Assembly: GCA_003242605.1 (NCBI GenBank)
Contig: QGUZ01000010.1
Location: 1-41,278, forward strand
Origin: Actinomycetota bacterium
GTDB lineage: Bacteria; Actinomycetota; Actinomycetes; Streptosporangiales; Streptosporangiaceae
Direction: 5' to 3'
Length of the DNA: 41,278 bases
Each line of letters opens with the position of its first letter. Position 1 is the first letter of the stretch. Made by a program: the position numbers and the translations under genes. Positions 1 through 41,278 of the stretch are shown one piece after another. The notes under the pieces are model-generated. The model made no database searches. It was not told the DNA's origin and was given only the letters and a program-made list of their open reading frames with translations.

Positions 1-76
1 GAACCCGGTAGTTAAGCCTTCCTGCGCCGATGGTACTGCACCTTGGCGGGTGTGGGAGAGTAGGTCGCTGCCGGAC
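1..76 (+). rRNA. rrf: 5S ribosomal RNA, 3' part
   Basis: The first 76 bases match the 3' two thirds of an actinobacterial 5S rRNA: the GAACCCGGTAGTTAAGCC block, the loop-E region and the closing GGGAGAGTAGGTCGCTGCCG segment are all recognisable. The 5' part (roughly 40 bases) lies before the window. The orientation means that 16S and 23S genes of the same operon should lie immediately to the left. Two terminator-like hairpins follow within 105 bases. Confidence 0.93.
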
Positions 77-89
77 GGCTTTTTGTGGG

Positions 90-125
90 GGCCCCTGGTC
101 TTTGTGGCTGGGGGCCTTCGCATTT
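90..125 (+). terminator. first rRNA operon terminator candidate
   Basis: GGCCCCTGG (90-98) can pair with CTGGGGGCC (108-116), allowing two G-U pairs, around a 9-base loop. A T-containing stretch follows. It lies 14 bases after the end of 5S, where an rRNA operon terminator is expected. It is weaker than the hairpin at 153. Confidence 0.45.
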
Positions 126-152
126 TTGCCGTCTTGGCGACTGTGTCGCCGT

Positions 153-181
153 GGCCCTGGGACCTACCCAGGGCCTTTTTT
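153..181 (+). terminator. intrinsic terminator of the rRNA operon
   Basis: A perfect 9-bp stem, GGCCCTGGG (153-161) with CCCAGGGCC (167-175), encloses a 5-base loop and is followed directly by six T residues (176-181). This is the most canonical intrinsic terminator in the window and should end the 5S transcript. Confidence 0.88.
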
Positions 182-291
182 ATACGCTGAGCGCGGTCGT
201 GGGCGATCGCATGAGACGGTACCGTCAAGGCACAGGTGCTTGTGCCTCTGTCACCACGGCTGCGTATGGCAGGTTCGATATCGCCTCGGCC

Positions 292-320
292 ATGCGGAGC
301 GAGCCCGGGTCACTTCGCAT
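292..320. repeat. 29-bp imperfect palindrome
   Basis: The arms ATGCGGAGCGA (292-302) and TCACTTCGCAT (310-320) are reverse complements except at two positions, around a CCCGGG-containing centre. It sits 110 bases after the rRNA terminator in non-coding DNA. It could be a protein-binding site or a relic. Nothing nearby shows which. Confidence 0.55.
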
Positions 321-1655
321 GGGTGGGGATGGCGACTCCGCGGCAGGCAGTCGGCTGTCGAGGCAAGGGATTCCGCCAACAGAGAATTCGGGCCGGTGTG
401 GGAGCGCTCGGATGGGCGGCCGCTCGCCCATGCACTGACCGGGTTCGGAGGGACGGTGCTGCGGCGGGCACCGCGGGTCTCGGCTTCGGCCGTGGTGGAT
501 AGGAACAGAGACAACCTCCAGGTGTAGCGGCGAGACATTCGCGGTACCCGAACGGGTTCCGGCCGAGGCATCGCATGAGTGTGGTTTCCCTAGAGTCGGC
601 CATCCTCGGCCTCGATTCGCAGGCAAGGTGAGCAAAGGTGATCGGCGTTGGCGTCGGAGGACGAGCGGCCGGTCACTTCATTAACCTTGCCGGCTCAGTG
701 AGCGCGAGCTCGACCTTGTGCCGCTGGTCTCGGCCGCGAACACTACGTCGGCGCCGACCGTTCAAGATTGACCACGTGGACGGGCCGGGTGTCCGCGGGA
801 GGTGTCCGGATGCTCGGCCGGGAACTCTCGGGGGAGAGAGACCGCTGGTGAGGCTCACCACCAGGGGGGCTCCGCCGGGAGGATCGCAGATCTGCGCCGG
901 CGTGGCAGGCTACAGCCGGTGTGTCGGCAGTCCCAGACGCTGTCGGCCCGTAGTGGGGGAGCGCCGGTCCAATGACCTGGTGCTAGATGATCTGTGGAGC
1001 ATGTGGAGGGCATCGAGGAGCGGCACGGTCGGTGGTCGCACGACCGCGATAGCCCGCGCTGGAAGGTCCTGCGTGAGGCCGATGGCGCGGGAGCGGATGA
1101 CGGGTCGTCGACGCTCGACTCCGATCTGTGCGAATGCCGGTGGGCTCAGAGCATCAATCGCGGGCATCGAACCTGCTGCCTGCCGATCCTGCTCAGGGCC
1201 GAGCAGGTGAGAACCGCCCGCTGTTGCGTCTTGTGGAGCGGCTTGCGCTGCGGTTGCCACATCGCTGAACTCTGCTTTCCTATCGTCGTGGGTTGCGCCG
1301 ACTAGTCGAGGACGGTGCCCGGGGTTGCCGGTGATACCCGGGAGGCGTGGGACGGGTTTCCGAGGCGTGGTCGTGAGCCGAGCGTGTGGGTTCAGGTCGG
1401 CGGGCGATTTCGCCGGAGGGTGGCCTCGGCAGTGCCCGCCTGGAACGTGGGAGACCAACAAGGCGGGCTTGCGGTTTTGGAGGGTTTCCGAGCACGCCTT
1501 GGAATAGCGCGTTGCAGAGGAGGGCGGCCTCCGCTCGGCAGCCGCCGTGACCGATCCGCCCGGCGACGGCTGGGTGCCGGCGTCGGGGGCGGGAGAGTGG
1601 CGGTTGCGGGCCGCCAGACCTGCGTAACGGGCCACTGGTTGCGGTGCGGGAGGGG

Positions 1656-1677
1656 CACATCGGCCGCACATCGGCCG
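1656..1677. repeat. two exact tandem copies of CACATCGGCCG
   Basis: The 11-base unit CACATCGGCCG occurs at 1656-1666 and again at 1667-1677 with no spacer and no mismatch. It lies in the gene-poor stretch, so it is either a slippage duplication or a two-copy binding site. Confidence 0.6.
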
Positions 1678-2412
1678 GGATCGGTGCGACGGGCGCGTAT
1701 GTGGCGAGTGGGTCTGGCGGAGCGCGAGAACCTGAAGGACGATTGGATCGTTCTTCTGTTGTGACCGTCGTCGTTCGAGAGTGCATAGGCAGGAGGGCGG
1801 CCGGTCGATGACAGAGGTTGTGGTGGCCACCGGTGGGTGGGAGAAGCGAGTCCGAGCGGCCACGGGCGTCCACTTCCACCCTTTCTTCGACAGTGTGGGG
1901 ACATCCCCGAACCTTTGCCCGGTCCTCGAACGTCCAAGCAGACGAGACGGGTGGGACCGGTGAGGAAGGAGTGCCCGATGGGACAGGTGGCCGAAATGTC
2001 GTATTCGGCCGGTACTGTGGCCGACGGCGCTCGCCCGGATGCCCGGGAACGGCGACCGGTCACCGGACCAGGCGGGGGCCCGGCGAATGCCCGAGGGTTT
2101 CTCGGGTATAGCGGAATAACGGCGTTGAACGGATATTTGCCTTGCATGTGACGAGGTTTGAGGTACGCGGATATATATCGCTTGCAACTGAGCACAGGAT
2201 GACGGAACCTAGGGGAGGAGGCGATCGATAAGAACAATCATGGAGATCTGCTTGAGTGTCGTTTGACCTAGTCAAGGGCGCGATTTCGGGACGATAACAA
2301 AGCGTCGTTTTCCGCTCTGGCGTGTCGCGTGGCCGGAGCCGAATCGTCGGATAACGTCCTTTGTTGGTGGGACAAGGTGAATGCGGCCGGTTCTCGTGGA
2401 AAGGACGAGTCA

Positions 2413-2805
2413 ATGGGGGCAGTACGTAAGGTGGCCAACTACCTTGGCCTGGGCGTGGTCGAACCGTACAGTGACGATGAATACGACGACGTCGAGTACG
2501 AGGACGACTGGATGCCCGCTTCGGAACGGGCGGCCCGACGGTGGCAGCAGGTGCAGGAGGAGAGCGAGCCTGCACGCATTGTGATGGTCCGGCCGCGGAA
2601 GTATGACGACGCGCTCACGGTAGGTCAGCATTTCCGGGAGGGCTGCGCCGTCGTGATGGACGTGGCGGGCATGGCGACCGCCGAGGCCACGCGCATGGTG
2701 GATTTCGCGGCAGGGCTCGCATACGGCTGCGACGGCCGCATTGAGCGCATAGCGGACAAGATCTTCCTGCTGGCGCCCGCGGAGATCGAGGTCTCCGTCA
2801 TCTGA
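2413..2805 (+). CDS. sepF: SepF-family cell division protein
   Basis: The product is a 130-residue SepF-like protein. SepF binds the C-terminal tail of FtsZ and tethers the Z ring to the membrane, replacing FtsA in actinobacteria. An N-terminal helix (MGAVRKVANYLGLG) of the membrane-anchoring kind is followed by an acidic linker rich in Asp and Tyr (about residues 18-33). The C-terminal SepF fold starts near residue 60 and includes the ARIVMVRPRKYDDA strand, the MATAEATRMVDFAAGLAYG helix and a final IFLLAP segment. I chose the ATG at 2413 because AAAGGACG lies just upstream and because the family starts this way. A frame extension to 2329 adds unconserved residues. The gene stands alone, with no ftsZ, ylmD or yggT-type neighbour, so it is an orphan paralogue outside the division cluster, like the extra SepF copies of Streptomyces. 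Confidence 0.9.
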   Translation: MGAVRKVANYLGLGVVEPYSDDEYDDVEYEDDWMPASERAARRWQQVQEESEPARIVMVRPRKYDDALTVGQHFREGCAVVMDVAGMATAEATRMVDFAAGLAYGCDGRIERIADKIFLLAPAEIEVSVI

Positions 2806-3483
2806 CGCGAACGCTGCGTCATGCTCGGATCGCTCGGCAGGACGGTTGCGCGGTGGGAATATTCCCCGCCCACCGCGGAATGCCGTACGCCGCGGCGATC
2901 GTGGAGCGCCGGTATTCGCCTTGCCCGTCGCCGCCGTCGTCCGCGGAAAAGCCCCCTTCGTGGACGGCCTTTTCGCCCTGCCGGCGCGGGTGGGCATTCC
3001 TCAGGCCGTACGTGTCCCCATCCCTCACAGCGCGCCCGTTTCCCCGAACGGCGCCTCGCCCGCCGCACCCGGACCGGGCATCAGAGAACGCCGCCACGCG
3101 CCTGTGGGCGCGTTTCCGGGCGCTTTCCTCCCCGGCCCGGGGTTCGGATCTCCATGTGACGTCTCGGCCGTCGTAGCGCCCGTCGGCCGGGCGTCGCCGC
3201 CTCCGGCGATGCGGCCGGCCCCGCCTCCGCGCCCGTAGTGCCCAACAGCCCGCACGCCGGGCGCGATGCTTTTTCCGGCGGCTCTCCGCCTCTCCAGCTG
3301 CGTGTGCCTCGGCGCTCGCCGGGTCGGATGCCGACCATGCCCGGCCGCCGCACCCGTCCCATACCGTCACGAGCGCCGTAACCCGCGCCGGCCCGCGCCC
3401 AGCGCCCGCCCGCGGGGCATGTCACCGATCGCCGCAACGCCCAGGGACGCGGTGGCGGGCGTCGCCGAGGCCGCGCCCGTCAC
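2806..3483. other. no gene recognised
   Basis: This is GC-rich sequence after sepF with several overlapping open frames on both strands. They encode Pro/Arg/Ala-rich low-complexity sequence with no family resemblance and no well-placed ribosome binding site. I see no RNA gene. The region ends in the strong hairpin at 3484-3520. Confidence 0.5.
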
Positions 3484-3520
3484 GGCGCCTCATGCCCCTG
3501 GGTCAGGGGCATGAGGCGCC
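3484..3520. terminator. perfect 17-bp hairpin, possible bidirectional terminator
   Basis: GGCGCCTCATGCCCCTG (3484-3500) and its exact reverse complement (3504-3520) enclose the 3-base loop GGT. No T tract follows on either strand. It lies between sepF (plus) and the end of the minus-strand gene that stops at 3844, so it could stop transcription from both sides, as U-tract-free hairpins may in actinomycetes. From 3521 to 3843 I see no gene and no other structure. Confidence 0.6.
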
Positions 3521-3843
3521 CGATGGCAGGCCCACGTCCTGGGGCGGCGCGATGGCCCGTCCCGGCCCGTTTGGAGCGTTCCCCGCCCGGAGGCCCGGCG
3601 GATGAGATCCAGGTGCAGGGGAGGCGTTGCGCGGCTCGGCAAGAAGCGGGGCCACGGGGTCACGCGGGCGGGGCCGCGATCCGTCGCGCGGCATCGCCCG
3701 GCAGGTCGAGCGCCGCCTCGGCCGCGTCGTCAAGGTCGGGCGAGGCCGTACCGCCGCCCGACGAGCGACGGAACGAGGGCACGCGAGACGGGCCACACGG
3801 CCCGGCGTCAACGGCCCCGGCCCGTCCGGTGCCGGATGGAAGG

Positions 3844-5187
3844 TCAGGCCGCGCGGGGGCCGCGGCGCAGCAGCCGGCAGAGTTCGGCGAAGTCGCGTTC
3901 GGCGGCCTCGGCGCGCTTGGTCGACTCCCGGGCGTACTCGTGCAGGGCGTACACGGCCCGATCTGCGAGCTCGCGCAGCTCGCTGAGCTGCTTGCCGACC
4001 AGGGCGGACTCGGCCTCCTCGCGCCGGCGGCGCCGGTACAGCAACAGGCCCGCCCCGGCGCCGGCGGCCACGGCGAGCAGGGCGAGCCACAGGGTGAGCG
4101 CGAACGACAGGCCGAACAGGACCACGGCCACCCCGATCAGCGCCTGGGGCAGCCAGGCCGGGTACGGCTCGGGCGGCATCGCGCGCTCCCGGATCTGGCG
4201 CTCGGCCTCCAGGATCGAGTCCGGGTCGGGGCCGTCCGGCCGCAGGGTGATCCGATGCCCCATGATCGGCACGGTGACCTCGGCCGGGGGCATCGCGCGG
4301 GTGGCGGCGGTGAGCTCCTCCGCGGCCTGCCGGATCACCGGGGCCGCGACGTGCAGCGCGAGCGCGGCGAGCCGCGGGTCGGAGTTCGGCTGCAGATCCT
4401 CCAGCAGGTGGTCGTTGAGCGAGCTCAGCGGGCCGGTGTGCGCGCTCGGGTTGATGAGGGAGCGCAGCACCTCGAGCGGCTCGGTCTCCGGCCACATGCC
4501 CGAACCCCGCCAGCCGGTGGGCGGGTGAGCCGGCGGGTCGCTCGGCTTGCGCGGCGAGGTGATCTCGGTGCACCGGGCGCGCAGCCGGGCCAGCCGGTCC
4601 GCGGCGTACGCCGGCCGCTGCAGCGCCGGCAGCTCCGCGAGCTCGGGAAAGTCGAGCAGCGACGGCGGGATCACGACCTTCGGCTCGCCCGGCAGCAGCG
4701 CCTTCAGCCAGCGCTCCGGCGGGCAGTCGTGCGGGTTCGCCACCGCGTCGAGCCGGCGCAGCACGAAGATCTTCCCGGCCGGGCCGTACGCGCCCCGGGC
4801 CGCCGCCACCCAGACGGCGCGCTGGCCCGGCAGCACCGGGCGGTCCGCGGACAGGTCGCCGAACGCCGTGGCGAGCCAGGACGCGTGGACCCGGTCACCC
4901 TGTCCGGCGAGGGCGAGCGCGAGGCACAGGAACAGCGCCGTCTTGCCCTCGTCGTGCCGGGCGGCCCGGGTGAGCGCGTCGAGCGCGTCCTCACCCTCGA
5001 TGATCTGGATCAGGGCGTCGATGGCGGGCGCCAGCCAGTAGCCCGGCACGTCGGTGACACCGGGCTGCGGCTTCGGCGCGGTGCCATCGGCGACCAGGTG
5101 GACGAGGAGCTCCTCCGCGTAGCGGTGAAGCTCCGTGGCGTCGATGAGCCCTGATAGGTCGGGGCCGGCGGTCAGGTCCATGCTCAC
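3844..5187 (-). CDS. conserved hypothetical membrane protein with coiled-coil tail
   Basis: I do not recognise a named family for this 447-residue protein. About 340 mostly alpha-helical, soluble-looking residues come first (Leu/Ala-rich segments such as ALFLCLALALAGQGD and VWVAAARGAYG). A pair of adjacent hydrophobic helices follows at about 344-383, ending in YRRRRRE. The last 64 residues are charged and heptad-like (LSELRELADRAVYALHEYAR) and are likely a coiled coil. The positive-inside rule puts the coiled coil in the cytoplasm. The GTG start at 5187 has GGGGAG 7 bases upstream. The gene lies downstream of argS in the same direction, with a 157-base gap that can hold its own promoter. Codon use is normal for the genome. 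Its function is unknown. Confidence 0.8.
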   Translation of the reverse strand: MSMDLTAGPDLSGLIDATELHRYAEELLVHLVADGTAPKPQPGVTDVPGYWLAPAIDALIQIIEGEDALDALTRAARHDEGKTALFLCLALALAGQGDRVHASWLATAFGDLSADRPVLPGQRAVWVAAARGAYGPAGKIFVLRRLDAVANPHDCPPERWLKALLPGEPKVVIPPSLLDFPELAELPALQRPAYAADRLARLRARCTEITSPRKPSDPPAHPPTGWRGSGMWPETEPLEVLRSLINPSAHTGPLSSLNDHLLEDLQPNSDPRLAALALHVAAPVIRQAAEELTAATRAMPPAEVTVPIMGHRITLRPDGPDPDSILEAERQIRERAMPPEPYPAWLPQALIGVAVVLFGLSFALTLWLALLAVAAGAGAGLLLYRRRRREEAESALVGKQLSELRELADRAVYALHEYARESTKRAEAAERDFAELCRLLRRGPRAA

Positions 5188-5344
5188 GCTGAAGCTCCCC
5201 GAGGAGTGACGGAAGGCCCGCGTGGACCGGGATCGGCGGACGCTCCCTTTGACCGCGCTAAGCCTAAGCCTTTGTCAGCGGAAATTCTCGTAAGCCACGC
5301 CGTTCGGGCCCCGTTCCTTTTGCCACGGACCTCCCAAACGTCCA

Positions 5345-7072
5345 TCACATGCGCTCCGGCACCTCGATACCGAGGAGGTCCAGCCCCTGCAGCAGCACCC
5401 GCAGGGTGAGCGCGGAGAGCGCGATGCGCGACTCGCGCACCGCCGGGTCCTCGGCCGTGAGGACCGGGCAGCTCTCGTAGAAGGCGGTGAACGCCTGTGC
5501 GAGGTCGAACAGGAACGTGCAGAGCCGGTGCGGCTCGGAGGCCTCGGCGACCTTCTCCACCACCGAGGGGTAGCCGAGCAGGGTGAGCGCGAGCGTACGC
5601 TCGACCGGCTCGCCGAGCCGGATCGCCCCGGTCGCCTGCGCCGGGTCGATCCCGCCCTTGCGGAAGATCGAGCGGATGCGGGCGGTGGCGTACTGGAGGT
5701 ACGGGCCGGTGTTGCCGGTGAGCGCGAGCATGCGGTCGAAGTCGAAGACGTACTCGCTGTCGTGGCTCACCGACAGGTCGGCGTACTTGACCGCGCCGAT
5801 GCCGACCTTCCGCGCGATCTCCTTGCGGGTCTCCGGGTCGTAGCCGCGGTCGGCGATCACCGCCTCGGCCCGCTCGACCGCCTCCTCCAGCAGCTCGGAC
5901 AGCTTGATCGACTTACCCGAGCGGGTGCGGAAGATCTTGCCGTCCTCGCCGAGCACGTTCCCGATCTGCACGTGCTCGGCGCGCACGTCGTCGGTGAGCC
6001 ATCCGGCCATGCGCGCGGTGGCGAACACCATCTGGAAGTGCAGCGCCTGGGTGGCGCCGACCACGTAGAGGATGCGGTCGGCCTTGAGCTCGCGCACCCG
6101 GTACCGGATCGCCGCCAGGTCCGTGGTGGCGTAGCCGTACCCGCCGTCGCTCTTGCGGATGATCAGCGGGAGCGGCCGGCCGTCCCGGCCGGTGAAGCCG
6201 GGCGGGAACGCGCACAGCGCCCCGTCGCTGATCCGCGCGATCCCGGCACGCTCCAGCTCGTCGCAGACGTCGGCGAGCATCGGGTTGTACATGCTCTCGC
6301 CGGCGATGTGCTCGTCGGTGAGCGTGACCCCGAGCTCGCGGTAGATGTGGTTGAAGTAGCGCTTGCTGTGCTCGATGAACTCGCGCCACAGCCGCATGCT
6401 CTCCGGGTCGCCGCCCTGCAGCAGCGGGACCCGGCGGCGCGCCCGCTCCTCGAACGCCGGGTCGGTGTCGAACTTCTGCCGGGCCTCCTGGTAGAAGGCG
6501 TTGGCGTCGCCCTCGGCGAGGCGGCGCAGCGCCTCCTCCTCGCCGACGTCGAGCAGGTGCTCCATGAGCATGCCGAACGGCGTGCCCCAGTCGCCGAGGT
6601 GGTTCTGCCGGATCACGTGGTCGCCCACGTGCTCGTGGACCCGGGCGAGGGCGTCGCCGACGATCGTGGTGCGCAGGTGGCCGACGTGCATCTCCTTGGC
6701 CGCGTTCGGCGCGGAGTAGTCGATCACCACGGTCTGCGGCGCGCGGCGCGCGACACCGAGCGCCTCGTCGTCGCGCATCGCCTCGGCCTGGGCCGCGATC
6801 CAGCCGTCGGCGAGGGTGAGGTTGACGAAGCCGGGGCCGCTCACCTCGACGCCGGAGCACACGTCGGCGACGTCGAGCGCGTCCACGAGGGCCTGGGCGA
6901 CGTCCCTGGGCGCCCGGCGGAGCCGCTTCGCCAGGTTCAGCGCCACGTTCGCCTGGTAGTCGGCGAACTGCGACGGCCGGATCAGCGGATCGGCGTCGGC
7001 GTACTCCGGACCGAACGCGGTGGCGAGCGCACGCTGGACGCGTTCGGTGAGCACGACTTGCGGGTCGACCAT
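5345..7072 (-). CDS. argS: arginyl-tRNA synthetase
   Basis: The product is a class I aminoacyl-tRNA synthetase that charges tRNA-Arg with arginine, cytoplasmic and normally essential. The 575-residue length is normal for the family. The ArgS-specific N-terminal Add-1 domain covers about residues 1-110. The HIGH signature appears as HVGH (129-132) inside APNAAKEMHVGHLRTT. The KMSK-type loop is degenerate, as usual for ArgS (RSGKSI, near residue 385). The C-terminal anticodon-binding helical domain ends in GLDLLGIEVPERM. I chose the ATG at 7072 because AAGGAGAG precedes it by 5 bases. An upstream in-frame ATG at 7165 adds 31 unconserved residues. On the minus strand TAGGCT, a possible -10 element, lies about 70 bases upstream. 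In many actinobacteria argS sits next to lysA and hom, but here it does not. Confidence 0.97.
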   Translation of the reverse strand: MVDPQVVLTERVQRALATAFGPEYADADPLIRPSQFADYQANVALNLAKRLRRAPRDVAQALVDALDVADVCSGVEVSGPGFVNLTLADGWIAAQAEAMRDDEALGVARRAPQTVVIDYSAPNAAKEMHVGHLRTTIVGDALARVHEHVGDHVIRQNHLGDWGTPFGMLMEHLLDVGEEEALRRLAEGDANAFYQEARQKFDTDPAFEERARRRVPLLQGGDPESMRLWREFIEHSKRYFNHIYRELGVTLTDEHIAGESMYNPMLADVCDELERAGIARISDGALCAFPPGFTGRDGRPLPLIIRKSDGGYGYATTDLAAIRYRVRELKADRILYVVGATQALHFQMVFATARMAGWLTDDVRAEHVQIGNVLGEDGKIFRTRSGKSIKLSELLEEAVERAEAVIADRGYDPETRKEIARKVGIGAVKYADLSVSHDSEYVFDFDRMLALTGNTGPYLQYATARIRSIFRKGGIDPAQATGAIRLGEPVERTLALTLLGYPSVVEKVAEASEPHRLCTFLFDLAQAFTAFYESCPVLTAEDPAVRESRIALSALTLRVLLQGLDLLGIEVPERM

Positions 7073-7252
7073 GAACTCTCCTTGGCGGCCGTGGAGGCGC
7101 GACGTGCCGTGATCGCCGCGTGCCTCGATCACGTTCTTCCAGCCTATCGATGAATCAAGGCCCAATCCCCATTATCGGTCCCGGCCGGGACCGGCCGCAC
7201 CGAAGCCGCGGAGCCCGCGGCCGCCCGCCCGCCGACCTGCGTAACCGCAACG

Positions 7253-8272
7253 TCACCACAGCCGGTGGTGCGGGCGGTGCGCGGCGAGCCGCTCGCCGAC
7301 GCGGGCGACCACGCCCCGGGCGGCGAGCGAGGCGGCGAACGCGCAGGCCGAGGCGATCGCGCGGGCCTTCGACGCGCCGTGCGCGATCACCACGGTGCCG
7401 TTGAGGCCGAGCAGCACGGCCCCGCCGTACTGCTCCGGGTCGAGCCGGCGGGCCAGGCGGCGCAGCGCCCCGCGCTGCAGCAGCGCGCCGAGCCGGGCCG
7501 GGCGGCTGGCGTTGATCGCCTCGCGCAGCTCGGCGAGCGTGTAGCGCACGCTGCCCTCCATCGTCTTCAGCGCCACGTTCCCGGTGAACCCGTCGGTGAC
7601 GATCACGTGCACCTTGCCGGTGAGCAGGTCGTGCCCCTCGACGTTGCCGGCGAAGTCGAGGCCGGGGGTGGTGGCGAGCAGCTCATGGGCGCGCCGGGTC
7701 ACCTTGTTCCCCTTCTCGGTCTCGCTGCCGATGGTGAGCAGGCCGACCCGCGGGTGCGGGATGCCGAGCGCGGTCTCCGCGTACGCCGCGCCGAGCTGGG
7801 CGAACTGCACGAGCATCTCGGGCTTGACGTCGGCGGTGGCGCCCGCGTCGAGCAGCACCGTCGGCTCCGGCAGCGTGGGCAGGGTGACCGCGATCGCCGG
7901 GCGCAGCACGCCCGGCTGGCCGCGCAGCCGCAGCCGCCCGGTGGCGACCACGGCCGCGGTGGACCCGGCCGAGACCACGGCCGCCGCGTCGCCGCGCCGT
8001 ACCAGGTGGCAGGCGACCGCCACGCTGGACCGGGGGCGGCGCAGCGTGGCGAGCGCGCCCTCGTCCATGCCCACGGTCTCCTCGGCGCGCACGATCGGGA
8101 TCTCGTCGGCGGCGCCGTGGGCCTGGAGTGCCTCGTAGATGGGCCGGGGCTGGCCGACGAGCACGACGCGCACGCCGAGCTCCCGGGTGGCGTGCACGGC
8201 TCCCGCGACCAGCTCGTGTGGGGCGTGATCCCCGCCCATCGCGTCGAGCGCTACGGGCGGGGTGTCAGGCAA
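7253..8272 (-). CDS. plsX: phosphate acyltransferase PlsX
   Basis: PlsX makes acyl-phosphate from acyl-ACP and inorganic phosphate, feeding PlsY in the first step of phospholipid synthesis. It is a soluble enzyme that associates with the membrane. The diagnostic DAMGGDHAP motif is at residues 10-18. SAGSTAA, LLDAGA, LLTIGSETEKGN and VTDGFTGNVALKT are further PlsX blocks, and the 339-residue length is typical. The only well-placed start is a TTG at 8272, with GAGGTG 5 bases upstream. A short GTG-initiated reading frame (8251-8292) overlaps the start and may couple translation. The usual partner rpmF (ribosomal protein L32) is not upstream, nor are rnc or acpP. The gene therefore stands alone, perhaps as a second plsX copy. 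A perfect 20-bp palindrome lies 44 bases upstream. Confidence 0.95.
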   Translation of the reverse strand: MPDTPPVALDAMGGDHAPHELVAGAVHATRELGVRVVLVGQPRPIYEALQAHGAADEIPIVRAEETVGMDEGALATLRRPRSSVAVACHLVRRGDAAAVVSAGSTAAVVATGRLRLRGQPGVLRPAIAVTLPTLPEPTVLLDAGATADVKPEMLVQFAQLGAAYAETALGIPHPRVGLLTIGSETEKGNKVTRRAHELLATTPGLDFAGNVEGHDLLTGKVHVIVTDGFTGNVALKTMEGSVRYTLAELREAINASRPARLGALLQRGALRRLARRLDPEQYGGAVLLGLNGTVVIAHGASKARAIASACAFAASLAARGVVARVGERLAAHRPHHRLW

Positions 8273-8292
8273 TCGGTCACCTCGGTGGCCAC
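8251..8292 (-). CDS. possible 13-residue leader peptide overlapping the plsX start
   Basis: A GTG at 8292 with an excellent AAGGAG (8299-8304) six bases upstream opens a 13-codon frame (MATEVTDCLTPRP) that stops at 8251, inside plsX and in a different frame. Its ribosome binding site is better than that of the plsX TTG. It could be a coupling leader that delivers ribosomes to plsX. It could also be chance. Confidence 0.25.
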   Translation of the reverse strand: MATEVTDCLTPRP

Positions 8293-8315
8293 GGCAAGCT
8301 CCTTCCGCGGGCGCG

Positions 8316-8335
8316 GGTGTCCGGATCCGGACACC
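8316..8335. promoter_or_regulatory. perfect 20-bp palindrome upstream of plsX
   Basis: GGTGTCCGGATCCGGACACC is fully self-complementary. It lies 44-63 bases before the plsX start codon on the minus strand, where an operator over a promoter would sit. There is no loop and no T tract, so it looks more like a dimeric-regulator site than a terminator. The rest of 8336-8717 shows no gene. Confidence 0.5.
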
Positions 8336-8717
8336 TCCGCGGCCCGCCGTCCACGCATGGTAAGCGGCGGGGATGCGCCGCGTGCTCCTAGGTGGGGGCG
8401 TGGGAGTGTCGCGCCGTGGGCGGCGAATCGGGCGTAGTGGACGTCCGGTGATCGAGGGGCGGTCTCCCTCGGACGGGGACGAGCGCGGCGAAGGGTGCTA
8501 TACAGAAAGCGGACGGTAAGGGTTCGAGAGCGGCAAAGGGGGGTGATGTGCGGCAGGTGACGGACGTTCGGGCAGCGCGCCGTATCGTCGTGCGTGCCGC
8601 CGGATGTGACACCCGGACGGTCGCGCGTACGGCGGGCCGGGGACGCCCTCGGCGTGGTCCGCGGCGTCGCGCCGCGGCGGAGCCGCCGCCATCCCCCGAG
8701 GCGCCGCCCCGGCGGGC

Positions 8718-9356
8718 TCACCAGTAGGGGAAGCCCTCGCCCTTCGCGACGACGATCTTGCCGAACCTGGCGTTGCCGGTGATCCGGATCAGCAGGGCGT
8801 CCGGATCGGCCGCGCCGGCACCCGCGATGCTCCTCGCCGTGCCGCCACCCCACGGGCTGTCGTCGGACACGTGGCGTTTCGAGAAGAGTGCGCCGCCTTC
8901 GTCGATCACGCGGGCGTTCTCCGGGACGCGCACGATCACCTTGCCGAAGGTGGCGTTGAGGTCGAGGGTGATCTCGCGTCCCGGTAGCACCGCGTCGGTG
9001 AGGTCGACGATCAGCGCGCCGAAGAGCGACCGCAGCCGGGTATGGCGGGCCGGCACCCAGCGCCCCTTGCGCACGATCTTGCTGAACACGGCCGCCACCT
9101 CCTGCCGCTCCGCGCCGGCCGCGGACGTGGTGGCCGGGACGTCGGGCAGGTCCTCGACGAGCGGGAGCAGGTCGCCGAGGGTGACGGCGGCGTAGGCGGC
9201 CGCCAGCCGGTCGGCGTGCTCCACGCTGGTCAGCCGGCCGGTCGCGAGGGCTTCGCCCAGGATGGCGGCGACCCGGTCGCGGTCCGCGTCGGACGCGCGC
9301 TGCTTTGCCGGATCCGCGGGTCGTCGCGGCTCGAAGAAGGCGGGTTGAGCGGTCAC
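8718..9356 (-). CDS. DUF1707 protein with LiaF-like C-terminal domain
   Basis: The product has 212 residues. The first part contains the DUF1707 motif (RASDADRDRVAAILGEALATGRL followed by SVEHADRLAAAYAAVTLGDL, about residues 21-65), common in actinobacterial envelope-stress and SHOCT-like proteins. From about residue 85 there is a beta-rich region resembling the cell-wall-active-antibiotic-response (LiaF/DUF2154) fold: FGALIVDLTDA, ITLDLNATFGKVIVRVPENARV and a closing NARFGKIVVAKGEG. No transmembrane helix is visible. The GTG at 9356 directly abuts GGAGGG, too close for a normal ribosome binding site. TAGCCT sits 6 bases upstream, so the transcript may be leaderless. An exact function is not known for this family. 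Confidence 0.85.
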   Translation of the reverse strand: MTAQPAFFEPRRPADPAKQRASDADRDRVAAILGEALATGRLTSVEHADRLAAAYAAVTLGDLLPLVEDLPDVPATTSAAGAERQEVAAVFSKIVRKGRWVPARHTRLRSLFGALIVDLTDAVLPGREITLDLNATFGKVIVRVPENARVIDEGGALFSKRHVSDDSPWGGGTARSIAGAGAADPDALLIRITGNARFGKIVVAKGEGFPYW

Positions 9357-9362
9357 CCCTCC

Positions 9363-9390
9363 AGGCTACGGGAAAACGCGATATGTCGCG
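9363..9390 (-). promoter_or_regulatory. -10 element and CGCGA-N4-TCGCG operator candidate before the DUF1707 gene
   Basis: On the minus strand TAGCCT (9368-9363) ends 6 bases before the GTG start, placing the transcription start on the start codon. The inverted repeat CGCGA (9377-9381)/TCGCG (9386-9390) covers roughly -21 to -34, the -35 region, a position suited to a repressor or an atypical activator. Confidence 0.4.
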
Positions 9391-9550
9391 ATCTCCCGGA
9401 CAGATACCTGTGGGGGAACGTAAAGGCTTCTCGTCACCCCTTCGCCGGTGGGAACTCCAGGTCCTATGGTTACGTCGGGGTATATGAATGACATAGACGC
9501 GTGACAGCACCGGCAGGTTTACATACATCGCAAAAGAAAGGGATCTTCAG

Positions 9551-10936
9551 GTGACCTTGAAGGAAGGCATCCGCGGTTACCGGGCGTACACCGGCAAGCA
9601 CCTGGACGAGCTTCTGGTGCGTGCGGGCTTCGATGCCGAGCAGCGGCTGCGTGTCCGGGCCGTGGCCACGGTGCTGCCGTTCCGCACGAACGCGTACGTC
9701 GTCGACGAGCTCATCGACTGGTCCGACGTGCCGAACGACCCCATCTACCGGCTCGTCTTCCCGCAGGAGGACATGCTCCCCGAGGCGGACGTGTCCCGGA
9801 TCGCGGGGTTGCTGCGCGACGGCGCGCCCGCGGCCGAGGTGAAGGCGGCCGCCAACGAGGTGCGCATGCGGCTCAACCCGCACCCGGCGGGCCAGCTCGA
9901 GCTCAACGTGCCGCGGGTCGGCGACGAGCCGATCAACGGCCTGCAGCACAAGTACCCGGAGACCGTGCTCTTCTTCCCCAAACAGGGCCAGACCTGTCAC
10001 GCGTACTGCACGTACTGCTTCCGCTGGGCCCAGTTCGTCGGCGAGCCGGACCTGAAGATGGCCTCCGACGACGTCGCCCGGCTCGTCGCGTACCTGAAGG
10101 AGCACCCGCAGGTCACCAGCGTGCTGCTCACCGGCGGCGACCCGATGATCATGGGTGAGCCGGTGCTGCGCCGCTACATCGAGCCGCTGCTCGAGCTCGA
10201 GCAGATCGAGTCGATCCGCATCGGCACCAAGTCGCTCGCGTACTGGCCGGCCCGGTTCCTCACCGACCCGGACGCCGACGACACGCTGCGGCTGTTCGAG
10301 AAGGTCGTCGAGTCGGGCAAGACGCTCGCGTTCATGGCGCACTTCTCCCACCCGCGGGAGATGGAGCCGGAGAAGCTGCGCACCGCGGTGCGCCGCGTGC
10401 TCGGCACCGGCGCGGTGATCCGCACCCAGGCCCCGCTGATCCGGTCGATCAACGACGACCCCGGCGTCTGGGCCCGCATGTGGCGCATGCAGCAGCAGAT
10501 GGGCATGATCCCGTACTACATGTTCGTCGAGCGCGACACCGGGCCGCAGGACTACTTCGCGGTCCCGCTCGGCCGCGCCTGGGAGATCTTCCGCGACGCC
10601 TACGCGCAGGTGTCCGGGCTCTGCCGTACCGTGCGCGGCCCGTCCATGTCCGCCACCCCCGGCAAGGTGTGCGTGGACGGCGTGACCGAGGTCGCCGGCG
10701 AGCGCGTGTTCGTCCTCCACTTCATCCAGGCCCGCCGGCCCGAACTCGTCGGCCGGCCGTTCTTCGCCAAGTACGACCCGGACGCGGTCTGGCTCACCGA
10801 CCTGAAGCCCGCGTTCGCCGACCGCTTCCCCTTCGAGGCCGCGCCGACCGCGAACGGCGCAGCGTCCAACGGCGCGTCCAACGGCGCCGCCTCCCTGTCC
10901 GACCCCGCGCTGAACGGGGCCCGCCTCACCGTCTGA
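9551..10936 (+). CDS. KamA-family radical SAM aminomutase-like enzyme, divergent
   Basis: This 461-residue protein belongs to the lysine 2,3-aminomutase family, which uses a [4Fe-4S] cluster, SAM and PLP to move an amino group from the alpha to the beta carbon. The radical SAM cysteines are C149, C153 and C156 in CHAYCTYC. The SAM-binding TGGDPM follows. The PLP lysine is probably K372 in TPGKVCV. By eye against clostridial KamA, the two aspartates that hold the substrate side-chain amine seem to be missing: the YLYQCDLS-type segment is YMFVERDT (residues 323-330), and the Asp before the PLP lysine is Ser/Ala. Lysine may therefore not be the substrate. The C-terminus is a low-complexity Asn/Gly/Ala tail. 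The GTG start has only a weak AAGGG upstream. No acetyltransferase (ablB) or transporter is adjacent. An aminomutase on another amino acid, or a modifying enzyme, is possible. Confidence 0.85.
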   Translation: MTLKEGIRGYRAYTGKHLDELLVRAGFDAEQRLRVRAVATVLPFRTNAYVVDELIDWSDVPNDPIYRLVFPQEDMLPEADVSRIAGLLRDGAPAAEVKAAANEVRMRLNPHPAGQLELNVPRVGDEPINGLQHKYPETVLFFPKQGQTCHAYCTYCFRWAQFVGEPDLKMASDDVARLVAYLKEHPQVTSVLLTGGDPMIMGEPVLRRYIEPLLELEQIESIRIGTKSLAYWPARFLTDPDADDTLRLFEKVVESGKTLAFMAHFSHPREMEPEKLRTAVRRVLGTGAVIRTQAPLIRSINDDPGVWARMWRMQQQMGMIPYYMFVERDTGPQDYFAVPLGRAWEIFRDAYAQVSGLCRTVRGPSMSATPGKVCVDGVTEVAGERVFVLHFIQARRPELVGRPFFAKYDPDAVWLTDLKPAFADRFPFEAAPTANGAASNGASNGAASLSDPALNGARLTV

Positions 10937-11296
10937 CCGGGCGTCCTCCCGGCGAACCCCCGCACAACCGAACCCACCCGCGAACGACAGACCCGGCCCC
11001 GAGATCCGTCGGCGCCACCGGCACCGCACACAAGACCGCGACGCACCGGCCGCCGCCCCCACGCGGCCCGTGCCACCCCTGCCGCAGCTCGCCGCCGACG
11101 GGAGAACCGGGCCCCGCCGGACTCGCCCGGGGTCCGCACGCGCGCACCGGGTCCGAATCCACACCGGCCGCACGGCGCGACGGGTGACTTTGTCCCTCGA
11201 GGCGTACGCCCGCGACCGGGGCGATCACGCCGCGTCACCGCCCCGGCGGGCCCGCCCGCGCGCCGCATTCCCAACTGACGGCCGAGAGACGTCGAC
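10937..11296. other. no gene recognised
   Basis: GC-rich sequence follows the radical SAM gene. Open frames here are shadows rich in Arg, Pro and Gly. No RNA gene, promoter or coding signature is visible until the hairpin at 11297. Confidence 0.5.
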
Positions 11297-11325
11297 GGCC
11301 GGTGCCCGGATGCCGGGCACCGGCC
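11297..11325. terminator. perfect 13-bp hairpin between converging genes
   Basis: GGCCGGTGCCCGG (11297-11309) pairs exactly with CCGGGCACCGGCC (11313-11325) around the loop ATG. It lies 24 bases past the stop of the small minus-strand gene at 11350 and downstream of the plus-strand radical SAM gene. It could act for both. There is no T tract. Confidence 0.6.
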
Positions 11326-11349
11326 CTCGGTGGTGTGCTTTCGCCCGGG

Positions 11350-11595
11350 TCACCCGGTGGCGTCACCCGCCGGCGCTGACGCCGCCGGCCGGGCGCGGCA
11401 CCGGGACGTCTCCGGTTTTCCGTAGGTGGGCGCACGCACGTGAGTACGGCGGGCGATCTCGGCCTGGAGCCGGGCCATCTGCCAGTGCAGCTCGCACAGC
11501 TGCTCGGCGAGCCGGCCCCGGGGCAGCTCGGCCGGGTCCTCGTCGGCCAGCAGGTCGATGGCGGTCGACAGCGCTCGTATCGCACCCACCCACAT
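11350..11595 (-). CDS. small DUF222/13E12-like protein, LexA-box controlled
   Basis: This 81-residue protein begins AIRALSTAIDLLADEDP and continues with a helix, GRLAEQLCELHWQMARLQAEIARR. The pattern resembles the N-terminal part of DUF222 (the 13E12 repeat family of actinobacterial HNH endonucleases), in which a short helix-turn-helix-like segment counts off LA..L..L....ARLEAE.ARR. The HNH nuclease domain is absent and the tail after residue 48 is Ala/Pro/Arg-rich, so this is a minimal or truncated form. The ATG at 11595 has GGGAG seven bases upstream. An overlapping frame from 11602 is less coding-like. The promoter and SOS-type operator directly upstream strengthen the case for a real gene. 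Its function is unknown, and a DNA-damage role is inferred from the operator alone. Confidence 0.6.
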   Translation of the reverse strand: MWVGAIRALSTAIDLLADEDPAELPRGRLAEQLCELHWQMARLQAEIARRTHVRAPTYGKPETSRCRARPAASAPAGDATG

Positions 11596-11611
11596 CAGCC
11601 ATCTCCCTTGT

Positions 11612-11627
11612 TCGAAACTACGTTCGA
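11612..11627 (-). promoter_or_regulatory. SOS (LexA) box
   Basis: On the minus strand the sequence TCGAACGTAGTTTCGA differs by one base from the perfect dyad TCGAAC-N4-GTTCGA, the actinobacterial LexA-box pattern. It lies directly after the -10 element and over the expected transcription start, an ideal repressor position, and 17 bases before the start codon of the small DUF222-like gene. Confidence 0.7.
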
Positions 11628-11657
11628 ATCATAGTGGAGTGGCGACGGGGGTGTCAG
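11628..11657 (-). promoter_or_regulatory. strong housekeeping-type promoter
   Basis: On the minus strand CTGACA (11657-11652), an 18-base spacer and TATGAT (11633-11628) give one of the best sigma-70-type promoters in the window. It drives the gene ending at 11350. Its start site falls inside the SOS box. Confidence 0.7.
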
Positions 11658-11699
11658 CCGTTCGCGGAACCCGGCGTGTCGCCCGTCCCGGGCGCCGGA

Positions 11700-12236
11700 T
11701 CAGGTCGTCTCGTAGATCGGCGCGATGTAGCCGCGGGCGAGGGTGTTCGCCGTGATGTTGAACCCGACCACGGCCGGCGTGGCGTCGCTGTCGAGGCCGA
11801 GCTTCTCCACCTTCAGCGCGTGCACGGCGAAGATGTAGCGGTGCGGCCAGCCCGGCGGCGGGGCGGCGCCGTCGTAGCGCTTGTTGCCGAAGTCGTTGCG
11901 GGCGTGGATCGCCCCCTCCGGCAGCCCCTTGAAGTCGCCCGAGCCCGCGCCCCGGGGCAGCTCGGTGACGTTCGCCGGGATGTCGAACAGCACCCAGTGC
12001 CAGAAGCCGCTGCCGGTGGGGGCGTCCGGGTCGTAGCAGGTCACCGCGTAGCTCTTGGTGCCCTCCGGCGCCCCCGACCACCGCAGGTGCGGGGAGAGGT
12101 TCTCCCCGGACATGCCCCAGTCGTTGAAGACGTGGGTCTCCGGCTTGCGCTCGCCGTCGCGGACGTCGTCGCTCTCGACGGTCAGCTTGGGGACCTCGGG
12201 CAGGAACTCATACGGGATCGGTGGCCGTGCGGACAC
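11700..12236 (-). CDS. PEBP / YbhB-YbcL family protein
   Basis: The product is a 178-residue phosphatidylethanolamine-binding-protein fold protein of the bacterial YbhB/YbcL (Raf kinase inhibitor-like) type. The signature [20 protein letters not shown] precedes [20 protein letters not shown], the ligand-pocket Asp-Pro-Asp motif and the conserved His. [16 protein letters not shown] and GYIAPIYE close the fold. No signal peptide is visible, so it is cytoplasmic. The GTG at 12236 has GGAGG 7 bases upstream. An ATG 5 bases earlier is out of frame. The biochemical role of bacterial members is not settled. It stands alone, 56 bases downstream of the ABC exporter pair in the same direction. Confidence 0.93.
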
Positions 12237-12292
12237 GACATACCTCCGTTGCCGCGGGTGGTTGTGTCGGTCCCCATTCTGGTACCACGCGA

Positions 12293-13123
12293 TCAGTTCT
12301 TGGTGTACGCCGCGAGGACCTTGTCCGGATCACCGTCCATCTTGATCTTGCCCTTGTGCATCCAGATGACCCGGTTGCAGGTCTCCTCGATCACGTCGAG
12401 GTTGTGCGCGACGAGGAACACCGTGCCCGCCTCCTCGCGCATCTGCCGGATGCGCTCCTGGCTCTTGCGCTTGAACTCGCGGTCACCGGTGGCGAGCGCC
12501 TCGTCGATGAGCAGTACGTCGTGGGTCTTCGCCGACGCGATCGCGAACCGCAGCCGGGCGCCCATGCCCGACGAGTAGGCGCTCATCGGCAGGTTGACGA
12601 ACTCGTCGATGCCGGAGAACTCCACGATCTCGTCGTACTTCTCCCGGACCTGGGCCGGCGTCATGCCCATCGCGTAGCAGCCGAGCACGATGTTGCGCTC
12701 GCCGGTGAGGTCCTTCATCAGCGCCGCGTTCACGCCGAGCAGCGACGGCTGGCCGTCGGTGTACACCGCCCCCTTGGTCGGCGGCAGCAGCCCGGCGATC
12801 GCGCGCAGCAGCGTGGACTTGCCGGAGCCGTTGCGGCCGATGATGCCGATCGCGTCGCCGTGGTAGGCCACGAAGGACACGCCCTTGACGGCGTGCACCT
12901 CCTTCATCTGCGGCCGGCCCTGGCGGCGCAGGATGCGCATGAGCGCGTTCGCCGCGTTGCCCTTCTCGTGCACGCTCGCCGCGCCGTACACGCGGTAGAC
13001 GATGTGCAGGTTGTCGACGACGACCGTGGGCTTGCCCCGCTTCTCGGGGGCGCGGACGACCTCCTGGGCCGCCTTCCCTTCTTCCAGAGCCACCTGGGAG
13101 CGCTCCTTGGTCAACTCAGCCAC
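12293..13123 (-). CDS. ABC exporter ATPase, TagH/Wzt type
   Basis: This is a 276-residue ATP-binding subunit of the polysaccharide/teichoic acid exporter class, cytoplasmic and powering the permease encoded just upstream. Walker [10 protein letters not shown] is at 96-104, the degenerate signature YSSGM at 183-187 typical of this class (in place of LSGGQ), Walker B LLIDE at 204-208 and the switch His in LVAHN. About 75 residues precede the usual domain start. No Wzt-type C-terminal carbohydrate-binding domain is present, so the form is short, as in TagH-like actinobacterial proteins. The GTG start overlaps the permease stop by 8 bases, so the two are translationally coupled. No glycosyltransferase or teichoic acid gene is adjacent, so the exported polymer cannot be named. 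Confidence 0.9.
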
Positions 13124-14048
13124 GGCCGTACTTCTCCTCGGCCAGCCAGAAGTAGAGGAAGCCGACGATAAGCGCGCACACCGCCCAGAATACGCAGGTG
13201 ATCCAGGTGACCGCGGACGGAGCCTGCTCGAAGATCAGCAGATCCCGCATGAACTGGATGTACGCGGCGGCCGGGTTCACCTCCAGCACCCAGCGCAGCA
13301 GCTCGGGCAGGCCCTTGGTCTGCTCCTGGATGCTGTAGAAGACGCCGGACGCGTACAGCCAGGTGCGCAGCGCGAACGGCAGCAGCTGGTTCACGTCGCG
13401 CACGAACGCCCCGATCCGGGCCACCATCAGCGCCGCGCCCAAATTGAACAGGGTCTGCAGCAGCAGCGCCACCGGGATCAGCAGCCACAGCCAGGTCACC
13501 GGCTCGCCGGTCACCAGCACGATCGCGATCAGCACCGCCATCGACCAGCCGAGCTGCTGCAGCTCCTGGAGCGTGTACGCCAGGGGCAGCGAGGCCCGCG
13601 GGAAGTGCAGCGCGCGGATCAGCGACAGGTTGCTCGAGACCGACTTCGCCCCGCCGAGCACCGAGCGCTGGGTGAAGGTGAACACCATCACGCCGGTGAT
13701 CAGGAAGGCCGTGTAGTTGCCGCCGACGCCCGGCTTGTCCTTCTGGCCGAGGATGAGGCCGAACATCAGCCAGTACACCGCGGCGTTCAGCAGCGGCGTG
13801 ATCACCTGCCAGAGCTGACCCAGCACGGAGTTCGAATACTTCGACAGGTTCCGCGAGGTCGCGTAGGTGACGATGAAGTGCCGTCTCTGCCACAGCTGGC
13901 GCAGGTAGACGGGAAGGGCGGGTCGCGCGATGGAGCGACGCAGCCCGTGGCGCTCGGCGAACGCGGCCAGCGACTCCCCCTTCATCGGGGTGGCGCCGCC
14001 CCGGTCGCCCGCCTGGGCGTCCGCGACCGCGGATTCCGGCTGGCTCAT
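13116..14048 (-). CDS. ABC-2 type polysaccharide exporter permease, TagG/Wzm type
   Basis: This is a 310-residue integral membrane subunit with about six hydrophobic segments, including LLNAAVYWLMFGLILG, FLITGVMVFTFTQ, VAVLIAI-type helices and a final CALIVGFLYFWLAEEKYG. The N-terminal cytoplasmic stretch includes the amphipathic LPVYLRQLWQRRHFIVTYATS typical of the family. It partners the ATPase that follows, with an 8-base overlap. I place the start at the ATG at 14048 (MSQPES). It has no ribosome binding site, but TAGAGT ends 7 bases before it, which fits a leaderless mRNA. An in-frame extension to 14132 is possible but looks unlike the family. Confidence 0.9.
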   Translation of the reverse strand: MSQPESAVADAQAGDRGGATPMKGESLAAFAERHGLRRSIARPALPVYLRQLWQRRHFIVTYATSRNLSKYSNSVLGQLWQVITPLLNAAVYWLMFGLILGQKDKPGVGGNYTAFLITGVMVFTFTQRSVLGGAKSVSSNLSLIRALHFPRASLPLAYTLQELQQLGWSMAVLIAIVLVTGEPVTWLWLLIPVALLLQTLFNLGAALMVARIGAFVRDVNQLLPFALRTWLYASGVFYSIQEQTKGLPELLRWVLEVNPAAAYIQFMRDLLIFEQAPSAVTWITCVFWAVCALIVGFLYFWLAEEKYGRG

Positions 14049-14055
14049 GGCAAGG

Positions 14056-14061
14056 ACTCTA
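14056..14061 (-). promoter_or_regulatory. -10 element of the exporter operon
   Basis: TAGAGT on the minus strand lies 7 bases before the permease ATG. With no purine-rich ribosome binding site present, this spacing predicts a transcript starting at or next to the start codon. Confidence 0.4.
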
Positions 14062-14683
14062 TTGGATAGGGCTGGTAGGGAGGCCCCCGATGGTGATCCG
14101 TTGCGCTCCCGTAGGGAGACTGATACGACCACCCTCGTCGGGCACTGGACGACTGGGTCAAAGGTAGCCCACCTCGGGGCGGGCTGCGGATCGCGGCGCG
14201 GTCAGGTCGCCGAGCCCGCTGGTCGCTTTCGTAGCCTCATATCGGGTGTGGGGGTCAGGTGACCGATTATTTAAAAGTTGGGTAACAGCGCAGATCATAT
14301 TCCTATGCGTGTGACGTCCGGCAGACGTCCACGTGACCGAACCGCAATGATCCAGATACAAGCTGGTGGGCGCGGGGGCGCCTGACCCCGTCGACCAGCG
14401 AGGTGTAACCGATGTCACGTTCGTTCGCCGTGCCTGAGGGCGTCGCGGCGGCCTGCCCGCGGCCGTCCTCCGGGGCGAGCCCGCACGGCCGGCGCGCCGC
14501 CCGGCCGCGCACCGGCGACCCCGCCGCCCGTCCGTCCCGGCCCCGTCCCGGCGGGCCGCGGCCGGCGCCGGCGGGCCGTACGGCGAGCGCGTGGCGGGCC
14601 GGGTCCCGGCGGGCGGCCGGGACGGGAGCGGAGGACGTCCGGCGCCGGCGCGCCGCCCGGGCGAGCGGGAGGGGCGGCCTGCG
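14062..14683. other. intergenic region between divergent exporter and lipoprotein genes
   Basis: An AT-rich patch (GATTATTTAAAAG, about 14265-14277) and the inverted repeat GGTCA-GG-TGACC (14253-14264) suggest a regulatory zone for the lipoprotein gene to the right. From 14412 to 14693 there is a 93-codon frame that has a GAGGTG before its ATG and overlaps the lipoprotein start. It is an extreme Arg/Ala/Pro sequence with no family likeness, so I do not call it as a gene. The true leader of the lipoprotein mRNA may be about 350 bases. Confidence 0.45.
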
Positions 14684-16312
14684 ATGGGCGTGATCAAGGG
14701 GGCCCGGCTCCTCTACGGCGTGATGATGATCGCGTTGCTGGTGTCCTGCGCCGGGGGCGGCGCGGGCTCGACGCCGGACGCGACGCCCGACCTCACCGTC
14801 CGCATGCGGATCGGCGAGCCGCAGAACCTGCTCATCCCCGGCAACACCAAGGAGACCGAGGGCGACGAGGTGCTCGCCGCCCTGTTCACCCCGCTCGTCG
14901 GCTACGACGAGGACAAGCGGCCGGTGGAGCTCGCCGCCGAGTCGATCACCTCGTCCGACAACCGGGTCTGGCGGATCACCCTGCGCCAGGGGTACACCTG
15001 GCACAACGGCGAGCCCGTGGTGGCGCAGAACTACGTCGACGCCTGGAACTACTACGCCAACCAGGAGCACGCCCTCGCCAACAACAGCTTCTTCTCCCGC
15101 ATCCTCGGCTACTCCGCGCTCAACCCCGGCCGCGGCGAGAAGCCGCGCACCGACCGGCTGCGCGGCCTGCGGGTGATCGACGACCGCACCTTCGAGGTCA
15201 CGCTCGCCGAGCCGTTCTCCCAGTTCAAGGCGATGCTCGGGTACACCGCCTTCTACCCGCTGCCGAAGGCCGCGTTCGGCCCCGACGGCAAGATCACCCG
15301 GGCGTACGCCGAGCGCCCGATCGGCCAGGGCCTGTTCAAGATGGACCGGCCGTACCGCAAGGGCGTCGACGACACGATCGAGCTGTCGGTGCACGACGGC
15401 CACCCCGGGCCCAAGCCGAGGTTCCGCCGCCTGCAGTTCAAGATCTACTCCAGCCTCGATCAGGCCTACCAGGACCTGCTCGAGGGCGAGATCGACGTCA
15501 TGGACCAGCTGCCGACCACGGTGCTCGGCAGCGCGCGGGCCCGGCTCGGCGAGCGGTTCATCGACCTGCCGGACGCCGGGATCGGCTACATCGGCACCCC
15601 GCTCAAGTACAACAAGGTCTACAGCGACCCGCGGGTGCGGAAGGCGATCTCGATGGCGATCGACCGCAAGTCGATCACCGAGGAGGTGTTCTACGGCAGC
15701 CGGGTGCCCGCCGACGACTTCATCAACCCGGCGATCGAGGGCTACCGGCAGGGCGTGTGCGGCGAGCCGTGCACCTACGACCCGGCGAAGGCCCGGCAGC
15801 TCTACCACGAGGCGAACGGGCCGAAGAAGATCGAGCTCGGCTACAACAGCGACGGCGGCCACCGCGAGTGGGTGGAGGCCGTCGGCGAGAACCTGCGGCG
15901 CAACCTCTCGGTCGAGGTCACCGTCCGGGCCTTCCCCAAGTTCGGCACGATCCTCGACCAGCTCGACGCGAACAAGTACGGCGGGCTGTTCCGGATGGGC
16001 TGGGTGATCGACTACCCGTCGGCGGAGAACTACCTCACCCCGGTCTTCTCCACCGCCGCGATCGCCCACGGCCAGAACTTCGGCGGCTACTCGAACAAGC
16101 GGTTCGACGAGCTGATCAAGAAGGGGGATGCCGCGCGCACCCCCGAGGAGGGCCTGAAGTACTACCAGATGGCCGACGACATCCTCATCCAGGACATGCC
16201 GTACATCCCGGTGTACTTCTACCGGCTGAACGCGGCCTACTCCCACCGCGTGAAGAACGTGCAGATCACGCTGCGCAACCACGTCGACTGGCTCTCGGTG
16301 GAGCCGGCCTGA
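14684..16312 (+). CDS. oligopeptide-type ABC substrate-binding lipoprotein
   Basis: The product is a 542-residue SBP_bac_5 (DppA/OppA family) solute receptor anchored to the outer face of the membrane. The signal peptide ends in a lipobox, LVSC, with the acylated cysteine at residue 22. Family blocks include WRITLRQGYTWHNGEPVVAQNYVDAW, typical of the class, the DDRTFEVTL strand, and YPSAENYLTPVFST near the C-terminal lobe. The ATG at 14684 has GGGAGGGG about 10 bases upstream. An upstream in-frame start at 14591 would bury the lipobox. No permease or ATPase genes (oppBCDF) are next to it, so it is an orphan receptor that probably feeds a transporter encoded elsewhere. A peptide ligand is the family norm, but the true ligand cannot be read from the sequence. 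Confidence 0.92.
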   Translation: MGVIKGARLLYGVMMIALLVSCAGGGAGSTPDATPDLTVRMRIGEPQNLLIPGNTKETEGDEVLAALFTPLVGYDEDKRPVELAAESITSSDNRVWRITLRQGYTWHNGEPVVAQNYVDAWNYYANQEHALANNSFFSRILGYSALNPGRGEKPRTDRLRGLRVIDDRTFEVTLAEPFSQFKAMLGYTAFYPLPKAAFGPDGKITRAYAERPIGQGLFKMDRPYRKGVDDTIELSVHDGHPGPKPRFRRLQFKIYSSLDQAYQDLLEGEIDVMDQLPTTVLGSARARLGERFIDLPDAGIGYIGTPLKYNKVYSDPRVRKAISMAIDRKSITEEVFYGSRVPADDFINPAIEGYRQGVCGEPCTYDPAKARQLYHEANGPKKIELGYNSDGGHREWVEAVGENLRRNLSVEVTVRAFPKFGTILDQLDANKYGGLFRMGWVIDYPSAENYLTPVFSTAAIAHGQNFGGYSNKRFDELIKKGDAARTPEEGLKYYQMADDILIQDMPYIPVYFYRLNAAYSHRVKNVQITLRNHVDWLSVEPA

Positions 16313-16385
16313 CGGCGGGGCGGCCGGGCCCGCCCGCGGGCCGGCCGCGAACCCGGGCCGGCCCGCGCGGCGTGCAGGGCACGGC

Positions 16386-17201
16386 CTAGCCTGCCTGCAC
16401 CGCGGGCGAGAGCCGGACGTGGGCGCCGGGCGGCAGCCCGAGCCGCTCGGCCGCGTCCCCCGAGTTCACCGCGAGCGCGACGAGCCCGGCCGAGTCGGCG
16501 AACGCGACCACGTCGCCGGGCGGCACCGCCGCGAACGTCTCCCGGTACGGCACCGACAGCTGCCGCCGGCCGAGCTGCACCGCGAGCGTGTCGCCGTGGC
16601 GCACGCCGAGCGCGGCGAGGTCGTCGGCCTTGATCGACAGCTGCACGTTGCCGTAGTGGTCGACGCAGAGCACCTCGCCCTCGACCGCGCCGTCCCGTAC
16701 CCGGGAGGTCGGCTCGGGCATCGTGACGAGCCGCTCCACGGGCAGCTCGGGACCGACGTCGGCGAGCGGGCGGCCCCGCGCCAGGTGCGCGGCGACCGGC
16801 GCGAAGATGTCCCGGCCGTGGAAGGTCCGGGAGACCGGGGTGACGAACAGCTCCTCGTTGGCGAGCTCGTACGCCGCCTCCGCGCCGCCCACCGCGTGCA
16901 CGGCCCACGACAGCAGCCCGTTGTCCGGGCCGACGAACACGCGCCCGCCCGCGCGCACCGCCACGGCCCGCCGTGCCGTGCCGACCGCGGGGTCGACCAC
17001 CGCGACGTGGATGCCTTCGGGGAGGTACGGCACGGTCTGGGCGAGCACCGCCGCGCCGCGCCGGACGTCCCCGGCCGGGATCATGTGGCAGACGTCGATG
17101 ATGCGGGCCTCCGGCGCGATCTTGATGATCACGCCGTGGCAGGCCGCCACGAAACCGTCTTCCAGCCCGTAGTCAGTGAGCATCGTGATTACAGAGGTCA
17201 C
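16386..17201 (-). CDS. SAM hydrolase (DUF62, S-adenosylmethionine hydroxide adenosyltransferase)
   Basis: This 271-residue DUF62 protein is related to fluorinase and chlorinase. Typical bacterial members cleave SAM to adenosine and methionine using water. The Asp-Arg-His set of the family is present: D70 in VVDPAVGT, R77/R78 directly after, and H128 in TFHGRDIFAP. The N-terminal TDYGLEDGFV block binds the substrate. The fluorinase-specific loop is not obvious. I place the start at the GTG at 17201 (MTSVITMLTDYG), which gives the family's usual N-terminus. TAGTGT lies 8 bases upstream and no ribosome binding site is seen. An in-frame GTG at 17228 is the alternative. The gene converges with the lipoprotein gene, 73 bases apart. 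Confidence 0.93.
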   Translation of the reverse strand: MTSVITMLTDYGLEDGFVAACHGVIIKIAPEARIIDVCHMIPAGDVRRGAAVLAQTVPYLPEGIHVAVVDPAVGTARRAVAVRAGGRVFVGPDNGLLSWAVHAVGGAEAAYELANEELFVTPVSRTFHGRDIFAPVAAHLARGRPLADVGPELPVERLVTMPEPTSRVRDGAVEGEVLCVDHYGNVQLSIKADDLAALGVRHGDTLAVQLGRRQLSVPYRETFAAVPPGDVVAFADSAGLVALAVNSGDAAERLGLPPGAHVRLSPAVQAG

Positions 17202-17502
17202 AGCTCGCGACACTACGGCGTGATCCACGCGGTGAACAGCTTTTGTCCGCGGGTTGTCGCACCTGTCGCCGCGGGCCGCCCGCGGCGCGCCGCGGCCGTC
17301 CCGGTCCGCGGCCCGGGATCCGGAAACGTCCGTGGTCCGTCCTATGCTGAACGCGTTTGCAGCCTTTGCCGCGATCTGTCGCCCGGCGGGCCCGGCACGT
17401 GGATCCCATTACCATTGCCTGGGGCCGCGCGCACACGGTGTGATCACCACCGGGTGGGCACCGTGACGCGACCGTCGTGCGCCTCACCCCGAGGAGGAGA
17501 GC

Positions 17503-17847
17503 ATGGACACCGCACCGGCCGGCGGCGAGGGCTCCGCCGCCGACCCGGGCCCGCGGACGCCGCCCGCGCCCGGTCGCGAGCTCTCCGAACGCGAGCGCCG
17601 CATCCTCGAGTTCGAGCGCCAGTGGTTCCGGTACGCCGGCGCCAAGGAGCGGGCGATCAAGGAAACGTTCGACATCTCCGCGACCCGCTACTACCAGATC
17701 CTCGCCGAGCTGATCGACCGGCCGGAGGCGCTCGCCCACGACCCCATGCTGGTCAAACGGCTGCGCCGGCTGCGGGCCGCCCGGCAGCGGGAGCGCGCCG
17801 CCCGCCGCCGCGGGGCCGCCGCCGACGGCGACCGCACCTGGAAATGA
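17503..17847 (+). CDS. DUF3263 family protein, probable DNA-binding
   Basis: This is a 114-residue actinobacterial DUF3263 protein. After about 25 disordered Pro/Gly-rich residues comes the conserved core ERRILEFERQWFRYAGAKE, then RAIKETFDISATRYYQIL, which looks like a helix-turn-helix with a sigma-r4-like arrangement, and then NxLIDRPEAL-type sequence. The last 30 residues are strongly basic (RRLRRLRAARQRERAARRR). The ATG at 17503 is preceded by GAGGAGG with good spacing. It precedes otsB by 55 bases in the same direction and may share its transcript. The function of the family is not established. A role in transcription is inferred from the helix-turn-helix shape. Confidence 0.88.
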   Translation: MDTAPAGGEGSAADPGPRTPPAPGRELSERERRILEFERQWFRYAGAKERAIKETFDISATRYYQILAELIDRPEALAHDPMLVKRLRRLRAARQRERAARRRGAAADGDRTWK

Positions 17848-17902
17848 TCCGGGAAACCGGTTAGACAGGGACCGTCCGCAGCGAGCCGAGATCGGAGGGG
17901 AG

Positions 17903-18739
17903 ATGAGCGCGGAGATCGACCGGTTCGGCGTGCGCACCGAGGCGGGCAGGGCGGCGCTGGAGGCGATGCTCGCCGACCCGGCGGGCGCCGTGATCGCCTC
18001 GGACTTCGACGGCACGCTCTCGCCGATCGTGGCCGACCCGGCCGCCGCGTACATCCACCCCGAGGCCCCGGCCGCGCTCGCCGGGCTCGCCCGCGCGGTC
18101 GCCGGCGTCGTGATCGTCACCGGCCGGCCCGCCGAGCAGGCGATCGCGCTCGGCCGCCCGCCCGGCGGCACGACCGGCCTCGCCGACGTGCCCGGGCTCG
18201 TCGTGCTCGGCCAGTACGGCGTGGAGCGCTGGGAGGACGGCCGCCTCACCGCGCCGCCCCCGCCGCCCGGCCTCGACCGGGTGCGCGCCGCGCTGCCCGG
18301 CCTCGCCGCGCGCTTCCCCGGCGCGCGCATCGAGGACAAGGGCCGGGCGCTCGCCCTGCACACCCGCGGCTGCGCCGACCCGCAGGCGGCACTGGACGCG
18401 CTCGCCGATCCGGTGGCCGAGCTCGCCGCCGAGGCCGGCCTCAAGGTCGAGCCCGGCCGCATGGTGCTCGAGCTGCGCCCGCCCGGCATGGACAAGGGCC
18501 GCGCGCTCGAGGGGTTCCTCGCCGAACGCGGCGCCCGCTCGGTGCTGTTCGCCGGGGACGATCTCGGCGACCTCGCCGCGTTCGACGCGGTGCACCGCGG
18601 CGCGGTCCCGGGCCTGGCGGTGTGCAGCGGCTCGGCCGAGGTGACCGCGCTGCGCGACAAGGCCGACATCGTGGTCGACGGCCCGGCCGGGGTGGTGGAG
18701 CTGCTGCGCGCCCTCGCCGCCGCCCTCGCCGCCCGCTGA
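17903..18739 (+). CDS. otsB: trehalose-6-phosphate phosphatase
   Basis: This 278-residue HAD-superfamily enzyme removes phosphate from trehalose 6-phosphate, the second step of the OtsA-OtsB pathway. Motif I is DFDGTLSPI with nucleophile D34 and acid D36. VIVTGRP is motif II. The lysine of motif III is in EDKGRALALH or GMDKGRAL, and GDDLGDLAAF is motif IV. The length fits OtsB. The ATG at 17903 has GGAGGGGAG immediately upstream at good spacing. The synthase gene otsA lies next to it but on the opposite strand, converging, so the two enzymes are not co-transcribed here. Confidence 0.96.
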   Translation: MSAEIDRFGVRTEAGRAALEAMLADPAGAVIASDFDGTLSPIVADPAAAYIHPEAPAALAGLARAVAGVVIVTGRPAEQAIALGRPPGGTTGLADVPGLVVLGQYGVERWEDGRLTAPPPPPGLDRVRAALPGLAARFPGARIEDKGRALALHTRGCADPQAALDALADPVAELAAEAGLKVEPGRMVLELRPPGMDKGRALEGFLAERGARSVLFAGDDLGDLAAFDAVHRGAVPGLAVCSGSAEVTALRDKADIVVDGPAGVVELLRALAAALAAR

Positions 18740-18788
18740 CGCCGCGCCGTACGGCACGGCGCCCGGTCGGCCGTACGGCATTGCCCGG
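18740..18788. repeat. duplicated palindromic GCCGTACGGC between converging ots genes
   Basis: The 49-base gap between the two stop codons contains GCCGTACGGCA twice, about 24 bases apart, each followed by a CCCGGTC. Each copy is itself palindromic and the two can also pair with each other, so this could be a shared terminator. Confidence 0.45.
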
Positions 18789-20225
18789 TCAGCCGAGCGC
18801 GGCGAGCTGCTCGGCGAGCCACTGCCGGGGCGGCAGCGCGGTGGCGGCCGCGGCGAGCCGGCGGCCGCGCTTGAGCCGCTCGTCCTCGGGCATGGCGAGC
18901 GCCTCGTGCAGCGCCGCGGCGGTGCCGGAGATGTCGTACGGGTTGACGGTGATCGCGTCCGGGCCGAGCTCGGCGGCGGCGCCCGCCTCGCGGGAGAGCA
19001 CGAGCACGCACCGCGGCGACAGGATCGGCCCCTCCTTCGCCACCAGGTTCATGCCGTCCCGGATCGGGTTGACCAGCAGCACGTCGGCGAGCCGGAACGC
19101 GGCGAGCGAGCGCGGGTAGTCGTCGTGCACGTCGAGGATGAGCGGCTCCCAGTCCTCGGTGGCGTACTCGTCCTCGATCTGCTTGGCGCAGCGCATCACC
19201 GCCGCGGTGTACTCGCGGTACTCGGGCAGGTCGTGCCGGGACGGGTAGGCGAAGGCGAGGTGCACCACCTTGCCGTGCCACTCGGGGTGGTCGTGCAGGA
19301 ACTCGCGGTAGGCGAGCAGGCCGCGCACGATGTTCTTCGACGGCTCGGTGCGGTCGACGCGCACGATCAGCCGCCGGTCCCCGACCGCCTCCCGGATCGC
19401 GTGCACCCGGGCCTCGACGTCGGGCTCGGCGGCGCGGGCGAGCAGCGCCGCGCCGTCCACGCCGAGCGGGTGCACCCCGATGCGCGTGGTGCGGCCCTCG
19501 TGGCGCACCGTGCGCGCGGCGCGGTCCACGTCCGCGCCGAGCACCGCCTCGCAGCAGTCCATGAAGGCGTTCGCCCACCGCGCGGTGAGGAAGCCCGCGT
19601 GGTCGGCGCCGAGGATGCCGGAGAGCACCTCGCACGCCACCTCGTCGGGGAGGAGCGAGAAGTACTCCGGCGGGGCCCACGGGGTGTGCGAGAAGTGCGC
19701 CACCCGCAGGTCGGGCCGCTCGCCGCGGAGCATCGCCGGGGTGAGCGTGAGGTGGTAGTCCTGCACGAGCACCCGCGCCCCGTGCGCGGCCTCCTCGGCG
19801 AGCGCCGCGGCGAACATCGCGTTGTAGTCCTGGTACGACTCCCACTCGCGGCGGAACCGCGCCCCGAACGACGGCGTGTTCGGGGTGTCGTAGAGCAGGT
19901 GGTGGACGAACCACAGGGTGGAGTTCGCCACGTCGTTGTAGGCGCGGTGGAACGTCGCCGGCGGGATGTCGAGCATGCGCAGCGGGCCGGTTGGATGACC
20001 GGCGAGGTCGAGCCGGCCGCCCGGGGCCGCCCGGGCCGCGCCGCGGTCCCCCTCGGTGAGCGCGGCGCAGATCCACAGCGGCGGGTCGTCCTCCGCCGCC
20101 TGGGAGAGCCCGGAGACCAGCCCGCCGCCGCCCCGCCGCATGGTGAGCCCGCCGCCCTCGGACAGGGTGAACGAGACCGGCCCCCGGTTGGAGGCGACCA
20201 GGACCGTGTGCATCGTCCTGCGCAT
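18789..20225 (-). CDS. otsA: trehalose-6-phosphate synthase
   Basis: This is a 478-residue GT20 glycosyltransferase joining UDP- or GDP-glucose to glucose 6-phosphate. The N-terminal VASNRGPVSF carries the glucose-6-phosphate-binding Arg-Gly-Pro. VQDYHLTLTPAML holds the conserved Tyr-His pair, FSHTPW is the following loop, RTEPSKNIVRG is the donor-site Arg-Lys block and REAGAAAELGPDAITVNPYD is the C-terminal signature. I chose the ATG at 20225 (MRRTMHTV), which has GGAG 6 bases upstream. The next ATG, at 20213, is also possible, and an extension to 20333 is unlikely. It converges on otsB and diverges from the sigma factor gene. Confidence 0.95.
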   Translation of the reverse strand: MRRTMHTVLVASNRGPVSFTLSEGGGLTMRRGGGGLVSGLSQAAEDDPPLWICAALTEGDRGAARAAPGGRLDLAGHPTGPLRMLDIPPATFHRAYNDVANSTLWFVHHLLYDTPNTPSFGARFRREWESYQDYNAMFAAALAEEAAHGARVLVQDYHLTLTPAMLRGERPDLRVAHFSHTPWAPPEYFSLLPDEVACEVLSGILGADHAGFLTARWANAFMDCCEAVLGADVDRAARTVRHEGRTTRIGVHPLGVDGAALLARAAEPDVEARVHAIREAVGDRRLIVRVDRTEPSKNIVRGLLAYREFLHDHPEWHGKVVHLAFAYPSRHDLPEYREYTAAVMRCAKQIEDEYATEDWEPLILDVHDDYPRSLAAFRLADVLLVNPIRDGMNLVAKEGPILSPRCVLVLSREAGAAAELGPDAITVNPYDISGTAAALHEALAMPEDERLKRGRRLAAAATALPPRQWLAEQLAALG

Positions 20226-20299
20226 CGTCCGCTCCACTCGTCTGTGCCTCGCCGGCGGCTCCCCAAGCAAGCAGGCTAACCAATGACCACCCGCGCCAA

Positions 20300-20305
20300 T
20301 AGGAT
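20300..20305 (+). promoter_or_regulatory. -10 element of the sigma factor gene
   Basis: TAGGAT, a frequent -10 hexamer of the principal sigma factor in actinomycetes, lies 47 bases before the start codon. No clear -35 is seen at 17-18 bases upstream. Confidence 0.35.
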
Positions 20306-20352
20306 GACGGCGCGACGGGGCGCGCGATGACACGCCGATGGGAGTCTGCGAG

Positions 20353-20904
20353 ATGGCGCTGGACGAGACGACCGAACAGCTTGCCCGGGCGGCCGCGGCG
20401 GGGGATCAGCGTTCGCTCGGCGAGCTGCTCGCCCGCATCGAGCCGGACGTGCTCCGGCACTGCCGGCGGCTGCTGCCGTACCCGCAGGACGCCGAGGAGG
20501 CGAGCCAGGACGCGCTGCTCGCGGTCGCCCGCAACATCGCGCGTTTCGAGGGGCGGGCGAAGTTCAGCACCTGGCTGCACATCGTGACCGCGAACTGCGC
20601 CCGCACCACCTACCGCAACCTCAAGCGGCGCGCCTCCGAGCAGGCCGGGGAGCTGCCGGAGCAGCGGCCGGATCCGCGCCGGGTGAGCGTGATCGCGGGC
20701 TCCCGGCTCGACCTGCTCGACGCGATGGAGGCGCTCGAGGCCGACAAGCCCGAGCTCGCCCAGGCCCTGGTGCTCCGCGACATCTGCCAGCTCGACTACG
20801 CCGAGGTCGCCGACCAGCTCGGCATCCCGCTCGGCACCGCCAAGTCGCGCATCCACCAGGCGCGCAAGTACGTGCAGTCGATGCTCGGCGAGGCGTACGC
20901 CTGA
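20353..20904 (+). CDS. ECF-type RNA polymerase sigma factor
   Basis: This is a 183-residue sigma-70 family protein with only regions 2 and 4. Region 2 spans about 25-95, with the -10-binding helix around EEASQDALLAVARNIARFEG and RAKFSTWLHIVTANCART. A linker follows. Region 4 (about 130-180) has the helix-turn-helix LDYAEVADQLGIPLGTAKSRIHQAR that reads the -35 element. The ATG at 20353 is preceded by GGGAG with 8 bases between. An ATG 15 bases earlier has no binding site. No anti-sigma gene follows, since the next feature is a riboswitch 290 bases on, so the mode of control is unclear. It is divergent from otsA, but nothing in the sequence proves it controls trehalose synthesis. From 20905 to 21195 I see no gene. 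Confidence 0.93.
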   Translation: MALDETTEQLARAAAAGDQRSLGELLARIEPDVLRHCRRLLPYPQDAEEASQDALLAVARNIARFEGRAKFSTWLHIVTANCARTTYRNLKRRASEQAGELPEQRPDPRRVSVIAGSRLDLLDAMEALEADKPELAQALVLRDICQLDYAEVADQLGIPLGTAKSRIHQARKYVQSMLGEAYA

Positions 20905-21195
20905 GCGGCCCGGCCGGCCGTCCGCGGCGGGTGGCGAGCGCCGCCGCGGTCACGCCGGGTGACCGCCGGGATCGGGCCGCGGCGGCGCATCTCGACACGT
21001 GAGACACCCCATTGGCCCGGTGAGACGGCGTTGTACAGTCTTCATCGAGACCCGTGAGGTCTGGGCCGCACAGTGGTGTGTTGTCCGGTTAGGTGCGGGT
21101 TTCCGGCGATCGCGGGCGGCAGGTGAGGTCGATCACCGAGGGTGACCGCCTCGATCGATTCGCCCCGCGGGCGGTTCCGCGGGTACAACTGAAGA

Positions 21196-21335
21196 CGCTC
21201 ATCCAGAGGGGTGGAGGGACCGGCCCGATGAAGCCCCGGCAACCCTCCCGGTGCACTTCTCGCGAACCGCGAGGCCGCCCGGGACAGGTGCCAATTCCGG
21301 CCCACGGCCAAGGTGGTCGTGGGTGAAGATGAGGA
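21196..21335 (+). ncRNA. SAM-I (S-box) riboswitch
   Basis: All core elements of the S-box are readable. P1 is CTCATC (21198-21203) with GATGAG (21328-21333), perfectly paired. The conserved GGTGGAGGGACCGGCCCGATGA block (about 21210-21231) includes the kink-turn. GCCCCGGCAACC follows, then the GGTGCCAATTCC strand, and P4 is CCCACG (21301-21306) with CGTGGG (21318-21323). It binds S-adenosylmethionine and normally switches off methionine and SAM genes. Only about 20 bases separate P1 from the start codon and no terminator hairpin fits there, so control is probably translational. GGAGAAAGG, the likely ribosome binding site, begins on the last base of P1. Confidence 0.95.
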
Positions 21336-21352
21336 GAAAGGCCTCGCTATTC

Positions 21353-22666
21353 ATGGCGCTCGCAAGCACGGAATCCGTAAGCACGTCCACGCCCTACGAC
21401 TTCGGCCCGGCCGTCGCCCTCTCCTGCCGGGAGTGCGGAGCCCGGTACGCCCTGGGGCCGGAATTCGCGTGTATCGAGTGTTTCGGCCCGCTCGAGGTGG
21501 CGTACCCGTGGAGCACCGGCGGGGAGCTTCGCGCCGACCAGGTCGGTGAGGCGCTGCGGGCGAGGATCGAGAGCGGCCCGGCCAGCATCTGGCGGTACGC
21601 CCCGCTGCTGCCGGTGCCGGCCGACGTGGCGGCCAAGCCCAACCTCGCGCCGGGCTGGACGAAACTGGTGAAGGCCGACAATCTCGCCAGGGAACTCGGT
21701 CTGCGCAGCCTGCACGTGAAGGACGACTCGGGGAACCCGACGCACTCCTTCAAGGACCGGGTCGTGGCGATCGCGCTCGAGGCGGCCCGCACCTTCGGGT
21801 TCCACACGCTGTCGTGCTCCTCGACCGGTAACCTCGCCGGCGCGGTCACCGCGGCCGCCGCCCGCGCCGGGCTCGACGCCTGCGTGTTCATCCCGGCGGG
21901 CCTGGAGGAGGCCAAGATCGTGATGGCCTCCATCTACGGCAAGCGGCTCGTGGCGATCGAGGGCACCTACGACGACGTCAACCGGTTCTGCTCGGAGCTG
22001 ATCGGCGACCCCATCGGCGAGGGGTGGGGGTTCGTCAACGTCAACCTGCGCCCCTACTACGCCGAGGGCTCCAAGACGCTCGCGTACGAGATCGCCGAGC
22101 AGCTCGGCTGGCGGCTGCCGGACAACGTGGTGATCCCGGTGGCCTCCGGCTCCCAGCTCACCAAGATCGACAAGGGCTTCCAGGAGCTGATCAAGCTGGG
22201 GCTCGTCGAGGAGAAGCCCTACCGCATCTTCGGTGCCCAGGCCGCGGGCTGCGCCCCGGTCTCGGCGGCCTTCAAGGCCGGCCACGACGTGGTGCGGCCG
22301 GTGCGGCCGGACACGATCGCCAAGTCGCTCGCGATCGGCAACCCGGCCGACGGGCCGTACGTGCTCGACATCGCCCGGCGCACCGGGGGCGCGGTCGAGG
22401 ACGTCACCGACGAGGAGATCGTCGACGCCGTGCACCTGCTCGCCCGCACCGAGGGGATCTTCGCCGAGACGGCGGGCGGCGTCACCGTCGGCGTGCTGCG
22501 CAAACTCGTCGCGGACGGCCGGATCGACCCCGATGCGGAGACGGTGGTGCTCAACACCGGCGACGGCCTCAAGACGCTCGACGCGTTCTCGGCCGGTGCC
22601 CGGCCCACCGCCACGATCCGTCCGTCGCTCGACGCCTTCCGCGCCGCCTTCCCGGACAATTCCTGA
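21353..22666 (+). CDS. metM: threonine-synthase-like PLP enzyme, probable homocysteine synthase (MetM type)
   Basis: This 437-residue fold-type II PLP enzyme resembles threonine synthase. An N-terminal zinc-ribbon-like pair, C25/C28 and C40/C43 (LSCRECGARY and FACIECF), precedes the catalytic core. The PLP lysine is K134 in HSFKDR, and SCSSTGNLAGA is the phosphate-binding loop. Two context clues argue against plain threonine synthesis: a SAM riboswitch controls it, and the next gene, 13 bases on, encodes a sulfur carrier with a Gly-Gly end. A threonine-synthase homologue named MetM, which makes homocysteine from O-phosphohomoserine with sulfur from the carrier MetO, has been reported in Streptomyces as I recall. 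This pair fits it. The ATG at 21353 is chosen with GGAGAAAGG upstream. The annotation threonine synthase (ThrC) remains possible. Confidence 0.85.
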   Translation: MALASTESVSTSTPYDFGPAVALSCRECGARYALGPEFACIECFGPLEVAYPWSTGGELRADQVGEALRARIESGPASIWRYAPLLPVPADVAAKPNLAPGWTKLVKADNLARELGLRSLHVKDDSGNPTHSFKDRVVAIALEAARTFGFHTLSCSSTGNLAGAVTAAAARAGLDACVFIPAGLEEAKIVMASIYGKRLVAIEGTYDDVNRFCSELIGDPIGEGWGFVNVNLRPYYAEGSKTLAYEIAEQLGWRLPDNVVIPVASGSQLTKIDKGFQELIKLGLVEEKPYRIFGAQAAGCAPVSAAFKAGHDVVRPVRPDTIAKSLAIGNPADGPYVLDIARRTGGAVEDVTDEEIVDAVHLLARTEGIFAETAGGVTVGVLRKLVADGRIDPDAETVVLNTGDGLKTLDAFSAGARPTATIRPSLDAFRAAFPDNS

Positions 22667-22679
22667 AAGGTTTGCAATT

Positions 22680-22955
22680 ATGGCTGTCACGGTACGGATT
22701 CCGACGATCCTCCGTACGTACACGCAGGGTGCCGCCGAGGTCACGGGCGAGGGTGCCACGCTCCGCGAGGTGCTGCAGAAGCTCGACGCGGACTACCCGG
22801 GGATCGGCGCCCGAATTCTCGACGACCAGGGCAAGATCCGCCGTTTCGTCAACGTCTACGTCGGCGAGGAGGACGTGCGGTTCGCCGACGGCCTCGACAC
22901 CGCGATCCCGGACGGGGCGCTCATCTCGATCATCCCCGCGGTGGCCGGCGGCTGA
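22680..22955 (+). CDS. metO: MoaD/ThiS-like sulfur carrier protein (MetO type)
   Basis: This is a 91-residue beta-grasp (ubiquitin-fold) protein. It opens with MAVTVRIPTILRTYTQG, contains the central VNVYVGEEDVRF strand and ends ALISIIPAVAGG. The C-terminal Gly-Gly is the site that E1-like enzymes adenylate and convert to a thiocarboxylate, which then donates sulfur. No activating enzyme (MoeZ/ThiF type) or JAMM protease is in the window, so these must be encoded elsewhere. The ATG has GAAAGG 10 bases upstream. The 13-base gap to the upstream PLP-enzyme gene indicates one operon under the SAM riboswitch. CysO of the cysteine pathway is a close relative in kind, but the neighbour here is not CysM. 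Confidence 0.9.
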   Translation: MAVTVRIPTILRTYTQGAAEVTGEGATLREVLQKLDADYPGIGARILDDQGKIRRFVNVYVGEEDVRFADGLDTAIPDGALISIIPAVAGG

Positions 22956-22985
22956 CGCCCGGCGGCGGTGCCCGGCCGCGCCGTA

Positions 22986-23045
22986 CCGATCGGCACAGGA
23001 CCGATCAGTGCCCTGCCGATCGGCGCCATACCGATCGCGTATGGC
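22986..23045. repeat. four 15-bp tandem units starting CCGATC
   Basis: CCGATCG, CCGATCA, CCGATCG and CCGATCG start at 22986, 23001, 23016 and 23031, exactly 15 bases apart, with degenerate 8-base remainders. The array lies 30 bases after the sulfur carrier gene and before its likely terminator. It is not inside any gene I can support. Confidence 0.75.
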
Positions 23046-23081
23046 GGGGCCGTCCCGGCGCCGCGCAGAGTCGTGACGCAT

Positions 23082-23116
23082 GACGCCCGCGTGCGAACGC
23101 CGCGTACGCGGGCGTC
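23082..23116 (+). terminator. hairpin terminator of the metM-metO operon
   Basis: GACGCCCGCGT (23082-23092) and ACGCGGGCGTC (23106-23116) form a perfect 11-bp stem with a 13-base loop, followed by the T-containing TTCGCGTTCTGTT. Confidence 0.65.
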
Positions 23117-23273
23117 TTCGCGTTCTGTTCGCTTACGGCGCACCGCGCTATCGGCGGCGAAGTTTGCGAAACGGGATACAAAATCCGAATTTCCCGGAAA
23201 GCGTCCGGCGAGTGCGGATGCGAATCGGTGCGCGGCGTGCGAAGGTCAACGATGAGTTTTGCGGTTGACTCTG

Positions 23274-23301
23274 TTGCCCCACGGCATGCCACAGGTATCG
23301 T
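23274..23301 (+). promoter_or_regulatory. candidate promoter of the cold shock gene
   Basis: TTGCCC (23274-23279), a 16-base spacer and TATCGT (23296-23301) precede the gene. This would leave an untranslated leader of about 100 bases, as is common for cold shock mRNAs. A TTGACT at 23265 is also near but badly spaced. Confidence 0.35.
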
Positions 23302-23408
23302 CGAAAGCGATCGGCGCGTTCGGGAGGTTTCCCCGGCTTCCCGGATCGTCGGTCATGGGCCTCGCGGAGAAATGGGCGAGGTTCTGGCCCAGCAAGAGGA
23401 GTCGGAAA

Positions 23409-23609
23409 GTGGCGCAGGGCACCGTCAAGTGGTTCAACGCGGAGAAGGGCTACGGCTTCATCGCGGTCGACGGTGGTAAGGATGTGTTCGTCCATTACTC
23501 CGCGATCCTGATGGACGGGTACAAGTCGCTCGAGCAGGGGCAGCGGGTCGAGTTCGAGATCACGCAGGGATTGAAGGGTCCGCAGGCCGAATCCGTCCGG
23601 TCGATCTGA
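23409..23609 (+). CDS. cold shock protein, CspA family
   Basis: The product is a 66-residue single cold-shock domain that binds single-stranded RNA and DNA. RNP-1 is KGYGFIAV (about residues 14-21) and RNP-2 is VFVHYS (about 27-32). [14 protein letters not shown] is the standard opening. The GTG at 23409 has GAGGAG (23396-23401) seven bases upstream. The in-frame extension to 23259 is unconserved and contains the promoter. It lies between the sulfur carrier operon and groEL, an order I recall from Streptomyces. A strong terminator follows. Confidence 0.95.
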
Positions 23610-23631
23610 CGGGTACTTCACGACGCGACGT

Positions 23632-23665
23632 GGGCTCGGTCCGGGCGCGCGGGCCGAGCCCTTTT
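23632..23665 (+). terminator. intrinsic terminator after the cold shock gene
   Basis: GGGCTCGG (23632-23639) pairs with CCGAGCCC (23654-23661) around a 14-base GC-rich loop, followed directly by TTTT. Confidence 0.8.
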
Positions 23666-23778
23666 GGGTCCCGTCGCAAGGTCGCCGCGGGGCGTCTCGT
23701 CAAGTCGCGGGCAAAGGTGCTTGGAAGCCCTTTTGAGCGGCCTTTCGGGCACATATCTCCAGGTCGCAGGGCTTGCGC

Positions 23779-25589
<1,811 letters not shown>

Positions 25590-25627
25590 GTCCCTTCCCA
25601 TCTCCCGATCAGCACCCATCGGGCAAC

Positions 25628-25654
25628 GGGGCGGTCCGCACGGGCCGCCCCTTT
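25628..25654 (+). terminator. groEL terminator
   Basis: GGGGCGGTCC (25628-25637) pairs with GGGCCGCCCC (25642-25651), one pair being G-U, around a 4-base loop and is followed by TTT. Confidence 0.8.
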
Positions 25655-25750
25655 CCTGTGCCCCGGACGTTCCCGTGCCCGGACAACGCCCGGGGGCGGC
25701 CGGGTACGGCGGCGCCGCCCGGCGGGGGTGCGGGCGGCGGCGCGGCGGGC

Positions 25751-27781
25751 CTAGCCCGCGAGCGGCCCGGGCAGCGGGCGGGTGTGCACCACGGTGAGCG
25801 AGGTGACCGCCCGGGTGAGCACGACGTAGAGGCGGGCGAGGCCGCGGGGCTCGGCCTCGGCGATCTCGGCGGGCTCGGCCACGATCACGTGGTCGTACTC
25901 GAGGCCCTTGGCGAGCGTGGCGGGCACGACCACGACCCGGTGGTCGCCCTCGCCGCCGTCGTCGAGCAGACCGTGCGGCACGCCGTCGAGCGCGGCGCGT
26001 ACCGCGGGCACGGCGGCGTCGGCGGCGATGACGCCGATCGAGCCCTCGCGGGCGAGCGCGGCCCGCACCGCGCCGGGCAGCGCCTCGGCGAGCGTGGCGG
26101 CGGGCCGTACCGTGAGCGAGCCGGGGCCGGGGCGCAGCGAGCGCGGCGCGGCGAGGCCGGGGGCGATGGCGGGGAGCAGGCGGGCGGCGAAGTCGAGCAC
26201 CTCCCGGGGTACCCGGAAGCCCACGGTGAGCTCGGTGACCTCGCCGTCGCTGACCCCCATGTGGCCGAGCACCTCCGCCCAGGACCGGGCCGACCAGGGG
26301 GTGGTGCCCTGCGCGAGGTCGCCGAGCACGGTCGCCGACCCGGCGCGGCACCGCCGCCCGAGCGCGCGCAGCTGCATCGGCGAGAGGTCCTGGGCCTCGT
26401 CCACCACGATGTGGCCGAGCGAGGGGGTGCGCTCGACGAGGTCGGCGAGCTCGTCGAGCAGCGCCGCGTCCGCGGCCGTCCACCTGGCGGACCGGGGCGA
26501 CCGGTACGGCTTGCGCCACAGCAGCCGCTCCCGCTCGGCCTCGGTGAGGTCGCCGCGGGCCGCGGCGGCGAGGAACTCGGGGTCGGAGTAGAGCCGGAAC
26601 AGCACCTGCTGCGGGGTGACCTTCGGCCAGACCTTGTCGAGCAGCCGCTTCACCGGCGCGGACCGGGCGACCGCGTCCTGCACCCGGTCGTCGGGCGCCT
26701 CGCCGCGGCGCTCCATCCGCACGAGCACCTCGTGGGCGAGCCGCTGCGCGAGCGCGGCGCGGCCGGGGCCGTACCGGCCGGTGCCGCGCAGCGAGGCGAC
26801 GATCTCGCGCACCTCGTGGTCGGCCACCCGGTAGCGGGTCGCGCCCCTGGTGTAGACGAGCCCCTCCTCGGGCTTGGTCACGTGCGCCCACAGCGCGCGG
26901 CGGAGCACCGCGGCCATGCGCGCGTCGCCCTTGATCGCCGCGGTCTCCGGGTCCTCCGCGGCCACGTCCCCGGACGCGCCGAGCAGCTCGGCCACGGTGG
27001 TCTGCTCCACGGTGAGCTCGCCGAGCGCGGGCAGCACCGCGGAGATGTAGCCGAGGAAGGCCCGGTTCGGGCCAACGATCAGCACGCCGTCGCGCTGCAG
27101 CCGCTCGCGGTGGGTGAACAGCAGGTAGGCGGCGCGGTGCAGGCCGACCGCGGTCTTCCCGGTGCCGGGCGCGCCCTGCACGCAGACCGTCCTGGCCAGG
27201 TCGCGGCGGACGATCTCGTCCTGGTCCGGCTGGATGGTGGCGACGATGTCGCGCATCGGGCCGGTGCGGGGCCGCTCGATCTCCTCGGTGAGGATGCGCG
27301 AGGTGCCGAGCGGCTCGCCGCGGTCGAGGTGCTCGTCCTCGTACGCGGTGAGCTCGCCGCCGCGGTGGCCGAACCGGCGGCGCAGCCGTACCCCCATCGG
27401 GTCGGCGGGCCCGGCCTGGTAGAACGCCCGGGAGACCGGCGCCCGCCAGTCGATCACGAGCGGGCGGCCGTCGCCGTCGTGCACGTGGCGGCGGCCCACG
27501 TGGATCGTGTGCGGCAGGTCGTCGTCGGCGGCCCGGTCGAGGCGGCCGAAGAACAGCGGGGTGTCGGGGAGGTCGGCGAGCGCGGCGATGCGCCGGTCGA
27601 GGGCGTGCCGCAGGATCTCCTGGGAGACCCAGTCGCCCGCGGCGTCGGCGGACAGCGACTCGGCGTGCTCGCGCATGGCGCGCAGCGCCGCCCGGGCCGC
27701 GGCGAGGTGGGCGCGTTCCCGGGCGAGTACCTCGTCTCCGGACTCCTCGGCTATGTCGGGCGCGAGCCGGTGCGCGGGCAT
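25751..27781 (-). CDS. HelD/HelR-like superfamily 1 ATPase acting on RNA polymerase
   Basis: This 676-residue UvrD-like protein belongs to the HelD family, which pries stalled RNA polymerase off DNA. In some actinomycetes (HelR) it displaces rifamycins. An N-terminal antiparallel coiled-coil arm covers about residues 10-75, and DWRAPVSRAFYQAG is the family block. Walker A GAPGTGKT is at 203-210, Walker B VDEAQDLSPMQ near 457, and GFRVPREVLDFA plus LYVVLTRA make up the later motifs. The length fits HelD and is too short for UvrD/PcrA helicases. The ATG at 27781 has GGAGG 8 bases upstream. It converges on groEL. Directly upstream are related inverted and direct repeats (27888-27935). I could not match them to the rifamycin-associated element, so rifampicin induction is not claimed. 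Confidence 0.9.
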   Translation of the reverse strand: MPAHRLAPDIAEESGDEVLARERAHLAAARAALRAMREHAESLSADAAGDWVSQEILRHALDRRIAALADLPDTPLFFGRLDRAADDDLPHTIHVGRRHVHDGDGRPLVIDWRAPVSRAFYQAGPADPMGVRLRRRFGHRGGELTAYEDEHLDRGEPLGTSRILTEEIERPRTGPMRDIVATIQPDQDEIVRRDLARTVCVQGAPGTGKTAVGLHRAAYLLFTHRERLQRDGVLIVGPNRAFLGYISAVLPALGELTVEQTTVAELLGASGDVAAEDPETAAIKGDARMAAVLRRALWAHVTKPEEGLVYTRGATRYRVADHEVREIVASLRGTGRYGPGRAALAQRLAHEVLVRMERRGEAPDDRVQDAVARSAPVKRLLDKVWPKVTPQQVLFRLYSDPEFLAAAARGDLTEAERERLLWRKPYRSPRSARWTAADAALLDELADLVERTPSLGHIVVDEAQDLSPMQLRALGRRCRAGSATVLGDLAQGTTPWSARSWAEVLGHMGVSDGEVTELTVGFRVPREVLDFAARLLPAIAPGLAAPRSLRPGPGSLTVRPAATLAEALPGAVRAALAREGSIGVIAADAAVPAVRAALDGVPHGLLDDGGEGDHRVVVVPATLAKGLEYDHVIVAEPAEIAEAEPRGLARLYVVLTRAVTSLTVVHTRPLPGPLAG

Positions 27782-27887
27782 GGGAGAACCTCCAGCTTCT
27801 CGTCGGACTTCTCGGCGGGCTTCTCGCCGGCGCCGTCGCCGCGGGCGCCTGCGGGCGCGGCGGCGCGCCTTACGGGCACACGACGGG

Positions 27888-27935
27888 GACGCGTGCCGGG
27901 GCACGCGTCGGGACACGTGCGTGGGGACACGTGCG
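27888..27935. repeat. operator-like repeats upstream of the HelD gene
   Basis: GACGCGTGCC (27888-27897) and GGCACGCGTC (27900-27909) form a perfect palindrome with a 2-base centre. Two exact direct copies of GGGACACGTGCG follow at 27910-27921 and 27924-27935, one 14-base step apart. All share an ACxCGTGC-like core. They lie 107-154 bases before the HelD start codon. Confidence 0.65.
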
Positions 27936-28070
27936 GGAACGGTGCGTACCGCGGCCGTGCGGCGGCCGCGCGCGATGACGTCGGTGGTACGGCGGGCCCG
28001 GGACTCGGCCGGGCGGCTTCTCGGCCGGACCGCTCGCGACGGGACGGCCGGACGACCCGGCCGGAGCAAC

Positions 28071-28130
28071 CAGGCCGGGGGAGCCCGGCCCAAGGAACGC
28101 CAGGCCGGAAAAGCCCGGCCCAAGAAACAG
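28071..28130. repeat. two 30-bp tandem units that each form a hairpin
   Basis: The unit starting CAGGCCGG and containing AGCCCGGCCCAAG occurs at 28071-28100 and 28101-28130, with about 24 of 30 positions identical. Each copy can fold: GGCCGGG with CCCGGCC in the first and GGCCGG with CCGGCC in the second, the loop bases differing while the stem is kept. Confidence 0.65.
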
Positions 28131-28408
28131 GGTCCGGCGGGTCGGTCGGAGGGTGCGATCAGGGCACCGGCCAGAGGGCCGGGGCGGGTTCCGCCGGTGG
28201 TACCGCTCGGCGGGCACCCGGCCGTGGCGGACGGGGCAGGCAGTCTACTCCCGCGGATCCGCGTGATCAAACGCGCCGCGGGACGGGGGATCGGCGCGGC
28301 GGCCGCGCGGGCCGGGGCCGTACGCCGCCTCCCGCGGCGGGCGACGACGCCGGAACTTCGACCGTCGCACTGATTCCATACGAGTGGAAACAGCGGTATT
28401 TTCGGCCT

Positions 28409-28855
28409 GTGACATCGATCTTCGGCACACCGGACGGGCGCTCCGACGACGCGCCCGAGACGACGCTCGAGGCGCGGGCCGCGGGCGCGTCCGGCGGTGG
28501 GCGCGGTGTGCCGGGGGGCGAGGGCATGTGGGTGTCGCCGGTGCTCCCCACCGTGGCGAGCCTGCTGCTCGCCGCGCTGTGGGGGCTGTCGGTGTTCGCC
28601 GGCTGGGGGCTCGAGGCGTTCTGCTCGGCGGAGGAGGAGACCGAGGCGTGCCGGGAGCGCCTCGGGGCCGTCCCGTTCGGGTCCGCCGTCTTCGCGGTAA
28701 CCGCGGCGCTGTGCACCGCCGGCGCCTGGCTCGGGCCGGTCGCGCGCCGGGATCCGGGCCGGTTCGCGATGTTGATGACGGCGGCCCTGATCTGCTGGCT
28801 GATCGCCGAGGGCGTGCTGTTCGTCGGGGGCGTGCTCGATCAGCACGGTGGATGA
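28409..28855 (+). CDS. small hypothetical membrane protein
   Basis: I do not recognise a family for this 148-residue protein. About 40 Gly/Ala-rich disordered residues lead into three hydrophobic helices: VASLLLAALWGLSVFAG (about 48-66), SAVFAVTAALCTAGAWLG (about 91-110) and MLMTAALICWLIAEGVLFVGG (about 120-142). Two cysteines (in AFCSAEEETEACRE) lie in the loop between helices 1 and 2 and could form an external disulfide. The start is uncertain. GTG 28409 gives the full frame with a weak binding site. ATG 28526 has GGCGAGGG just before it and would remove the disordered part. Third-position GC is high across the helices, so it is very likely a real gene. Confidence 0.7.
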   Translation: MTSIFGTPDGRSDDAPETTLEARAAGASGGGRGVPGGEGMWVSPVLPTVASLLLAALWGLSVFAGWGLEAFCSAEEETEACRERLGAVPFGSAVFAVTAALCTAGAWLGPVARRDPGRFAMLMTAALICWLIAEGVLFVGGVLDQHGG

Positions 28856-28976
28856 CCCGGTTCCACCGGGATGCGGGCGTCACCCGTGACTCGCCGGAAT
28901 CATCCGGGTATGTCAGGGATCGGGGGACAAGGGGGTCATCACAGCGAGCGAGGGGGGTGACGAGACTTGGCGACGG

Positions 28977-29012
28977 TTCGCGGTGTCTCCTGGGTTCGCG
29001 GCGTCTCCTGGA
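28977..29012. repeat. 18-bp tandem duplication
   Basis: TTCGCGGTGTCTCCTGGG (28977-28994) is followed at once by TTCGCGGCGTCTCCTGGA (28995-29012), 16 of 18 identical. It lies in the gap between the converging membrane protein and XPB-like helicase genes, just past the helicase stop codon. Confidence 0.75.
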
Positions 29013-29055
29013 GCTGATCCGCCGCAGACGCCGGGAGCGGGCGGCGTGCCCGCGG

Positions 29056-30702
29056 TCAGTCACCCGCGAGCACGTCGTCCGCATCGACGATCCGGTAGGC
29101 GTACCCCTGCTCGGCGAGGAACCGCTGCCGGTGCGCCGCGTACTCCTGGTCCTTGGTGTCGCGGCTCACCACCGCGTAGAACCGCGCCCCGCCGCCGTCC
29201 GGCTTGGGCCGCAGCACCCGGCCGAGCCGCTGCGCCTCCTCCTGGCGGGAGCCGAAGGTGCCCGACACCTGGATGGCGACCGTGGCCTCGGGCAGGTCGA
29301 TCGAGAAGTTCGCCACCTTCGACACCACGAGCACCGGGATCTTCCCCGCGCGGAACTCCTGGAACAGCCGCTCCCGCTCGCGCACCGTGGTCTCGCCCTT
29401 GACCACCGGCGCGCCGAGGTGCCGCCCCAGCTCGTCGAGCTGGTCGATGTACTGCCCGATCACCAGCACCCGCTCGCCCGCGTGCCGCCGCACCAGGGCC
29501 TCGGCGACCCGCGTCTTCGCCGGGGTGGTGGCGCACAGCCGGTACTGGTCGTCCGGCTCGGCCATCGCGTAGGCGAGCCGCTCCTCGTCGGAGAGGGTGA
29601 CCCGCACCTCGACGCAGTCGGCCGGCGCGATCCAGCCCTGGTTCTCCATCTCCTTCCACGGCGCGTCGTATCGCTTCGGCCCGATCAGGGAGAACACGTC
29701 CCCCTCCCGGCCGTCCTCGCGCACCAGCGTCGCGGTGAGCCCGAGCCGCCGCCGCGCCTGCAGGTCGGCGGTGCGGCGGAAGATCGGCGCGGGCAGCAGG
29801 TGCACCTCGTCGTAGATGATCAGGCCCCAGTCGCGGGCGTCGAACAGCTCCAGGTGCCGGTAGACGCCCTGCCGCTTGGTGGTCATCACCTGGTAGGTGG
29901 CGATCGTGACCGGCCGGATCTCCTTGCGGGTCCCGGTGTACTCGCCGATCTCGTCCGCGGTGAGCGAGGTACGGCGCAGCAGCTCCTGCTTCCACTGGTG
30001 CGCGGAGACCGTGTTCGTCACCAGGATCAGCGTGGTCGCCTGGGCGCGCGCCATCGCCGCCGCGCCGACGATCGTCTTGCCCGCGCCGCACGGCAGCACG
30101 ACCACGCCCGACCCGCCGGCCCAGAACGCGTCCGCGGCCTCGCGCTGGTAGTCGCGCAGCCGCCAGCCGTCCTCCACCAGCTCGATCGGGTGGTGCTCGC
30201 CGTCGACGTATCCCGCCAGGTCCTCGGCGGGCCAGCCGAGCTTGAGCAGCGCCTGCTTGAGCGTGCCCCGCTCGGACGGGTGCACCGCGACCGTGTCCTC
30301 GTCGAACCGCCGCCCGAGCAGCGGTTTCACGCTTTTCGCGCGCAGCACCTCCTCGAGCACGGCCCGGTCGGTGGTGGTGAGCACCAGGCCGTAGGACGGG
30401 TGCTTCTCCAGCCGTAGCCGGCCGTACCGGGACATCGTCTCGGCGACGTCCACCAGCAGCGCGTGCGGCACCGGGTAGCGGCTGTAGCGGAGCAGCGCGT
30501 CGACCACCTGCTCGGCGTCGTGCCCGGCGGCCCGGGCGTTCCACAGCGCGAGCGGGGTCACCCGGTAGGTGTGCACGTGCTCGGGGGCGCGCTCCAGCTC
30601 GGCGAACGGCGCGATCGCCCGGCGGCACTCGTCGGCCATGGGGTGGCCGACCTCCAGCAGCAGGGTCTTGTCCGACTGCACGATCAGCGGGCCATCGTTC
30701 AC
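29056..30702 (-). CDS. XPB/Ssl2-like DNA helicase
   Basis: This 548-residue superfamily 2 helicase is homologous to eukaryotic and archaeal XPB, the 3'-5' DNA unwinding subunit used in repair and transcription. Residues 1-170 form the N-terminal damage-recognition-like region. Walker A is LPCGAGKT (203-210), the DEAH-box variant is DEVH (298-301), LTATLVREDGREGD is motif III and beyond, and motif VI is QRLGRVLRPK near the C-terminus. Actinobacteria carry it as a stand-alone repair helicase. The GTG at 30702 has GGGAG 7 bases upstream. The large helicase-associated protein at 31548-33959 is a near neighbour in the same direction, with a DUF4190 gene between. Confidence 0.95.
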   Translation of the reverse strand: MNDGPLIVQSDKTLLLEVGHPMADECRRAIAPFAELERAPEHVHTYRVTPLALWNARAAGHDAEQVVDALLRYSRYPVPHALLVDVAETMSRYGRLRLEKHPSYGLVLTTTDRAVLEEVLRAKSVKPLLGRRFDEDTVAVHPSERGTLKQALLKLGWPAEDLAGYVDGEHHPIELVEDGWRLRDYQREAADAFWAGGSGVVVLPCGAGKTIVGAAAMARAQATTLILVTNTVSAHQWKQELLRRTSLTADEIGEYTGTRKEIRPVTIATYQVMTTKRQGVYRHLELFDARDWGLIIYDEVHLLPAPIFRRTADLQARRRLGLTATLVREDGREGDVFSLIGPKRYDAPWKEMENQGWIAPADCVEVRVTLSDEERLAYAMAEPDDQYRLCATTPAKTRVAEALVRRHAGERVLVIGQYIDQLDELGRHLGAPVVKGETTVRERERLFQEFRAGKIPVLVVSKVANFSIDLPEATVAIQVSGTFGSRQEEAQRLGRVLRPKPDGGGARFYAVVSRDTKDQEYAAHRQRFLAEQGYAYRIVDADDVLAGD

Positions 30703-30940
30703 TGGGCGCTCCCGAATCCTGTCGCGATGGTGACGAGCCGGCGACGCGCCACGCCGCGCACGCGCGCCTGCCCGGCCCCGGCCGTCCGGGGCCGGCGCCC
30801 GCCGGGCCGCGTCCCCGGGCCCGCCGGGCCACGGTACGGCGCGCCGCGGCGGCACCGTCCTCTATCCAACACGACCGGCGGCCGAATCCGTCCCCACCTG
30901 CGGGAACGGGCCGCGCGGACCCGGGTGGCCCGGGGAACGG

Positions 30941-31498
30941 TCAGGCCCCGCTGCCGATCGCGAGCGTGATGCCGAACATGAACAGCGCGACGATCAGGCC
31001 GACGTTGACGCCGACCGCGATCCACGCCCACTTCAGCAGGCCGCGCGCGGTCTCCGGCTGGACGTCCACCTTGCTCAGCGCGATGCCGGAGAGGATCGCG
31101 CCCGCGATGCCGCCGGGCGAGACGTAGCAGCTCAGCGCGAGCACGATGGTGACGACGAGCGCGACGATCGCATGCGTGCGCAGGCCGTCGTTGCGCGGCG
31201 GGTACGGGTGCGGGCCGTACCCGGGCGCGGCGTAGGGCTGCTGCTCGACGCCGTACGCCGCCTGGTCGTAGGCGTTCTGCCACCCGGGGGTGGCCTGCCC
31301 CGGCTGCGCGTACCCCGGGTCGGCGTACCCCGGCTGCCCGTAGCCCTGGTCGTACCCGGGCTGTCCGTGGCCCTGGTCATAGCCCGGCTGGCCATAGCCC
31401 GGCTGCTCGTATCCGGAACCCTCCTGGTAGCCGTACGGCCCGGCGGGCGGCTGCCAATCCCGCGGATCCGATCCCGGCTGATATCCGCCGTGGCTCAC
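30941..31498 (-). CDS. DUF4190-type membrane protein with GYxQPGY repeats
   Basis: The product has 185 residues. The first 105 are low-complexity, rich in Gly, Tyr, Pro and Gln, with a five- to ten-residue repeat of the form QPGYxQGY (about residues 30-65), of the kind common before actinobacterial membrane domains. Two hydrophobic helices follow, [32 protein letters not shown]-type with the DUF4190 Gly-rich turn, then [25 protein letters not shown]. The exact function of DUF4190 proteins is unknown. The repeat tail is probably cytoplasmic. The GTG at 31498 has a weak GAGAG upstream. The repeat is encoded by similar but not identical codons, so it is an old expansion. Confidence 0.85.
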
Positions 31499-31547
31499 GT
31501 CTCTGCTCTCGCTTCACTCACTGGCGCTGATAGGCCGACACATACCA

Positions 31548-33959
31548 TCATTCATCGTTTTCGCCCGCCATGGTGGACACGCCGGTTATCCGGTGCACGG
31601 CGAACCGGTGGACCGCGGCGCGGGTCCGGTCGTACGCGGTGAGCTGCCCGCCCTCCAGGCGCGCGGGCTCGACGATCCGGCTCGTGGCGCGGCCCTGTGA
31701 GTCGAGGTACCCGATCCACACCCGCGACCCCCGCCGGATCGCCTCCTGCAGCACCGCGAGCGTGGTCGCCACCGGCGAGCGCGGCGGCTCGCCCTCGGGC
31801 GCCTCGCCGTGGCGCGCCGCCGCCGCCCGCGCCCGGTCCCCGGCCCGCATCGCGCGCACCACGGCGTCGGCCACGTGCGGCTCCGGCGCGACCTCCGGCG
31901 GCGCCCCGCGCGGCTCGGCCCCCGGATCGGCCCGGCGCGCGTCCGCCCGCGCCACGAGCACCGCCCCCTCCGCCGACTCGGCGACCGGCGCGTACCCCAT
32001 CGCGCGCAGCGAGTCCACCAGCGCGGCCCGCGCCGTCCGCGAGATGATCACCGTCGGGGCGAGCCGCCGCAGCCGGAGCGGCGCCGCCCGCCGGTCGGCC
32101 ATCACCTCGTCGAGCACTGCCGGGTCGTCGCACCGCACGTACGCGCTCGCCGTGCCGACCCGGATGCGGCCGTGCCGCCGCGCCACGTCGGCCACCAGGT
32201 AGCGCAGCGGCTGCGGCACCGGCGTGGCCGAGTGCCGCTCCAGCATGGCGACGAGCTCGTCGGCGGTGTGCCCGGCGTCGAGCGCCCGCCGGATCGACGC
32301 CTCGGTGAACCGGTAGACGGTCGCCCCGCCCTTCGACTCCACCTCCGCGGCGAGCGCGAGCCACCGGCCCAGCTCGGCCGTGAGCGGGCCGGGCGCGACC
32401 GCGGTGAGGTCGCCCTGCAGCAGCACGTGGTCGACCGGCTCGGGCAGCAGCGGGGCGAGGGCCGCGGCCGCGCGCTCCGGGCCGTCCGCGACCAGCGCCC
32501 GGCCGTGCCCGGCGAGCGCGCCGAGGCCGGTGACGCCGAGCCGTTCCGCCTCGTGCAGGGTGAAGTCGGCGAACCGGTCCCGGTACGGCCCGCGCCGCCG
32601 CGGCCGCTCCCAGTCGAGCCGGGCGACCACCGCGTCGCGGTCCGGGGCGAAGCCGGGCTCGGCCGCGGCGAGCACCCGAAGCACGGCCGCGCGGACCTCG
32701 GCCGCGGCGGGCCGCCGCAGGCCGGGGTGGAGCGCGTTGAGCAGCCGGTCGCGCTCGTCGCGGTCCCCGGCGAGGCCGGGGGCGCGCTCGGTGGCGAGCC
32801 ACGCCGCCGCGAGCGCCGCCCAGCGGTCCTCCAGCGGCCTGCGGAGCCAGGCGTCGTAGGCCGGGGTGGGCAGCCACTCGCCCTCCACCGACCCGCCGGA
32901 GGCGATCAGCCCGGCGGCGTAGGCGACCTCGGCCACGAGGGCGGCGTCGGGCTCGGGCACGTCGAGCAGGGCCGCGGCGCGCCGCAGGTCCCGTACGGCG
33001 AGGCCGCCGGAGCGCAGCACGCCCGGCGGGTCCACGCCCCAGTGCTCGCACAGCTCCTCCACCAGGCGGGTGAAGGCGAACGCCTGCCCGGCCGCGGTGC
33101 GGTCGGCCAGCGCGGGGTCGCGCCGCCGCCCGGCCGGCTCGGCGGGCCGGTGCCGCAGCCCCCGGTGCACCCGCCCGCCGCGCAGCACCAGCGCCACCTC
33201 GCGCGGCAGCGTCACCGTGTCCGCGCCGGTCGCGGCGAGCAGGCCGCGGGCGAGCAGCTCGTCCATCGGGCTGCGGGCCGTCGCCGCCCGCACCTCGCGC
33301 CGCGCGTTCGGCACCTGGCCGGTCGGCGGCCCCCAGGTGAGCGCCTCCAGCGCCGCCCGGGCCCGCGGGGAGACCGCGGCCACGGCCCGCTCCACCGTCG
33401 CGGGGTCGGCGAGCAGCGCGGCGAGGCGCTCGGCGGCCGTGCCGCGGCCCGTGTCGCCCGTGCCGGCCGCGCCGGCGGCGCAGGGCCGCAGGTCGTCGAG
33501 GATGGCGGCGAGCCGCTCCGGCGGGTGGTGGCGGAACGCCTCGGCCGCGGGCGGGCCCAGCCCGGCCGGCGGCTCGAGCGCCTTGTCCACCCCGGGCGCG
33601 AGCCGCAGCGCGTCGTCGGGCCCGTAGACGAGGGCGAGCGTGCGCAGCCGGTCCACGGTCCGCCGCAGCGCCGCCGGGAAGCCGGCCTCCGCATCCGGGT
33701 CGAGCGCGCGGCCGACCGTCTCGGCCAGGCGCGCGTGGTCCACCGGCTCGCCCGCGACCAGCAGCGTCTCGAGCACGGCGAGCGCGAACCGATCGAGCCG
33801 ATCGAGGGCGCGCGCGACCGCGGACGGCGTCGCCGCCCGCGCGGCGAGGGCCTCCAGGTGCGCGGGCACCGGGGTGACCAGCTCGGGGCGCGCGGTGACC
33901 AGGGCGCGCAGCTCCTCGTCGGTGCGGCCACGCAGCCAGGCGGCGAACTCCCCGGTCAT
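31548..33959 (-). CDS. large helicase-associated / WYL-like domain protein
   Basis: This is an 803-residue protein of the actinobacterial family annotated as helicase-associated domain protein (Helicase_C_3, XPB-like C-terminal part without motor motifs). It starts LAAWLRGRTDEELRALV and has many Leu/Ala winged-helix-like repeats in the first 300 residues. The central part (about 560-680) has the block LLQGDLTAVAPGPL and the stretch SKGGATVYRFTEASIRRALD. The final 65 residues resemble a WYL domain: AIRRGSRVWIGYLDSQGRATSRIVEP and HRFAVHRITGV. No Walker A or B is visible, so it is not an ATPase. The ATG at 33959 has TACGAT 7 bases upstream. Its nearness to the XPB-like gene fits a partner role in DNA repair, which is inference. 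Confidence 0.85.
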   Translation of the reverse strand: MTGEFAAWLRGRTDEELRALVTARPELVTPVPAHLEALAARAATPSAVARALDRLDRFALAVLETLLVAGEPVDHARLAETVGRALDPDAEAGFPAALRRTVDRLRTLALVYGPDDALRLAPGVDKALEPPAGLGPPAAEAFRHHPPERLAAILDDLRPCAAGAAGTGDTGRGTAAERLAALLADPATVERAVAAVSPRARAALEALTWGPPTGQVPNARREVRAATARSPMDELLARGLLAATGADTVTLPREVALVLRGGRVHRGLRHRPAEPAGRRRDPALADRTAAGQAFAFTRLVEELCEHWGVDPPGVLRSGGLAVRDLRRAAALLDVPEPDAALVAEVAYAAGLIASGGSVEGEWLPTPAYDAWLRRPLEDRWAALAAAWLATERAPGLAGDRDERDRLLNALHPGLRRPAAAEVRAAVLRVLAAAEPGFAPDRDAVVARLDWERPRRRGPYRDRFADFTLHEAERLGVTGLGALAGHGRALVADGPERAAAALAPLLPEPVDHVLLQGDLTAVAPGPLTAELGRWLALAAEVESKGGATVYRFTEASIRRALDAGHTADELVAMLERHSATPVPQPLRYLVADVARRHGRIRVGTASAYVRCDDPAVLDEVMADRRAAPLRLRRLAPTVIISRTARAALVDSLRAMGYAPVAESAEGAVLVARADARRADPGAEPRGAPPEVAPEPHVADAVVRAMRAGDRARAAAARHGEAPEGEPPRSPVATTLAVLQEAIRRGSRVWIGYLDSQGRATSRIVEPARLEGGQLTAYDRTRAAVHRFAVHRITGVSTMAGENDE

Positions 33960-33966
33960 CCCCTCA

Positions 33967-33972
33967 ATCGTA
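33967..33972 (-). promoter_or_regulatory. -10 element of the helicase-associated gene
   Basis: TACGAT on the minus strand ends 7 bases before the ATG, so transcription would start at the start codon. The GAGGGG between them is too close to act as a normal ribosome binding site. Confidence 0.45.
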
Positions 33973-34332
33973 GGGACGCACCCCACCGGCCCGCCCCCGT
34001 GGCGAGACGGCGCGGACACGGGTGGTGACGCCGTGGGGCCGGCCGGGCGCGGCCGCCGACCCCGGGCGGTCGCGGGCCGTCCCGCCGGCGAGACCCGGCG
34101 GCCGGAAAATCCCGGCAAACCGCGCGGCGATCCGCGCCGGAGCGGGGGATCGGACCGTCATTCCGCCACGTATCGGGGAAACATCGCATGGAGCGGCGAG
34201 CGCGGCACGCGGCCGCGGCCCCGCCGCCGCCGGCCCGCCGTACCCGGCGCCCGGCGCGGAACGGCCGTGAGTCGCGGTCACTTCGCCGATACGGGTTAGG
34301 CCAAGCGCCGCGGGATTTGGCATGCTTCAAGT
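33973..34332. other. intergenic region between divergent genes
   Basis: No gene or RNA is seen in this GC-rich gap. CATGCT at 34321-34326 is a weak -10 element for the HAD gene, ending 6 bases before its GTG. Confidence 0.45.
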
Positions 34333-34968
34333 GTGGGGAGATCGGTGGGATTCGACCTTGACCTGACGCTGGCGGACACGCGCAGGGGCATCGCGGCGAC
34401 CTACGACAGGCTGTCCGAGCGGCTCGGCGTGTTCATCGACAGCGCGGTCGCGGTGAGCAGGCTCGGTCCGCCGCTCGAGAGCGAGCTGGCGCACTGGCTG
34501 CCGCCGGAGGAGATCCCCGCGGCCGCCGCGCTGTTCCGCAGCATGTACCCCGAGATCGCCGTGCCCGCCACCACCGCGATGCGGGGCGCCGCCGAGGCCG
34601 TCGACGCGGTACGGCGAGCCGGCGGCGGGGTCATCGTCGTCACCGGGAAACACCCCGACCTTGCCCGCCGTACGCTGGACCATCTCGGCATCGAGGTGGA
34701 CGAGGTGGCCGGGATGGTGTTCGGCGCGGCGAAGGGAGCGGCGCTCACCGAGTTCGGCGCGCAGGCCTACGTCGGTGACCACATCGCCGACATCGAGGCG
34801 GCGCGGGCGGCCGGGGCGGTGAGCGTCGCGGTGGCCACCGGACCCTACACCGCCGACGAGCTCCGGGATCACGGGGCGGACGTCGTGTTGCCGGACTTGA
34901 CGGCGTTCGTCGCGTGGTACGAGGAGTGGCGGGTTAGCGAAACAGGCACGGTTTCGACGGTCACCTGA
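34333..34968 (+). CDS. HAD-superfamily hydrolase
   Basis: This 211-residue HAD phosphatase-like protein has the nucleophile motif DLDLTLAD (D8, D10). After an alpha-helical cap domain, motif II is VIVVTGKH. The motif III lysine is probably in FGAAKGAAL, and motif IV is VGDHIADIEAA. The arrangement resembles phosphoglycolate phosphatase (Gph)-like members, but the substrate cannot be read from the sequence. The GTG at 34333 lies just after a weak -10 element and may be leaderless. A second GTG at 34345 with GGGGAG close before it is the alternative. The stop codon falls inside a 7-bp hairpin, and a cold shock gene follows 63 bases later. Confidence 0.9.
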   Translation: MGRSVGFDLDLTLADTRRGIAATYDRLSERLGVFIDSAVAVSRLGPPLESELAHWLPPEEIPAAAALFRSMYPEIAVPATTAMRGAAEAVDAVRRAGGGVIVVTGKHPDLARRTLDHLGIEVDEVAGMVFGAAKGAALTEFGAQAYVGDHIADIEAARAAGAVSVAVATGPYTADELRDHGADVVLPDLTAFVAWYEEWRVSETGTVSTVT

Positions 34969-34979
34969 GCTTTCAGGTG
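34962..34979 (+). terminator. hairpin overlapping the HAD stop codon
   Basis: CACCTGA (34962-34968) pairs exactly with TCAGGTG (34973-34979) around GCTT. The stop codon is part of the stem. There is no T tract, so it could be an attenuating hairpin between the HAD and cold shock genes and not a full terminator. Confidence 0.4.
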
Positions 34980-35031
34980 GGCATAACCTACTTCCATTCA
35001 TCTCCACGACTGTCTGAACGAGGTCACCCCT

Positions 35032-35418
35032 GTGCCGACTGGCAAGGTCAAGTGGTACGACCCCGAAAAGGGTTTCGGCTTCCTCACCCGCGACGACGGC
35101 GGTGAGGTGTTCGTGCATTCCTCCGCGCTCCCCAAGGGCGTCGAGACGCTCAAGCCCGGGCAGCGAGTGGATTTCGGCGTGGCAGAGGGCCGGCGGGGCC
35201 AGCAGGCGCTCTCGGTCCGCATCGTGGAGGTTCCGTCCATCCGCAAGGCCAAGCTCAGGCGGAAGAAGCCCGACGAGATGGTGGTGATCGTCGAGGACCT
35301 GATCAAGCTGCTCGACGACATCTCCACCCTCTACCGCAAGGGCAAGCACCCGGACGCGCAGCACTCCCGGAAGATCGCCGTGCTGCTGCGCGCGCTCGCC
35401 GACGACCTCGACGGCTGA
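35032..35418 (+). CDS. cold shock protein with C-terminal extension
   Basis: This 128-residue protein has an N-terminal cold-shock domain (about residues 1-66: GKVKWYDPEKGFGFLTRDDGG with RNP-1, and VFVHSSAL with RNP-2). It is followed by about 60 residues not found in classical Csp: a basic stretch KAKLRRKKPDE, then a helical segment VVIVEDLIKLLDDISTLYRKGKH and a final helix KIAVLLRALADDLDG. This long form is widespread in actinobacteria. The helical tail might mediate dimerisation or RNA-partner binding, which is inference. The GTG at 35032 has GAGG 8 bases upstream. It is the second cold shock gene in the window and much diverged from the one at 23409. Confidence 0.95.
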   Translation: MPTGKVKWYDPEKGFGFLTRDDGGEVFVHSSALPKGVETLKPGQRVDFGVAEGRRGQQALSVRIVEVPSIRKAKLRRKKPDEMVVIVEDLIKLLDDISTLYRKGKHPDAQHSRKIAVLLRALADDLDG

Positions 35419-35480
35419 TCCCCGGACACCCGGCCCGCCGGCCGCGGCGCGGCCCGGTGCCGGCCGCCCCGACGTGTGCC

Positions 35481-35512
35481 GGCCGCTCACCCGTGCGGAC
35501 GGGTGAGCGGCC
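35481..35512. terminator. perfect 14-bp hairpin shared by two converging genes
   Basis: GGCCGCTCACCCGT (35481-35494) and ACGGGTGAGCGGCC (35499-35512) pair fully around GCGG. It lies 62 bases past the cold shock stop codon and contains the stop codon and last codons of the MFS gene (stop 35487-35489). It should act as a terminator for both, though no T tract is present. Confidence 0.65.
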
Positions 35513-37079
35513 GCGTGTCACCGGCGCCGGGGCCGGGGTCCTCCGGATCATCGGTTCCGGCGCCGGGCCCGGCCGTCGCGCCGGCCGCGGCCGCCCCGCC
35601 GTACCGGCGCGCCGTCCGTACCCGGCGCACCCGGGCGGCGACCAGCCGGGCGAGCACCGCGACCAGCCCGGCCGCCATCACCCCGAGCCCGGTGGGCCCG
35701 CCGGCGAGGCCGGACAGCAGCAGCCCGGCGAGCCCGCCCGCCACCCAGCCGATCTGCAGCACCGACTCCACCACGCCGAAGGTGGACGACCGCACCTCCT
35801 CGGCGATCTCCCGCTGCACGATCGCGTCGAGCGCGAGCTTGCCGAGGTTCTGCGCGAACGCGGCCACGGCGGCGAGCGCGATCGCCGTCCACAGGCCGAA
35901 CAGGAAGGCGGCCACCACCGCGGTGACCGTGGCGAGCGCGAGCGTGGCGAACGAGATCAGCTCCGGCGACCGGCCGCGCAGCAGCGACGCCACCCCCGAG
36001 CTCACCAGGCCGCCCGCCCCGGCCGAGGCGGCGAGCACCGCGATGGTGAGCTCCGTGGGCGGCCCCGGCAGGCCGTTCTCCTGGACGAGGAAGAGCAGGA
36101 AGAACAGCAGGAAGCCGGACTGCACCCGGGTGGCGAGGTTCGCCTGCATCGCCTCGGACACCACCGGGCCGACCGTGCGCAGCGTGCGCCACAGCTCCCG
36201 CCCGCGCCGCCGCGGCCGCCCGTGCCCCTGCTCGGCGAACGCCGCCACCGGCGCGCCGCCGTCCGGGTACGGCCCGGCCGCGTCGTCCCGCGCCGCCGCG
36301 GCCGCCTCCGGGGCGTCCTCCGGGTCGTCCGGGGCGTCGACGTGCCGCGGCAGCCGTACCGCGGCCACGCCCCCGGCGAGGAACAGCACCGTGGTGCCGC
36401 GCAGCACCCACTCCGGGCCGAGCCACGCCGCCAGGCCCGCCGCGACCGGGCCCGCCACGCCCGCGGCGACGAGCGCGAACAGCGTCACCCGCGCGTTCGC
36501 CCGCACCAGCGAGACCTCCGCGGGCAGCACGCTCGGCATGATCGCCGCCCGGGACACGTTGTACGCCTTCGACAGCACGAGCACGGCGAGCGCCGCCGGG
36601 AACAGCGTCACCGCGTCCGCCGGGCCGATCGCCGCGGCCAGCGCCCAGCACAGCAGGCCCCGGGCGAACATCGTGCCCGCCATCACGTACCGCCGCCCGG
36701 ACCGGAACCGGTCGAGCACCGGGCCGACGAACGGCGCCACCACCGCGAACGGCGCCATCGTGACGAGCAGGTAGAGCGCGACCTGGCCGCGCGCCTGGTT
36801 CACCGGCAGGCCGAAGAACAACGTGCCCGCGAGCGCGACCGTGACCAGCGCGTCGCCCGCGCTGTGCGCCGCGGTGAGCTCGATGAGCCGCCCCAGCCCG
36901 CTGCGGCCCGCCCCCTGCGCGTGGGTGAGCCGGCGGGCCGCCCGCCCGGCCCCGCGGGCCGCGCGGCGCGTCGCCTGGACGGTGGTACGGCCGGCGCGGT
37001 AGGTCCCCCGGCAGGCCGCGGCGGTGGCCCGGGCGGTCGCGGCCGCCGCGCGCCGGACCCGCTGCCAGGCTCCGGCCAT
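35487..37079 (-). CDS. MFS transporter, function unknown
   Basis: This is a 530-residue major facilitator protein. A 60-residue Arg/Ala-rich amphipathic leader precedes about 12 hydrophobic helices in two halves (about 65-240 and 320-480). The cytoplasmic loop between them (about 250-315) is acidic, then basic (PRRRGRELW). PFVGPVLDRFRSGRRYVMAG in the first half is the MFS loop 2-3 signature with its Asp-Arg-x-Gly-Arg-Arg type charges. The substrate cannot be told. Overall it resembles uncharacterised actinobacterial drug-type exporters. The C-terminal tail is a Gly/Ala/Asp low-complexity stretch. The ATG at 37079 has GGGGGG 7 bases upstream. It is divergent from the DUF3027 gene. Confidence 0.9.
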   Translation of the reverse strand: MAGAWQRVRRAAAATARATAAACRGTYRAGRTTVQATRRAARGAGRAARRLTHAQGAGRSGLGRLIELTAAHSAGDALVTVALAGTLFFGLPVNQARGQVALYLLVTMAPFAVVAPFVGPVLDRFRSGRRYVMAGTMFARGLLCWALAAAIGPADAVTLFPAALAVLVLSKAYNVSRAAIMPSVLPAEVSLVRANARVTLFALVAAGVAGPVAAGLAAWLGPEWVLRGTTVLFLAGGVAAVRLPRHVDAPDDPEDAPEAAAAARDDAAGPYPDGGAPVAAFAEQGHGRPRRRGRELWRTLRTVGPVVSEAMQANLATRVQSGFLLFFLLFLVQENGLPGPPTELTIAVLAASAGAGGLVSSGVASLLRGRSPELISFATLALATVTAVVAAFLFGLWTAIALAAVAAFAQNLGKLALDAIVQREIAEEVRSSTFGVVESVLQIGWVAGGLAGLLLSGLAGGPTGLGVMAAGLVAVLARLVAARVRRVRTARRYGGAAAAGATAGPGAGTDDPEDPGPGAGDTRPLTRPHG

Positions 37080-37159
37080 CGGATTCCCCCCTCGTCGGCC
37101 ATCCGTCCTATCGCACCGGCTCGGTCCCGTCCGCTCGTGGCATGGGGGAAAATTGAACC

Positions 37160-38008
37160 GTGAGTCGTACCCGCACCCGAACCCCCGTCGCCGACCCGGC
37201 CTGCGTGGACGCCGTCGACCTGGCCCGGAAGGCGGCCGAGGAGATCGCCCGTCCGGGTGAGGTGGGCGAGCACCTGGGTTTCGACGTCGAAGGCGATCGC
37301 GTCATCACACATTACTTCGCCTGCCTCGACCTGGCCTATCGCGGGTGGCGCTGGGCCGTCACCGTGGCGCGCGCCGCGCGCGCCCGCCACGTCACCGTGA
37401 GCGAGACCGTGCTGCTGCCGGGCGAGGGCGCGCTGCTTCCCCCCACCTGGGTGCCGTGGAGCGAGCGGCTGCGCCCCGGGGATCTCGGGGTCGGCGACAT
37501 CCTGCCCGCCCCGGCCGACGACGACCGCCTCGTCCCGGGCTTTCTGTCGTCCGACGAGTGCGACCACCAGATGATCTACGAGCTGGGCCCGGGCCGGGCC
37601 CGCGTGCTCTCCCCGCACGGCCGTGACCTCGCGGCCCGCCGCTGGTACGGCGGCGACCGGGGGCCGAACACCCCGATCGCGTATGCGGCCCCGGCGCAGT
37701 GCTCCACCTGCGGCTTCTACTGGCCGCTCGCGGGCTCGCTCGGCCACATGTTCGGCGTGTGCACCAACGAGTACGCGCCGGACGACGGCCGCGTCGTCTC
37801 CGCCGACCACGGCTGCGGCGCCCACTCCGAGGCGCCGGTGACCTCCTCGACCGCCGAGACCGCCCCGCCGATCCTCGACGACATGGGCTACGACCTGATG
37901 GACGAGCCCGACGAGCTGCGGGCCGGTGAGGAGGGCACGCCCGGCGAGGACGAGGTGCCGCCGGGGTCGGTGGACGAGACCGCCTCCGAGCCCTTCGGGC
38001 ATTCCTGA
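37160..38008 (+). CDS. DUF3027 family protein
   Basis: This 282-residue protein belongs to the actinobacterial DUF3027 family. The conserved core runs from EVGEHLGFDVEGDRVITHYFAC through GWRWAVTVARA and VPWSERLRPGDLGVGD to RWYGGDRGPNTPIAYAAPAQCSTCGFY. The CSTCGFYWPL pair and the later FGVCTNEYAPDDGRVVSADHGCGAHSE give Cys-x2-Cys...Cys...Cys-x-x-His arrangements that look like metal binding. The C-terminal 50 residues are acidic and disordered. The GTG at 37160 has a purine run, GGGGGAAAA, before it. The function is unknown. It is followed 109 bases later by the HSP90-like ATPase gene in the same direction, a pairing I also recall from other actinomycetes. Confidence 0.9.
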   Translation: MSRTRTRTPVADPACVDAVDLARKAAEEIARPGEVGEHLGFDVEGDRVITHYFACLDLAYRGWRWAVTVARAARARHVTVSETVLLPGEGALLPPTWVPWSERLRPGDLGVGDILPAPADDDRLVPGFLSSDECDHQMIYELGPGRARVLSPHGRDLAARRWYGGDRGPNTPIAYAAPAQCSTCGFYWPLAGSLGHMFGVCTNEYAPDDGRVVSADHGCGAHSEAPVTSSTAETAPPILDDMGYDLMDEPDELRAGEEGTPGEDEVPPGSVDETASEPFGHS

Positions 38009-38117
38009 ACCGCGATCTGACGGCGGCGTCCGGCGGACCGGGCGTCGCCGTGTCGTCTGCCGGGCCGGAAACCGGTGCCGGCCCCGTCACCAGCAGCTTC
38101 GACAGGAACGCAGACTC

Positions 38118-41100
38118 ATGAGCGACACCTTCGACACCGCGCGGATCCGGCGGACCGTGCTCGCCGGGTGGGCCGCCTCCCCGGCGCGGTTTCGCGAGGA
38201 CGCGAACGCCGAGGAGGACTTCGCGCTCGGCGGCTACCGCGACCGGCTCGTCGTCGAGCTCGCCCAGAACGCGGCCGACGCGGCGGCGCGGGCCGGGATC
38301 TCCGGGCGGCTCCGGCTCACCCTGCGCGACGGGGTGCTCATCGCCGCGAACACCGGCGCCCCGCTCGACGCCGCCGGGGTGGCGAGCCTCGCCACGCTGC
38401 GCGTGTCGGACAAGCGCGGCGAGACGAATGTGGTCGGCCGCTTCGGGGTGGGGTTCGCCGCCGTGGTGTCGGTGTGCGACGAGCCGCTGATCTACTCCCG
38501 CGCCACCGGGGGCGTGCGCTGGTCCCGCGCCGAGACGGCCAAGCTGGTCGCCGCCGAGCCCGCGCTCGCCGAGGAGCTCGCCGCCCGCGACGGGCACGTG
38601 CCGCTGCTGCGGCTCCCGTTCCCGGCCGAGGCCGAGGTGCCCGAGGGCTTCGACACCGTGGTCGTGCTGCCGATGCGCGACGAGGCCGCCGAGCGCGCGG
38701 TACGGCGGATGCTCGAGGAGACCTCGGCGGCGCTGCCGATCGCGATGCCGTCGCTCGGCGTGATCGAGATCGAGCTCGACGGCGAGATCCGCACGGTCAC
38801 CGCCGAGGGCTGGCGGGTGGTCGAGGCGTCCGGCCGGTTCACCCCCGAGCAGGTGGCCGAGCTGTTCGCGGACCGGCCCACCGAGGAGCGCACCCGCCCG
38901 TTCTGGCTGGTGCGCTGGGCGGTGCCGGTCGGGGACGGCGCCACCGGCGCGGCGGGCGAGCCCGGCCCGCTGCCCAAGGACGTACGCCCGGTGCTGCACG
39001 CCCCCACGCCGAGCGACGAGCCGCTCGACCTGCCCGCGCTGCTCATCGCCACGTTCCCGATGGCGACCGACCGCCGCCACGTCGCGCCCGGCCCGCTCAC
39101 CGACTTCCTCGTCGAGCGGGTCGCCGAGACCTACCTCGACCTGCTCGCCGCGCTGCCGCGCACCCCGCGGCTGCTCGACCTGGTGCCGGGGCCGATCGGC
39201 CGCAGCGAGATCGACGCCGCGATCCGCCGGGCGATCCTGCGCCGGCTGCCCGACACGCCGCTGCTGCCCGCGCTCTCCCCGCCCGCCGACGACGAGGCCG
39301 GCGCCTCCGGCTGGTCGGCGGGGGACCGCCCCGCGGCCGCCTCCGGCCGCGGCGACGGCGCCGAGGCGCCGTGGATCGTGTCCGGGCGGCAGGCCTCGGT
39401 GGTCGCCGGGCCCGCCGAGTTCCTCGCCAAGATCGCCGAGTTCGTGCCGGGGCTGCTGCCCGCGGGCTGGCCGTACCGGAGCGCGGCGCTGAACGCGCTC
39501 GGGGTGAAGCGGGTGGAGCTCGCCGACGTGGTCGACATGATCTCCGGCGAGGCGGTCGAGGGTAAGGACCCGGCCTGGTGGCGGTCGCTGTACGACGTGC
39601 TGCCCGCCGACGACCTGGAGGCGATCGGCGCGATCCCGGTCCCGCTCGCCGACGGCCGGCTGGTGCGCGGCCCGCGCGGCACCCTGCTCATGTCCGAGCC
39701 GGGGGCGCGCATCGATCCGGAGGTGCTCGCCCCGCTCGGGCTGCGGATCGTGCACGCCGACGCCGCGCACCCGCTGCTGCTGCGGCTCGGCGCTGCCGAG
39801 GCCACCCCGCGCACCGTGCTCGACGACCCGCTCACCCGGGCGGCGGTGGCCTCCTCGCTCGACGCCGACGACCCCGAGCCGGTGGCGCAGGCCGTGCTCT
39901 CCCTGGTGGAGGCCGCCGGGCTCGCCCCCGGCGAGGCGCCCTGGCTCGCCGAGCTCGCGCTGCGCGGCCGGGATGGCGAGACCTACCCGGCGAGCGAGCT
40001 GCTGCTGCCGGACGGCAGGCTCAGCAAGATCGTCGACCCGGACTCGCCGTTCGGGGTGGTCGCCGCCGACCTCGTCGAGCGGTACGGCCCGCGGGTGCTG
40101 GAGGCGGTGGGGGTGCTCGACGGCTTCGCCACCGTCGCCGACGCGGACGTGGTGCTCGACCCGGACGAGTGCGACCACGCGCTCGACCGCGAGGACGAGT
40201 GGCTGGAGGCGATCCGCGAGCTGCTGCCGGACGCGGACGTGCCGCCGATCTGCCGGGAGTTCTACGCGGTGCGCGACCTGGAGTTCGTCGCCGACTGGCA
40301 GGGCGCGCTCGAGCTGCTCACCCGGCCGCCGCTGCGCGCCGCGCTGCAGCCGATGCGGGTGCTCGTCGGCGGCGAGACGGTCGAGGTGCCGTCCTACACC
40401 GCGTGGTGGCTGAGCACCCGCCCGGTGCTCGACGGCCACCGCCCGACCACGCTGCGCGTGCCCGACGGCGACCCGCTGCTGATCGGCCTGTACGGCGACG
40501 CGCCGGAGGGGATCGACCGCACCGCGCTCGCGCTGATCGGCGTGCGCACCACGCTCGCCGACCTGCTCGCCTCGTACGGCGGGCCGGACGAGCTGCTCGA
40601 CCGGCTCGCCGACCCGGAGCTCGAGGTCGACCGGGCCCAGCTGCGCGCGCTGTGGACGGCGATCGCCGCGATCCCGCCGGAGCGGGTGCGGCCGCCCGCG
40701 GCGGTCCGGGCCGTCCTCAACGGGGAGATCGTGGTCGCGGACGCCGAGGACGGCGCGGTGCTCGGCCCGGACGGCAGGCCGGAGAGCGCCGCGGCGCCCG
40801 GCTGCCCGGTGGTGGTCGAGGCGCCCGACCTGCTGCCGCTCGTCGCCGACCGGCCGCTCGTGCTCGCCCCGTTCGACCTCGCCGAGGCGCTGTCGGAGGT
40901 GCTCGACCTGCCGCTCGCCGGGGAGATCGTGCCGGGCGAGGTCACCTCGACCGGCGTGGAGAAGCCGGTGCCGCCGCAGGTCCGCTCGCTGCTGCCGACC
41001 GCCCCGGCGAGCTACGTGGAGCACGAGGAGCTGCTCGTCGACGGCAGGCCCGCCGCGTGGCGGTTCTACGAGGGCGTGGTGCACGCCTCGGGGATCGAGG

Positions 41101-41278
41101 GGCTCGCCCGCGGCCTGGCGTGGGCGAGCGGCCAGTGGGGCGACCGCCTCGCCGTGGCGGGGCTGCTGCACAACCCCCGGGCGGGCCCGCGGCGGCGCGC
41201 CGGGCCCGGCCCGCCCGGCCGGGCCGGCGGCGCCCCCCCCCCCCCCCCGGGCCGGGGGGCGCCGCGGGGGCCCCCGGG
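38118..41278 (+). CDS. HSP90/sacsin-like ATPase-domain protein, truncated by the window end
   Basis: This gene has no stop codon before the window end, so about 1050 codons are visible. The N-terminal GHKL-type ATPase fold is clear: ELAQNAADAA (residues 47-56) with the catalytic Glu and Mg-binding Asn, ANTGAPL (77-83), and the lid GRFGVGFAAV (107-116). This matches the sacsin-N-terminal/HSP90-like class of large actinobacterial proteins. Beyond residue 250 the sequence is a long Leu/Ala/Asp-rich array with no HSP90 middle domain that I can recognise. It ends DRLAVAGLL just before the corrupted contig end, probably close to the true C-terminus. The ATG at 38118 has AGGAACG upstream with 11 bases between, and the GHKL domain begins soon after it. 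It could be a chaperone-like or signalling ATPase. Its role is unknown. Confidence 0.9.
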   Translation, partial: MSDTFDTARIRRTVLAGWAASPARFREDANAEEDFALGGYRDRLVVELAQNAADAAARAGISGRLRLTLRDGVLIAANTGAPLDAAGVASLATLRVSDKRGETNVVGRFGVGFAAVVSVCDEPLIYSRATGGVRWSRAETAKLVAAEPALAEELAARDGHVPLLRLPFPAEAEVPEGFDTVVVLPMRDEAAERAVRRMLEETSAALPIAMPSLGVIEIELDGEIRTVTAEGWRVVEASGRFTPEQVAELFADRPTEERTRPFWLVRWAVPVGDGATGAAGEPGPLPKDVRPVLHAPTPSDEPLDLPALLIATFPMATDRRHVAPGPLTDFLVERVAETYLDLLAALPRTPRLLDLVPGPIGRSEIDAAIRRAILRRLPDTPLLPALSPPADDEAGASGWSAGDRPAAASGRGDGAEAPWIVSGRQASVVAGPAEFLAKIAEFVPGLLPAGWPYRSAALNALGVKRVELADVVDMISGEAVEGKDPAWWRSLYDVLPADDLEAIGAIPVPLADGRLVRGPRGTLLMSEPGARIDPEVLAPLGLRIVHADAAHPLLLRLGAAEATPRTVLDDPLTRAAVASSLDADDPEPVAQAVLSLVEAAGLAPGEAPWLAELALRGRDGETYPASELLLPDGRLSKIVDPDSPFGVVAADLVERYGPRVLEAVGVLDGFATVADADVVLDPDECDHALDREDEWLEAIRELLPDADVPPICREFYAVRDLEFVADWQGALELLTRPPLRAALQPMRVLVGGETVEVPSYTAWWLSTRPVLDGHRPTTLRVPDGDPLLIGLYGDAPEGIDRTALALIGVRTTLADLLASYGGPDELLDRLADPELEVDRAQLRALWTAIAAIPPERVRPPAAVRAVLNGEIVVADAEDGAVLGPDGRPESAAAPGCPVVVEAPDLLPLVADRPLVLAPFDLAEALSEVLDLPLAGEIVPGEVTSTGVEKPVPPQVRSLLPTAPASYVEHEELLVDGRPAAWRFYEGVVHASGIEGLARGLAWASGQWGDRLAVAGLLHNPRAGPRRRAGPGPPGRAGGAPPPPPGRGAPRGPP
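41190..41278. other. low-quality G/C-only contig end
   Basis: The last 90 or so bases contain almost no A or T and include 16 consecutive C residues (41233-41248) and runs of G and C to the end. The protein read through them turns into Pro/Gly/Arg repeats unlike the preceding domain. This looks like sequencing or assembly noise at a contig edge, not biology. Confidence 0.75.

Follow-up and report, generated by a model that had tools for sequence, protein, structure and literature searches.

This locus raises the question of which reaction is catalyzed by an enzyme resembling threonine synthase (ThrC) when its gene lies behind a SAM-sensing riboswitch and is directly followed by the gene of a small sulfur carrier. 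The initial annotation of the stretch of DNA analyzed here as a whole (41,278 nucleotides, hereafter the window) favored a homocysteine synthase over a threonine synthase. As far as computation goes, this preference is supported by the clade, the pocket residues and the distribution of the enzyme. We consider it highly probable that the locus represents the Streptosporangiales version of a SAM-riboswitch metM-metO operon, which would form homocysteine from O-phosphohomoserine and carrier-bound sulfur.

In the CysO/CysM/Mec system of M. tuberculosis the sulfur used by a fold-type II PLP enzyme comes from a Gly-Gly carrier, and in Wolinella succinogenes homocysteine synthesis is carrier-dependent and employs a MetY-type enzyme and O-acetylhomoserine. 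MetM is reported to use thiocarboxylated MetO together with O-phosphohomoserine (Hasebe et al. 2024). According to the excerpted text of a report on a Microcystis homologue, MetM of Streptomyces is a homocysteine synthase identified by Hasebe et al. with homologues in cyanobacteria, metM of S. albulus has a SAM riboswitch upstream, and a metO-like gene is annotated as a sulfur carrier (PMC12172450). The same excerpts describe the Microcystis protein, 51.6% identical to S. albulus MetM, as showing weak threonine formation at high substrate as well as threonine deaminase activity, and its authors regard it as not fully a MetM in the cell (PMC12172450). In S. lividans TK24, the part of the report at hand places RF00162 before the two-gene operon SLIV_16930-SLIV_16925, listed under threonine biosynthesis, and gives 21 of 22 cis-elements as highly transcribed (PMC8079986).

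The RF00162 model matched a complete S-box aptamer in the window, as the initial annotation had read it, over model positions 1-108 of 108 and above the gathering score (74.1 bits against 44.4, E 1.1e-15). It was the sole RF00162 match reported in the source assembly, which comprises 589 contigs and is rated 78% complete (150 of 246 first-look candidates scored). The ThrC-like PLP enzyme expected after the aptamer was found as well; by eye, from the leaders of Streptosporangiales and Streptomycetaceae, its start is most likely the ATG at 21353, 17 bases past the aptamer and not 20 as first counted. The carrier gene starts 13 bases beyond the metM stop codon (22664-22666), and both this spacing and the MoaD-like nature of its product, which ends in AVAGG, were confirmed (ThiS PF02597, 56.1 bits, cut-off 22.5). 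A ThiS-family Gly-Gly carrier thus stands directly downstream of the enzyme, as in MetM/MetO. The positions and spacings given in the initial annotation were accurate to within a few bases. Further downstream, the stretch 23072-23125 folds with a minimum free energy of -35.6 kcal/mol (z -3.82; one in 200 shuffled sequences at least as stable); the strong hairpin predicted there, which went unreported in the terminator scan, is a possible operon end. The features are collected in Table 1 together with the neighboring genes.

Table 1. Features of the window; positions are counted from its first nucleotide.
Feature	Position	Strand	Description and basis
5S rRNA end	1-76		
Trehalose-phosphatase and family 20 glycosyltransferase	17903-20333	opposite orientation	
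ECF-type sigma factor	20338-20904		
SAM-I (S-box) riboswitch aptamer	21196-21335	+	RF00162 match, complete model
Expression platform	21331-21345	+	leader comparison, motif count, folding with P1 forced or blocked
metM	21353-22666	+	fold-type II PLP enzyme, threonine-synthase homologue; TIGR00260/PALP, tree, pocket columns
metO	22680-22955	+	ThiS/MoaD/CysO-type sulfur carrier, 91 residues, ends IIPAVAGG; PF02597
Strong hairpin downstream of metO	23082-23116	+	candidate operon end; folding
Cold-shock protein	23409-23609		
GroEL-type chaperonin	23853-25589		

Profile matches assign the enzyme to the threonine synthases. The window enzyme, which carries an N-terminal four-cysteine stretch, exceeded the cut-off of the TIGR00260 thrC model (282.3 bits, cut-off 167.1) and matched Pfam PALP with 230.9 bits. 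Against M. tuberculosis ThrC (2d1f) it reached 171.5 bits, and the canonical ThrC encoded elsewhere in the same genome (L003) reached 486 bits. A structure model built from 31 sequences was mediocre (pLDDT 69.7) and too weak for inspecting the pocket; its best Foldseek matches were threonine synthases, with TM-scores near 0.55-0.6 and a large rmsd.

Phylogenetic analysis placed the window enzyme apart from true ThrC. The tree of 58 rows, calculated by a quick method and containing long branches, above all that of Arabidopsis ThrC, sampled six of the 29 loci from Streptosporangiales, six of the 80 named ones, 21 of the 29 from the phylum draw and 11 of 13 ThrC. In it the window enzyme fell within a clade of 35 proteins, set off by a branch with SH-aLRT 100, that also took in all six of the named Streptomycetaceae enzymes; five threonine synthases from the PDB and 11 ThrC of Streptosporangiales, among them the genome's own, stood beyond a branch with SH-aLRT 99. 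RF00162 was present at 31 and the carrier at 33 of the 35 clade loci. The window enzyme is 76-83% identical to Streptomycetaceae enzymes (30 of the 80 named loci aligned), and through these its orthology to S. albulus MetM is drawn. Seven distant homologues (the "third" rows) fell outside the clade but shared the enzyme's half of the midpoint-rooted tree. Some Streptosporangiales genomes (L083, L085-L090) additionally encode distant ThrC-like enzymes that belong to neither clade.

The separation is accompanied by fixed differences at positions that line the ThrC pocket. In an alignment of the 35 clade members and 15 ThrC, from whose counts Arabidopsis ThrC and the seven "third" rows were excluded, T. 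thermophilus residues Thr88, Ser155, Asn157, Arg160, Gln164, Asn188 and Ala240 were conserved in 15/15 ThrC. The corresponding residues of the window enzyme are Leu161, Asn231, Arg233, Tyr236, Ser240, Ser265 and Ser325, and they are fixed in 35/35 clade members, whereas the catalytic PLP lysine and the S-T-G-N loop are retained. The enzyme thus resembles ThrC of M. tuberculosis (2d1f) and T. thermophilus (1uim) in its fold type II, PLP lysine and predicted substrate O-phosphohomoserine, and differs from ThrC of known structure by its separate clade, the seven replaced positions and only 35% identity to the genome's own ThrC. It is most likely an O-phosphohomoserine-dependent homocysteine synthase (MetM), as predicted from these sequence comparisons.

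The best solved chain for the metO product was 3dwg_C (E 1.2e-25), named 9.5 kDa culture filtrate antigen cfp10A, which we take to be M. tuberculosis CysO, and the carrier is 57% identical to the CysO-like carrier of the same genome. Among 80 carriers of the named set (79 from Streptomycetaceae, one from Nonomuraea), 51 end in PAVAGG, 25 in AVAGGC and 4 otherwise. The genome's own CysO-like carrier (L005, 1495-1770, minus strand) ends in AVAGGAG, two residues past the Gly-Gly, where the metO product ends in AVAGG. Carriers with such tails may need trimming before loading.

The combination of riboswitch, enzyme and carrier is widespread. The enzyme was detected in 61/61 Streptosporangiales genomes drawn, the source genome included, with 67-85% identity in the others, and 60 of the 61 contain a further, weaker homologue. 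Of 246 genomes drawn across the phylum, 88, the source genome again among them, yielded a match at E 1e-70, and a further homologue was present in 24 of the 25 of them that were re-searched at a laxer limit. At the Streptosporangiales loci, both RF00162 and the carrier accompanied the enzyme in 29/29, these being the best 29 of the 60 other matches, and for this reason the arrangement is not due to chance. Across the phylum (best 29 of 87 loci), the carrier was found at 27/29 loci (absent from L069 and L072) and RF00162 at 25/29 (absent from L059, L060, L063 and L072). Among the named loci, which are the best 80 of at least 591 confirmed Streptomycetaceae plus one Nonomuraea, 80/81 had the carrier, the exception being L120, a locus ending just after the enzyme, and RF00162 occurred in all 20 scanned (19 named and the Nonomuraea). 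The sequence of the latter, NZ_LT559118.1 of Nonomuraea gerenzanensis (11.85 Mb), is filed as a plasmid and, judging by its size, is presumably a chromosome. L069 and L072 encode enzymes of the clade with no carrier detected within about 1.5 kb; the riboswitch is kept in L069 and missing in L072.

The leader between aptamer and gene is likewise conserved. P1 is formed by pairing of CUCAUC (21198-21203) with GAUGAG (21328-21333), and its 3' strand abuts the probable ribosome-binding site GAGAAAGG (21334-21341), which is directly followed by CCUC (21342-21345). GAGG (21331-21334) overlaps the 3' strand of P1, and an alternative GAGG/CCUC hairpin would hold the ribosome-binding site in its loop. 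The order GATGAG (P1 3' strand), purine-rich ribosome-binding site, CCTC and ATG is near-invariant in Streptosporangiales and Streptomycetaceae: a strict pattern of it was matched by 28/29 Streptosporangiales loci, the source locus (1/1), the Nonomuraea locus (1/1), the f5 loci (8/8) and 79/80 named loci, and by 0/21 of the other phylum loci. The two misses were L036, where the elements are present with different bases after the ATG, and L169, which lacks CCTC.

Modeled accessibility of the ribosome-binding site is consistent with a role of this leader in translation. Out of 58 leaders with coordinates, 46 were given to folding, and 45 were compared after L169 had been dropped for want of CCTC. 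Mean openness of the ribosome-binding site was 0.54 with P1 forced and 0.74 with P1 blocked, and it was higher with P1 blocked in 37/45 leaders, a modest effect among leaders that are related to one another; in the other 8/45 the site was no more open without P1. Upon in silico replacement of CCTC the difference disappeared (0.59 vs 0.58). The short GAGG/CCUC hairpin alone showed ordinary stability (z -0.04; 94 of 200 shuffled sequences at least as stable), and the pair offers no covariation to test because both partners hardly vary. The case for this putative hairpin is therefore conservation together with the modeled accessibility difference, with modest support from folding. In the window, a terminator scan reported no terminator-like site from the end of the aptamer to the start of metM. 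Since such a site is lacking and the leader is conserved, the translational control which the initial annotation had called probable is plausible, at the strength that the modest folding support allows.

The remaining pathway genes of the source genome bear on the interpretation of the locus. A separate canonical threonine synthase is encoded beside the homoserine kinase gene thrB, and the window enzyme is accordingly not the only ThrC-like protein of the genome. The initial annotation had proposed looking for such a gene next to hom/thrB; thrB lies on the other side of it, and no hom was seen beside it in an ORF reading of a 7.5 kb stretch. A genome free of metX and metY, also hoped for at the outset, was rejected: the product of metX matched PRK00175 (488.3 bits, cut-off 331; TIGR01392 441.7 bits, under the cut-off of 500), and the gene after it encodes a metY-type O-acetylhomoserine sulfhydrylase (TIGR01326, 624.3 bits, cut-off 495.1). 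MetM/MetO is consequently no stand-in for missing metX and metY in this genome, which is a matter of context and does not define the system. The metM-metO and metX-metY routes appear to coexist, and because metX-metY is present, methionine could be supplied without MetM. A MoeZ-like protein (ThiF and rhodanese domains) and a mec-cysO-cysM set are encoded elsewhere in the genome; the window locus itself is no operon with mec and cysM.

The situation differs in many related genomes. MetX was found in 20/61 Streptosporangiales genomes (E 1e-40 or better; 19/59 good genomes) and in none of the other 41 genomes drawn. MetA and HcyBio were each found in 0/61, with controls positive in 8/14 and 3/14, respectively. 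The searches thus revealed no known acetyl- or succinylhomoserine enzyme for 41 of the 61, which leaves them O-phosphohomoserine. A plant-like cystathionine gamma-synthase may also use O-phosphohomoserine in these 41 genomes.

The computed riboswitch, gene order, clade, pocket changes and distribution, together with the presence of ThrB, ThrC and the MoeZ-like protein, suggest the following route. The MoeZ-like protein would charge MetO with sulfur, forming a thiocarboxylate at its Gly-Gly end. MetM would bind O-phosphohomoserine, the product of ThrB, eliminate its phosphate on PLP and add the carrier sulfur at C-gamma rather than water at C-beta; once freed from the carrier, the product would be homocysteine. 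Abundant SAM would cause the aptamer to close P1 beside the ribosome-binding site, and translation would fall. The direction and level of this switch, like the reaction, the sulfur path and the release step, are what we infer for the locus. The locus shares with S. albulus MetM/MetO the ThrC-like PLP enzyme, the adjoining carrier gene and, according to the excerpts available, the upstream SAM riboswitch, and differs in its Streptosporangiales host and in the additional presence of metX-metY. From the Wolinella system, which also passes carrier-protein sulfur into homocysteine, it is distinguished by the latter's MetY-type enzyme and O-acetylhomoserine.

Other products have to be weighed against homocysteine. 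One alternative is that the enzyme is a further threonine synthase and the carrier gene a bystander, in line with the filing of the S. lividans operon under threonine biosynthesis in the accessible part of its report (PMC8079986). This would agree with the exceeded TIGR00260 cut-off and the top Foldseek matches; however, the genome already has a canonical ThrC beside thrB, the enzyme belongs to a clade separate from ThrC with fixed pocket-residue differences, the carrier stands alongside it at 27/29 phylum loci (best 29 of 87), and a SAM switch over threonine synthesis would make little regulatory sense. We give this reading a small probability. Smaller still is the probability that the carrier is a CysO and the enzyme uses O-phosphoserine or some different acceptor to form cysteine or a compound resembling it. 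The similarity of the metO product to 3dwg_C, presumably CysO, and to the genome's own CysO-like carrier speaks for it, and the Gly-Gly carrier and fold-type II PLP enzyme are common to both systems. The enzyme, however, stands nearest to threonine synthases and not to CysM, on a different PLP-enzyme branch and in a different operon, the mec-cysO-cysM set exists separately in the genome, and the signal sensed is SAM.

That the enzyme acts mainly as a threonine deaminase, the role put forward for the Microcystis homologue (PMC12172450, in excerpt), appears the least probable, since a SAM riboswitch and a sulfur carrier would make no sense with it and the Microcystis gene is described in those excerpts as having no riboswitch. 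As this homologue behaves otherwise, activity cannot be read from homology alone. The preferred reading of the locus as a metM-metO operon is in line with the S. lividans arrangement of RF00162 ahead of two genes and departs from the threonine biosynthesis annotation given to it in the available part of that report (PMC8079986).

Deep-branching actinobacterial copies of the operon suggest that the switch may act in more than one way. Unlike the short Streptosporangiales leader, those of L065 (1437-1461) and L062 (1413-1433) carry, according to the terminator scan, a terminator-like hairpin between riboswitch and gene. By eye, five deep-branching copies had been read as terminator-like; the scan bore out these two and reported no site after the aptamer in the other three (L073, L068 and L056). 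For L073, folding nevertheless gives a long hairpin with T's behind it. We tentatively suggest that SAM-gated metM-metO might be an old homocysteine route, broadly retained in Actinomycetota, in which one aptamer and operon have two switch outputs: translation in Streptosporangiales and Streptomycetaceae, where P1 would compete with the GAGG/CCUC hairpin, and transcription in at least two deep-branching copies. Where metX-metY coexists, SAM might then help to choose between carrier sulfur and free sulfide. We rate this proposal as less likely than not, and slightly lower than before the scan, because the scan supported two of the five deep-branching copies.

A search of the open-licence literature returned no paper describing the operon from Streptosporangiales or how broadly it occurs, which is no proof of absence. 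The initial expectation that a Streptosporangiales copy with a SAM-I element would extend the system holds in range and not in kind, because the excerpted reports already place SAM riboswitches on such operons in S. albulus (PMC12172450) and S. lividans (PMC8079986). What the present analysis adds is the breadth of the operon and the conservation of its leader, where P1 directly adjoins the ribosome-binding site.

Because the NCBI thrC model accepts the sequence, the enzyme will be labeled threonine synthase, a label that its operon, its clade and the residues of its pocket make very likely wrong. The fixed differences in the pocket point to a simple rule by which such annotations could be corrected. 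Genomes with both routes offer a natural test of why the carrier-bound sulfur route persists, and in lineages without metX methionine synthesis may run through MetM.
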